Shown here in pieces: positions 1-64,000 of a DNA stretch of 64,000 bases. This DNA is from Sipunculus nudus (Eukaryota > Annelida > Sipuncula > Golfingiida > Sipunculidae), in assembly GCA_026874595.1 (NCBI GenBank), contig CM049311.1:47867676-47931675 (forward strand). Direction: 5' to 3'. How positions within the stretch are numbered: position 1 is the first letter of the stretch; the number at the start of each line of letters is the position of its first letter. Made by a program: the position numbers and the translations under genes. The notes beneath the pieces are model-generated. The model saw only the letters and a list, made by a program, of their open reading frames with translations, made no database searches and was not told the origin of the DNA.

Positions 1-611
1 CGCACCGAGGACCCATTTTATACTATCTAGGCTAATATCTGGTTTTTAAAGTCATTGGACAGACACGGTTGAGGTGATCTGGGATCACCGCCCCGGTTGT
101 AACTTTAGACTATGAATTTTGAGGAGCCGAAAGACGCGATGTCAACCCAGCGAGAGCCGAGAGACCGCCAACGTTTCATCCGCACCGGTGACCTGAGGAA
201 AGCTACATCACCAACACCTACAAAGCCAGAAGCAGTATGCATTCCCTCCACCAATCCCAGCAACGGAGACAAAGCCATACCAAATGAGAGCCGAACCCAA
301 TCAACAAACGACAGAGCTTTGAGACGAAAGCAATTTTATACTTGCAGTTTCTGCCATTTAGACAACGTTAGCAAGTATTTTCTTAACATGCTAATATTAT
401 CTAGCTAGATCTAATTTTTAAAATCATTAGACGGACACGGTTTAGATGATCAGAGATCATCGTCCCGGTTGTCCCTTTAGACTATGAATTTTGAGGAGCC
501 GATAGACGCGATGCTATGACCAAGCCAAGCCTTCAGGAGCCGAGAGACCGCCAACCCCAGAACCCGCACCGGCGACCTTGGGAAAGCTACAGCACCCACA
601 CCCGCAGAAGC
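1..611. repeat. Tandem ~372-bp repeat, left part, host of the foldback insertion
   Basis: Two successive copies of one unit are visible. The segment around 38-140 (GTCATTGGACAGACACGG, then GACTATGAATTTTGAGGAGC) recurs around 408-511, an offset of about 372 bp. The following part (GAGAGACCGCCAAC, then GAAAGCTAC) recurs at about 155-205 and 545-590. Copy 1 is complete from about 30 to 401. Copy 2 breaks at 611 and resumes at 6582. The repeat continues past the left edge. It has no convincing coding capacity; the 98-residue ORF at 112-408 is read as chance. Its family is not recognised. Confidence 0.8.
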
Positions 612-825
612 ACGACTGTGAAGTTCGACGGACGTCCGAGGTCCATTTTTCGTGAAAATGCTCCGTGAATGCCTGCTCTTCCTCCGCTTTAAGCCGAAAA
701 CATATTTCCCTGACCAGCCTTCTGTTCACCGCTTTGCAGTGTATTTCGCTGATCATCGCTGCCCTCAAGGCTTCGTCAAGATCATGTATATCAAACGGTG
801 CCAATACACGCTTTCTAATAGACAA
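514..825 (-). CDS. Outward ORF in the left foldback terminus, possible captured gene fragment
   Basis: An open frame of about 100 codons reads from inside the terminal repeat toward the outside and runs across the target duplication into the host repeat. About 70 codons (825 to 612) belong to the element. The peptide is charged and helix-like, for example FDIHDLDEAL and RRLVREICFRLKAEEEQ. The first codon is TTG, not ATG, so a normal start is missing. The same frame exists in the right arm but has TAG at 6506-6508. I do not recognise the family. It may be a fragment of a host or transposase gene trapped in the terminus, as in Pack-MULE-like capture, or it may be open by chance. Expression is not indicated. 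Confidence 0.25.
   Translation of the reverse strand: MSIRKRVLAPFDIHDLDEALRAAMISEIHCKAVNRRLVREICFRLKAEEEQAFTEHFHEKWTSDVRRTSQSCFCGCGCCSFPKVAGAGSGVGGLSAPEGLAWS
603..611. repeat. Left 9-bp target-site duplication of the foldback element
   Basis: CGCAGAAGC stands directly outside the left terminal repeat and recurs exactly at 6573-6581, outside the right terminal repeat. The intact repeat copy has the related GCCAGAAGC once, at 225-233, as expected for a duplication created on insertion. Nine-base duplications are known for Mutator-like and Foldback (FB) elements. Confidence 0.9.
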
Positions 826-851
826 ATTTCACTATTAATAATACTAATAAT
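612..851 (+). repeat. Left unique terminal inverted repeat (240 bp)
   Basis: This is the reverse complement of 6333-6572, with about twelve mismatches by eye. It is less AT-rich than the internal array. It carries an outward-facing reading frame (see 514-825, minus) whose right-arm counterpart has an in-frame stop. The inner edge is set where the array motif GCGACTATTATTC begins. Confidence 0.85.
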
Positions 852-3444
852 GCGACTATTATTCTTTTTTTAAAAATCTGCTTGATATAAAAAATGTTAT
901 AAAATTTTAAATACGCTAAACAACCCATCAAGTTTGGTATCAACGGAAAGTACTTTTCACAGGTAGTCACATGGTATGAATTTTAGAGTGGCACAAGTGA
1001 GCGTTTTAGAGAAGTCAAATACGACTTTTATTCAATTTTATTTTAATTTAGCGTGAATTTTAAAGTGTTATAAAATTTTAATTACGCTAAACAACCCATT
1101 AAGTATGGTATCAACGGAAAGTACTTTTTACTGGTAGTCACATGGTATGAAATTTAGAGTGGCACAAGTAAGCGTTTTAGAGCAGTCAAATACGACTTTT
1201 ATTTAATTTTATTTTAATTTAGCGTGAATTTTAAAGTGATATAAAATTTTAATTACGCTAAACAACCCATCAAGTTTGGTATCAACGGAAAGTACTTTTA
1301 ACAGGTAGTCACATGGTATGAATTTTAGAGTGGCACAAGTAAGCGTTTTAGAGCAGTCAAGTACGACTTTTATTCAAATGTTTTAATTTAGCGTGAATTT
1401 TAAAGTATTATACATCTTTAAATACGCTAAACAACCCATCAAGTTTGGTATCAACGGAAAGGACTTTTTACTGGTATTCACATGGTATGAATTTTAGAGT
1501 GGCACAAGTGTGCGTTTTAGAGCAGTCAGATACGACTATTATTCATTTTTTTTTAAATTTAGCGTGAATTTTAAAGTGTTATTAATCTTTAAATACGCTA
1601 AACAGCCCATCACGTTTGATATAAACGGAAAGAACTTTTTACTGGTAGTCACATGGTATGAATTTTAGAGTGGCACAAGTGAGCGTTTTAGAGCAGTCAA
1701 ATACGACTATTATTCAATTTTATTTTAATTTAGCGTGAATTTTAAAGTGTTATAAAATTTTAATTACGCTAAACAACCCATCAAGTTTGGTATCAACGGA
1801 AAGTACTTTTTACTAGTATTCACATGGTATGAATTTTAGAGTGGCACAAGTGAGCGTTTTAGAGCAGTCAAGTACGACTATTATTAATTTTTTTCTAATT
1901 TAGCGTGAATTTTTAAGTGATATAAAATTTTAATTACGCTAAACAACCCATCAAGTTTGGTATCAACGGAAAGAACTTTTCACTGGTAGTCTTATGGTAT
2001 GAATTTTAGAGTGGCACAAGTGAGCGTTTTAGAACAGTTAAGTACGACTTTTATTCAATTTTTTTAATTTAGCGTGAATTTTAAAGTATTATACATCTTT
2101 AAATACGCTTAACAACCCATCAAGTTTGGTATCAACGGAAAGGACTTTTTACTGGTATTCACATGGTATGAATTTTAGAGTGGCACAAGTGAGCGTTTTA
2201 GAGCAGTCAAGTACGACTTTTATTCAAATTTTTTAATTTAGCGTGAATTTTAAAGTATTATACATCTTCAAATACGCCAAACAACCCATCAAGTTTGGTA
2301 TCAATGGAAAGGACTTTTTACTGGTATTCACATGGTATGAATTTTAGAGTGACACAAGTGTGCGTTTTAGAGCAGTCAGATACGACTATTATTCATTTTT
2401 TAAAAATTTAGCGTGAATTTTAAAGTGTTATTAATCTTTAAATACGCTGAACAACCCATCACGTTTGGTACAAACGGAAAGAACTTTTTACTGGTGGTCA
2501 CATGGTATGAATTTTAGAGTGGCACAAGTGAGCGTTTTAGAGCAGTCAAATACGACTATTATTCAATTTTATTTTAATTTAGCGTGAATTTTAAAGTGTT
2601 ATAAAATTTTAATTACGCTAAACAACCCATCAAGTTTGGTATCAACGGAAAGTACTTTTTACTGGTATTCACATGGTATGAATTTTAGAGTGGCACAAGT
2701 TAGCGTTTTAGAGCAGTCAAGTACGACTGTTATTAATTTTTTTTTAATTTAGCGTGAATTTTAAAGTATTATTATTCTTTAAATACGCTAAACAACCCAT
2801 CAAGTTTGGTATCAACGGAAAGGACTTTTTACTGGTATTCACATGGTATGAATTGTAGAGTGGCACAAGTGAGTGTTTTAGAGCAGCCTGATACGACTAT
2901 TATTCATATTTTTTAATTTCCCGTGGATTTTAAAGTGTTATATATATTTAAAAACGCTTAACAACCCATCAAGTTTGGTATCAAAGGAAAGTACTTTTCA
3001 CTGGTAGTCCCATGGTATAAAAATTAGAGTGGCACAAGTGAGCGTTTTAGAGCAGTCGGATACGACTATTATTCATTTTTTTTAATTTCTCTTGGATTTA
3101 AAAGTGTTATATATCTTTAAATACGCTAAACAACCCATCACGTTTGGTATCAACGGAAAGTACTTTTCACTGGTAGTCCCATGGTATAAAAATCAGAGTG
3201 GCACAAGTGACCGTTTTAGAGCAGCCTGATACGACTATTATTCATTTTTTTTTTTAATTTCCCGTGGATTTTAAAGTGTTATATATATTTAAATACGCTT
3301 AACAACCCATCAAGATTGGTATCGACGGAAAGTACTATGCACTGGTAGTCCCATGGTATATAAATTAGAGTGGCACAAGTGAGCGTTTTAGAGCAGGCGG
3401 ATACGACTATTATTCATTTTTTTAATTTCTCTTGGATTTTAAAG
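852..3444 (+). repeat. Left-arm satellite array of ~170-bp units
   Basis: The CAACCCATCAAG landmark occurs at about 921, 1092, 1263, 1432, 1603, 1774, 1944, 2113, 2282, 2452, 2623, 2793, 2962, 3131 and 3303, a period of 169-172 bp. Other unit landmarks are GGTATCAACGGAAAG, CACATGGTATGAATTTTAGA and GTGGCACAAGTGAGCG. Units near the centre (after about 2900) carry different variants (CCATGGTATAAAAAT, TCTCTTGGATTT) from outer units, so the arm was not homogenised in one step. Short ORFs inside are repeat artefacts. Confidence 0.93.
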
Positions 3445-6332
3445 TCGTATCAGGCTGCTCTAAAACACTCACTTGTGCCACTCTAATTTTTATACCATTG
3501 GACTACCAGTGAAAAGTACTTTCCGTTGATACCAAACTTGATGGGTTGTTTAGCGTATTTAAAGAAATATAACACTTTTAAATCCAAGAGAAATTTAAAA
3601 AAATGAATAATAGTCGTATTTGACTGCTCTAAAACGCTCACTTGTGCCACTCTAATTTTTATACCATGTGACTACCAGTGAAAAGTAGATTCCGTTGATA
3701 CCAAACTTGATGGGTTGTTAAGCGTTTTGAAATATATTTAACACTTTAAAATCCACGGGAAATTAAAAAAATGAATAATAGTCGTATCAGGCTGCTCTAA
3801 AACGGTCACTTGTGCCACTCTGATTTTTATACCATGGGACTACCAGTGCAAAGTACTTTCCGTTGATACCAAACTTGATGGGTTGTTTAACTTTTTTAAA
3901 GATATATAACACTTTTAATTCCAAGAGAAATTAAATAATGAATAATAGTCGTATTTGACTGCTCTAAAACGCTCACTTGTGCCACTGTAATATTCATACT
4001 ATGTGACTACCTATGAAACGATCTTTCCGTTGATACCAAACTTGATGGGTTCTTTAGCGTATTTAAAGATGTATAATACTTTAAAATTCACGCGAAATTA
4101 AAAAAAAAATGAATTATAGTCGTATTTGACTGCTCTAAAACGGTCACTTGTGCCACTCTGATTTTTATACCATGTGACTACCAGTGAAAAGTTCTTTCAG
4201 TTGATACCAAACTTGATGGGTTGTTTAGCGTATTTTACAATATATAACACTTTAATATTCCAGAGAAATTAACAAAATGAATAATAGTCGTATCTGACTG
4301 CTCTAAAACGCTCACTTGTGCCACTCTAATTTATATTCCATGGGACTATACCAGTGCATAGTACTTTCCGTTGATACCAAACTTGATGGGTTGTTAAGCG
4401 TATTTAAATATATATAACACTTTAAAATCCACGGGAAATTAAAAAAATGAATAATAGTCGTATCAGGCTGCTCTAAAACGCTCACTTGTGCCACTAATTT
4501 TTATACCATGGGACTACCAGTGAAAAGTACTTTCCGTTGATACCAAAATTGATGGGTTGTTTAGCGTATTTTAAAATATATAACACTTTAAAATCCAAGA
4601 GAAATTAAAAAAATGAATAATAGTCGTATCTGACTGCTCTAAAACGCTCACTTGTGCCACTGTAATTTTTATAGAATGTGACTACCAGTGCAAAGTACTT
4701 TCCGTTGATACCATACTTGATGGGTTCTTTAGCGTATTTTAAGATATATAACACTTTAAAATTCACGCTTAATTTAAAAAAATGAATAATAATCGTATCA
4801 GGCTGCTCTAAAACGCTCACTTGTGCCACTCTGATTTTTATACCAACGGACTACCAGTGCAAAGTACTTTCCGTTGATACCAAACTTGATGGGTTGTTAA
4901 GCGTATTTAAAGATATATAACACTTTTAAATCAACGCGAAATTAAAAAAAAATGAATAATAGTCGTATCAGGCTGCTCTAAAACGGTCACTTGAGCCACT
5001 CTGATTTTTATACCATGGGACTACCAGTGAAAAGTACTTTCCGTTGATACCAAACGTGATGGGTTGTTTAGCGTATTTAAATATATATAACACTTTAAAA
5101 TCCACGGAAAATTAAAAAAAAATTGAATATTAGTCGTATCTGCCTGCTCTAAAACGCTCACTTGTGCCACTCTACAATTCATACCATGTGAATACCAGTA
5201 AAAAGTACTTTCCGTTGATACCAAACTTGATGGGTTCTTTAGCGTATTTTAAGATATATAACACTTGAAAATTCAAGCGAAATTAAAAATAAATGAATAA
5301 TAGTCGCATTTGACTGCTCTAAAACGGTCACCTGTGCCACACTACAATTTATACCAAGTGAATACCAGTAAAAAGTACTTTCCGTTGATACCAAACTTGA
5401 TGGGTTCTTTGGCGTATTTAAAGATATAAAACACTTTAAAATTCACGCTAAATTAAAAAAAAAATTATATAATGGTCGCATTTGACTGCTCTAAAACGGT
5501 CACTTGTGCCACTGTAAAATTCATACCATGTGAATACCAGTGCAAAGTACTTTCCGTTGATACCAAACTGGATGGGTTCTTTGGCGTATTTTAAGATATA
5601 AAACACTTTAAATTCACGCGAAATTAAAAAAAATTGAATAATAGTCGCATTTGACTGCTCTAAAACGGTCACTTGTGCCACTCTAAAATTTATCCCATGT
5701 GAATACCAGTAAAAAGTACTTTCCGTTGATACCAAACTGGATGGGTTCTTTGGCGTATTTTAAGATATATAACACTTTAAAATTCATGCGAAATTAAAAA
5801 TAAATGAATAATAGTAGCATTTGACTGCATTAAAACGGTCACTTGTGCCACTGTAAAATTCATACCATATCACTTCCAGTGAAAGGTACTTTCCGTTGAT
5901 ACCAAATTGGATGGGTTCTTAAGCTTATTTAAAGATGTATAATACCTTAAAATTCATGCGAAATTAAAAATAAATGAATAATAGTCGTATCTGACTGCTC
6001 TAAAACGGTCACTTGTGCCACTCTAAAATTCATACCATGTGACTACCTTTGAAAAGTACTTTCCGTTGATACTAAACTTGATGGGTTCTTTAGCGTATCT
6101 AACATTTTATGACACTTTAAAATTCACTCGAAATTAAAATAAATGAATAACAGTTGTACCTGACTGCTCTAAAACGCTCACTATGCCTCTCTAAAATTTA
6201 TTTTAAAAAATGTGACTACCTGTGAAAAGAACTTTCTGTTGATACCAAACTTGAAGGGTTGTTTAGCGTATTTAAAATTTTTTAACATTTTTTATATCAA
6301 GCAGATTTTTAAAAAAAAAGAATAATAGTCGC
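3445..6332 (-). repeat. Right-arm satellite array, inverted orientation
   Basis: This array has the same ~170-bp unit on the opposite strand. The complementary landmark CTTGATGGGTTG (or a variant) recurs about every 170 bp from about 3540 to 6250, giving about 17 units. The switch of strand falls within TTTAAAGTCGTATCAGG near 3444, where the left unit runs directly into an inverted unit. Several annotated-length ORFs on the minus strand (for example MVSTESTFYWYSHG) are units read through and are not genes. Confidence 0.92.
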
Positions 6333-6572
6333 ATTATTAGTATTATTAATAGTCATATTTGTCTGTTGGAAAGCGTGTATTGGCGCCGTTTGATATACAT
6401 GATCTTGACGAAGCCTTGAGGGTAGCGAGGATCAGCGAAATACACTGCAAAGCGGTGAACAGAAGGCTGGTCAGGGAAATATGTTTCCGGCTAAAAGCGG
6501 AGGAATAGCAGGCATTCACGGAGCACTTTCACGAAAAATGGACGTCGGACGTCCGTCGAACTTCACAGTCGT
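6333..6572 (-). repeat. Right unique terminal inverted repeat (240 bp)
   Basis: This is the reverse complement of 612-851 and ends CTTCACAGTCGT directly before the second target duplication. Its length equals that of the left terminus, which fixes both element boundaries. Confidence 0.85.
6359..6508 (+). pseudogene. Right-terminus counterpart of the outward ORF, interrupted
   Basis: The frame reads KRVLAPFDIHDLDEALR and then RRLVREICFRLKAEE, followed by TAG where the left copy has GAG. Further differences are A-to-V and M-to-R type changes. The frame is readable for about 50 codons. It shows that at least one copy of the trapped frame is not under coding constraint. Confidence 0.35.
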
Positions 6573-6581
6573 CGCAGAAGC
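6573..6581. repeat. Right 9-bp target-site duplication
   Basis: CGCAGAAGC is identical to 603-611. The host repeat resumes immediately after it (AGCATGCATTCCCTCCACC), matching 234-251 of the intact copy. Confidence 0.9.
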
Positions 6582-6790
6582 AGCATGCATTCCCTCCACC
6601 GATCCCAGCAGCGGAGACCCAGCCAAGCCAATCGAGATCCGAACTCGATCCATGATACGACAGAGCTTCGAGACGAGAGCCATTTTTTTACTTGCAGTCT
6701 CGGCCATTTAGAGAGTATTACCAAGTTTTTCGTCATACGCCCTAATATTCCCAAAAATGTTGGATCAGATCTGTTTAAGGCAAATAAACA
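6582..6790. repeat. Tandem ~372-bp repeat, right remainder of the interrupted copy
   Basis: This matches about 233-400 of the intact copy: GCATTCCCTCCACC, GATCCCAGCAGCGGAGAC, CAGAGCTTCGAGACGAGAGC, ACTTGCAGT and CGCCCTAATATT. Similarity fades after about 6750-6790. ORFs at 6481-6830 are overlapping frames of the same repeat and element end. Confidence 0.75.
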
Positions 6791-6908
6791 TAAACATGGG
6801 TGTTTTTGTGGGAAGGACTTCCCGGAATAATTAATATTTTGTAAGCACCCGCATGTGAAATATAAATAGAAGATGTTTCTTTGAAATGCGAAAAAAATTG
6901 TTTTTAAA

Positions 6909-7047
6909 GTTTGACGGCGGAGACAAGTGGTCCCGGCCGTCCGACAGTGCCTATCAGGAACAGATTCGTTTCGCGAAGAAAGGACCTCTGCCGGAAGGAT
7001 GGGCGTTCCATCATTTCCAAAGAACACTGCGCACCCTGTCCGCATTA
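6909..7047 (+). CDS. Candidate isolated exon, protein not recognised
   Basis: A GC-richer island in AT-rich surroundings is open for 66 codons from an ATG at 6886. The peptide looks protein-like: GGDKWSRPSDSAYQEQ, then GPLPEGWAFHHFQRT. A possible acceptor (TTTTTAAAG) lies at about 6900-6908 and a good donor (GTAAGA) follows at 7048. Together they give a 139-bp exon that starts in frame with TTT GAC GGC. No flanking partner exon was found. The reverse strand is also open across it (6563-7045), which weakens the case. It could equally be a gene fragment carried by repeats. Confidence 0.3.
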
Positions 7048-7089
7048 GTAAGAACTATATTGGTTTTAGAACCAACTGTTGAATGAGGA

Positions 7090-8945
7090 GTGAGAAACAT
7101 GTTGCATATTTTTTTAACAGTAGTAACATACACATAACTTTATAAGCCCCATATTTTATGTACCGATTGTCTTCAACGTAACATAAACAGGATGCCGTGT
7201 TACTGACCAGTACTGCTTATTTTGATTTAATCCTACAGAAACGATTCAAACAGATGGAGTGATAAAATCAGCAGGCGCCAATAAGAATCAATGGGATATT
7301 TTAAGGAACGTATATAATTTTCAGGGCCTCGTTTGATTGCATGTATTTTCATGACTTGAAAACAGAGGTCTTTATGAAGTTTTAGCGTAATATATTAACG
7401 CTATGAACTCACGCAAAAGTCTAAGATAAAGTGCTCTAAGAATATTTTACAAATCGGCTAGTAATACGGGGGTATTTTGTAATTTGCTTTGTAGGGCCAT
7501 CAAGTTTCTTTTTCTCCTTACCCTCCCGTGAGGATCGGAAGTGAGGAACAAAATCATACGGTATGCTTTGAGAAATTTCCATGCATGGTTATTGTAAAAT
7601 TCTGTATATCACATGCAAACCATTCTTGTTAAAGTTTTTTCTCATTATAGCTGAATGGACCACTGGTTCCCCATCACATCCCAGCATGGGTAAAGCCTTG
7701 GATCCAAAGAAGCCCATATTTATTATACTGGTGCCATCTGTTGATTATGTTTGGAACTAGCGGCATGTTTTGTCAACCAATGGGTTGGCACCAGATAATA
7801 GTAGTTAACTGGTCCGAGATTTTAAAGACACATTAAGACTTTATTGGTTGCATTGAAAGATCATTGTAGTCAAGTTGGCTGAGATATTACTTATGTTTTT
7901 GTGTGAACTAATACGTAACAAGACATACAGGGCAACTATTTTTGCCGGGGAAAAAGGTAAACAACAAAAAGTTGTAAGACCAAAGCGGAAGTTGACGTGA
8001 CACATGCAGACATGTTCTTACTACGTTCTGTCACGTGTGAGATTATAAGAGCAACTTGTCAAGTTAAACAAGTTGTATTTTGCGAGTTATAAAAATAAAG
8101 ATGAGCAGAAAATTAAATTCAGTTTATTCACAAAAAAAATTAATATTATGTTGGCTTGTCTAAATTAGCGCAATGCCATTACCCATAGATAATATATCGG
8201 GAAAATCAGTTATATTTGTAAAGCAATAAAATATGTAGATCATTTCACTTTTTTGTGGTATGGTGTTGAAGTTTGACAGATGGCGGACAAATGGCGTTTA
8301 GAATGGCCAATAAGCGGCCTCGAGCTCAGTATAAGTATAAGCTGAGCTAAAACTCTCAACTTTCTTTCCGTTTGCAGTTGAAAAAAAAATTGATGGAGAG
8401 ATCAAACTTTAATGATTGATTCATGCTTTTGAACATAATTGTCTGCCAATATCACTCTCACATATACTACACTCTCTTGAATCAATATAAACCCACACCT
8501 TCATACTACCAAGTCTATGGCAGCTACGCCTTCACAGACCTTGATTCAGCGAACCGCTTTGGCGTCTGTTTCATGGACATTTAACAAGCCTGCGAAGTGT
8601 TCGGGGCGAAATAAAAACTGCAAATTAAATCCAACGAACACAATATAAATCTGTATAAGAACACATGTATCAGGAACGGGACAGGTGAGCTGATTTTTTT
8701 TTATGTGTCACATTATCGATGCCCACATGGTAATGCTAAACATTTGGTATGGAATTTGCACCATATAAGCCGCTAAGAACAAGTGAACGCGAGTCATTTG
8801 ATTGGTTTAATTTCCTTGTTCATTTTACTCTTGTAACATTATCGGTTAATCAAGGTCTGTAGAAGCGTAGCTTACATTAAAAACTATAAAAATCTGCATT
8901 CTGAGGAATACAAGCCTCTGTCATATAGGCGGTCCTTAATGTCGG
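7090..8945. other. Intergenic stretch, no gene seen
   Basis: AT-rich sequence without a coding-like ORF. The only structure noted is a hairpin with arms at about 7724-7738 (ATACTGGTGCCA type) and 7783-7797 (TGGCACCAGATAAT), separated by about 45 bp. Confidence 0.5.
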
Positions 8946-9672
8946 ATGTTAACAAAACGTGTTTGCATTCTGTTATTCGGCCGATACATCAAGGTCCATT
9001 CAAGCAGAGGTTCTCCAAACCGGTGTTTGCATTCTCCTTTTCGGTCCATATTTCAAGGTTCATTCCTGCATAAGTGAATGTACATTTTAGAATTTTCCTG
9101 GAAGTCCTTCTTGGACCGGATCATGAGGCGGATCCACACAAAATTATAATCTTTTCTTCCTCGGACCGTTCCCGAAACGCCCTGAACAGTTCATGATTCC
9201 GCACGCACGCCGGCACGCACACCGCCACACTCGCGCACACACACAAACAACCCCCCCCCCAACACACACATACATACACTCATCCATATTCAATTGACTT
9301 TTTATAGACTGCAGGCGCAACGCTAAATGGCACCACCTTTTAGCTGTGAAGCACATTAGCTCGCACACGCGTTTGGATATTATGCGTCCATTGTGGGCAA
9401 CACTGTTTCTTCACGTGAAGCACCTGGAGGTATGCCACAAATTTCGAAAATACATTTTTGGGGGGACTCTCGTACTTTTGGAGATTAATTATAACCCCCT
9501 CCACTTCCAGTAGAGTACTCAACAACAGGAGGGTACGTTTCAGGCAAAACGTACGCAACATCAGGTATTTTCTTTCGCCAAAAGAGGATTCGATGACGCC
9601 ATCACACACACACATATACAGTTCTACACATGAACGAGAATGACACTTACCCTCCTAGCGGGGGCAAAAAGT
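8946..9672 (+). repeat. Dispersed repeat family A, copy 1
   Basis: Shared blocks with 12245-12530 and 51650-51955 include TTTGCATTCT, TTTCAAGGTTCATTC, AGTGAATGTACATTT, GGATCATG.GGCGGATCCACAC, CCCGAAACGCCCT and GTTCATGATT. They are followed by a CA-rich stretch and a tail, ACCCTCCTAGCGGGGGCAAAAA (9647-9670), that corresponds to the tail of copy 3. The front block is partly duplicated here (8960-9000 and 9020-9060). This is a non-autonomous interspersed element of unknown class. Confidence 0.6.
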
Positions 9673-10284
9673 GTAAGACCACACACCAGGATACATGGTT
9701 CAGCCAAAGCATGGGCTATAAGCCTATGTTTTGGGATTGTTACACGTAAAGCCATACAGACAGTGCTGAGTCATTTCTATTGAACGAAGGACGGGATCAA
9801 CTGGATTCACCAGGTTCATCCAGTTGCTTGTTGGTCGTATGTTTATGTATATTAGAGACCAGCTTTATTCCTGCGCATTATCAGCCAGGAGATGGATTGG
9901 ATAAGAAAATTATATGGAGGTACAGCTGGGAGAGGGCACAGCTTTATATCTTGAGTAACTGGGATGCAGTTAAAGTAACCATGAAGAAAATTATACTTGG
10001 GTCACATCAATTAATACGATTTGGAGATGGTCATACTAGCTCATATTTTGCCTGAAATACCGATTAAATACCTTTTACAACAGAGGACCTTTGCAAAAGT
10101 GACATCAAGCGGGGAACAAAGTCTGCATCAAGACACATTATGGGCACACACTACTGACAAATTTAGAATTATGGGATACTGTAGTTTTACACGTTGATGC
10201 TACTCTCCAACGGTAATTACCATGACGGCACGAGATGCATTGCTGTCCGACATGCTGACAGATCATTAGCCGCGTGCGTCACAG
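9673..10284. other. Intergenic stretch, no supported gene
   Basis: The only ORF of note is 91 codons at 9780-10055, with a composition no better than chance in AT-rich DNA. No repeat family was recognised. Confidence 0.4.
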
Positions 10285-10653
10285 TCATCCTAATTCCGAG
10301 CCATCGCAGTTTGGAATGAGAAGTGAAAGGAGATTCGAACATTTGCAAAATAAAAATATCTGTCTGGGACTAGCATAGGTCAACATTTTTGCACTTAAGG
10401 CACAGAAATCAGCTACCATATTGTTCACTTCATTTACACGCTTCTGAAAAGGGTGAATAGAGTTGAACTGAACCAAATCAATATCCATGAGGAGTGACTT
10501 CCTCTCTCTGCTCCGACAGCATCCTGTCACTGACAGCTCAGCTGCTGAAGCAGAGCGAGATGGCATAAAAAAACACGACATCGATTTACTGCGGATGCCT
10601 TCAAAACTACCAGTAGAGCAGCTAGAAACATGGTTGCAAGAAATTATATACAT
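10285..10653 (-). CDS. ORF of uncertain status, strand unclear
   Basis: The minus strand is open for 122 codons, with a segment (SLLMDIDLVQFNSIHPF, then RVNEVNNMVADF) that looks protein-like. The plus strand is also open from an ATG at 10487 to 10681 (MRSDFLSLLRQHP, then LPVEQLETWLQEI), with AATAAA near 10717. At most one can be real, and no splice partners were identified. It may be a gene or retrocopy fragment. The family is not recognised. Confidence 0.2.
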   Translation of the reverse strand: MYIISCNHVSSCSTGSFEGIRSKSMSCFFMPSRSASAAELSVTGCCRSRERKSLLMDIDLVQFNSIHPFQKRVNEVNNMVADFCALSAKMLTYASPRQIFLFCKCSNLLSLLIPNCDGSELG

Positions 10654-10925
10654 ATTAAAGAATGATTTTGCTTTGCTTTAGACATGTTAAAAAGTTGGAA
10701 ACATATTGTATTAAAATTAATAAAATCACTGGAAATAGTTCTGAGTAACTGATAATATGACTTAAGTATCAGCTGCTGTGATGGCAAGAAACAAGCTGAT
10801 TACAAATCCGACCTTTTCAAATAAATGCACTGAATAAAATATCTTCAATTTGAAATGTAAATGTTTATCTTTTTATTTCACCCATTTCGGATGTATTGCA
10901 TATTAACTACAAGATAATATTGTAC

Positions 10926-10929
<4 letters not shown>

Positions 10930-10985
<56 letters not shown>
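10930..10985. repeat. (TA)n microsatellite
   Basis: An almost pure TA run of about 28 copies. The YIYI peptide ORFs across it are artefacts. Confidence 0.97.
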
Positions 10986-10987
<2 letters not shown>

Positions 10988-10989
10988 TA

Positions 10990-11880
10990 TATAAATACAT
11001 GTATATAGGTGAAAATGTGTATTAATACCTGTAAAGCTGAAACATACTGACTCGAAGACAAACAGGAAATAGAGAGTCGCATATATAACGAGCAGGTCTT
11101 TATTTGAAAATCAGAAATGCTCAGATTATCTTTTTTGTTGAGTGATAAACCAGTCTTTTTGGTGTTCAAACCTTGAATCCTGTAAAGAAATGTAAAGTGT
11201 AACCCAGCAGTATATATACCCTTTATATTGACATTTTCTTCATAGTCTTTGGTTCTATAGTGTAAAGTATGTGTTTTATTTTGGCTTAAAATCACTGGCC
11301 TGATATCCTTTTACTCGCCGGGCTGTCGCGACTTGCATTTTATAGCAGCATTTAACTTAGCGGCGTTATTTTTATTATGTATATCATGCTTATTCTTAAT
11401 ATATGCAATTCAAATGAAAGCGATTTTTTTAGGGGCGAAACATGAACAACCTGGAAATATATTTATCGGTAGCATGATAGTAAGGCCAAGTAACTGATTT
11501 AAAGAAATAATTAAGTTGTTAGAAATAAAGTACTTGCCCATGTATATGAGGTTTTGACGAGTATATTTATTCATTCCCTGAAATAAAGTAAACACCATTA
11601 TATATGTTATAGAAAAAAATAGTATTGTAATATAAACCTGTCTATTGATCCTTGCTCAGTCTGGATGATCTTCCTAATTACTAAACACCAAATAATTACC
11701 TTTTTGACTTCACTGACCATTAGTTTCAGTTTGTTCTGTTTAATACTGTTCTAGACACTATCCCGCCATGACACCGTTTTTCGCTCTGTGCAAGTGGCGC
11801 TGCCTGTTTTCAGCTTTATTGTTCACTTAGTTTGTATATATTTATAGGAATGTTATGATGGTATTTAAAATATAGAGATA
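10990..11880. other. Intergenic stretch, no gene seen
   Basis: AT-rich sequence with short ORFs only; the longest (130 codons, minus) includes the TA microsatellite and is rejected. Confidence 0.45.
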
Positions 11881-11882
11881 TG

Positions 11883-11883
<1 letters not shown>

Positions 11884-11913
<30 letters not shown>
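11884..11913. repeat. Compound (CA)n(TA)n microsatellite
   Basis: ACACACACACACA passes directly into about nine TA units. Confidence 0.95.
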
Positions 11914-11929
11914 GCATATACTTCATCAC

Positions 11930-12020
11930 ACCATGGCTGAAGAACGCACCTGGTCCTGCCAGTGGACAATAAGTGTACACCGAAGCATAAGGTATCCAGT
12001 TCAAATCCCGCCAGAGCAAA
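11930..12020 (+). repeat. Possible tRNA-derived SINE fragment
   Basis: AGTTCAAATCCCGCC at about 11998-12012 resembles the Pol III B box and T-arm. TGGCTGAAGAACG near 11935 is a weak A-box candidate about 60 bp upstream. No cloverleaf can be completed. Confidence 0.3.
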
Positions 12021-12244
12021 ATGGCTACACCTGAAGATAATTTCATGGGTTAGTCCATATCTCTAACTGATAGGGTAAAACTTGACAACAGCCCGTCAAT
12101 CCTATATATTACAAAATTACCTTTGCCTGCATTCAGTGGACAGTGTCACTTATCGGTAACAGGCCTATTCTTTAAAACGGATCCCCAGATCCATGTTGTT
12201 TATGCTGAATTCCAAATGTGCTATTATAACCTTTAACTAGAAGT

Positions 12245-12530
12245 CTGCATTCTGCGCCTTTCATTTATTCGGCTCGTATTCCCAGGGTCATTCGTGCATA
12301 TGTGATTGTACATTTGTGAATATTGCTCGCTGATGATCCTGAATCCGGATCATGTGCCAGATCCACACCAAAATCTAATAAATTCTTCATTCGCCCTATC
12401 CCGAAGTTATCAGAAAATTTCATGAAATTCCGTTCATGATTGCGTGAATTATGTTGTGAACATTTACAAAATACACAAAGACACACACAAACACACGAAC
12501 GGAAATGAACGCGTAACCAGCAATTATATG
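12245..12530 (+). repeat. Dispersed repeat family A, copy 2
   Basis: This is the best preserved core of the family: GTCTGCATTCTGCGCC, ATTCGTGCATATGTGATTG, GATCATGTGCCAGATCCACA, CCCGAAGTTATCAGAAAATT, TTCCGTTCATGATTGCGTG, then an ACACAAACACACGAACGGA stretch. The minus ORF of 113 codons across it is a repeat artefact. Confidence 0.65.
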
Positions 12531-13825
12531 AAACAACAAGAAGGAATCTTACATTTGTAGAGACAGCTCGCCACGACCAAAAGTTTCCCATTGTGAACGC
12601 AATCACTTAATAAGCTGCAGCCAATCTCGCCGGCATTCACCTGTAGATACCACATTGTCTTTTACATACGTTATCAGTTCATGGAAACAAATGTGACATG
12701 TGGTTCATGCAGTGTTGACATGAACTTCATCAACATGTACTAAAAATATAACAGTAATATAAAGGTTAATCATTGTCTTAATCACTCATTGAAGCGCATG
12801 GGTTATCGCTAAAATGAATAAAACGTCATTGGCAATTCCAGTGTTATAGGACAAAATATACTCAAATAAAAAATGCTGAGGCATGTACTTGGTGTTGGTA
12901 ATATGGTATCAAAATATCTATCAATGGCTCCAGCGCAAAAAATCTAATAAAAATATCTAATATAAATAAAAAGTTATCTTTTTATTATAAAAATTGCACT
13001 GTAGCAGAGTGATATTAAAAGTATGGATATCGAAGCATTTGTCAGCAGGAACCATATTTTCAACATTATATATTTCAAGCAGAGACAATGAATAAATATG
13101 AAGAGAAATTATTTAACAAGAGCTGTAGAACTCACTGTTGTCAAACCATAGGCATATCCCGATTCACTGTCGCCACCTGCCGGAGATGAATGACACCGAG
13201 TGTTCGAGGCTGTTATATAAACAAAACATATACATAAACAAAAAAAATATTTTCTATATTTCAAATGATAACGGTAAAAATTCTGCAGTTCTAATATTGA
13301 GCCACCTCTTTGAACCCTCTGACTTATATCAAATTTCATTTGACAAAACTCGCAATGCTGACAAATATAAAAACCCAGCAGACGACAATTAAACGCAATG
13401 CGCATGCTCATGGAAAAGGTCTATGTATTTTTCACATAATGAGAAAAATGTAACATGTGAACCATATACTTTAGGATCTCATACATCGCGTGGTTGGTCA
13501 CGCCCTGATTTTCGTGGTTTTCCGTATTGACCTATCCAGTCCCATGTTACATTTCTCTTCCCCAGCACTGCCGTGGCTACCATGAGTCACTGACGATCAG
13601 GCCGCAGTCTATATCAGATCCCGACAATACTCAAGGAAGTTGAATCTGTCCCATGTCTATAGGATATATGTACCATGTTGAAAGCCATAGATCCTTTCAT
13701 GGTTGCAGTCAGTGGTCACACGCAGCATTTGTTCTAAAAACTCCTTCAACTACATGTTATATCATAGTTTGAAATGTTATAAAGGTATCTTATATATTCT
13801 TATATCTTGGTTATTTATGTCGATT
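12531..13825. other. Intergenic stretch, no gene seen
   Basis: AT-rich sequence. Small ORFs on both strands at 13109-13411 overlap each other and show no domain, so they are left unassigned. Confidence 0.4.
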
Positions 13826-13868
13826 ATTATTATTATTTTCATTATTATTATTATTATTATTATTATCA
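13826..13868. repeat. (ATT)n microsatellite
   Basis: A run of TTA/ATT triplets with one TTTTC interruption. Confidence 0.9.
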
Positions 13869-14109
13869 TTTAGTTTTCAGCCCATTTCCTGTAAAGTCTT
13901 GACGGATGGAATGTGTATTATAAGAGTTCCTGTGATTCATGTAGGGCCGTATGCTCGAAAGCTGTTTAACTAGTGTTTAAATTACCTGTTAGGCAGACGG
14001 TATTTTAACCGGTATGCTTGAAGCTTGTTTATCGTTAGTAGAAGGTTACATTTGGAGAGGGTTAAATTTAAAAGGGGTTGTATGCTCGAAGGGTGTTTAA
14101 CTAAACAAC

Positions 14110-14116
14110 TGCTCAC
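14110..14116. repeat. Left target-site duplication of the nested element
   Basis: TGCTCAC lies immediately outside the left end and recurs at 18351-18357. With one mismatch at the outer base it extends to 8 bp (CTGCTCAC versus TTGCTCAC). Confidence 0.55.
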
Positions 14117-16457
14117 GGGTCCGTGTCACCTGGACGCTGTTCAGATGGACGCTATAAAAATGGACGCCGACAGCTGGACGCTATGAAAATGGACGCTGAT
14201 CAGCTGGACGCTATCCATTTAGACGCTATCCCAACACTATGAGAATCATGCAGGGATAATCATACAAAATAAAGCTAAATGAATCCACCAACTCAACCCA
14301 TTGTTATTTGTTCTTAGTATTATGCACTTTTGTCAGATTTGGAACCATATGTATCGGCTTATATCGCCCATTTGTGATGACGAACCATTAATGGACGACC
14401 GAATAGGAAAATGAAATTGAACTGTGTCAGTAAAGATTTTTCTGTAGATGTGTGTTTTGTGTATTTTTTTACCCACCAAACGTTCATCACGCAATGATTT
14501 ATAGTTTCCAAGGGCGATTGGTTTGAACTGCTTACACCTGGGCAACCGGTCCGATCGATGATACGTACCGCATTTTCAAGCTTTGAGATTTATGACAATA
14601 AGAACAATTTCGTAGGAGATAGAACTACTTAATATAGGTAACAATCATTGCTTTTTTCATCGTTACAACGATTTTAATGCTTGGTAGAAATAGGCCTACG
14701 AAGCTTTCCAGCGGCAAGACGTTGTATAGGTTTAAGTTATAGGGAAACACGATATGACGAGAGTAAACATACTTGTGTATATACATTGTATATTGTTATG
14801 TGATTTTGTCAACATGTGTTTTTTAAATGACTTATCTTTCAAAGACAATCTGATTTTTTAGACACCAGTGCATACCAGATAAAATTTTTACATAATATTG
14901 TAAACTACACACATATAATCAGAGAAACATTGCTGTTTCTTGGAGTTTTATCAGATTAGCCGGTAGGTACCCGAGATCAAAGACTGTTTACCATCTTTAA
15001 ATTAATTAGTTCTATAACAACAATAACTTTTGACTTGAGTTCTCCTGTTAATTGAGCATCATGTCATGTAATCATCACATGACACGGCGGGCACCACCAG
15101 ACTAGTCGCATATATATGTGTGTGTGTTCTTATTTATAAAGTTTGGAATAAATGAGTATGAATTCCAAATTATCGACCCCTGAAATGTTTATGTGTTTCC
15201 TTGGCCGAATAACTCCGTAAAATTAAGTGCATAGCTTTTAGAGCAAATGTATGCACTTTTTTATTTGTTTGTTATCTAAATGTGTTGGCTTCTTGTGAAA
15301 TATACTTTTTATTGCGCGCCATGCTCGCCAGCTTCACTATTTTTTGTATAACATCCAATTTAACCTCACTGAATTTTAATAAATTTCAGAGGAACACAAC
15401 AACATCTGAAAATTTATTTAGACTATTTATAAAATGCCGGAAAACATGTAGCATCAATAACATTAACAAACAGTAGGCACATTCAAACAAAATAAAAAAA
15501 TTACAATTACATTTACATTTCTAATAAAAAAAGAGTTCATGAAAATGCAATGAAATCCTAATTATGTTCTAAGAAAATTATATATTAATCGTATCTTATC
15601 TCCAGTGCATTTTTGTACCATGTCGGCGGTCCTTCTTGTGACTGTTTTCTTGGTAGATAAGGTTAATCCCTCGTCCTTTCTTTACTAATACGGCATCTGA
15701 CGTTTCCATGTTGTAAGTATCATGTGAGTGATTATTGCTTGGACTTTACTGATATATATACCAGAAGCGGAACTGAACAAACTTCTCTTGAAGTTCTCAT
15801 CAAGGGACATCGAAGAACATTAATACGAAAATATTTCAATGGGGTTTCTTAGAATAACATTGACTAATTAAACAGCATGTACCGTTTGAAATGATACTAG
15901 TATATAATCAGATACATAATTAAATTGAGTAGATATGGAGTAGAAAACTGTTTCATTAACTTCCATATGAGATAATATACCCTACTAAGACTTAATGTGA
16001 TCAATACACTGAACTTACAAAAACACAGTCATATTAAGGAAAAGTTTATTTTTCAAAATATTTAAAATATACACACGGGCCGTTTATCTGATAATACACT
16101 TGATATCTGAACAGCGTCCATTTCCAAAGTGCAACTCTCTCTCTCTCATCATCGGCAATCGAAAGGTCATGGACTCCATTCCCATCGGCAGTGATCCTAC
16201 TTTTTTGTCATCACGTTCAATTTCTTTATGCAATGAGAAACGCTTTGTGGAACAATTTTTATCATAGCAATATAGTACACCTCGAATTAAAGCAAACATT
16301 CACAAAAAGGCTTTCCATTTATGTGAATATGAACCTGTTCGACTTTCATTTGGATTTCTTTAAATAAATAATTGGAGGGCACACAATATATCCTAAATCA
16401 ATAGCGTCTGATGGTTTGCGGCGTTTATCTGGACAACATCTATACATGTATTTCAAA

Positions 16458-16543
16458 GGCGTCTATCCATACATATATCTGGTAAGTTTATAAGTGTGAA
16501 GGCGTCTATCCATACATATATCTGGTAAGTTTATATGTGTGAA
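16458..16543. repeat. 43-bp tandem duplication
   Basis: GGCGTCTATCCATACATATA followed by TCTGGTAAGTTTATA.GTGTGAA occurs twice back to back, with one visible difference. Confidence 0.9.
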
Positions 16544-16889
16544 ATGGCAATAAATTTATTTTTTTGTTATTCATTTATGAATTGAATATGTGGTGAATGT
16601 TGTGAAAAATGAAATATTAACTCGTTTAGAGAGACTATGATGTGATTTTTACAATAAATGAGACCCAGTATGTAGTTGGCTAGGGAAGTCCCGAAATCTT
16701 ATTAATTTTTCGTTTAACAAGATTATTGACTATGCTATCTCTTATATATATAATACTTTTTCGTCAAGTATATATATGTATATATATGTAATAATAATAG
16801 TTTTATTCAAGTATAAAGGTCTCCGGCCTATAGAACATATAATCAATATAACATCATTTTTAATGATAATTTGTGGTGCTTAACCTTGG

Positions 16890-16891
<2 letters not shown>

Positions 16892-16945
<54 letters not shown>
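16892..16945. repeat. (TA)n microsatellite
   Basis: About 27 TA units, followed by short TG-rich sequence. Confidence 0.97.
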
Positions 16946-16951
<6 letters not shown>

Positions 16952-17027
16952 CTGGTAATGTGTGTGTGTGGAATAAAATAAATAAAATTAAAAATAAAAA
17001 TTTGTAAATGCAGTCAGATATTCTAAA

Positions 17028-18210
17028 CCGGACATGGATCAGTGATCATGTGATGTTATTTTAACAATAAACGAGTTCCGGGTACAATGTCAGTTAGAGC
17101 CTGGTAATCCGATTGATCATTTAAGTAACGGGAGACCCCGATAATGAGGTAGGTAATTTTCTTTGATGTTGACAAATTAATCCTATCATGTACATGATTT
17201 CATTGCTTCAAAGTTCTTTAATTTTAACTCAACATTATAATTGAGAAAAGATATAAAGTATAATAAACATTACATTACCTTTATATCATTGAAACTACAC
17301 ATGACCATTATTTAAAAATTTTCTTTGTTGGGTAAATGAAACAAAAGACCTTCATTCGCACGAAATATGCACAAACACACATTATAATCTAAACATAAAA
17401 TGGCTTTTATTCAATTGGGTCCCCCTTTTATGGAAACATTTAAAATAATGAGAATTATATTCGTTACTTGTCATTAGGCGTCTTTCTGAAAGGGTGGATA
17501 CAGACGCTGGCGTCTATAATACGTTATCGTCTATATGATCAGCGTTCATTTTAATTAGCATGATATATAAAATATGATTTAAAACATCATGTTGGTATTG
17601 ATAATTGTTTTATTAAATTAGATTTAAAATCTAAGGAAACAATTTATTGTAGCTCTGTGAAACAGTCAAATACTCTAGACCGGACATGGATCAGTGATCA
17701 TATGATTTTGTTTTATCAATAAACGAGTCCTGGGTTCAACGTCAGTTAGAGCCTGGTCACCTGATTGATCATTTATTTAACGGGAAACCCCGACAATGAG
17801 GTAAGTTTTCTTTGATGTTGACTAATTAATGCTATCATGTACTTGATTTAATTGCTTCAAAGTTCTTTTATTTTAACTATACATTGTATATTGCGAATGA
17901 TAGAATAATTTACAATGGAAAATATAATAAACATTACATTACCTTTATATAATTGAAACTACACATGACCATTATTTAAAATTTTCTTTGTTGGGTAAAT
18001 GAAACAAAAGACCCTCATTCGCACGAAATATGCACAAACACTCGATATAATCTAAAACATATCATGGTTATTATTAAATTGGGTCCCCCTTTTATGGAAA
18101 CATTTAAAAATAATGAGAATTATATTCATTTCTTGTCATTAGGTGTCTTTCTGAAAAGATGGATGCAGACGATGGTAACGATGGCGTCTATAATACGATG
18201 GTCTCTAAGA
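17028..18210. repeat. Direct repeat pair, ~540 bp each, offset 652 bp
   Basis: GGACATGGATCAGTGATCAT begins both copies, at 17030 and 17682. The similarity continues through GTCAGTTAGAGCCTGGT, CATTACATTACCTTTATAT, CATTCGCACGAAATATGCAC and AATTGGGTCCCCCTTTTATG to the GGCGTCTATAATACG motif (about 17508 and 18182). A more diverged third piece may lie near 16620-16670. The ORF at 18064-18249 is part of copy 2. Confidence 0.85.
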
Positions 18211-18772
18211 CATTTTGTTAACGTTCATCTTCAATCACACGATATATGAATAGCTTTATGAACAGCGTCCATTTTCATGGCGTCCAAATGAACAGCGTCC
18301 AGGTGATACAATGGCGTCTATTTGTACAGCGTCCGTCTGAGATGATCCCTTGCTCACTGTTAAAGTGCCGTATGCTCGAAAGAAATTTTAATAATTAATG
18401 ATATCTAAGTTTCACATTTGTCAGTGTCTTACTTTAACTCTAAACAGACTCTAAAACCCCTCTAACTGGTCAAAAGTTTAGAGGAGCCTCAGGGTATGTT
18501 TAAGGCCTGTTTAGGTGGCGAGCGGCATTTCATTTCTACTTCATTTAGTGACTAAAACATATTTATTACTTTGTTCCAACTTACATTTTAATTTGGATGA
18601 TCTGTAAACTACAAACCAAAGATAGACGAATTTCCTAATGTTCTGGTAGACGGATAAAAAAACGAATGAACAGGAATTTGGGGCTATATCAAAGTAGAAC
18701 CACTTGATCAGATGTGGACATGCAACAAGGAAACTAATTATAGGGCTTGTCATCCAAGTAATTAAGCCGGCG

Positions 18773-18967
18773 GCTAACTTACCGATTTTATCGGCCGATT
18801 CATAGGATCGGCCGATTATGCACCGACGGGGGTACTTTGTCGTGTGACACCCCAAGCGACGCGATTTTGTCGGCGTCGGCGTGAAAAATCGCCGTCGCCA
18901 AGAGTCTGGCACTGTCAAAGAAAATCGGCCGATTTTATCGGGCGATTAGCGAAATCGTGTAGTGAGC
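18773..18967. mobile_element. Short MITE-like element with GATTTTATCGGCCGATT repeats
   Basis: The left edge reads GCTAACTTACCGATTTTATC. The right edge, reverse-complemented, reads GCTCACTACACGATTTCGC and then CGATAAAATCGGCCGATT. Internal copies of ATCGGCCGATT and its palindromic form are frequent. A related end (AAATCGGGTAGTGAGC) occurs at about 21170-21184. The local GC content stands out from the surroundings. The minus ORF at 18541-18918 overlaps it and is rejected. Confidence 0.5.
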
Positions 18968-19794
18968 CAATGTTTGCGACATAGTCGGCCGATTTTGTTA
19001 ATTATTGTTTGGTCAGAGTTCATGTTCTGTACGTTGTCACTATTAGTCATTATTAGTGTTTATTGTATAATGACATATTTTTGTATTAAAAAAAAAATCA
19101 AAGAACGATTTTGGTAAAGATTCAAATTTAATGTATTCCTAAAAGACGACCTGCAATTTATAAATCATTATAAAGGAGTTACTATTCATATATTTACAAT
19201 GTGCGAACATGCCTGTAAAGTCTGAACGAACAGATCTATGTTTGCTGTTGCGGAACAACAGATCACGTAGTCGTGACGAGCATAAATTTTGTTATGGAGA
19301 TAAAATAAAAATCAGATTTTGCGACAATAGGCAGCGTGAAATGTCTAGGGGAATGAATAAAAAGTCAGTGGTTTTTTAATAAATAATTATAAAATATTCT
19401 TTAAACAATCGTAACATTACAATACACTTAATACAGCCCCTTATTTATAGCTTCTCATCCGAAAATACTAGAAATGGAAAACTCCAAACAACAATACACA
19501 CGTTACATAAACAGAACTGAAATATCTAGAACAAATAACGTTGTTTCTACACGCCGCCAGCCCACCGTGTCCCATGGCAACGAACTATGCCTGTCTGACA
19601 GACACAAGTAACACTCCTGTGCACAATAAACCAGGGCCTGCCTAACACGAATCAGAATGTCAACAGACACATGTAAAACTCCTGCGCACAATAAAACAGA
19701 CACCTGTAGCATTGCAAACGCTCATATATTGCTCATTTGAGCAATCCCTCCAGTTGTGTGACGAGCTTCTCTGAACAAGTAACCAGGGTTGGGG

Positions 19795-19885
19795 CCAGGT
19801 ACATGTACCTGTACCTGTACCTATAGGTACACATTTCAGAGTACCTGTAGCTGTACCTAGAACTACAGTACCTGTACCTGGTACA
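19795..19885. repeat. GTACCT-type hexamer repeat with self-complementary units
   Basis: Irregular runs of TGTACC/GGTACA on both strands (TACATGTACCTGTACCTG, ATAGGTACA, AGTACCTGTACCTGGTACA). The motif is nearly palindromic, so the tract can form several hairpins. Confidence 0.85.
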
Positions 19886-19914
19886 AGTTTTTTCTCTTTT
19901 AGTATTAAATTTGA

Positions 19915-20340
19915 ATATCATGTTTGTGAATGTATAGTGTCATACTGTACTTTGTGCACTTAATGGACTTTCCGTACACATGAATATCATGTTTATAAAT
20001 GGAAGGTGATATACTCTATTTGGTGCACTAAATGAACTTTTAGTGCACAAATTTCATGTTTTTAAAATTTGTTGTTTTATACTGTACTTGGTGCACTTAA
20101 TACACTCTAAATACACAAATATCATGTTTGTGAATTATGGTGTTATACTAAATTTCATGTTTTTAAAATTTGTTGTTTTATACTGTACTTGGTGCACTTA
20201 ATACACTCTAAATACACAAATATCATGTTTGCGAATTATGGTGTTATACTGTACTTGGTGCACCTAATGGACTTTTAATACACTTGCATATCATGTTTGT
20301 GAATGTATGGTGCCATACGGATAATGATTCTAATAAAATA
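19915..20340. repeat. ~69-bp tandem repeat, about six copies
   Basis: ATCATGTTT-type starts occur at about 19917, 19986, 20052, 20121, 20152 (partial), 20222 and 20290. Each is followed by TATACTGTACTTGGTGCACT or a variant and then TAATACACTCTAAATACAC. One unit is truncated to about 31 bp, giving an irregular step. Confidence 0.85.
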
Positions 20341-20767
20341 TACTTTAGCAAATGACTTCAGTACTGTTTGATAGAAAAAAGCATGTTAATTTGCATATAC
20401 ATGCAGATAACAGAGAGTCGCCAGATATATAACTCATCGCCACACGTCTACGGAAATTGATAATAAATATTAAAACCGAGTCACGCAAATATCTGCTGAT
20501 ATAGGCGTTTGTTGTGTGTAGCACTCAAGTGAAAAAAAGATGATAACGTGTTGGCTGGTTTATACAGGATAGAAGAATACATATCACTTCTTTGAATTTC
20601 TAGAAACAGGAAATCCAAGAAATCACACAAACATACAAGTAGAATGTCATTTCTAAATTAAAGTTCGTGTCTGATGAAATGGCCATTCTGAATGTATTAT
20701 CCTGATGACAAGCCGCCGCAATCGTTCAAAGGGTTCAAGACCGATCCTTTTCTGACCTTGGGACCTT

Positions 20768-20832
20768 TCTTTAGGTTTTGTTTTTAGTCCTCCTGGGTTG
20801 GACCCCTCTTTCCCTTAATCCAGGACCCCCAA
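20768..20832 (+). repeat. Dispersed repeat family C, copy 1
   Basis: AGTCCTCCTGGGTTGGACCC followed by CTTTCCCTTAATCCAGGA matches 61352-61416 (AGTTCTCCTGGGTTGGAGCC, CTTTTCCTTAATCCTGGA). Confidence 0.6.
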
Positions 20833-21034
20833 CCCCGACCCACGCCCTAAGATATGCGGAGAAATTATATATTGTTTATATGCCCCTACTAGTTCCTCGC
20901 ATCTCCCAAGCCGAGGTGTAACCCACAAGTCACTTTTCCGACACAGCATATTTCTTTGGACAAGCCATAAAGCGAACAAATATTCCCTTTTGGTTTTTCT
21001 CCTAGAAAGCTCAGTATTTGATCGCCATGAAGAG

Positions 21035-21190
21035 ACAGGAATTTTTCGGCGATCATAGAGAGGTGGGAACACGCGCGTCGGTAAATGTGACACCGAAAAT
21101 CGGCCAACTAAACCGAGCCGATTTTGAGAAAATCTGCCCAAAAAGTCGCCAAACATTGTCGCTTGATAAAATCGGGTAGTGAGCACCCGG
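21035..21190. repeat. Fragment related to the 18.8-kb MITE
   Basis: GAAAATCGGCC, GAGCCGATTTT, GTCGCCAAACATTGTCGC and the end AAATCGGGTAGTGAGC resemble the MITE end and its right flank (CAATGTTTGCGACATAGTCGG) in inverted arrangement. The 123-codon minus ORF across it is rejected. Confidence 0.4.
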
Positions 21191-21834
21191 CTTTATGGTC
21201 CATGTGCATGCATGCATGTTATGCAATCGGGTAATGCAACATTTGCTTTAACTGCGGAGATCTCAGGCTTTCGACTTGAACCCCGGAACTCCCCGGGACT
21301 CGTGCATGCGATTCAACGGTTAACCATATCCCATATATTACTGAATTAATAAATAGACCGATTTTTTCTTCTTCAATTCTTGATTCTGTAACTGGGCGAA
21401 AGACAGCCACACAAAATGGTATTAAAATATCATAAGGACTCCTTCTTTGAAAGAACACTTGTATTCATGATCTTATTTAAACTTAAGAACTCGTATTAAG
21501 AACAACTGCATTTAAACTAAGGCACGTTAATAATTACATATTCGAGAGTAAACTTTATTAGGTGGAGTTTAGCTGCGCCAGAACAGCCAGTCACGGTGCA
21601 GATTTACAAGTAAACATGCCAGAAAATGTGAAGCATCACATTAAGACAGGCACATTTGGCTAATGAATTTAGCAACCGACTGATAGTAAAACAGGGCTTA
21701 CACACCCTTCGAGCATACGACCTGCTAATTATAATAGTGTCAGCGGGTGTTTAGCAATACACTGGTTATCCTTAATTAAACACTGCTTAATTTAAACACT
21801 TCTGTGCATACGAGCCCTAATGTAGGTGGTGTAT

Positions 21835-22213
21835 TAACATATTAATTTATCATTGATTAATTATTAATATCATTTTAATCGACTAACTAATTATGAATTA
21901 ATTTTTGAAAAAGTATTGAATAAAAAGCCTTTACTATTCTAAGTAAACATAAGAACAATATTCATAAATGTTACTTAGTTTCCTGTGAACTTTAACCAGC
22001 ATGCAGGGAACAGAATACAGGTCTTAAGTAATTTTTAATTTGACGCAGAACTGGATAAGTCTTAAGTAGTTTTTATATTGACCGATTTCTCTTATATGAA
22101 CGGTCTTCTTTTAATTTAGTAGGCGATGGGTTTCCTTCAGACGTTTCGTTGGGCCCAGTATTCTATACCAAGCTATACCAAGAAACCTATGTTTTCTTAT
22201 CCTAAAATGGTGG

Positions 22214-22215
<2 letters not shown>
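21835..22215. other. Intergenic stretch, no gene seen
   Basis: AT-rich sequence with a weak internal duplication (CTTAAGTAATTTTTA and CTTAAGTAGTTTTTA near 22022 and 22058). No coding signal. Confidence 0.4.

Positions 22216-22281
<66 letters not shown>
22216..22281. repeat. (TA)n microsatellite
   Basis: About 32 TA units directly abutting a perfect palindrome. Confidence 0.97.
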
Positions 22282-22308
22282 CTCTGAAGAAATTTCTTCA
22301 GAGTTATA
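22277..22308. other. Perfect 32-bp palindrome
   Basis: The core AACTCTGAAGAAA is followed immediately by its exact reverse complement (22280-22305). The symmetry extends three more bases on each side. It forms a loopless inverted repeat at the edge of a TA tract and is a candidate cruciform or replication-fragile spot. Confidence 0.9.
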
Positions 22309-22365
22309 CCGCTCTGGCCTAGTCTGTAGGCCATAGAGCACTTTACATCGGAGGGTAACACTACC

Positions 22366-22368
<3 letters not shown>

Positions 22369-22454
<86 letters not shown>
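22369..22454. repeat. Compound (TA)n(GA)n microsatellite
   Basis: About 22 TA units run directly into about 20 GA units, then GATA-rich sequence. Confidence 0.97.
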
Positions 22455-22458
<4 letters not shown>

Positions 22459-23145
22459 AAGATAGATAGATATGAATGTGTGTGTGTGTGAATGGTATAA
22501 TTAATAAATATTGATCATTTAAATGGAATTAAGAATTAAATGTCAGACACTCTTCGAGGTTAAATTTGATTATAAACAGCAGACATATTTCGTCCATTAT
22601 GTGATTATATACAACAGTATGAGTAGATGTGCTAAGTAGCGGGCCGTAAATGCCATGTCGTTTGCCATAACAGCCACGCACAGGGCAAATTCATTACCAT
22701 AAAATGAATCATAGCTAGATCTGGCTCGAACAGTCATTGACAAAAGGACATATAGACTCGTATCAAGTAATATCACCTGCCGCTCCTCCCAGCAAAAATG
22801 TGTCTTCTACAATTAACCATTTTTTATTATACTTAGCGGAAGCAGATCTCGTATAAGACGTTGAACTTTGACCAGCTGGAAGGCCTCCCTCAAATAAAAT
22901 TTATATAAGCCAGCACGAGCTGAAGGGAAGAGATTGCTGCCTGAGGATTGAACCATCGGGTAGAGATAACGCTACCATTAAGAATTAAACAATATGAATT
23001 GTGATGATCGGTCAATATGATTTGCTAAGCGTTGTTGACCACAGTTCACTCATGTCATATGTGTACGGGGACGTAGTACATCTACTAACCTTATGTACCG
23101 CCGTACTTACATATGGCAATCTTATGTATTTCGCATATATGCACC

Positions 23146-23148
<3 letters not shown>
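22455..23148. other. Intergenic stretch, no gene seen
   Basis: No coding ORF. A consensus-like TATA motif (TTTATATAAG, about 22900-22909) is followed by GC-richer sequence, but no downstream start or exon could be linked to it. Confidence 0.35.

Positions 23149-23211
<63 letters not shown>
23149..23211. repeat. (TA)n microsatellite
   Basis: About 31 TA units. Three ORFs crossing it (IYIYIY peptides) are artefacts. Confidence 0.97.
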
Positions 23212-23215
<4 letters not shown>

Positions 23216-26200
23216 TCAAGAGCAAGGAAACGTTTTGTACAAAAGTTGTTACTACATTCACTTATGAGGTTATAAGGGGTCAGTATATACTGGTTAATGG
23301 TTCCTGTCTTATTCCAGGCTCGAAAATGCGTGATTATCATCATTAAAAGTAACTCCGTATGTTTTATCATTTAATATGATTTAGGATATATGCGTTTATA
23401 GGGAATAAGAGGGGTGGGCACACAACTGCAGTCATTATGGCTAATTTTGCCTAATTTGGATGAGGATAAGAGCTATCCAATTATTATATCACGGACCGCA
23501 TGCCTGCAGGCTTTCACTCAGTGACAATACACATATTATCCTATTATTAAGGTATAAGCTGACATGGTTTTGCGAGGGCAAGGAATGTGCTCTATATACA
23601 ATCCAACCTGTCTGAACTGTGAAATGCGGGCAACTGGCTATTACAACCACTGTATATAAGTCCCTTTCAAAATTCCGTTCCGTTATCGATAGATAAAACC
23701 TGTGATATACGACAGCCTGGCTATTACGGATTACGGGCAGTTTTTTCCCAACCAAAGTGATATATTGACCTGCCTAATGCGGGCACTCATCGTGCTACTC
23801 TCACTGACCAGCGCTGACCGGTCGGTTGATTGACCATGCGTGAATTTGCTGTCAGTTGCTCCGCTTTCTAGCTGTTTGTTTTACTGGCGTGCGTGTGTAC
23901 CGAGCACAGGTTGGTGGTTTGGGAGGACCCTGGGCCGACCCTGGGCCTGGAGCCCCGGCTGGACCACGTGACTGGCTCACACGACCACACATGAATGGTG
24001 GTTCCCCGAAGTTCATCTTTGTTCAGTGCCCTTGTGCGTTGTCTTTGATCTATTCAGTGCATTACATGTCTTACACGGCTTTTTTTCAAAGAGTGGATTA
24101 TCTATGATTTTCCTATGAAGCAGGTGATGTTAGTATCTAGGGACGTCGGCAAACAATTATGAGTCGTTCATATTTTTGTTTGTAGCTGGCAACGCAATTT
24201 TTTTATAAAGAGTTTAAGGAAAGCGCATAGTTATTAAAAATGTTCCACTAGGGAAATAAGCAGCTGCTTTCATGATATGAACGTAGCCTCCGTCGCAAAT
24301 TTCTGACGGCTATAATCGCTCTAATAACTGATTTGAGATCGTTCGAAATCGCCGTACACCCTGAAAATTTGCATTTTAACTAAAGCCTTATCAAGGGCCC
24401 GCTTGTATGCACGGTAGCTAGTCCGCAATATTCGGAATAATTGTCATCGCGGGGTATGCAAATGAGTTGAAAAGAACCAATGACATGATGTGTCGTCCCT
24501 GTACCTTGGTTACCAATTCGGGGCAATGTGTACTCCTCTTTCTTCTGTCACCTAAACCTGCGGTCGTGCCCTGGTAGGAGTTAAAGCGTTGATTAAATCA
24601 ACATTTGACGGTCATTTAACTAAGGGTTTAACGCAAATTTGGCGGCAACACGAGGTGATCATTCATATTTGGGGGTTACTTTATTTTTACAACGACGGTT
24701 AATAAAGAGGGCACATTCACAAGTACGATGTCAAATTCAATACCGGTGGCACGTCGATGTACATCTTATGTAAGAGAAACCCAGTATAATTATAAACCAG
24801 ACTAAGATTCTTGTTTATAATAGTAAAATCTTCATTAAATTTTCAAACAAAAGTCAACCTGAATACGCGATTGGTTTCCGCGTCTTCAAATACTATTTTC
24901 TGATATATCGGTATTACAGACTAGTACACCGATATCGTAAAATACATAATAATAAGAAAAATGCACGCTTGACTACAATGTCTGTCTTTGAACAAGCTCG
25001 GCAATGACAATACATATAATTTATTACACTTGAATAATTCCCAGGAGGACATGAGGAAATTAAAAAAAATGACTGAAAACACCGATTACGGAACTTGCGT
25101 ATTACAACATAGAATTAAGCATATCAATTCGACAAACAAATACGCAACATTCTCCAAAAAACTGTTGGAAGCGGTATATGTGTAAACAAGTTAAAGCCAA
25201 CAAGATGAAGAACGTTTCATGTCTTCAGGTCAAGCAAACATATTCCAAATCTCATTATTTTATCATTTAACATAATTGAGGAAAAACATTTTTTTATATA
25301 TTTTTTTTTCCACAAAAAATGAGGATGTGTGATTTGTTCAAAAACTATTGCCACATCTATGAGCACTGTCAAATCGACAGTGACGTCACACACAGGGCAA
25401 TTCCCTGTGACTAAAAATTCTAGATCTCATCAAAAGCTTAGTATTTCTGACACTGTCAGTCTCAGATTTACAAAGTAGATTTAAAACCACATGTATTGCT
25501 AGATTTAAGTCAATTCTAAATAATGCCTGTGACGTCACACTTTGCACCCACCAATCACATCAGAGTCCAGTCTGTTTTTTGGATGAAATGGTCCCTGCAC
25601 AAAACAAACCAACATGCTATTACGTTTACCTAATCTTCACTCACACCTACTATTTTTTTACCCATTACAGAAGCATTCTATAATGACGCTAAATGGTTAT
25701 TATAATCTAGAATTCTAACACTCTGTCTTTAAAAATAAATAAATTGTAGCCTAGCCTTCTTATGTGTTCCTTACTGATACCTGATATATCTGAGATGTCA
25801 TTTGTAACCAAGCTGTGTGGAAAACATGCCTTTGGTGCTCCAAATATGTCAAATTTGCTTAAAACTGCAAGATTTTCCAATTATCTGTGTTATCTGGCCC
25901 TATCTAGCCTAAGCAAACTTTAATCTAGCCTAATCTACTTTAAGTTGGCTGATGTGCTCTAAACATGTTATGTCATAGTCACCTGATAGCTGTGAACAGA
26001 AGAGGCCACAGTCTGCCATAAATGTATAATGACCGGATGGCTTGTCCACAATTATGCTGACTGGTGTCTGACGGACATGAAAAGACACCAAGATACATAT
26101 TCTAAATACAATGTAAATATTAAACAAACAATATGACAGTTGTGTTGTTAGTCATAAAATGAAAATGAAAATATATGCATGTATATAAATAAAATATCCA

Positions 26201-28022
26201 AACATCTGATATTAAGATAACATTATGCATAGTTTTTTTATAATAAATTATTACATATAATGTATATTTTATAGAAAATTTATTTTACATAGAAAACAGA
26301 AATATTTTTTATATAAGTTAACAAGTTCCATGTATGATACTTAATAAGTGGATCAGGAACAGAGAAGTTTGCTCTCCAGGCGAGTGAGTCCTCTAGGTTC
26401 TCACATTCAGAAGATTTAGTAAACGATGATAGCGAACACATTTTCCCGTTTTTTTTTTTTCCACATGATACCTCAAAACCTATCAAATCAACTGATAATC
26501 ATAAGAAATCAAAACTTCAGTCTCACTAACCATGGTGACAACGGCACCATCCATGACGGTGACATTTCCTTTTTGTCCCATGAAAGTTTAAAGGTACATT
26601 ATCATGTGGACAGTTCACCTGTTTTTAGGTATTATGGTTCTTTGTGTGTGAGTAAACACAGTACACGTTTACACGTTTACGATAACAAGATTATGTGACT
26701 AGAGGTCCTATCTCTCCATGCGCGACATCTTCCAAACAAGAGGAAGACATGAAAGTAGAAACAAAGAAGAAACATCGGTATGAATCTCGAAAAAATCATG
26801 ATTTGTGAAGTTGCGCGGCGCAGCCAAAAGGTGACTTGCTTTAAAGAGTTTATGTTTTAACGAGACAGTTTTTTGTCACTCATATATAGAAGTAGGCAAA
26901 CGCTTTTAGAACGAAATATTGGCAGATAAAACATTTTGAATAGAAAACACTTTATTGCATGTATATTCAACAACTCTGTCTGTGAACAGGTCTCTTCAAG
27001 AAGGACAAGAAGGAGTAGTTAATTTTCGTGCGGATCGCTATATTCTTGGAGGACAGCAGACGTAATGGGTCCATTTAGACTGATCCGGATCCAGATCCGC
27101 ATTTTACTCTTACCGTTCCAATCTAAACAGTTTTTTCTTTTTACCATGGCCATTCCTTACAAAAGTTTCATTGTATTCCAGTGATTTTTTAAAAGATTTT
27201 ACTCAGACATGCACACACTCACATTAACACACACAAACACAAACCTTTACACACGATCACATTACTAACAAGCAACTAGGTAATTGACTTAAAGGCTCAC
27301 ATTCCCGCTGAAGAGGCAGACAACGATTACCACGTCGTTCGGACAACCATGTCGAACAGAGCAGCCAAATATAGAGGTATGCATGATCTGCAATTATACA
27401 CAATATTATATAAGTACAAATACCAACGCTATTGTTATTTTTTATTTTTACCTGTGGCAATGACAAGTGTAATATTCTTCGTTCTTCTAACTTATGGAGA
27501 AAAGTACAGGGCATTTTAAATGGAAGAAAAATCGTAGTTTTCGGATGGATCGTTAAATGTACGTGTTTATGTCGTTTCAGGTGGTATGGGCAATTATTTG
27601 AACAGCATACCCCAATATTTCACCAGTGATCTATAGTTTTGGTTGCCGGGACAGCTCCCTGTGATCTGAGGTATATATATACATGTATATATGGCTCCTT
27701 CCGTTGCTTCCACGTGGTACTCCTCGCTGACCCCTTGACCCCGGAATCACTGTTCATTAGGCCGAAGCCTTGCCCATGTGGCCAGCTCTCGGCAACGTAA
27801 ACGTGGATTGCTATTGGTTTTACATTTTATTTTGACTATTTTTAGGAGGAACTTTTAAGGGACAGAAATGAAGATGCCACATTTTGACCAGCCCAAAACA
27901 GCCTTTAATTTCATACCAAAAAAAATTTATTTTAGACATGTTTCATTAAAAGTAATAAAGGTTTAAAGGAACCATCTCTTGGGCTGAAGGGACAAAAGGA
28001 GGTATATTTAGCTGTTTGACTC
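23212..28022. other. Long gene-poor intergenic stretch
   Basis: No ORF here shows a recognisable domain. A GC-rich patch at about 23880-24000 gives an 83-codon frame with low-complexity GGPWADPGPGAPAGP and no further support. Two perfect TGACGTCA palindromes (CRE-like) lie at 25381-25388 and 25530-25537 but have no associated gene. The rest is AT-rich and unassigned. Confidence 0.4.
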
Positions 28023-28568
28023 TTGTATGTGTCATGTGTTGCCGCATGGATGCCGTCCGTTCACTTGACCAACGGATGCGATAAATGCAATGCGATAGAC
28101 GATGGTATGTATCACCTGCTGAAGAGACTTTATACGCAGCATTCATTTCGCTATCAGTCGGCCTGCCGAACTTATGAGAGTAGGGTCGGTGTGCTTTACC
28201 GGATATGGCCCAGCAATGGAACAGAACGAAGTGAAATTCTGATATGTTTAGAGTCCTTTGGTGTCAGAGAAGAAAAAACTGTGACTAGAAACCCAGTTTT
28301 AAAAAATAAAGGCGATGCACGGGTGTCCACACACACACGTACACCTCAAGCTCTTGACTTAATTTCAATGTCTGTTCGAGGGAGCAAGCAAATCGGGAGT
28401 TGGATTCTGAAAAAAAAACCCACCCCCCTTCAGTATGTCACAGGCATCATAGTCTTTCGTTTTTTTTTTTTTATAATCATCAGCATTCAGTCAGAGCTTG
28501 TACAAACCTATAAACAATATATTTTTATATACATCTTTAAAAAAACATACACACATAAAAACGCATAA
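28023..28568 (+). CDS. 181-codon ORF, function unknown, weak support
   Basis: This is one of the longest non-repetitive open frames in the window. The first ~100 codons are less AT-rich and contain cysteines and aromatics (HLTNGCDKCNAIDD, RYQSACRTYESR, RIWPSNGTERSE). The last 60 codons are low-complexity and poly-T derived (FRFFFFIII), so any real exon would end earlier. The first codon is ATG at 28023. I see no signal peptide, domain or linked exon. It could be an exon, a decayed gene or chance. Confidence 0.2.
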   Translation: MYVSCVAAWMPSVHLTNGCDKCNAIDDGMYHLLKRLYTQHSFRYQSACRTYESRVGVLYRIWPSNGTERSEILICLESFGVREEKTVTRNPVLKNKGDARVSTHTRTPQALDLISMSVRGSKQIGSWILKKKPTPLQYVTGIIVFRFFFFIIISIQSELVQTYKQYIFIYIFKKTYTHKNA

Positions 28569-30344
28569 TTATTATCACTGAAAATTTATATCAAGATGGG
28601 CGGTAGCCATTTGTTTCAAATAATGTAAATAGTCAATATATCACCTAATGTTTTCAAAGAATTTCGGCAAATTAATGTGGAATTTCGGGGTATGGGTTAA
28701 TTATACATGTATGTTGATGGATGCGGATACAGTCGTCAGCGGAGGTATGCGCTCTGAGAGTGCTTTCTAGTACGTTCAGTGTTAAAAATACAATTTTAAT
28801 CACCGGTTGAGTATTTTTTTGACGTGTCAGGCTTAACTAACCTTTAAATTATTAATGTGTGTATTTGGTACGTTAACGTTCTAGTCATTAATTGATGGCG
28901 CCGTCCACATTGTTGCTGCTGTTACAATAAACGTGGCACTATGTAGATGACCCCTTTATCCCGTCCATCAACGTGCAGGCGGGTAAATAGCACTGATGGT
29001 GATCACAAAAATCATTCATATATAACCATCAACATTGGTCAGTGACACTCACAATCATTCCAACGGGGGTATTGTGAGGTCAATTATCATCATTTGTAGC
29101 ATCAAACACAGCAAATGCATGGGCGTACCAATAAACCGAAAATTACTAAAATTATCTGAAACGTCTGGTGGGAATTTTTAATATTTCACTCACATATGCC
29201 ACACTGTGCCGATATTTTTCTCTTTATTTGGTTGTATCTTGGTCAACATCTTAAATGTTGCAGGCGATCTGATAAATATTCTGTGGAAATCCTGCTTAAG
29301 ATGACCCTTCAAGGCAACTTGGCCCTTTGTTAAGGCCAAACTTCTTGGACCCCATATTTTATTTCAGTAAATGTGTATCTTATATCAGGGTCACTCTTAC
29401 AAAAGGCTACCGTCACACAAACAAAATAATAACTTCAGAACACACGCCATACTTTATATATATCTACTCGAATAAAAGACAATATTTATTCATAAAATTG
29501 AATTTGCTGACGGCTTTCAATCCAAGACACGTGGTATAGAACGTAAGATAATTTTACAATATCACTTTCATCATAAAATTTTTTTTTAATCACAGATAAA
29601 ACAGTTATAATATGAAAGATCATCAAGACATATGATTCTGCATACATCTTGCATGGATTAAATGGACTTCATATTTCTTATATGGATTTTGATTAAATGT
29701 AACATGTAGGCTGATATATAGTGTATATACATCTAGAAGTAAATACATTTTTGAGTCACATTGTTGAAAATAGATAAACCCAGGATGGGCGTTTTATGGA
29801 TTTTGGCATTGTTATTTACAACTATGGTTTGTAGCATGTAATCATAGGGCCATCTATGGAGCGCGATGTCAGGAACAAGACGTCACTCCGCGTGTGGTAT
29901 CTGGAATGTATAGCCCTATCAGTGAGTCATCATACAGTAAAACATGCTTTTTTTTACTATGATCTAGGAACAAAAAAAAAAAAAGATCACTCTACACAAG
30001 GAAAAAAAAATTTCCGGTGATAATGTATGTCAACATCAATATTCAAGTGTACCATCTTTGCAGCGATCACATGATAACTTTTCCTATGCTAAGAAGCATA
30101 GGTGCGCTCGTAAAAAAAGTATATTTGATGGCCCTTGCCCATGGGAATATACTTTTTAAGTTATTTTTATTTTTTTTGTTGCAGGTTACCGATTCAATGT
30201 TAATGCTTGCTCAATTAATACTATGTTCATCTGCAGAATTCCATTCCGATTTCAGGGCTACACGCGACTGTCCCGGTGTCAACCAGGCTCACCACACCTG
30301 CTGGTCCTGGGTGCGCGTCATCTTCATTGCTGGGTCATAACATC
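28569..30344. other. Intergenic stretch with one repeat fragment, no gene seen
   Basis: Apart from the family B fragment at 28706-28772, nothing is recognised. Short ORFs at 29327 and 30017 are AT-rich and unsupported. Confidence 0.4.
28706..28772 (+). repeat. Dispersed repeat family B, copy 1
   Basis: ATGTTGATGGATGCGGATAC, then AGCGGAGGTATGCGCTCT and AGTGCTTTCTA, matches 36034-36095 in order. Confidence 0.6.
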
Positions 30345-30364
30345 GAAGAACCAACTAAATGCGC

Positions 30365-30442
30365 TGGTCTGTGAATGAACCACGACTCCCCATTACCCTT
30401 GCTTTGAGCCCTGTGCTCTACCACTACACCACAGAAGCTGGT
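30365..30442 (-). repeat. tRNA-derived SINE fragment or decayed tRNA
   Basis: Read on the minus strand, GGTGTAGTGGTAGAGCAC (30430-30413) is a strong tRNA D-arm/A-box match. GTGGTTCATTCAC (30383-30371) is a degraded T-arm/B-box at suitable spacing, with CAGGGCTCAAAGC between. The T-loop has decayed and the acceptor stem does not pair, so it is not a functional tRNA. Confidence 0.5.
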
Positions 30443-30912
30443 CGGGAATATACGGTTACTGTACATCTTCTAGTCAAATTAGTAAAAAGCATGTTTTAGT
30501 TAAAAGTGATGATATGTATAACGTCGACTAACTTCCATGTTTGTAAATATACCGATCTCTGCTGAGGTCTGATTTCACAAGAAGTTTGTCTCGGATTGAG
30601 ACCTTCAGTTTCTTCGAAATCAAGTCCCTAACCAAGGTGTTTTGCTACGTGAGTGAAATAGTATGAATTAAAATACGGGAGTCATTTTATTTTCGAAAGT
30701 GAAAAGAACTCCATTGTTCTATGCCAGGTTGATCAGTTTTACATTCATACATAAATTTAAAAGATTCTCACATTTCCAAGCAAGTTAAACTTACATTTGT
30801 TAAATATAACTGTAAAAAGCAAGCCCACGCCAATCATTTCACTATCAGTATATGACTATCTGGTTTGGCCGCCTGGGTGTATTTTCCACCCGCATTTAGA
30901 GTAGAGGCCTAT

Positions 30913-31027
30913 CACGTGGGCGGTTCGCCAAATTAAGATGTCTGTGTAAACGCTAAATAAGAGCGTGCTCAGAGTGGTAAATTCATATTTCAACATAGCG
31001 GTCAAGCTGGAGTAGAGTCCGCAAAAT
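30913..31027 (+). promoter_or_regulatory. Candidate promoter and 5' UTR of the two-domain secreted protein gene
   Basis: A perfect E-box palindrome (CACGTG, 30913-30918) lies 110 bp upstream of the ATG. A TATA-like GCTAAATAAGAG (30952-30963) lies about 70 bp upstream. The untranslated leader would then be about 40 bp. These are motif matches only; the transcription start is not determined. Confidence 0.3.
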
Positions 31028-31033
31028 ATGAAG
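31028..31033 (+). CDS. Exon 1 (coding part): Met-Lys
   Basis: ATG AAG followed by the consensus donor GTAAGT at 31034. It supplies the start for the hydrophobic leader in exon 2, in phase 0. The donor lies 6 bp before a (TA)n array. Confidence 0.65.
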
Positions 31034-31036
31034 GTA

Positions 31037-31112
<76 letters not shown>

Positions 31113-31142
31113 AATATCACGTAGACTAAAGTGATGAATCTG

Positions 31143-31195
<53 letters not shown>

Positions 31196-34100
31196 ACTAA
31201 CATGCTTCATTTGCTTTGATCTATCTTTCGCTTATATTTATGCTTTTGTAATTGAACTAGTCAAGAAAATATGAAATGCAATACAATGACCGATTCATGC
31301 TTCCAGTAGTTAGTACCAGGATGAGGTTTTTAGGTGCGGCATGAATAGTAATCACATCATTAACAAGACTATCTGAAGACGGTTTATCACTTTACCACAA
31401 TCCCTCTGGCCCCTCTCCCCGTACCGAGACAAGTAATGCTAATATACTGGATAGGGTCATATTTATATCAAGTATATTTTTATTTTCTTCTTGGCAGAAT
31501 CTTTTAAGTGGGTAAACAATTATTGTACATGAACGGTATCTGGCAGCAAAAGCTTAATTTAAGAGATAATACAATACATATTGTCTCCAGAAATATGAAT
31601 AATGATGCATATAGTAAGAACTTTTTATTTAAATGTCGTTTATGACAGGTTACAGTTCAAAATAAAATTGAATAAACATAATCGTATATGTTATACCGTC
31701 CACGAAGGATTAAATAGTATCATTATAAATATCGAAGACGACCCCGTGAGATATCTTCCTTTCATACAATATTCACTTAAATGAATAAACCCAAAAGAAC
31801 GCTTGGATTCTCAGACACTTTTTCTCAGAATCAATTCGGGAGAGCGAATTTCCTTATATCTTTTTACTCTAAATTTTATATAAAAAATCATATGGTCAGG
31901 GAGCAACATGATAATGACAGAGTTGTTTTGCTAAACAGGTATAAAAATGATAACAAAACGAAATTTTATTTTTTATTTGATTACGGTATTTTCTGGAAAA
32001 AACGTATCAGTATGAATGACTGGAGCTCAAAATCGATAAATTTACCTTAAAATTTTAGTCAATGCGTGAAAGGCGCTCACGAGGACGAGAGGAGCATAGA
32101 ATCCCATAGGAACATCGCTCTTAATCTTCATAAAGTCAGGTTAAGATTGGAATCTAGATGGCTTTAAATAACAGGGCATTCTTATCTGTTTTCATTTTAA
32201 CCATTAGGACGGATCCAATGCCGTCTTTTCTCCTTCGACATCGCCTCACTTGCGACTAGGGCCAAGATAAGAGGGACATGGTTGTCCTCGTGGTGAATCT
32301 TAATGAAAGAATTCAGTGGTATATACCCTCTGTGTATAATTTTGCCGGGTAAATACGGACATTGAAAGCCGTCCTCACATCTACCTTTTTTGCCCGTCAA
32401 TTTATTCATCGGTAGGTAATTGTTGCTAGTGATGTCGAAGTCGAAGGCCGGCCCCGTGCCCAGACGCCTACAGATTCAGCGATAAACATCACTAGATTTT
32501 CTACCAGTTTAGGTCTTCGTTTAGGTTCGTTTCGTGGATTACTATTGTCGACATGAGTGATGACAGAGGTCAGGGAAAGCGACTACCTCGCTAAAATCGC
32601 CCAATTTTTTGCCAGTTCCGTCTTTACGTCTGCAGATTTGGTTACTTTTTTTCAGCCGATCTTTCAGCCGGATTTAAAAAAAAAAGATTTGGCCGACAGC
32701 CCCCTAATATTGACGGAAATGTCCTGCCAGCAAAGGATCTGAATATCGACAGATCGTACATTTAAAGCATTGTCATTGTGGTCATTACGGATGAATGAGT
32801 ACAGAGCTTTATTCTCCTCAAGAGTGTGTGGCCCTTGCCTGTGACTTATTAATACATGTGTTAATGTAGGAGCATATGTAGCAAATTTGTTGTGAGTAAA
32901 TTTTGTTTGTTCAAATTTGACATCCATGCATTTTTGTTCTTCACCTTCCTATGAAGCCTGAAAGGCAAGGTGCCAATTTCTTTTATTCAGTATTAATGTT
33001 TCTTTCAACTTGTTTTAAAATGCTTTTGAGAATTAAAATAAAATGCAATCACAACATAGAACAACGTACACATGGACAAGAGCATAAAAACGAATTTTTT
33101 AATGCCTTTACATACTTAAGGCATAAATTGTTTTCTCTGATTATTTTGAATTGTCAAAAAATTATAATTTGGGTTTATATTAAAGAGACCTATTCACATA
33201 TCCGGTCTGTTAAATATACACATATAATATTTAACACTATATACATATACAGTGCGTTTTCCTTAAAATATAATGGAATCTGCAAATATTTTATTCTGAT
33301 CTTAGAATAATAATTATACTCCTATACAAAAGCTTTCACCTGGCGAAAACAGTAGATATAGATAAGATATAGAGCGGGCACGCTACTTGTTGGCCATACC
33401 GCGTGAATTCACAAATAAACATGGAGTGTGTTTACTTACATACAGAACCAAAAACAACCAATAAAACAGGTGGATTGGAGAAACTTGTGAATTTAGGTCC
33501 TTGTGCCCGGAGAGTTTAGCAAGTAAATGTATCAAACCACAATGTACAATTACCATGTCCTTAATAAATGTTATTATCTTTCAATAACAATACATTACTT
33601 AACATGTACCTCCTTTTAAAATGCCATAGAGAAATGATATACGCTTGCCAGATATGTGCTCGTAAATTTCAGTTATTCCAATTTACAAAATAGCTTATAA
33701 ATAATGTTTTTTTTTTTTTTGCAAAATGCTTTAAAAAAGTTTAAGACAAAATTTGTTAGAATCTTAAACTGAACTTAGAGTTTTATTTATTTTACGACCT
33801 ATGTGATAAGAAAATACATAAGCTAGTCAGAATCATTTTAAAAGTTGTGTCATATTTGTTTGAATTGAATGGACAAAACCATCAAAATTACAGGGTAGGC
33901 AGAAGATGACCTTGAGGTCATTCATACACAAATTTAATTTCTTCCATAGTCATGAAAACGTAAATAAAATAATATTTCACATGACAGGTTATATTATTAA
34001 GATTTAATATTTGCCAAATTTGGATACAGATAATAATTTAGTTATACTCACGTTAATTATAACACTTTTTTTTCACACGATAAAGTCAACATTTTTTGTG

Positions 34101-37100
34101 TGTTTTTATAGCCGTGTTTAATATTACAATTATTATATTCAAAATATTTCTTAATCAGGAAATGCAAGACTTAATTTCATTCAAGGAATATGTTGTGTTT
34201 CATAAGGCACATGTCATTTTGTTAGCGTGTGCGCCAACTCTGAACCACTTTTTGAGATCACGGTTCTAGGGGAATGGATATTGATAAAACAGGCCTCCAA
34301 AGGTACAGTTTTTCATACATTTTCTTGCATAATAATCAAATATAAAACAAAATTGGGCTTAAATCAATCATGTACATTCAGCGTCTGCATCTAACAAGCC
34401 CTGCATTTAATTACTCTAGCGAAGAAGTATATCCAGCGACAACCATCCATATCCATAAAATATCATAAAAATATCAAAATAGTTTTTCATTATCCTAATC
34501 TGAATCTTAAACTTAAGCTTGCTTTATATATAGATAGAGGAACCCAGCTGCTACTCATACTCTATAGAGTGCTGTTTACAAAAAGAATGTTTTTAAAAGA
34601 ATGCTATACCAATCGTGCTCGCACGAATAGAACAGCTTATCCTGTCATTGTGCGATTACAAAATTACATTTCTTGTAAGTTTCTATCCTTGGAAAAAACT
34701 AACACATTTTTGAATATATTTTAAGTCATTTAAGAATAACTAAAAGTGGGACAAGAATTAAATATTAACCAACATTTAACATTTCACCATTATTTTGTTG
34801 TGTCTGTTAAGATATAAATTCTTATACTGGTATTACCTAAATGGCCCGATTTCATAATGCCATAAATATAAAAAAAATTCCGCCCAAAAACTCATTTTTT
34901 TATTTACTTTGGGGGAAAGGGGATCAGATGAGATAGAAGATCATATGCAAACACGTAGGAGATCATGATATAACTCAATGTGACACTTTTCAATTTAGTT
35001 TAAATTATAATTTGAAAAGGAGGTTGTTTCCTTCTTGGTTTTCCCTGAACAGTTTCCTTAATGCATTCTTCAGGGAAAAAATGTGCTTTTCATTCAGTGT
35101 TAGTTATCTGCCCTCTTCGTCTCATCCTGATGTTAATGTATATACATTCTTGTCTACTTTAAACTACCTGATGTCCACAGCTTAAAAAAGATTATAAATG
35201 AAGGCTAAAATTATGTGTGCCCCATTGAAAGTGTTTTTATTCCAAAATTATTTGTAATTGCCCGCACAAAGAAGTTGGCGTTTTGTGATCAGCGTTGTAC
35301 ATTATTGTGCTTGCTAATATGTCCACACACTAACTCCACAAGTTGGCTAAAACTTCGTTACATTGTGAAACGTAGACAAGTGAACATTTCCTAAAATCAG
35401 TGCTATGTGAGAGAGGATCTGGAACTAATTACAGCTAAGGTTGCCCCTTTTTCTGCTGATTATTCTTCACAAAATATACATAACAAATAAATAATCGGTT
35501 GCCCCTTTTTCTGCTGTTTATTCTTCACAAAATATACATAACAAATAAATAATCGGCCTATATCTTTCATGAATTCTTTCATAGCTCACGACCAACATAT
35601 CCTCAAAACTCCTTAAATTTCATCAGGACCTTTAGATATCCTTTTTGGATAAAATACCGAAGAGATGAATTTCTATCCCCTCACCATCAGCGAGTGGAAT
35701 TGTGGTGTCAGTGATGTCATGCATGGAACACAGGATTGACGAAAAAGCAAAATCATAATAGAAATATAGGAGGGTCATTGTCATATGTTCTATATAAATG
35801 AAGTTTAATCTTTATCCACTAGTGAGAACCAGGAGGCAAGGAGCGGTAGTATATATGGTACAGTAAACATGAAATCAGCAAGTGCCATACCTATTGTACA
35901 AACTACATAAGAATTTTTTGTTGTCACAACATGTATTTTTTATGGATTTCAATTAAATATTGTGGAACGGTGGACCATGGGCCAAGGAACAACTGATTAT
36001 TTTTCTTGGTTATATAGTCTGTTAAAAGTTGATATGTTGATGCGGATTCAAGTGTTCGCGGAGGAATGCGTTCTATAAATGCTCTCTAAATTTGTTATGA
36101 TAATTTGTAATGAATCTTGACCAAGTTATTATGAGTTAATGTATCACACTGGTCATTCTGAGGTGTTATCTTGCAAGATTTTCCCTCTAAAGTAAATATT
36201 TATACGTATTTGCCCTCCATTAAGCTCTAAAATCGAAATTAACCTGAAAAAAAATTACAAAACCCTTTTAAAAAAATTGGTATACTATTTTCTTTGCAAA
36301 GGTTAGGACATTAGGATCACAAAAATGCTGGGTGTCAACTTTTTACAAAGAAAAAAAAATGATGACACATGCTTCCTCACAATATGTGTAATTTGAACGG
36401 TCTGTTTCTAGCTGTATCTGCTGACGGTGTTCTCGGCCTGTGTGGCTTGTGTGTTTGGGGGTCGAGCATTCACGATAGAAGCTGAAAAGCATGCCAGAGA
36501 ATTATTCGCAAGCGTCAATCCAAACATTGTAAGTATATATGAAAATCACCAATCTCTGTAAATCTTATTTAAACATATTATGACATTTAACATTTTCGTT
36601 TTCATAAAATATACGATACTCTTCATACGGAATAACACGACCCCTACGTTTTTGCTATCACTGTACTTTCAATACATTAAAGTGCTCCAGTTTTAAAACA
36701 AATCGGTTGAAATATGGAAATGATTATTTCAGGCCTAAGTACCCTGCTTGCTATCCCTGTATACGCATGGGTGACAAGGTTCTGTCTTCAAATGCATTAA
36801 TTTGGCACCCTGAAAAAGAAAACAAATATCTGGCTAATGCTAGCCTAATCATGAAAGTATGTAGGGATCAGCTAAAGACTTTTCAGCCTTTGTTATAATG
36901 CCAAAAGTGCATGTCTGTCATTTAGCAATGAGAGTGCAGTGTTATTCATACAAGATAGATGAAAATATACTTTTTAGTTAATGAAGAGTAGTCTCTATGA
37001 CATATGCAAGGTGTCCATTGGGGATACATTTCCTTTCTCACAATCAAAGAGTATTCTAGTTCGTTGGAAACACATTTGAATTGTTGTTGAAATTTTAGTT

Positions 37101-37160
37101 TTAAGTAACAAAATAGGCTGTTTGTAGCTGTATATGGTCAGTTGATCAAAATAAATATTG

Positions 37161-37191
<31 letters not shown>

Positions 37192-39286
37192 TGGAGAAAT
37201 AGAAGAAGTACAACTACAACTACATTAGACAAAAACCGAATGGTATATGGCAATTATTTCAGAACAAACTTTTAATTTTGAATTTTAAATTATAATATTA
37301 TGGTAGTTGTTACGGGTGATATTACAAATACGGTTACTGTTGAAAATCTTTTTTTATTACCTAAGGGCTGGGACTGGACGAACTTCATCGTGGATCTGTC
37401 GGGCCCGTACGCCTCGTGTCCGCTGGTAGGACAAGACGGCTACTTCGTGACAGACGTCAGGACTCGGGACGGCCTACCGATCGTCGGGATCCGGGGCTCT
37501 GGTATCAGCGCCGAGTACCACGTGAACGCCATGAACGAGGCCATCCCCCAGATCATAGACACCTGGCCAAGCGTCCCTAAGTACCGTGATGTTGTATGTA
37601 TTTCGTTAAGTATTATAAAATAAGAGTATGAAAAAAAATGAGTGTATGTCTGTTGTATACTTGGTAGAAGCACTTGTAGAGTCCTAGGAGTCATTAGTTT
37701 TCTCTTAATGTAATACATTTTGAACTTTTAAATATCATTTAAATATAATTAAATTATTTAAAAATAACTATCTCATCAATAATACTTTATCTATTTGTAA
37801 GTCTGCACCCTTAAGTCTTACACATGTTTAAAAAATAAAAAAATGTACAGTTACTGTAATATTTGTCAACTGATAAGTCTATAATATCTATATTGTTTTA
37901 ACAACATGATGTACATGTTTCAGTTAGTCACTTTAAAAAAAACGCATGTCAACGTACATGTCACCCCACATTGAATGTGAACTGAACGATGTGCATGACG
38001 GAATACACATTCTTGAAAAGTCTAGTTTCAGCTATTTGTTGACAGCTGCATCACCCCTGCTGACTGTAACCTAAGGCTGTACTTATGTCAACATCCAGGA
38101 ATTACCTTTATTACTGGCCCCTATAGAATATTGACACTAATTAAATAGTGCAGACCAAGATAGCCCTGTGACGTAATTACAAGGGCCACGGTCTTGAATT
38201 AATCGCTTCTTACAAGATAAATATAAATCTAAGCTACTTATCTATATCTCCTCTTAATTGTACTTTTCTTTGGGCATATTAGTTAAACATTCCTTAACTA
38301 TCACATTTATCGGTTCTGAAAGAGCATCTATATACATAGGGCGGGGTGCCTGGCTTCCTCAGCTGGGGCACTCGAGCGTCATTTTCACTTCTTTATTCTT
38401 TTAAGTTTAAAAATACCTACATAAAATACCTTTCTTTAGTCAGTTGGAGGACAATATACCTTGTATTTCTGTTTATAGATTAGTAAAGCTTCCAGGTTCG
38501 GCTGCTCTGTTCAACCGGGCTGCAGAAACGACGTAGTCCTTGTTGCCTGTCTCTTCAGTGGGTAAGATTATTTCATTGCACCAACATTTACTCACATTGA
38601 TTGCATGGCAGGATAAATATTTATTCCTACCTTAGCTTTCTGGGTATTTGTCTGAGATAAATTATTTTTTATGCAAACACTGTTGGATTTATTACATTCA
38701 CTTTAAAAAAACAATCTCCTAAAGAATCCCTGCAATGCATTAAAAACAAACTAATTAGTAATACTTACAATAAGTTCTTATGGGTTTGATATGTTCAAAA
38801 GAAGTTAAGTAAAAAAAATCCATAATAAATGTTCCAACGGTTTTCAACATATATCTTAATTGAATCTGAATTTCTGATATTTATGGGTGGTTTGATTTTA
38901 TTCTCTTTAGTGTCGAATTGGAAAGTGGAGTAGGTCCAGGTAAGGATATAAATTATCAGCCTCACATGAAAAGCCTAAATCTTTGCCGACATTTGCTATT
39001 TATTCGCTTCCAGTTTATCTGTACTCTTAAGTCTGTGTATCTGGACTAGCACACGACTGTTGCATCATAATTAATTGATTCAATATTTATAACATTCATC
39101 CTAGTTTACAATAAATAACACATAGAGTTTTTTTCGAAAGGATAAAGTATATTTTTTTCTAACAAAGATATTCGAGCAAATAAATATAATTGAGTAAATG
39201 AAGGTGTAATTGAAGTGAAAAGCTCTCTTAGGAAAACATCATTGATACTTTTATAATTATTATCATTCTTACTATTCTTCTTCTCC

Positions 39287-39322
<36 letters not shown>

Positions 39323-42300
39323 GTGTGTGTACATATGTATACGTATATGCCATGTATAGATGAAGGGGAACCAAGGGCAAGAGCTTTTACAGAGGAGCAG
39401 TATGAAATTGCAGAGAGCATTACGGGACGGGTAAGCAAATAATTGTTTTTCGGATTGTAATACAATCTACACTCAAAATAATTGTTACAATGAATAAACG
39501 TCATGTCCTTTTAGAGTAAATGTGTGCTGCACGTGGCCTTGCTTGGTGATAATCATTTAGAGTAGACTACATTCCTATACAGGATCTCCGACTTAGGATT
39601 TTCTAAAAGGATCGATTCCTTCTCCCCATATGAATTTTGTTTGATAAGAGGGAGTAGTATACTTAGGGATTTACAAATATCTGTGGGTCCCAAGTAAATA
39701 ATCTTGAAGGTTTAATGAAAATTTTTATTTAAAAAAAGTTAAACCAAATGTTGTTTCATTGTTGCACATATAATGTATAGTGATTATTCTTCTGCGAGAT
39801 GTGCAAGGGTCATTATGTACACCAGAAATGTAGATTGGTTGAGATAATCGGCACTGGTCAGGAGGGTCACCGGAGCCATCTTTAACATAAAATGATGAGA
39901 CCAGAAATCGCGCGTCTACCTGGATCCATGAGGGCCGATGGCCGAGCGTCCCAAACCGATTTCGAGCGTCTCTGACGTTAACTCAAAATTATAGAACAGT
40001 CATAACCAGACAGTAAATATACGGCAGAATCGCCAGTAAAATATTCATCAGACGCGTCCTTTTTTTTCTTTTCCATTTGTACTACAAGTGCATAGGTTTA
40101 TGACCGAATTAATGAATCATGATAGCGACAAGATTTACGTATAGAACTTAAATATAGACACCGGTTCTATCAGTACAAACGACAAAGGCAATTATGGTTT
40201 ATTATCTAATTAACATAGTTAACATGTCGGAGTCATTTAGGGATCGCGTTACAAAAATTAACATACAACGGCCATAAGTTTTACATCAAATGAGTAGGTA
40301 CAAAACAAATTGACATGTTTTGTTGTAAATGCTTCTGGATCGTCTGATTCAGAAAGCGATCAATGTTTAAGTTGAATGGAAATTATGAAATAGGTCTTTT
40401 GATTAATGGTCAGTTGTACCAGAACACAAAGTACATCAAAGCCCCGGGAACAGTTACATGGAAGATGAAAGAGCAATCATCATGAATGACATATCACAGT
40501 GAATTAATGATCCTGTGGCGCAGCTGTAAACCTCTATTGAGAATTGTAGTTATTATTATCTTTCCTGCTCAAAGCTTTTATATGCATTATACAAAAGCTG
40601 ATTTCTAATACATGAATTATGTATCAAATCCATTCACTTTCATTTTTCATTCATATATTCACATCTGGAAATACCAAGACTTCTGTAAATACGATACACC
40701 TACACCCACCAGCAAAATATATCCGATGTTGAACAGTATTTGAGTCTTAATCATGATAACGGAATTATTATAGGATAGTACACAACGAGTGACCCGGTGA
40801 GTCACCATATTAGAGGACGGTACATTGTATGCTATATATGGCATGGCAAAATTATTTTACCCCGACTTTTGCTCAGGGGCCATTTCATTTAATGATACAG
40901 GGGAGAGCACAAGAAAAGAAATGAAGAATTGTTCTCTTTATCAAGATCAGATGTTGTGTTTCTATTTGAGATAAAAAAAGATCTTACACCATTTTTATGG
41001 TGTGAACATACAAAGGCAATGCTTTTTATCAGAAGTGTAAAAATGACCTTTTTCTCACGTGTACACCTGTGATCAGGCGAAGTTCAATGGAGACGCACCC
41101 ACTTATAAAGGCGATGTAAGCTAATTACATGATTGTACTTATAAAAATGACACATGCAGCCATACTGTTATTCAAACCAATATATAGCAATACCAAGCCG
41201 TATATAGAAAGTGTATAGTTTCTGAGGATATTTTCAGGGGAGGATTCAGAGGGGACAGCCCCCCCCCCCCCCCCCCCCCACCTCCTTTCGACCTAACAAA
41301 TCTGGGAAATAGTATAAAATATGCTTATTACCGAAGAGCAACACCGGATTTTTTGCGTCTTTTTGTCGGTTTGTTTCCTATATGTGTGCATATGAGATGT
41401 ATACATTTTAATACCACTTTCGGTACATCGGGATACCTTTGCAAGGGTGCTGAGCCATTGATCTTGGATATAGAATGATATACGTTACTACCGAAAAGCA
41501 AAGAGGACTTCGTGTCTGGTGCCGTTTTGTTCCCTATATTTCGGGAAAAGACAGGTATAAAGTCGTATAGCACTTCCAGCATACTTTTTTAATATCCTGT
41601 GTCTGATGTTACAGGAGTGGGACAACACCCGCTTCCTGGAAAACCTCTCCGGGTATGACATTGGTTGTAAGATGATTGTGGCGTCTTCTTGGGACTTCAA
41701 GCATGCAAACAGAATAGCGAGCGAAAGGGGCCTCGACGTGCGCGCCACCTATGGGGCTGACAGGAACCCGGGCAACACGGAGGCCGGAATGAAAGAGGTC
41801 CTCAAATACATGTCAAAGGTCAGGATTCATTCGTGCTAAAGAACATTATATTAATAATTAAATTTTATAAGAATTTTTTTGATAAGGTGGTCAGGAGATC
41901 TTCTATTAGTCAAAGAATAATGTGGGTTGTAATCATTCATTTTAAACTTTGTTTTAGATTTACAAAAATATATGGTTGTACTAAATATTTTTAACAAAGC
42001 AATAATATTTATATAAAACATGTTATCCTGTTTACATGATTATTCATATTCAGGAAATACTATCTCAGATTTACAGTATTGCGAATTTTCACAAGAAATT
42101 GCAGAATCTCCCTTGTGGGTACCAAAAAAATATTATTCACTGATGTATCAAGCATCTTTTTTCCACCAATCTTCTAAATTCTTTTAAACAGGTGAAGAAG
42201 GGTAGTCAAACAATGTTGTGTTTGACTCTATATTATTAAATGTATTTAACGATTTAGTCCTTAGACGGAAAATCGTGAGACATCAGCTGTGCTATTGTGC

Positions 42301-44717
42301 AAAATGCCAACGTGAATGTACATGGTACAGAGTTAGTATGGTGTCTCACAGAATATCGTCCTCTCGAGGCCCACGTGCATAATGTACATGTTACAATGTG
42401 TTCGTGGTATACACATCGTATACACAAAAAGATATTAAAAATGGGTAAAAATTAATGATAAATAACGATTAATAATTGAAACGAACTTCAGATATAGCTT
42501 TATCAGTATAACTTGGTAAGCAAAAGCAAGAGCTGAGCTACCATGGTACATTGGTATTTACAGCCTGCGGGAGCGAAGGTCGGCTGCAGCTTGAAACCTG
42601 ACTGTATCCACAACGGTGAGGAATGGGTCGTCGTCAGCTGTCTCTATTTGTAAGTACACTTTCACCTTTTACTCTCAGTTCCTCCATTAGCAACAGCTCT
42701 ATGGCTTGCAGGATATTCTTGTTACCGTTTCTAAGGTCATGACACGGTGAAATTACATTTTGACAAATAAGAACAAGAAAACAATTGAAATAGGTGATGA
42801 CTTAATATAAAATCCAGTTGCTGAATATATTATAATGAAGTTAGGTTGTTTACATGAGCAGGATGCAGCAGGTGTTCCGCGAAAAGTAATTAATTTGCAT
42901 TAACATTTATTGTCACATATATCATAAAAATTTAAATATCATGCAATCTCACAAACCTTGGCTACAATGTACCTCCCTATTGACTTTTCACCGTTCATTT
43001 AAATTGAGGAGAGATAAGATTTCTACGTGACTGTAATTTATTGTCCAGGGGTCAGTGTTCCTTTTCACTTTGACCATGTATGCCACTGGTAGAAGGCAGC
43101 AGGAGCTCATTTTGCGCTTGTCATAGAATCTTACATAAGGATTCAGCGAAACCTTTCGTAGTAATTGAATCCAGTTGAACAGCGGTTGTTCAACTATCTT
43201 GCCAGGGACATTGCTTTTAGGGTTTCAAAATCGGATGAAAAGCAGTTTCTTTTACGTTTTTTATTAATGCGACAATACTTTTATGGAGATTAATGAATAT
43301 TTTATTATCTATAAAGTATATTTTGATTGATATATTCCTGTTACACAAAATACATGAATGAATACATATGAAAAGTGTAATCAATTCAAAAGCGATAAAG
43401 AATAATGATTTAAACATTAAATTATGGACACGTGAGTGTTATACGCTCCCACTTTTAAGCTTTAGTTATGCGTGGTGGCGTAATGGATAGGGTGCTGGAC
43501 TTGTGACCGCTCTGTTGTGGGTTTTGGGTTCCGTTCTGGCCGCTTTTGCATAATGACTCTTGTAAAAAAGTTTGTTAAAAACGAGTGTTAAAAAAGTGGA
43601 CCGGGCGCAATCACAGGCGTCAACAGCGCGAGGAACTCCGTGTATCGCCAGAGCCAGAACACCTCCCTTTTACTACAAGGATGCCGCGCCCTCTCCATCC
43701 AGGAGTGAATTTGTACTGGTCATGGGGGCAGAACAATTTTGCCCGAACATATAACATTGCAGCGCCTATGATGGCTGTTTCGGTATAGTTTGTTGACAAA
43801 GTTGGCCGAGAAAAGCAACAAGAATGAACAGGCCTGAACACTCAGTCGGATTCGAATGACATCGTTAGAAATAAATTAAAAACGCCAGTTTCTTTTAAAA
43901 ATTTTCCACCGGTTTTTTTTACAAATTCAATTGCTTAAGACCTTAACTTCTTGTTCCTGTTATTGAACATTCATCTTGTTTCATTAAAGTTGAAGTGTAA
44001 CGGTAATGCCCTGTTTGATGAAAACCTAAAACTATAAAAATATATTAACATTACTTCATTTATTATCTACAGTTATGAACCATCCAGTATAAAAGGCGAG
44101 TGTAATACCTTTTATAAGGCTAAATAATTACACAAAATGTGTCGGTTGTTCAAAGAATTTTTCAGACATTTAACAGATTTCTATAATTTCCGATATGGTA
44201 TGTGGATTACGAGTTGCTTTTAGTGTATTTATCCATTCGGGCGAAGTGACTTTGAAATAAATTTGTATTAAAAAAAAATTAAAACACCTGTTTAAGGTAG
44301 CATCCATGGTAAACAAAAATAAAATCACTTTTAAATTCATGTTAGAGCCGAAAAAGAACGATGCCTCCTGTTCTTCTAATATTGAATGTAAAAATATTTG
44401 AATTTCTATCATATAACAAAGAAGCATTATAGATAATGATTTAACATTATATCAAAAACATTATATATAAAAAGAAAACAAAAATCGATACATATGCCAT
44501 TTAAACGAACGGTGTGTTAGGTTTTAAATGGTATATACTTTATGAGGTCAAAAGTATGATAATACAACTTTTGGGTTGGGTGTTAAAAATGAAGGTTTGT
44601 CGGATATTCAACCATAACATTTGCTGTCACTTGGATCACGATTATACACATGTAGATTTGTCACTCGCAGGATATGCTCTCTAAATTTAATTATATTTCA
44701 ATTTCAGGGTAGAATAA
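31028..44717 (+). CDS. Secreted protein with two tandem four-cysteine domains (9 exons, 277 aa)
   Basis: Nine exons joined by GT/AG introns keep one frame: 31028-31033, 36412-36528, 37366-37593, 38479-38561, 38911-38939, 39360-39430, 41615-41818, 42564-42649 and 44708-44717. Residues 1-21 form a signal peptide (MKLYLLTVFSACVACVFGG), so the protein should be exported. Domain 1 (about 20-145) has Cys59, 126, 132 and 141. Domain 2 (about 162-275) has Cys196, 254, 260 and 272. Both start RAFT.E, share W-D and LSG positions and end GCS...C...V..CL. Introns after I41/R178 and V117/K246 are phase 0, and those within G145/L275 are phase 2, so the domain was duplicated with its introns. The family is not recognised with confidence. 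GC-x5-C then hydrophobic strand-C-x-Y/F resembles the C-terminal part of CAP (SCP/TAPS) domains, but the active-site His/Glu pattern is not evident. Without the last splice, translation would stop two residues earlier (TTG TAA at 42648). Confidence 0.85.
31040..31109. repeat. (TA)n microsatellite in intron 1
   Basis: About 35 TA units starting directly after the exon 1 donor. Confidence 0.97.
31146..31190. repeat. Second (TA)n microsatellite in intron 1
   Basis: About 22 TA units, separated from the first by 36 bp of unique sequence. Confidence 0.97.
35439..35556. repeat. 58-bp tandem duplication in intron 1
   Basis: GGTTGCCCCTTTTTCTGCTG, then ATTCTTCACAAAATATACAT and AACAAATAAATAATC, occurs twice (35439 and 35497) with only one or two differences, so it is recent. 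Confidence 0.95.
36034..36095 (+). repeat. Dispersed repeat family B, copy 2
   Basis: ATGTTGATGCGGATTCAAGT, TCGCGGAGGAATGCGTTCT and ATGCTCTCTA match 28706-28772. Confidence 0.6.
36412..36528 (+). CDS. Exon 2: signal peptide and start of domain 1
   Basis: 117 bp, phase 0 at both ends (residues 3-41). Acceptor TTTCTAG, donor GTAAGT. It encodes LYLLTVFSACVACVFGG, then RAFTIEAEKHARELFASV. Confidence 0.85.
37163..37190. repeat. (AAT)n microsatellite in intron 2
   Basis: About nine AAT/ATA triplets. Confidence 0.95.
37366..37593 (+). CDS. Exon 3: main part of domain 1
   Basis: 228 bp, phase 0 at both ends (residues 42-117), markedly GC-richer than its introns. Acceptor ACCTAAG, donor GTATGT. It encodes GWDWTNFIVDLSG and carries Cys59. 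Confidence 0.9.
38479..38561 (+). CDS. Exon 4: cysteine-rich end of domain 1
   Basis: 83 bp, phase 0 in and phase 2 out (residues 118-144 and part of 145). Acceptor TTTATAG, donor GTAAGA. It encodes FGCSVQPGCRNDVVLVACLF. Confidence 0.9.
38911..38939 (+). CDS. Exon 5: 29-bp micro-exon of the linker
   Basis: Phase 2 in, phase 1 out. Acceptor TTCTCTTTAG, donor GTAAGG. It encodes VELESGVGP between the domains. The downstream frame is consistent only if it is included. Confidence 0.8.
39289..39320. repeat. (ATT)n microsatellite just upstream of exon 6
   Basis: About eleven triplets ending 40 bp before the exon 6 acceptor, where a pyrimidine tract would normally be. Confidence 0.95.
39360..39430 (+). 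CDS. Exon 6: linker and start of domain 2
   Basis: 71 bp, phase 1 in, phase 0 out (residues 155-178). The acceptor CATGTATAG has a poor pyrimidine tract; the donor is GTAAGC. It encodes RAFTEEQYEIAESITGR, the counterpart of RAFTIEAEKHARELF in exon 2. Confidence 0.85.
39431..41614 (+). other. Intron 6, 2.2 kb
   Basis: It contains a pure C run of about 21 bases (41259-41279) and a ~160-bp direct duplication close to the exon 7 acceptor. No coding sequence was seen in the rest. Confidence 0.6.
41329..41590. repeat. Imperfect direct repeat, offset 160 bp, upstream of exon 7
   Basis: TTACCGAAGAGCAA, then TGTTTCCTATAT (from 41329), is echoed by CTACCGAAAAGCAA, then TTGTTCCCTATAT (from 41489). The intervening parts are more diverged. 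Confidence 0.65.
41615..41818 (+). CDS. Exon 7: main part of domain 2
   Basis: 204 bp, phase 0 at both ends (residues 179-246), GC-rich. Acceptor TTACAG, donor GTCAGG. It encodes EWDNTRFLENLSGYDIGC and carries Cys196. It is the counterpart of exon 3. Confidence 0.9.
42564..42649 (+). CDS. Exon 8: cysteine-rich end of domain 2
   Basis: 86 bp, phase 0 in, phase 2 out (residues 247-274 and part of 275). Acceptor TTTACAG, donor GTAAGT. It encodes VGCSLKPDCIHNGEEWVVV, then SCLY. It is the counterpart of exon 4. Retaining the intron would give an immediate stop. Confidence 0.88.
43468..43545 (+). repeat. tRNA-derived SINE head in intron 8
   Basis: TGGCGTAATGG (43476-43486) fits the Pol III A box. 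GGTGCTGGACTTGTGACCG resembles an anticodon arm, with GTG in the loop position. GGTTCCGTTCT (43527-43537) is a mutated B box. The arms no longer pair fully, so it is not a tRNA gene. Confidence 0.55.
44708..44717 (+). CDS. Exon 9 (coding part): last residues and stop
   Basis: Acceptor ATTTCAG, then G completing Leu275, GTA GAA TAA. A further donor-like CAG|GTAAAA at 44759 suggests that the 3' UTR may be spliced again. ATTAAA at 45372 and AATAAA at 45417 are candidate poly(A) signals if it is not. Confidence 0.65.
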
Positions 44718-45090
44718 ACGAAGCAACATCGATCATAGACTTAAATAGTCTCCTCCAGGTAAAACAATTCATTTAAAGCTCGTCTTAATTATTAATGCTA
44801 AGTAAGTGATTTGGCACATTATTTGTGTTTTGCATCTTCATCGTTTATATACCAGTCAGTCGCTAGTGAACTCCGACTGATTATTAACTTATCCAAACTT
44901 CCCAAATGTTTTCCTTGTTAAACTTAAATTGAGGTCCATGAAGGAGACAGAAACTGGAACATATCTTATACTTGCTCGAATATCGTGAAAATGTCAAAGG
45001 ATTTAAAATATCATTTTTTTTCAAATACTGAGGTTTTTACTGATCAGATGCAATTTCATGGTTTGTATCATAATCCAGCACATGCTCAGT

Positions 45091-45212
45091 TGTGACTATA
45101 TCTATAGGTGTGACTATATCTATAGGTGTGACTATATCTACAGGTGTGACCATATCTATAGGTGTGACTATATCTGTGAGTGTGACTATAACGATAGGTG
45201 TGACTATATGTG
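45091..45212. repeat. 18-bp minisatellite, seven copies
   Basis: TGTGACTATATCTATAGG starts at 45091, 45109, 45127, 45145, 45163, 45181 and 45199. Because 18 is a multiple of three, it gives a CDYIYR peptide repeat, which is not a gene. Confidence 0.93.
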
Positions 45213-45832
45213 TGTGTATGTGGTGAGTGAGGGGATAGAGAGAGGAAAGTAAAATTGTTGTTCCCGTGAAGAGGTTTCAGTATTGTCGTACATTATGACA
45301 TGATGAATGTATTTTGTCCTCACTTATCTATTTAATGTTATCTTTAATGTTTGATATGATGATTGGTACATATTAAATACTGAAGATTCCTTTGGAAAAT
45401 CCCTAATTTAATTTTTAATAAAATTTAAACAATATTTTTGCCTTATAAAATATACATTATTTGATTATGTCCTACAGGTAGCCAAAATTTTAAGCTATAA
45501 AATTTCCTTGTTGTATCTTGTAGGCCATGATCAAAGGACACGTCCATATCACCACACAGACGAAGAGGGCAGCTGATTCACCCGGTCCTGCTGATTATTT
45601 TCTTATTAAACAGAATGTCTCCATATACAATATTTGTGTTCACTTGTGCAGACCCTTCACCTATAAATTGTTCTTATGTGGGAGTGGACCGAGGAAGAAC
45701 CGTCCATATAACCTGTCGTGGAATGAACTATGTATCTGTACCACGGCCACACATAACACTGAGAAAACTGCCAGTATTAGCTGCAACTGTTCATGTTTCT
45801 ATACTGATGGATAGAACGACATCAAAATATTA

Positions 45833-45833
<1 letters not shown>

Positions 45834-45881
<48 letters not shown>

Positions 45882-45900
45882 GAGAGAGAGAGAGAGAGAA
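45834..45900. repeat. (GA)n microsatellite
   Basis: A run of GA with a single TGAG interruption. Confidence 0.95.
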
Positions 45901-46196
45901 GGAGAGAAAGAGAGAGGAAAGCATGGGTTCGAATCTCATGCCAGGCGATGAGATTTTTTAGTCGAGCATCATAGTTGAGCGCTCTGCAGGCTTAATGGGG
46001 AGGCTGTGCCCAAAAATCGTGTTTCACTCACAAACGATGCGCCTTTGGAGGGTTCCAAGCAATGGGGATGACACACACCCAAGACCCGCAGGAGTGGTAC
46101 AAAGAGCCACGTAGTCCGAAACAGGAATAGAATTCTGCAGATATACATATAGTATATTTGGTTAACATGCATTAAAATGGAAGCGTTTACCATTAC

Positions 46197-46200
<4 letters not shown>

Positions 46201-46242
<42 letters not shown>
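46201..46242. repeat. (GA)n microsatellite
   Basis: About 21 GA units, 300 bp after the first. Confidence 0.95.
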
Positions 46243-46246
<4 letters not shown>

Positions 46247-46770
46247 TTCTAGGTAAAATTATTCAAAGAATTTTAAATTAAATCAACTTAAACCAATTTT
46301 TAACCATTAAACCTTAAAATGTGTTATCGCAAATAAATGGATAATCCCCTTCTGATACACGATATAGCCATTTCTCCGATACCTTCCTCTAATTTTATGA
46401 GTTACCCATGCATCACCGAACTTGAATAATCGATATTGTCATTTCTTCCTATTACTATCCCCGGTAAACTTGTAGTGTATGGCTGACATTTACGCGAACA
46501 CGACCCCTGCTTCCAGACCGGAGCTGTAATAAACCTTGTGTAGTAATTTTTATGTGGATTCTGTATGACATCGGTTTAACAGAATTTCTATATAAAGTAT
46601 ATATGCTGAAATTAATCATTGTATCCTATCGGTCGATCGCTGTGGTGATAAAGAACACTTCTCCAAGAAGGAATCTACTTATAATTTATCTTGGAATGAT
46701 AAAGCAAACAAAAAATATATAAATAACTAGAAGGTTGCTTCTTAAGCACCACGCGCATCAATTTTGATAA

Positions 46771-46792
46771 CCCCCGCCCCCCCCCCCCCCCC
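46771..46792. repeat. Poly-C tract
   Basis: A C run with one G interruption. Similar C runs occur at 41259-41279 and 63281-63307. Confidence 0.9.
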
Positions 46793-48834
46793 ATGCACCA
46801 AAAATTTTCATTTTTTATACAGTAAATATGTACCAATTTTGAGTTCCAGAAGCTCAGACATTTGTTTGAATAAAATACAGTAATAAAATGTCGCATAAAA
46901 TCTATCTGTGTCAAGTTGTATTTAAACCTGTTTAGCAAAACAGTTCTGTTGTTTAAAACGTGTCTGAGGAACATATTTTTGCCTTATCAAAAGAGGTCAA
47001 AGACTATTGCATAAATTTTATCTGTTGCACAACAAAGATGGCTGTCTCTGTGGAGGCAGGTTTTGTATATTGTTAGTTAATTAGTGTCACCAAGCCTGCC
47101 TATAAATACATGCATCAATAGAGGGTATAGATTACGGAAATTTTTAACCTGAACAAATTTGTAATTGTCGTTCCCAAGTCAGCATAAAATTAAGATTATA
47201 GGACTCCATTATACAGCAGTCGACGGCTGTAATTAATAAATATTATCACTGACTTATTAATATATATATAATAGATATTTCAGAAATATAACATAAAATA
47301 ATATCAAATTCATATTTAAACTCATACTCATATACGATTGATCTATAAAATTTAAAAAGTGGTGTTCGGCCCGTGACCAGAAAAAAACTCTGAATATCAG
47401 AGCTGCAAAAATCAAGCATTACAACGGCACATAATCCATTAAAAGCCACACAAACAGGGATCAACTGCACGTTAAAATATACCCTGTATTTAAATGTTTT
47501 AGTTGATTTTTTATTAGATTTCAGAACTAAATTCCCCGCGCTTCATTAAAACGCCCCAGAGTTTCCCAAATTGAACTCGACATGCACAGCTGTGATTTGA
47601 GACGGTCTTCTAAGACGCCCATCAATATCACTTTTCTCCTGCATTATGGCAAATGAAATACAGTAAACTGAAATGCCACCGATATTATGTTGCATAGAGC
47701 GCTTTCTTCTCAAATTCTCCCTCTTCCTTTGTTGTCACCATATATCTTACTCAGTCTAATCGGAACACGACATGCACGAAAATGTGACGTTTAAACTTCT
47801 TCAGGCTCACTGGAATAGTATCCGTATTCCATCTCTGTTCTTCAAGCTCACAGCTGACAAATGCATGCTTTGTGGGAGGCCATCTATATGTAAGTCACTG
47901 CCTGCAGCTGCTCGTCTCATGACGTGACCACTGACATCACTCGTCATCAGTAAACTAACCTTTTTTCGTACAACTTTATATTTGAAACAGCTTAAGCGGA
48001 TATATTTGACCATCGATGATACATCGAAAGAACTATTTGCTTTACTATTCATCTATAGTTTTTAATTGTTCTCCTGAGATGTCTCCTTTATATAATAGAA
48101 TATTGATCAGCAACCAGTACCACTCCACCGTATAGCACTGAGAAGTGATTTGAATAATAAGAACGAATGTTTTGCATGAAATTTGTTATGTGTGTGTGAC
48201 AGGGCATTGAGAGCTTTGCGAGATGGTTAGAAAAGTGTGTATGTGTAAGCCAGATCCTCAATAATATGTTTAATCCAACCTGTTTAGCGGTATCAGATCT
48301 TATTTTGATTGAGAGAAATTAGAGTTAGAACCGTATATTACCATGAATTCCAGGAGTAAACAGGAAACAAAACAAAATAATAGATTTTCTTATCTACGTG
48401 GTAGGTTTACCCTCTGATCTGTCAAGAAATACTGTGAGCAGCGACATGAAGACATGACATTAACTGAACGTCATCGCTGGTTGTCCTCTCAAGTTATGCG
48501 CTAAGTCAACACAACGTTCTCACGTCTAGCCAGCCTTTTTCTTTAAAAAAAAGTGTGCGATGATACATACATTTTTTACCGTTTTTTTTTATCTCAGTAG
48601 AACTTCCTCACTGCAGCGGAACTGCTGGTCCTCGGGAGTGCGGGGTTGAAGCTAGGTTCTCGCGGGTATGTTTATCCGCGTATGTGTGTGTGCGTGTGTG
48701 CATGGACATGATCGAACGCGTCCGCTGCCCTCTCAATACTTGAAATGTAGAGAACAACAAATTAATAGAAAAGTAATTTTTGAATGAAAACCTATACTGA
48801 ACTCTATGATTATAGTGACATAACCGCCAAAATC

Positions 48835-48840
48835 TTTATT
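48835..48840 (-). terminator. Candidate poly(A) signal of the GPCR gene
   Basis: TTTATT on the plus strand is AATAAA on the minus strand, about 220 nt beyond the receptor stop codon. Confidence 0.45.
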
Positions 48841-49058
48841 GCAGACAGCTCAGGTGGTAACAGATGTAACAACGAGTATTGCAGCGAAATAATAGGACAT
48901 TGCGCATCCCTTTGATAACGGATACGCTTGACAACAGTCACAATGTTTCAGGAGAAATGATTTACATTTACAACATTTCCGTTTTCACGAGAAAGCAAGC
49001 ACCCTGGATTAATGATCTTACAGCACGTTAATGTAACATTACAACATCCAATTAGTCA

Positions 49059-49546
49059 TTATTGGGATTTATTAGGAAGGATCGGTTCCTGTTCTTCTCT
49101 TTGTGTCTGGTCCGGCAGATCCGCCGCCATATTGCACATTTCTATATCCTGTGATTCAGAAGAGCCTAAATCGGTATTACTATTTGTTACAAATTTTGCA
49201 TTGGTATAATTTTTTTCCTCTTCTGTATATTCCTTTCGAGAATCCCACAACTTTCTCCCTCCGTGTTTTTGACCGTTTCGTGATATATCCTTTTTATCCA
49301 AATTATATATGCGGTTAGGGTTCTCACGGGAATTCCTCAACGAGTTCACATACACACTGGATGCTAAAACGCCTGACGTCATTCCAGTGGAGCGATCTGA
49401 ATAATAGCGCCCCCTGGCGAGTCTCATGCGTGCCTCTTCATTCAGGAAACATCTGCACACGGTCTCTTTGAATGCTTGTCTGTATTTCCGTGACATTAGA
49501 TTATAAAGTATGGGGTTGACCGTCGAGCTGACAAAGTACAGTACTC
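49059..49546 (-). CDS. GPCR last exon: TM7 and cytoplasmic tail
   Basis: 488 bp. The acceptor CATTTTCAG gives phase 1 in: G from the previous exon plus GA makes Gly of MSG|VLYF. It ends with TAA at 49061-49059. The tail has charged, low-order segments (RKEYTEEEKNYTNAKF, QTQREEQEPILP). Confidence 0.9.
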
Positions 49547-50143
49547 CTGAAAATGATAAGTACTTCATATATTAACATAAATTTGATCAACAATATCTAT
49601 TGACAAACTGCTTAACTTATATTATGAGATTAACTCAATATGGCGATCAAGAGACAATTACTATTGTTGTACCACAAGAACGTAAAACAGGGCTTTTAAT
49701 ATATTAAATGCTGGCTTGAGAATCGTAACATTTATGTAGTATGGCATTATTCTGTCTCAATAGACATTAATACAACCCTGGCTGATAAATCTGTCTCTGA
49801 CGTGACTGAATAGTCGAACTCTGACATGGCAGTCTCTGTCCTACTTTACAAACAAAGACAAATGTGTATGATATAACCAGCTTACCCTAGAAAATACAAA
49901 AATGCGTTTCTATTCATAACATGGTGTATATGATTAACAATAAGTTAGGTCTATTATCCGTATCTTTAAGAATACTTGTAGGGATTTTGGGCCACAGCAC
50001 AATTTAGCAACATTATAATATACCAAGGACATGGTCTGCATTCACAAAACAAATGATCAAGAAAAATAGACAAATAGGGCAAATCCGAAGAAAAATAATT
50101 CTTTTCGTATGGCCTAAGATTAAACTCTGTCCTTTTAATGAAT

Positions 50144-50192
<49 letters not shown>

Positions 50193-50985
50193 ATTATTAC
50201 ATCTTAAAAATATCCATGTTAATTATACATATGAGAGTGAAAACGATCTTCCCAGCATTGATAATTCCTATTCAATTTTCAAGAATTAGTTATACAAATA
50301 CTTAAACAGTAAATTAGTGTTCCTAAAAACCTAACACGTCAATTATTTCTAGATACATTTATCTTGCAAAGATTGAAGGTCGAGTTCATTCTATGTGGTT
50401 ATTTATGTAAGCTATTGATACCATTTTTTTATTTGCACAATGACTTGATAATGTCAAGATGATTACAAAAAAAAACACAACAGGGGCGGAGCAGCTAATT
50501 AGTTTGCTCTATCCTTTGCTCTTTATAAATTACGATTAAAAGAGATCGTGGCCCCGCATTATCGGTGTTTATTTGATAACAACAAAGAACTAACTTCTTT
50601 CAATTGTGTACCATGAATGACATTTTAAAAAGTAAATTACTGTTATTAAAAACCACACACTGCTTCAGTGCTGTCAATATCAATTTACTATTGTCATGCC
50701 GGGGGCGAGATAGGGAAATAATCCCAAAGGTCAAAGCAATATCACGCGGTTTGTCGAGTTATTTTTCTTCATATCACGTCAATAATGATAAATCGAGAAT
50801 ATTACGACCGAGCCATAGTAAGTGGAACTTTATTCCTGGATAGAGTGACTCACCTGACATGTAAAACAACACGTCTTGGAAGTGTTTGAGTTCGTCCGTC
50901 CATTGGTCATCTTTGAGAAAGGCGGTCATGAGACGCTGGGCGTGAAACGGGGCCCAGCAGAGGAAGAACGCCACCACCACGGCAA
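49059..50985 (-). CDS. Class A neuropeptide GPCR, 3' part (pyrokinin/CAPA/neuromedin-U receptor-like)
   Basis: Two minus-strand exons splice in frame (50985-50854 and 49546-49059). The first encodes TM6 with the F-x-x-C-W-x-P-F signature (VVVAFFLCWAPFHAQRLM) and extracellular loop 3. The second encodes TM7 with the NPxxY motif (VSSTVNPILYNLMS), helix 8 (RKYRQAFKETVCRCF, with palmitoylatable Cys) and a ~140-residue Ser/Asn-rich tail. CWAPFHAQRL together with YMSGVLYFVSSTVNPILYN is typical of the receptor group that binds pyrokinin, CAPA and neuromedin-U peptides, which generally signals through Gq. TM1-5 are absent. No exon for them was seen between 51 and 64 kb, so they probably lie past the right edge beyond an intron of more than 13 kb. 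Alternatively this is a truncated gene. Confidence 0.88.
49547..50853 (-). other. GPCR intron, 1.3 kb
   Basis: Donor GTGAGT (minus) at 50853 and acceptor TTTTCAG at 49547. It contains a (TA)n tract. ORFs within are not supported. Confidence 0.8.
50147..50188. repeat. (TA)n microsatellite in the GPCR intron
   Basis: About 20 TA units followed by four TTA triplets. Confidence 0.97.
50854..50985 (-). CDS. GPCR exon: TM6 and extracellular loop 3
   Basis: 132 bp. Acceptor TTTTTGTAG (minus) just above 50985, phase 2 in and phase 1 out. It encodes AVVVAFFLCWAPFHAQRLM, then DDQWTDELKHFQDVLFYMS. Confidence 0.9.
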
Positions 50986-50990
50986 CTACA

Positions 50991-51488
50991 AAAACAAAAT
51001 GACAGTTAAATGTAAGGTATATGATGGAGCCCTATGGTTCGCTGGTCATAGAAGCTAAAGTCCTCTGTCGAAACTGAACAATTTACATGAAAAGCGAAAT
51101 GGTAAAATCTCGGCAGGACCTCGGAGATTCGCTCGGAAGGCCTAGCGATAGGTTATGACCGGTTATTCCTATAGCCTCGTGCATATAAACTCTGACATAG
51201 ATGGATTAATAATAACATATATCACTCTTATCGTCATTCTACATCTTCTATATCGTTATTATTTTAACTGGTCAAAATGGAGTGGACACACTCTCAGGTT
51301 AAATTTTGCAGCTTTTTGGATTTTGCCAAGTTTTGCTGATTTTGAATCAAAATCACCTGAGAATGTGCACGCCATCTTGGAGATTGCACGACCGACAACG
51401 TTCGATCGAAAAGATTTCCCCCAAATATGGGACAAACTGTCGAATTTACAGGTCATACACTTCGAATTGATAAAAAAATTCATTGCTA

Positions 51489-51493
<5 letters not shown>
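50991..51493. other. Upstream GPCR intron or intergenic, no exon seen
   Basis: No TM5 or other receptor sequence on the minus strand. The plus ORF of 198 codons (51155-51751) runs through a TA tract and is rejected. Confidence 0.4.

Positions 51494-51538
<45 letters not shown>
51494..51538. repeat. (TA)n microsatellite
   Basis: About 22 TA units, then TTTA repeats and a second short TA run. Confidence 0.97.
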
Positions 51539-51542
<4 letters not shown>

Positions 51543-51649
51543 TTATTTATACAATATATATATATATATTTATATATTTATTTATTACAAAAATGATTAA
51601 AATATTTCCATTAAAAAAGCTGAGAGATATACGACATATGTATAAACAA

Positions 51650-51955
51650 GAAATCTGCATTCTACAGAATGCGCGCCTCCGCCATTTTTGCATTCCTATA
51701 TTCAGCCCATATTTCAGTTTCTTTCGCGCACAAGTGACTGCACATTTGTGATGTTCCTTGTTGACTTCCCTGAATCTTGATCATGTACCGAATCCACGCA
51801 TAAAAACTAATCGATTTCTCATTAGCCCATTTCCGAAGTGCCCTAAAAATTTCAACAGATTCCGTTCATGATTGCCTGCGTTATGTCGTGTATAAACAGG
51901 AACACACATACACACAAACGGGGCTGAACGCATACCCTCCTGGCGGAGGCAAAAA
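51650..51955 (+). repeat. Dispersed repeat family A, copy 3
   Basis: ATCTGCATTCTACAGAATGC, GTGACTGCACATTTGTGAT, GATCATGTACCGAATCCACG, CCGAAGTGCCCTAAAAATTT and TTCCGTTCATGATTGCCTG, then ACACACAAACGGGG and the tail ACCCTCCTGGCGGAGGCAAA. It matches copies 1 and 2 in the same order. Confidence 0.65.
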
Positions 51956-51959
51956 TAGT

Positions 51960-52425
51960 TTATACGTTTTCACATTGATCTTCATTAATCACTGATCTCC
52001 CCTATTCACTGAAGGCTGGGGACGGGAAATCATAATATACGCTATATTGCTGAGGACGGAAGAAAAAATACTGTTCTGAATAAGATATCCACATTAGATT
52101 TAATCAGATTCAATCAAACAAACGCAACATTACTGCCATCATTATAGCAATCAAGATACACCTAAGACAGCACATATAGGTTGAATTTATCAAACTAATG
52201 TGAGCCTTGGGTCTCACATGTGCAGAGGCGTTGTGCGTCATCAAGGAGAAGAACGAGACGTTGATGGTAAAATGGGAAATGATAGACTGACTCACAGTTC
52301 TCAAAGTACACAAGAAACAGTTGTCTCTCTTTACCTCGAGAGAAAACAGGTACTGAAGGTCGATGCATGATTCATATAACTAGTGTTTAAAAACATAATA
52401 AGTACCAACTTTATTTTGTTCCGAG

Positions 52426-52427
<2 letters not shown>
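51960..52427. other. Unassigned stretch
   Basis: Short ORFs only; nothing recognised. Confidence 0.4.

Positions 52428-52492
<65 letters not shown>
52428..52492. repeat. (TA)n microsatellite
   Basis: About 32 TA units. Confidence 0.97.
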
Positions 52493-52493
<1 letters not shown>

Positions 52494-52999
52494 CAACACC
52501 TGTCAAAAACTGCCTATTATGACATGAATGTCAATTGCTTGTCGTCTGGAAACTCAGACTACAAGTCAGAGTTACGACCCCATTAAAATCTCCGATGAAG
52601 GATTCACGAGAGATCAAGTACAGCGGTCATAAGCTAATTTGTCTCTAAATATGTGTTATCAGTGAGACGAAATCGCAGCGGCGTCGCGAGAACAGATTGA
52701 ATTGTTAAACCCAGAGTGTCACATATCGGTGTGATAGACATTCATGGTGAAACACATACCCAAATGGTAACTGCGATTATTGATTTCATGTTATTATAAA
52801 AGACGTGTATTATTCAGCCAGTTATATATTTCAGTCGAAGCATAGGGAGTATTATTTAGGCGTCTGCACGGTTTTACCTCCAACGATGTAACTGAAATCT
52901 CCACGACATGTTAACTTATCTTGTTTCATATCTACCATAGATATAATGCGGGGTTTTAATTCGTCAAGAGGTTGATATTCAGATTCCGGAATAAGATCA

Positions 53000-53710
53000 T
53001 ATTCCCTTTTTAGCGAACCTGTGAGCTTATGCGATGGCGTAGCGTCGTCCCTCAGCCGTCAGCCGTCCGCCGTCCACCGTCGTCCGTACGTTAACCCATG
53101 CTATCTCAGAAACCGTCAGAGCTAGCAGCTCCAAATTGTATGTAAGAATCAGTTACATGTGAAACTTCATCGTATTGAGCTTATTTTTTTTGCTATCTGC
53201 ATTAACTTATATAATTAAGGGTAAAGCTTAAAAACCTTTAAAATCTTATTCTCCGAAACTGTCCAGCCAAATTGTTCAATATTTCACAGAAATGATCCCT
53301 GGAACAATCTCATTCAAGTTTGGTAACTATTATTATTCTATAAGAAATATTCTATGGTAGGGTTCTGCCAGTTTATTAAGAATAATTGTGGTAAATGCAG
53401 CTTTAAAAAAGCATTGAAGCCAATTGAAAAATGCTTTCAGTGTTTGAAAACAGATTTGACAACATGCAAAGTTTCAACATGCCGAGTCAAAAGGTCACTC
53501 AGTTTAACCAGGTGGGGTCCAGACATCACCATCGCAACTGACCTGGCTCTGTCTGGTATCTAGACAATGTGTCTTGACGTCTAGACACATCGTTTAGACG
53601 TCTGGACACATTGCTAACTGCATTTTCTTAGATTTTATAGGTAAAAGGCTAAAAAACATTTTAAAATGTTCTTCTCCGAAACCATGCTGCCAAATTGTCC
53701 GTTCATCTGT
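53000..53710 (+). repeat. Dispersed repeat with CGTCCGT-rich start and internal duplications
   Basis: It starts with GATGGCGTAGCGTCGTCC and a CCGTC-rich run (53030-53090). ATCTTATTCTCCGAAACTGT with AGCCAAATTGTTC (53247-53280) is echoed by ATGTTCTTCTCCGAAACCAT with TGCCAAATTGTCC (53667-53703). GTCTAGACACAT-type inverted pieces lie at 53560-53615. The pattern recalls a repeat I associate with bivalve genomes; this is from memory and unverified. The 69-codon ORF inside is rejected. Confidence 0.45.
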
Positions 53711-54768
53711 CCCAGTTATCCCCCCTTGCAAAAACAACAATTCCGAAATATCCTGACTGATACATCCTAGTATTAGAATGTCCTAGTTCGGAAAAGTGCA
53801 GGTCCCAAACGTCCATTTTGCCAAAATCATAATGACGAAGGTAGATATGCAGGACGTAGGAGGATCAGTATTAAATTTATAAATAAACTTCCATTCATAC
53901 TCCCAAACTTTGCACAGGTTCGCATTAGGCATGTAGGCCTTGTTTATTTAAGTTTTATGTTGGCTGACAAACTTCTTTAAAGGGAAATATAGTCACATAC
54001 AGATTAAATAAAAATTACATCAATATATAGCGTTTTTACTCAAGATATAAAGGTATCCGCCAATATTTAATTATAAAATCATTTCTTTATTCTTGCAAAT
54101 ATGCCTTTACAAGGCACGATCGCTTGCAAAAAACATGTATAATTCATGGGCCACCTTGTGGCTCTTCCACATAACTTCACAAATAACATATTTAAAACTT
54201 CAGGCCGGTGTTTCTTCTGTGCTTTTGTGTTTCCTATTTCACATTTCTTCTCTCCCTCTGTTTGACTTAAAAACCTGGAAAAAGAATTTACTATCGAAAA
54301 ACAGAGCCAAATTTCGCGTTCAGCTTCGTTTCCTTCCCGATATTTGATTATAGGAGAGACATGTATAATGTCAGCTAGCACTCCCGGCACACTTGTTTAC
54401 CTGTGCTACAGTACTGAGCCCTCTTCCAAGTGATGGCAGGACTCGAGGCCACTGTTTTTAGAGACTCGGTAACGGACTTGGACTCGAGCGTTCTAAACAC
54501 GGACTTATATGTCCAGCAGAACTTATAACAGAATATTTTAAAAAAAAAATACGATATATGCCGAGGTTAAGGTCTGCATCGGGAGCTAAATATAGTCAAA
54601 CCTTAACGTAAAAGGCTTATGTAAACTAACAAAAAAATACTTATGGTAATGTCAAAGTAAAGATTTCTTTATACAAAGTGATTTTTTATTGGCCTTGTAT
54701 TTCGACTCCGGTCAAAGATGACTCGGACTCAAAATAGGTGGACTTAAACTTGAATCTCTCGGACTTGG
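53711..54768. other. Unassigned stretch leading into the minisatellite
   Basis: Isolated GGACTCGAG- and ACTCGGACT-like pieces at about 54430-54520 and 54700-54768 look like decayed units of the following array. Overlapping ORFs on both strands at 54079-54390 are unsupported. Confidence 0.45.
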
Positions 54769-56557
54769 AATCGGACTGGTGGAGCCTACACTCGGACTAG
54801 TAGAGCCTACACTCGGACTGGTGGAGCCTACACTCGGACCGGTGGAGCCTATACTCGGACTGATGGAGATTAGACTCGGACTGGTGGAGCCTAGACTCGG
54901 GCTGGTGGAGCCTAGACTCGGACTGTTGGAGCCTAAACTCGGACTGGTGGAGACTAGACTCGGACTGGTGGAGCCTAGACTCGGACTGGTGGAGCCTAGA
55001 CTCGGAGTGGTGGAGTCTACACTCGGACTGGTGGAGCCTAGACTCGGACTTGTGGAGCCTAGACTCGGACTGGTGAAGCCTAGACTCGGACTGGTGGAGT
55101 CTAGACTCGGACTGGTGGAGCCTAGACTCGGACTGGTGGAGCCTAAACTCGGACTGGTGGAGCCCAGACTCGGACTGGTGGAGCCTAGACTCGGACTGGT
55201 AGAGCCTAGACTCGGACTGATGGAGCCTAGACTCGCACTGGTGGAGCCTAGACTTGCACTGGTGGAGCCTAGACTCGGACTGGTGGAGCCTACACTCGGA
55301 GTGGTGGAGCCTAAACTCGGACTGTTGGAGACTAGACTCGGACTGGTGGAGCCTAGACTCGGACTGGTGGAGCCTACACACGGACTGGTGGAGCCTACAC
55401 TCGGACTGGTAGAGCCTAGACTCGGACTGATGGAGCCTACACTCGGAGTGGTGGAGCCTAAACTCGGACTGTTGGAGACTAGACTCGGACTGGTGGAGCC
55501 TAGACTCGGACTGGTGGAGCCTACACACGGACTGGTGGAGCCTACACTCGGACTGGTAGAGCCTAGACTCGGACTGATGGAGACTAGACTCGGACTGGTG
55601 GAGCCTAGACTCGCACTGGTGGAGCCTAGACTCGGACTGGTAGAGCCTAGACTCGGACTGATGGAGCCTAGACTTGCACTGGTGGAGCCTAGACTTGCAC
55701 TGGTGGAGCCTAGACTCGCACTGGTGGAGCCTACACTCGGAGTGGTGGAGCCTAAACTCGGACTGATGGATCCTAGACTCGGACTGGTGAAGCCTAGACT
55801 CGGACTGGTGGAGCTTAGACTCGGACTGGTGGAGCCTAGACTCGTACTGGTGGAGCCTAAACTCGGACTGGTGGAGCCCAGACTCGGACTGGTGGAGCCT
55901 AGACTCGGACCGGTGGAGCCTAGACTCGGACTGGTGGAGCCTAGACTCGGACTGGTGGAGCCTAGACTCGGAGTGGTGGAGCCTAAACTCGGACTGGTGG
56001 AGACTAGACTCGGACTGGTGGAGCCTAGACTCGGACTGGTGGAGCCTACACTCGGAGTGGTGGAGTCTACAGTCGGACTGGTGGAGCCTAGACTCGGACT
56101 TGTGGAGCCTAGACTCGGACTGGTGGAGCTTAGACTCGGACTGGTAGAGCCTAAACTCGGACTGGTGGAGCCTAGACTCGGACTGGTGGAGCCTAAACTC
56201 GGACTGGTGGAGCCTAACTTGGACTAATGGAGCCTACACTCGGACTGGTGGAGCCTAGACTCGGACTGGTGGAGCCTACACTAGCTCGGCGTGGTGGAGC
56301 CTACACTCGGACTGGTGGAGCCTATACTTGGACTGGTGGAGCCTACACTCGGACTGGTAGAGCCTACACTCGGACTGGTGGAGACTAGACTCGGACTGGT
56401 GGAGCCTAGACTCGGACTGGTGGAGCCTAAACTCGGACTGGTGGAGCCTACACTCGGACTGGTGGAGCCTACACTCGGACTGGTGGAGCCTACACTCGGA
56501 CTGGTGGAGCCTACACTCGGACTGGTGAAGCCTACACTAGGACTTGCACTCGGTAGG
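54769..56557. repeat. 21-bp minisatellite, about 85 copies
   Basis: The unit GACTCGGACTGGTGGAGCCTA is repeated with point variants (CCTACA, CCTAAA, CTGATG, GGAGACTAG, ACTTGCACT). A higher-order unit of 147 bp (7 x 21) occurs twice in succession, from about 55301 and 55448. A 1-bp deletion near 56215 and a 4-bp net insertion near 56281 break and then restore the period. Confidence 0.97.
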
Positions 56558-56740
56558 ATAATGTGGACTCGACTACATCACTACCTCTCCCTCTATTCTG
56601 AGATCCTGCTTCCGCTCCTGGTAACCAAGGCTATTCTTATTCCTCGAGCAGTCGGTGTTAGACGTCGACCTATGGATCAACTTACTGTGAGGGACGACGA
56701 TATTAATATCCCAAAGCTAGCGTTACCTATAATTCAATAA
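54779..56740 (+). CDS. Heptad-repeat ORF over the minisatellite with unique C-terminal tail
   Basis: Because 21 is a multiple of three, the array reads as repeats of LGLVEPR. The frame is open from 54779 to 56227 (482 codons) and again, in the same frame, from 56291 to 56740 (149 codons). The break comes from a 1-bp deletion with TAA, later compensated. The last ~55 codons are unique (IMWTRLHHYLSLYSEILLP, then GVRRRPMDQLTVRDDDIN) and stop at a TAA that overlaps AATAAA. The start codon is GTG; the first in-frame ATG is about 80 bp in. The opposite strand is also open for 243 codons (HQSESRL repeats), which argues that openness follows from unit length. A real protein is not excluded but has no independent support. 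Confidence 0.2.
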
Positions 56741-58945
56741 ATCCGACAATCGTGACAATAAAAGTATATAGATCAAGTATGATATTACCACCCTTATAGT
56801 TATATGTTTGAACCGGTTTACATATTAATTACATTCAATTTCTATAAGCCATTGACCTTAGCATCTTTTTCAAACTGATGTTATGCGCAAGTTCCCCCCC
56901 CCCCAAAAAGGTACAGCATTAATGAAATGATTTCATATCATAATTTGCAGGTAGGTATTACACTAAAGATATTACACTGTGTATTAAATCTTGTAATGCA
57001 CAAGTAATATATTACCGAGATTTAGGAATTCATTACTGATGCTATACCTTTGGTGATGAGAAACAGCTTCTTTACTGTATGCGAACACAATAACATGTAG
57101 CATCAAATATTTTATTTTCGCCTATACCTATATCATTCAGCTTTAATAATAAAAAAATGATAATATAATGTCTCTTTCCTAAAAGATGAACATGAATATA
57201 CAAATGGAAATATTCTGTTTGGGTTAAAATTAACAGTGTTCAAAGTTGCAATGGTATTCTTTTACATATTATTAACGCTTTATCCTTTAGATCTTCTTGC
57301 CTAACTGTCATTTCTTGCTCGGGATTTTCAAATATAGTTCATATAATTTTTCCCTTCAATACATTAAAGTTTTGACCTAGCACACAAAAGGGATGGTACA
57401 GATTATGTGCGTATCATTTTTATTAATTTGATGAAATTAGTTTATCATATCTAACCCCCTAAAGTTTATTTAGAACTAATATATCAACAATATTAAAAAG
57501 TAAATACCCATACAAAACAGGCAATGATCACAAATACTTTCTATAGTACTACAAGCTTGAACACAAATGAATAATTTAAAATGAAGGCTTGTCTTCGGGC
57601 ATTTATAAGTTGTTTTCTTTCCCTTAAACGGTGAAAACAATTATACGTAAGAATAATATGTATGTCTATGATATGTATGTACTTTTCACTTTTTGCTCAT
57701 CATATTGTTTACACATTCCTGGGTACATTTCCCCAGGTCCAAAGGAAACAAAAAGAAAAAATAAATAAGTAAGACAAATGAAACTTTTGCTGGAAAGTGC
57801 TCCTAAAAAAAATTCATAATCACACCTCCAAGAGTTAGACAATCGATGGTTCTAGCATTTCGCGAATAGAAAGTAAAATATATAATAACAGACAACTAAC
57901 AGGTTCTGCATGATTTCGTCAGTAAGCTAGATTGAACGCAGCTGGAACCAAAGCAACATGTTTTTCATATTTGTGCTTTATTATTTTTTTGTCGTTGAAC
58001 AAGAAACACACCTGCGTCTTTCCCTGAAATTGACTTGAAATTGACTCCATAGTTTTGTTAGATAACCCGCTGAAATCAACAAGCAATATGTTACCTTGAC
58101 AGCGCAACGGAGACCTACGTTATCAACCACACAGGTGCATTATATACCGAAATAAATAGTCTTGCACTTTATATAAGAAACAGGAAAATATCAAGACTTG
58201 TTCAATGTTCTTCTTAAGCCCTTTGTTGGAGGGTCATAATCAAAACAAAACATAAACATATGACGATGCTTAAAATCTGCTGTATTAAATATTTGAAATG
58301 AAATTACACTTGATGTTAAAAATGTACCTAGTCCCACAAGCGGAGCCCATTACAATTCTGCGATAATTGACTATTATCTCATAAGCCATATGAGGCCTTA
58401 TATGAGATGAAAAACTTGATGACAACAATAAACATTTATTCTCTATAGTTATGTGTCTTGTGCCCACATGACATGGCGTGTCCCATCGATTCAAGTTTTT
58501 TCTTTGATTCTTTCATTTTTTAACCCTACAAACAGTCAGCCTTTTTAATAGATACTATAGACAAGTGAAAACTTACCCCTGTGACCTTGGCCATCATCAT
58601 TGGGATGGAAAATGTTAAAAAAAATATATATATAATATATTTATTTGACTAATTTCGCAAATAGTTTACAACGTAAGTATTTTGGTTTGGTATAGGTAAT
58701 AATGCCAATTTTTCATTTTCCTGCAACCTTGAAGTGAAATGACCTTACATTAAAGTAAAATTATGTCAAATTTCCATGAGCAGGTCTCAGCGTCAACCGG
58801 GTTCTAATTTTTAAAATTCTGCCCCGCGAAATCTAACGTCTCAACTGAGGTATGGTCGAGAATACGCCACTTAACTAAGTATTTACGGTACTGTTAATTG
58901 AACTAAACGGTGACCGGGCATTGCATCATGGGTAGACATTCCTGA
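56741..58945. other. Gene-poor AT-rich stretch
   Basis: No coding-like ORF longer than about 70 codons, a short poly-C at 56896, no recognised repeat. Confidence 0.45.
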
Positions 58946-59048
58946 AAGTGATCCTGATCTTGTTCAGCGGTGTTCACGCAACATTGTATGTTCAGCGTGT
59001 AATAAACGAGTCTGGAGTGTTGTTGACATTTGTCACGAACTCTGCATG

Positions 59049-59100
59049 GTGTAAGAAGTGGGATTCGAACCCATGCCCACACCCTTCGTGGGAACTATGT
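59049..59100 (-). repeat. Decayed tRNA-Ser/Leu-like fragment
   Basis: The minus strand shows a perfect B box (GGTTCGAATCC, 59070-59060) inside a paired T-arm (GTGGG...CCCAC region). An upstream stem, CCCACGAAGGGTGTGGG (59091-59075), looks like the long variable arm of a class II tRNA. No anticodon or acceptor stem can be completed, so this is a pseudo-tRNA or SINE remnant. Confidence 0.5.
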
Positions 59101-59199
59101 TTACTTGAACGTGATATATGGAATATATCTTTCACAGACAACCTAATGGAAAGATTTATTTGAAGAGTATTATGGGTAGGCAAATTAACACCCTACATA

Positions 59200-60715
59200 A
59201 TTCATCGCAGTCCTGTTGAATAGACACACTTTAATTTGAAAAATAATAGATTATAATTTCTTTTCATCAAACGAATAATTCAACAAGTTTTGTGTTTTAT
59301 ACTATTACACTATATCATTATGCAATATGTGCATTTCGGCCAGCATTCTAGGGGTCCAATCAGAGTCAAAAGCAATGCAAATATAATAACGATCATTAAA
59401 CCGAATGAATAGATGAAAATCGAGTAATTCTATTTCCGAAATATGACAAGATCTGTACTTTCGTGTTCACCTAGCTGTCGTATAGTTGATATTATCATCC
59501 CAGTGAAAAACCAAACAGTCTTAGAAAACGAATCATGCAAGCAAGTAACGATAATGCGACCGTATCAGCAGAGCTGCATATTCCTTTTCCTTTTTTACTG
59601 TTCTATTTATGCGTTACGCTCTTGTTTCACGCCCTAGCTGCACTCTGAAATTATTGTTTTTCCAGGAGAAATAATTCGGGGATTGAGTTACAAGCAACAA
59701 ATAACAGAACATGGGGTCATACAGAGACACCATGGCAACGGTGAAATTCTGGCAGGAAGTCACTCATTGACCTGATGTGGTGCCGTGCACTTACTTCCGT
59801 GTATCACATTCTGACAAATCATTTTCACGCGGAATTATCTGACTCAGTTTAGGCTTTACCTTAAGGGCACGGGTTTACCGGTTCCCCGAACCTAACGGGC
59901 TATAAGGACCGGCACGACGAGAACTAAAGCCACCCGACTAGCTCTCCAACTATCCACCCTGCTGGCATGAATTCTCATGACCATATCATACTAATATGTG
60001 GGCTCTATATCCAGCCACTAGCAGGGCTTTAACGTGTCGAGCATGCGGGGACATACATCGAAACTAAAGCTTTTTCCGGCCATTTGTAAATTGAAATTAA
60101 ATAAAAAATGTAGGTTAACAAATTAATTAAATGGAATACTGAAACATGACAAATCCACTTGGATACTTCATAATAATATCCATGCCCATATTTATGAATA
60201 AGATATAAATACAAAATGCAATTAATGCTTAAGTGTATCTTATAAATAATTTAGAATTTGTTTTATAGCATTCAGGGTTATGTTCACCAGTAAGATGTGC
60301 CAGTATTCGCAAACAGTGAATGTGTCATACCCTACGCACTACGCACTACGCAAATTAATATGAAAGTACTCTCCCCAAACGGATAACTAACCGATCCGCC
60401 TGTCGGAACGGCTGACATATATGACGCTACGCTAGATTTGTTGTTGGGTTCAGCATATAAGGATACTATTAGAGGCTTAATTGGTAAATCGTTACCCTGT
60501 GTCCATTGTTTTCCAACATATCAATTTATAATTTTGTATGAGAGGTTTCGTAATCACGTTACGTATTTTCATATTTATTTAATTTAAATTGCCATAATTT
60601 AGATGTATAATATGTACAATTTCGTAGCTCTAATGTAGATACAAAAGTCTTAATCCAGATCAGATGTATATCTTCATTCACTGCAGGGTTGTCTCTACAT
60701 AAAGCTTGAAATGAT
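59200..60715. other. Unassigned stretch, no gene seen
   Basis: Short ORFs only. CTACGCACTACGCACTACGC near 60335 is a short direct repeat. Confidence 0.4.
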
Positions 60716-60776
60716 TTAAAAGTCAAAGCCAGAAGCGGATCCAGGGGGAGGTCCAGGGGGTCCGGATCAGCCATCA
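60716..60776. repeat. GGATCCAGGGGG-type repeat fragment
   Basis: AGAAGCGGATCCAGGGGGAG and then TCCAGGGGGTCCGGATC. It resembles AGGGGAGGATTCAGAGGGG before the C run at 41259 and the CCCCCC sequences at 63281, and is probably the end of an interspersed element. It creates the DPDPLDLPLDPLL peptide in the 147-codon minus ORF 60559-61002, which is therefore not accepted as a gene. Confidence 0.45.
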
Positions 60777-61351
60777 TCTTTTTAGGGTTGGTTTCAGACC
60801 ATATTGGACTCTTTTCGCGACCAGGACAACTTTGTTTAGGATTTGTCATGGTCACGAGTTGACATTCCTTACACAAGTTACATCCATACACCGTCATAGA
60901 CGAGTGAGCCAGTAATGTCTCTAATGACCGAAAACAAGTCTTATCTGGTGCACATACTATACAAAGGTCAAATATGGCTTTAATAAATATCCTAAAACAC
61001 ACTACTTGAGTGTGTACTTCGAAACACTCTTGAATCCTCCATCATTGTACACATAAACAGAGGATCCTTGTATGGGGAATTAGCACTTTAAGTGACAAGA
61101 TAATACGCTATAGACATGTCTGGTATTCTAGCTAATTATCATAAATACTGCGTTATATGAAGATGTTATTTAGCCACCAAAATGCCATATACCATTTGGT
61201 CTTTCCATCACAATAAATTGTCCAATCTGAACGGTTCAGAATTTTTGTGTTTTTCCTTTCATTAAATGTGCGACTCTGGTTGGGGGTCGCGCTGCAGATA
61301 CTTTCCCTTATGTAGCGTGCATGACTGAATCGGGGCCCGTCTCAGTCAGGA

Positions 61352-61416
61352 CAATGTTAGGGTTAGTTTTAAGTTCTCCTGGGTTGGAGCCCTCCTTTTC
61401 CTTAATCCTGGAATTG
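61352..61416 (+). repeat. Dispersed repeat family C, copy 2
   Basis: See 20768-20832; same order and strand. It lies within a minus ORF (61308-61517) that is rejected. Confidence 0.6.
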
Positions 61417-62335
61417 TCCCTGAAAACATTTATCACACATCGGAATAAACCTTGATGACCAAAGTAAGATGCGCCAAACATCTTGACAGCAGCGTGGTTT
61501 GACCTCATGACCTTCATTATAGAAGTTCACTACCCAAACCAGCATCCTACATTCGACTCAATACAGATAATTTGATTACCAGCTGATGCTGTTCATTGAG
61601 ATGCCGCCCGTTACTCTGAGCCGCATCATCATTTTCAGTCCATGTTTATATCGGCATGCAAGCTCCCATTCTACTATTTCTCTGAAGGAATTGGAACATT
61701 AAATGCTATTAATGACAATGGAAATAACTACAGCGGTCATGAATTATTCATTATCATCATCGGAATTTCATGTTTCGGGAATTGGCATAATACAGAAGTC
61801 ACTGCCCGTTGTTAAAATTAGGAACCGTTCTCCGGTGGAGACGGGCAGGGATTCCAGCCTTAAGTCAATTATAGGCTGTGCTTCCATGTGCCGCATTCCA
61901 AGCCCCCATTCCCACCGTATATATGTAATCTTCTTTTTCTGAATCCATGAAATCCCACAATCGCAGAGTCACCTAAGAATGCCTCAATCTAACATTAAAA
62001 AAAACGTAGTAATGTAATACTGCATGCACTCTAGGAAAAAAAGTACGTGAAGAACCCTTATACGGGTGCTTTGGAGTGGAGCCAGCGGGGAACCTTAGAG
62101 GTTAAAGGTAGAACCCTCTAGTCAGGGACCTTCATGGAACCTTCTCACCATGCTGCAGCGGACATTTATTCAGAAAATTAATTGTTGACTTTCACCTGTT
62201 TGCTAGTAGAACCTTCCCGGCAAAAGAATATTTGTTGATACGGCAACTTGTTACCTAGTTGCATCAAGAGCTATGTGGAAAATTTTATTATTTAGTCACT
62301 TTAAAACATTTCTACGGTGGCTGATTTAGGACACA
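61417..62335. other. Unassigned stretch
   Basis: No supported gene. Several GAACCTT/AGAACC motifs between 62055 and 62215 give weak internal repetition. Confidence 0.4.
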
Positions 62336-62337
62336 GA

Positions 62338-63995
62338 AAAAAAAAATTATCTCGAGCTCTCGAGATAACATCTCGAGATCTCGACATAGAATTTCGCAAA
62401 AAAAAAAAATTGAAGAAGCAAAAAAAAAAATTTTAGGAAGCAAAAAATAAATTTTAGGAGACAAAAAAAATTTAGAAAGCCAAAAAAATTTAGGAAGCAA
62501 AAAAAGTTTTTTAGAAAGCAAAAAAAAAAATTTAGGAAGCAAAAAAAAAATTTTTTAAGAAGCAAAGAAAAATATAAGGAAGCAAAAAAAAATTTAGACA
62601 GCAAAAAAAACATTGGGAAGCAAAAAAAAAAAAAAAAATAAAGGTAACCCTAGCTGGGAATGGGTCTTATAACGCCACTTTGACGTATAAACATTTTATC
62701 TACAGGCTACTTGTACACAAGGCACTTGAGCAAGTGTTAACATACTGATAAGAACATGTAACCGAGTAACTGAAAGATCACTAGTTGATATTCGTTAGAG
62801 CTTGTGAAGCAATGCAGTATTTGTCATTTACAGAACTCTGTACTCTCTGAATTGAAGCCAAATGTTTCTGCCGGACGTCTTTCTATTACGATCGGTGGCA
62901 ATTTTTGCACCCCCCTCGACCCATGTTATAAAAACACGTGGATATAGACAAAGACATCGCCTTTACCCATGGGATTGGCTCATTTTTATGAAAGGTTTAA
63001 TAGATTATGTTTACCTAGATTTTGTTAATGATTACCTTCATTTGTTTAATATGTATATGCAGAGTTAGCCTGTATTACAAAGATTCTATAAATAAGGCAG
63101 GTGAATAGCAACTTTTAGACCAACTTTTTGCTGAAGAAAAATCATGATGAGAGATGATCGAAATATTTAAGCCGTTTATTTATGAATATAAAACATTTGA
63201 GAAGATAGTTTGACTAAAGGTAATCTGAGCTATAGTTTTAGCTATAGTGGATCAAGACTTGGGCTTTAGGGGCTGAATCACCCCCCTCCCCCCCCCCCCC
63301 CCCCCCCAGCGTACCTACCCGAAAACACAGTAATCATTTTTAGCATATTTTAATTTGTGATGGTCTAATACATGTTCCATAAAACAACACACCACTTCAA
63401 TAAAACAAAAGCTGAAAGAAATTGTACAAAGGAAGCTCATATTTTTTTGTATTTTTAAAATAATAAGGTACCCACAATTCATGCATGCAGACCTAAACAT
63501 TTCTATTTGAGTGATTTAACAGCATGGCTCTGAATCTGCCGTTCAGGTAGAATGTTTCAGTTTCTTTAGGCTTTGACATCTGCCTTACGGATATGAATAA
63601 TTAAATATTGAATTTATATTGAATTTTTCTTCAACTCGCCTTATCTTAGGGGATATAAAAACTTGATTGATTTTAAATTAATTATATTGTATTACCGTTC
63701 AGTTAAACACAGTATACATAGTCTTTGTTTTATAATTGCAATAGTAAGCACTCTTAACGTATACTGTCCCTTTAATGTTGCTTTGCTTTATGTCAATTCA
63801 GCTTCGAATGGTTCATAATAGTGTGCAATTTTATCTGGAGATCTCGAGTTATATATATATATTTTTTTTTTGCTTCCTAAAATTTTTTTTTTTGCTTCCT
63901 AAAATTTTTTTTTTTGCTTTCTTAAATTTTTTTTTTTTTTTTTTTTTGCTTCCAAAATTTTTTTGCGAAACTTATGTCACGATCTCGAGATAAAT
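62338..63995. mobile_element. Second inverted-repeat element with A-tract/GCTTCC subrepeats
   Basis: The left arm (62350-62640) starts TCTCGAGATCTCGACATAGA, then TTTCGCAAAAAAA, and continues as A-runs separated by TTTAGGAAGC about a dozen times. The right arm (63838-63993) is complementary: GCTTCCTAAAATTTTTTTTT repeats, then TTTTTTGCGAAACTTATGTC and ACGATCTCGAGA. About 1.2 kb of unique sequence without a gene lies between. Palindromic TCTCGAGATCTCGAG copies mark both ends. The right end may pass the window edge, so no target duplication could be read. ORFs with FFFLLPKFF peptides are artefacts. Confidence 0.6.
62645..63835. other. Interior of the second inverted-repeat element
   Basis: Unique AT-rich sequence with a poly-C tract (63281-63307). 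No transposase or other ORF is recognised. Confidence 0.45.
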
Positions 63996-64000
63996 GTTTT

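Follow-up and report, generated by a model that had tools for sequence, protein, structure and literature searches.

A foldback-type transposon family with satellite arms and variable centres in Sipunculus nudus

The element and its insertion site

The DNA analysed here, the window, is a 64-kb stretch (64,000 nucleotides) of the Sipunculus nudus genome. It contains a whole element of the foldback type, 5,961 bp long (612-6572), bordered on both sides by a 9-bp target duplication, CGCAGAAGC; the left copy (603..611) and the right copy (6573..6581) match exactly, and the 9-mer occurs nowhere else on either strand of the window. From its first base, 612, to its last, 6572, the element reads ACGACTGTGAAG...CTTCACAGTCGT. 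With the next base included, the direct repeat is 10 bp (CGCAGAAGCA at both sides); 9 bp was chosen since it makes the termini symmetrical and agrees with the other copies. Each end is a terminal domain of 238 bp, close to the 240 bp given in an earlier note on this DNA: the right one (6335..6572, minus strand) aligns as an inverted copy of the left (612..849, plus strand, with ACGACTGTGAAG as its outer end), differing from it at 12 of 238 bases, and the inverted alignment extends 340 bp.

The insertion interrupts a tandem host repeat. One unit is intact (20..398, plus strand); the second is broken by the element into a left part (394..611) and a right part (6582..6755), both on the plus strand. 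The earlier note took the intact unit for an internal empty-site control. It does favour insertion, but as an approximate empty site only: identity to the joined flanks is 84.5%, and 6 additional bases stand precisely at the insertion point. Alignment scores were 446 with two target copies, 436 with one and 416 with none; the two-copy alignment is best by a small margin, so the host repeat speaks for an insertion but is no clean empty site.

The terminal domain matches other genome sites at 96-99%. Its single-strand folding is unremarkable (z -0.21), and Rfam and tRNA scans of the 64-kb window gave no matches. A coding role was considered for an open stretch of 70 aa in the left terminus and rejected: the stretch has no match in Pfam and a single weak one in PDB (E 1.5), and the 12 left-right differences hit 12 of its codons, 5 synonymously, 5 with an amino-acid change and 2 involving a stop, and thus give no sign of protein constraint. 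Scans with element patterns found 0 matches in viral contigs. In prokaryote contigs they found a single exact 20-mer, in a Nitrosomonas MAG, about as many as chance is estimated to give in so large a collection. Short element strings were absent from literature full text, a weak negative, as sequences are seldom printed in papers.

Between the termini lie two satellite arrays of opposite orientation, delimited by TRF and a profile search: 15 monomers of ~170 bp on the left (865..3442, plus strand) and 17 inverted monomers on the right (3443..6317, minus strand). They meet head to head at 3440..3445, where monomer position 31 faces position 162 with a 3-bp overlap, AGT. Within the left array, monomers L04-L06 are 96-98% identical to L09-L11. 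The arrays hold no open frame of 110 codons.

One way to obtain such a structure without transposition is to read a single array twice in opposite directions, by misassembly or as a long-read foldback artefact of the kind described in PMC12870357. This is very improbable here, because the arms are 86.8% identical across 2,852 columns (about 13% divergence) rather than ~100%, because they differ in monomer number, and because some monomer groups are specific to one arm; the duplications and the shared outer base of copies on many contigs, described below, also argue against it. The possibility that the arms came from assembly, which the earlier note had named as fatal to its reading, can accordingly be considered unlikely.

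A family with fixed ends

A 23-base terminal pattern was used as the query for a census of the whole source genome, with the reversed pattern as control. The pattern has 73 sites and the control 0; the sites form 27 inverted pairs with spacings of 4.6-42.4 kb. Duplications were scored at the 26 pairs with examined flanks, the window copy included: 19 have exact 9-bp duplications (the window copy among them), one an exact 8-bp duplication, two imperfect 9-bp duplications, one a 19-bp direct repeat, and three none. The outer base of the terminus is identical in copies across many contigs. Given the pattern sites, their pairing and the duplications at most examined pairs, the family consists of mobile elements with fixed ends. 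The two features expected of foldback-type elements are both present: target duplications at many insertion sites (exact in 19 of 26, on many contigs), and long inverted termini with tandem repeats.

The genome thus bears out the earlier description of a complete foldback transposon with base-exact boundaries (612 and 6572) and a 9-bp duplication. Other copies with different boundaries, or without a 9-bp duplication, were to count against that description; for the most part they do not, the exceptions including the three pairs without any duplication, one of which is the largest pair (42.4 kb). These three, and the pair with the 19-bp direct repeat, indicate that some terminus pairs may be recombinants. 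Eight census sites with one or two mismatches are unpaired; in the five of them that were examined (L059-L063) the upstream flank is nearly common to all, so that these sites apparently lie within another repeat.

Thirteen copies were analysed over their full length. The interior of every one is two inverted satellite arrays; non-satellite interior is limited to one inserted element each in copies C5a, C6c and C1a. Arms reach about 25 kb in the family, and arm types combine in differing pairings among copies. The largest fully analysed copy, at 40.06 kb, has 146 + 87 monomer hits and an exact duplication, GTTTCAGCC.

Origin and inheritance of the centres

Twelve copies have readable centres, and among these there are 9 distinct pairs of monomer phases. 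Two centres recur genome-wide: one is found at 5 places, and that of the window copy at 4 (3 besides the window). In copies with a common centre the innermost monomers are 97-99% identical in 7 of 8 comparisons, the exception being the right arm of C5a against the left arm of C6c (92% only). Nine breakpoints among 12 copies, with two nevertheless recurrent, indicate that centres are inherited once made, while several originated separately.

How a centre is made can be pictured in two ways. The palindrome may break and be rejoined at arbitrary monomer positions, as we favour; or each centre may come from its own inverted duplication, by hairpin-primed copying, of a one-ended array. The second picture is unlikely, although it has points in its favour: the centres of C6a (130/130) and C4c (29/29) coincide with short palindromes and join monomers at the same phase, and in C8a, C4b, C5a and C1a the best mirrored innermost alignment is 93-94%, with an arm median of 89-91%. 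Against these stand the joining of unequal phases at 7 of 9 centres; a best mirror identity that departs from the arm median by no more than about 2 points in C10a, C2a, C6a, C6b and C7a; and the finding that, in 11 copies, a copy's own two ends are mutually closest only in C5a (in a tree with 17 of 19 inner branches open). Microhomology at the centres was considered and set aside: the overlaps there do not exceed in length those obtained by joining the same arrays at random (P = 0.22), and microhomology repair is therefore not demonstrated.

Movement or growth of the giant copies

A different question is whether giant copies move at all. It may be that only small elements insert, and that the giant copies are products of array growth after insertion that have never moved themselves. 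We incline somewhat against this but regard it as a substantial possibility. In the five largest of the 13 copies most monomers have their nearest relative within their own copy (54-79% in C1a, C4b, C4c, C5a and C6c; 9% in the window copy; the expectation from number alone is 2-18% across copies); C4b contains an 8.25-kb direct duplication; and around the window copy's centre arm lengths span 2.3 to 24.8 kb, that is, tenfold. Other observations speak against it. The giant copies C5a and C6c (27.1 and 33.9 kb) are on separate contigs with separate duplications, yet they have a common centre and an inserted element of ~2.65 kb at the identical monomer position and orientation (its distance from the centre is 9.3 kb in one and 11.7 kb in the other), a pattern that movement of the entire structure would produce; the monomers bordering the shared insert are only 91-92% identical between the two. 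Copy C6b, at 22.5 kb, likewise shows little in-place growth (same-copy nearest monomer 17%, against 10% by number).

The likely transposase

The 9-bp duplications (one of 8 bp) fall within the 8-11 bp given for MULE elements, and match the 9 bp given for Rehavkus, in PMC6446971; together with the long inverted termini they suit a MULE or Rehavkus-like element as described there. The minisatellite near the terminus, another Rehavkus trait, is also present, and here the repeats fill both arms. A Mutator-type transposase, MULE or Rehavkus-like, is thus the most likely one. The alternative is a foldback element of another superfamily, with a non-Mutator transposase making 9-bp duplications. Foldback architecture is said to originate in different superfamilies (PMC4079207, PMC3688188), and the terminus starts A-C-G, unlike most arthropod MULE ends, which PMC13359780 describes as mostly starting with G/C; G/C at the outermost three bases is not a strict rule for MULEs. 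Nor does any of the 27 pairs enclose a MULE-domain match, among the 131 matches listed (150 of 252 candidates scored). We nonetheless judge another superfamily improbable, given the duplication lengths and the long inverted termini.

Among the matches listed, two MULE matches are near a pair, both outside it: one lies to the left of the C10 64.55 pair, at a distance of 10.6 kb, and the other, an OTU-MULE, 1.7 kb past the broken end of C6a. The latter gene was considered as an autonomous partner but is not proposed as one, as the 23-base census shows no second terminus beyond it; no autonomous partner with these ends was found among the MULE-domain matches listed. Galileo, a foldback element, belongs to the P superfamily and makes a 7-bp duplication. 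Seven-bp duplications flank none of the 26 pairs, where 9 bp predominates.

A working model and its relatives

The best explanation, and very probably the right one, is a non-autonomous foldback DNA transposon with ends moved in trans, a satellite interior and an unstable centre. That is, a transposase supplied in trans would recognise the 238-bp ends and move the element by cut-and-paste, inserting it through a 9-bp staggered cut, of which the duplications are the trace; arms would lengthen and shorten by unequal exchange and block duplication, a process to which monomer kinship points; the palindrome centre would be prone to breakage, followed by end-joining at arbitrary monomer positions; each centre, once made, would be passed on through later insertions, as the different and shared centres suggest; and ends and arms may be swapped between copies, to judge from the arm types. 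The outcome would be the dispersal of ready-made satellite arrays of 4-40 kb across the genome. A stronger version makes the satellite a cargo: elements of 20-40 kb, consisting solely of short ends and a pair of inverted satellite arrays, would move intact, their centres repeatedly broken and re-made, seeding and reshaping arrays as they go. This we propose tentatively, as close to an even call.

Several known elements are built similarly. Tetris of Drosophila virilis is described in PMC4079207 as lacking conserved ORFs, as making duplications of 8-10 bp, as carrying a unique outer domain and AT-rich tandem repeats of ~220 bp within long inverted termini, as varying in array size, and as a source of satellite arrays; the likeness in outer domain and repeats is one of description. 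The same account gives Tetris a middle domain, termini as long as 1,735 bp and three copies of complete structure, whereas in the present family the arms meet directly at a variable centre, reach about 25 kb and are found in 27 paired copies. Rehavkus-1_TC of Tribolium is alike in architecture (PMC10218199, PMC6446971), and the 9-bp duplications and minisatellite given for Rehavkus (PMC6446971) recur here; the transposase that Rehavkus encodes carries a PHD finger, and those sources list Rehavkus from arthropods and annelids. Tm1 of root-knot nematodes, as described in PMC3169594, shares composite inverted termini whose tandem repeats vary in number, and duplications that are mostly of 9 bp; it differs in its 13-15 bp repeat unit, in the size of one example (about 1 kb), in outer motifs that are asymmetric and in known transposase-bearing elements, its groups occurring with and without a putative transposase. 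Galileo has long, internally repetitive inverted termini, some of whose repeats are bound by the DNA-binding domain of its transposase (PMC3688188); it differs in superfamily, as noted above. The architecture is therefore known from Tetris and Rehavkus-1_TC; the scale and the turnover of centres are new to us.

It has long been asked how satellite arrays come to occupy new places. In this family insertion is shown by ends and duplications defined to the base, and the 40-kb relative of the window copy points to a way in which such elements could distribute preformed blocks of satellite DNA. Centre breakpoints serve as heritable lineage tags, and monomer kinship helps to separate in-place growth from transposition. 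The family, whose 27 paired copies vary widely in size, could be used to test the carriage of satellites by transposons, the survival time of long palindromes in a genome and the change of array length after insertion.

An origin of the monomer from the terminus was considered as well. When the two were compared under two scoring schemes, the right terminus was equalled by 2 of 500 shuffles in the first and 15 of 500 in the second, the left by 296 and 367; the first scheme is suggestive of such an origin for the right terminus but not for the left.

The element in the window and its insertion site

The complete foldback element with a 9-bp duplication, as first read from the window, is borne out. 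It spans window 612-6572 (5,961 bp) and ends in 238-bp termini that are inverted relative to each other, with 12 differences; the 9-bp CGCAGAAGC flanks it at 603-611 and 6573-6581. There are two copies of CGCAGAAGC in the whole 64 kb, both beside the element ends; for any single pair of ends, nine flanking bases would match perfectly by chance with a probability of about 4 to the minus 9. Each arm is a series of inward-pointing satellite monomers, each about 170 bp long, 15 on the left and 17 on the right; the arms meet directly at 3440-3445, without a middle domain, and AGT is common to both sides of the junction. No stop-to-stop frame of 110 codons was found in these arrays. A mirrored assembly artefact is disfavored, as the two arms are just 86.8% identical (2,852 columns).

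The element splits a host tandem repeat within its second unit (units 20-398 and 394 onward). The earlier note took the neighboring unit as an internal empty-site control, and this stands in part: the neighbor does present the uninterrupted order, and the joined flanks match it at 84.5% identity over 367 columns, but it falls short of an empty site exact to the base. Opposite the insertion, the intact unit (window 197-240) reads TACAAAGC CAGAAGC, with six additional bases precisely there; the alignment scores 446 when two target copies are kept, 436 when one is kept and 416 when both are removed. The intact unit may have undergone its own indel or plain divergence, or may carry an old footprint, that is, a decayed double target.

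A family with fixed ends

The genome (1.43 Gb, 153 contigs) contains many relatives. In a search with the left terminus, the 40 scored candidates of 78 were 96-99% identical to it, the window itself aside, with matches on contigs numbered up to C17. A census with a 23-base terminus pattern, allowing at most two mismatches, found 73 sites, 63 of them exact; the reversed pattern, used as control, found 0. Neighboring sites in opposite orientation, taken as pairs from the site table, give 27 paired elements of 4.6-42.4 kb, plus 19 unpaired sites; the copy C6a (C6 58.33) falls outside the 27 with its broken right end, whose last 9 bases are replaced.

Both flanks were examined for 26 of the 27 pairs, all but C12 25.51, and the duplication seen in the window recurs: it is an exact 9-mer in 19, an exact 8-mer in one (C11 41.05), and an imperfect 9-mer in C2 27.15 (one mismatch) and C2 34.5 (two mismatches). 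The C11 77.38 pair has a 19-bp direct repeat at its flanks; three of the 26 have no target duplication (C1 59.86, C2 41.75 and C11 51.34). These flanks show that the family inserts with a 9-bp duplication; it has fixed ends, many insertion sites and an inverted satellite interior.

Eight unpaired mismatched sites are divergent relatives of the terminus. Five were examined (L059-L063) and apparently lie within another repeat, as their upstream flank is nearly constant; the sequence downstream looks coding by eye, on the opposite strand.

Thirteen copies were examined end to end: the window copy, ten others and two giants, C4c and C6c. All 13 have the same plan of terminus, satellite array, inverted satellite array and terminus. 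C4c reaches 40.06 kb; its arrays give 146 + 87 monomer hits, and its target duplication, GTTTCAGCC, is exact. A single inserted element, about 2.4-2.7 kb long, is present in each of C1a (L027-L029), C5a (L018-L020) and C6c (L051-L053); these inserts include GTCCGTCCGTCC stretches and terminate in AGCTCAGCTGAC / AGCTGAGCGTC.

Ends, centers and arms

When 41 ends are compared over their outermost 1.3 kb, groups of 10, 7, 4 and 2 emerge, 97-98% identical within each, and 18 remain ungrouped at a cut-off of 3.5%. The groups pair differently from copy to copy; ends may have been swapped between copies. At its left end the window copy closely resembles many others. At its right end it clusters with C7a when the first 420 bp are used (5 differences, support 100/100), in a tree of 22 ends that is otherwise weakly resolved, with 17 of its 19 inner branches open; over 1.3 kb the two do not fall into one group. 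The two right ends also have in common a six-monomer stretch, offset by one monomer, at 96.7%. Left arms are similar and right ends related in these two copies, yet their centers differ.

The center, where the arms join head to head, can be read in 12 copies (in C1a the inserted element occupies it), and these present nine distinct pairs of joined monomer positions. Pair 1/109 is common to three of the copies examined in full, and occurs at five places genome-wide, each within a paired element. Another center is common to C5a and C6c (8/75 and 75/11, with 48-50 extra bases). The window's own center occurs at four places: in the window, within a 4.6-kb element on C8, within the C2 pair that spans 42.4 kb, and on C7 at a distance of 13.8 kb from an unpaired end; by census positions, the arms about it measure 2.3-24.8 kb. 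In seven of eight comparisons of copies with a common center, the innermost monomers are 97-99% identical (the eighth, C5a right against C6c left, gives 92%); farther outward the monomer register is lost. As the same center is found at several places with near-identical innermost monomers, centers are heritable tags, yet several have arisen. Breakage and end-joining could create them; the overlaps at centers, 1-10 bases, are not above those of random joins (P = 0.22).

Growth and movement

Nearest-monomer analysis (1,274 monomers, 13 copies) places the closest relative within the same copy for 54-79% of monomers in the five largest (C4c, C6c, C5a, C1a and C4b); in large copies ties are frequent, affecting 48% of the monomers in C4b. 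In the remaining eight the figure is 6-43%: 9% in the window copy, and 17% versus 10% by number in C6b, the sixth largest (22.5 kb). In C4b, moreover, a stretch of 8.25 kb is duplicated in direct orientation, at 95% identity. This duplication and the same-copy kinship of monomers indicate that the large arrays grew mostly in place, perhaps by unequal exchange within arms.

Large elements may also move. C5a and C6c, of 27.1 and 33.9 kb, have a center in common and carry an inserted element at identical monomer position and orientation, the inserts being 95.8% identical with short flanks included; the target duplications of the two copies differ, suggesting movement of a large element in one piece. 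The likeness may instead reflect exchange among copies or a preferred site that was hit twice, as the monomers flanking the insert are just 91-92% identical. Mobility of the family presumably depends on a transposase that is supplied in trans and works on the 238-bp ends.

Affinities

Mutator, broadly taken (MULE or Rehavkus), is the most likely superfamily, on account of the 8-9 bp duplications and long termini; the duplication ranges compared come from an excerpt of PMC6446971. A MULE-domain search, with 150 of 252 candidates scored, gave at least 131 matches; of those listed, not one lies between the ends of the 27 pairs. An OTU-MULE transposase-like gene of 898 codons lies at L058 746-3442, 1.7 kb past the broken end of C6a, its whole-protein MULE score slightly below Pfam's cut-off.

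Tetris, as excerpted from PMC4079207, shares this plan: its repeat is about 220 bp, its duplications measure 8-10 bp and its satellite grows; the authors there likewise argue for Mutator. Rehavkus-1_TC, in excerpts of PMC10218199 and PMC6446971, has a 164-bp satellite inside inverted termini, mostly of five and eight monomers. For a family whose interior of up to 40 kb is all satellite and whose centers turn over, no description came up in the open-licence papers searched.

Other features of the window

Window 14091-18369 holds another inverted-repeat element, about 4.3 kb long and unrelated to the first, between 11-bp direct duplications GTATGCTCGAA (14080-14090 and 18370-18380). Its composite termini, of roughly 15-bp TGGACGC motifs, are reminiscent of Tm1; within it, two direct copies of a stretch of about 590 bp match at 83% identity (17011-17571 and 17663-18250). 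On the minus strand, an exon at 49062-49571 resembles a neurotensin/neuromedin-type peptide GPCR, and a second likely GPCR exon, recognized by eye, lies at 50777-51031. The GPCR-like exon makes an animal host probable; a bivalve would be a guess, based on what the inserted element resembles. At 54771-56544 a 21-bp repeat, open in several frames, recurs about 84 times in a GC-rich array. Near the window end, A/T-run repeats with GCTTCC motifs form an inverted pair (62370-62488 and 63864-63991).
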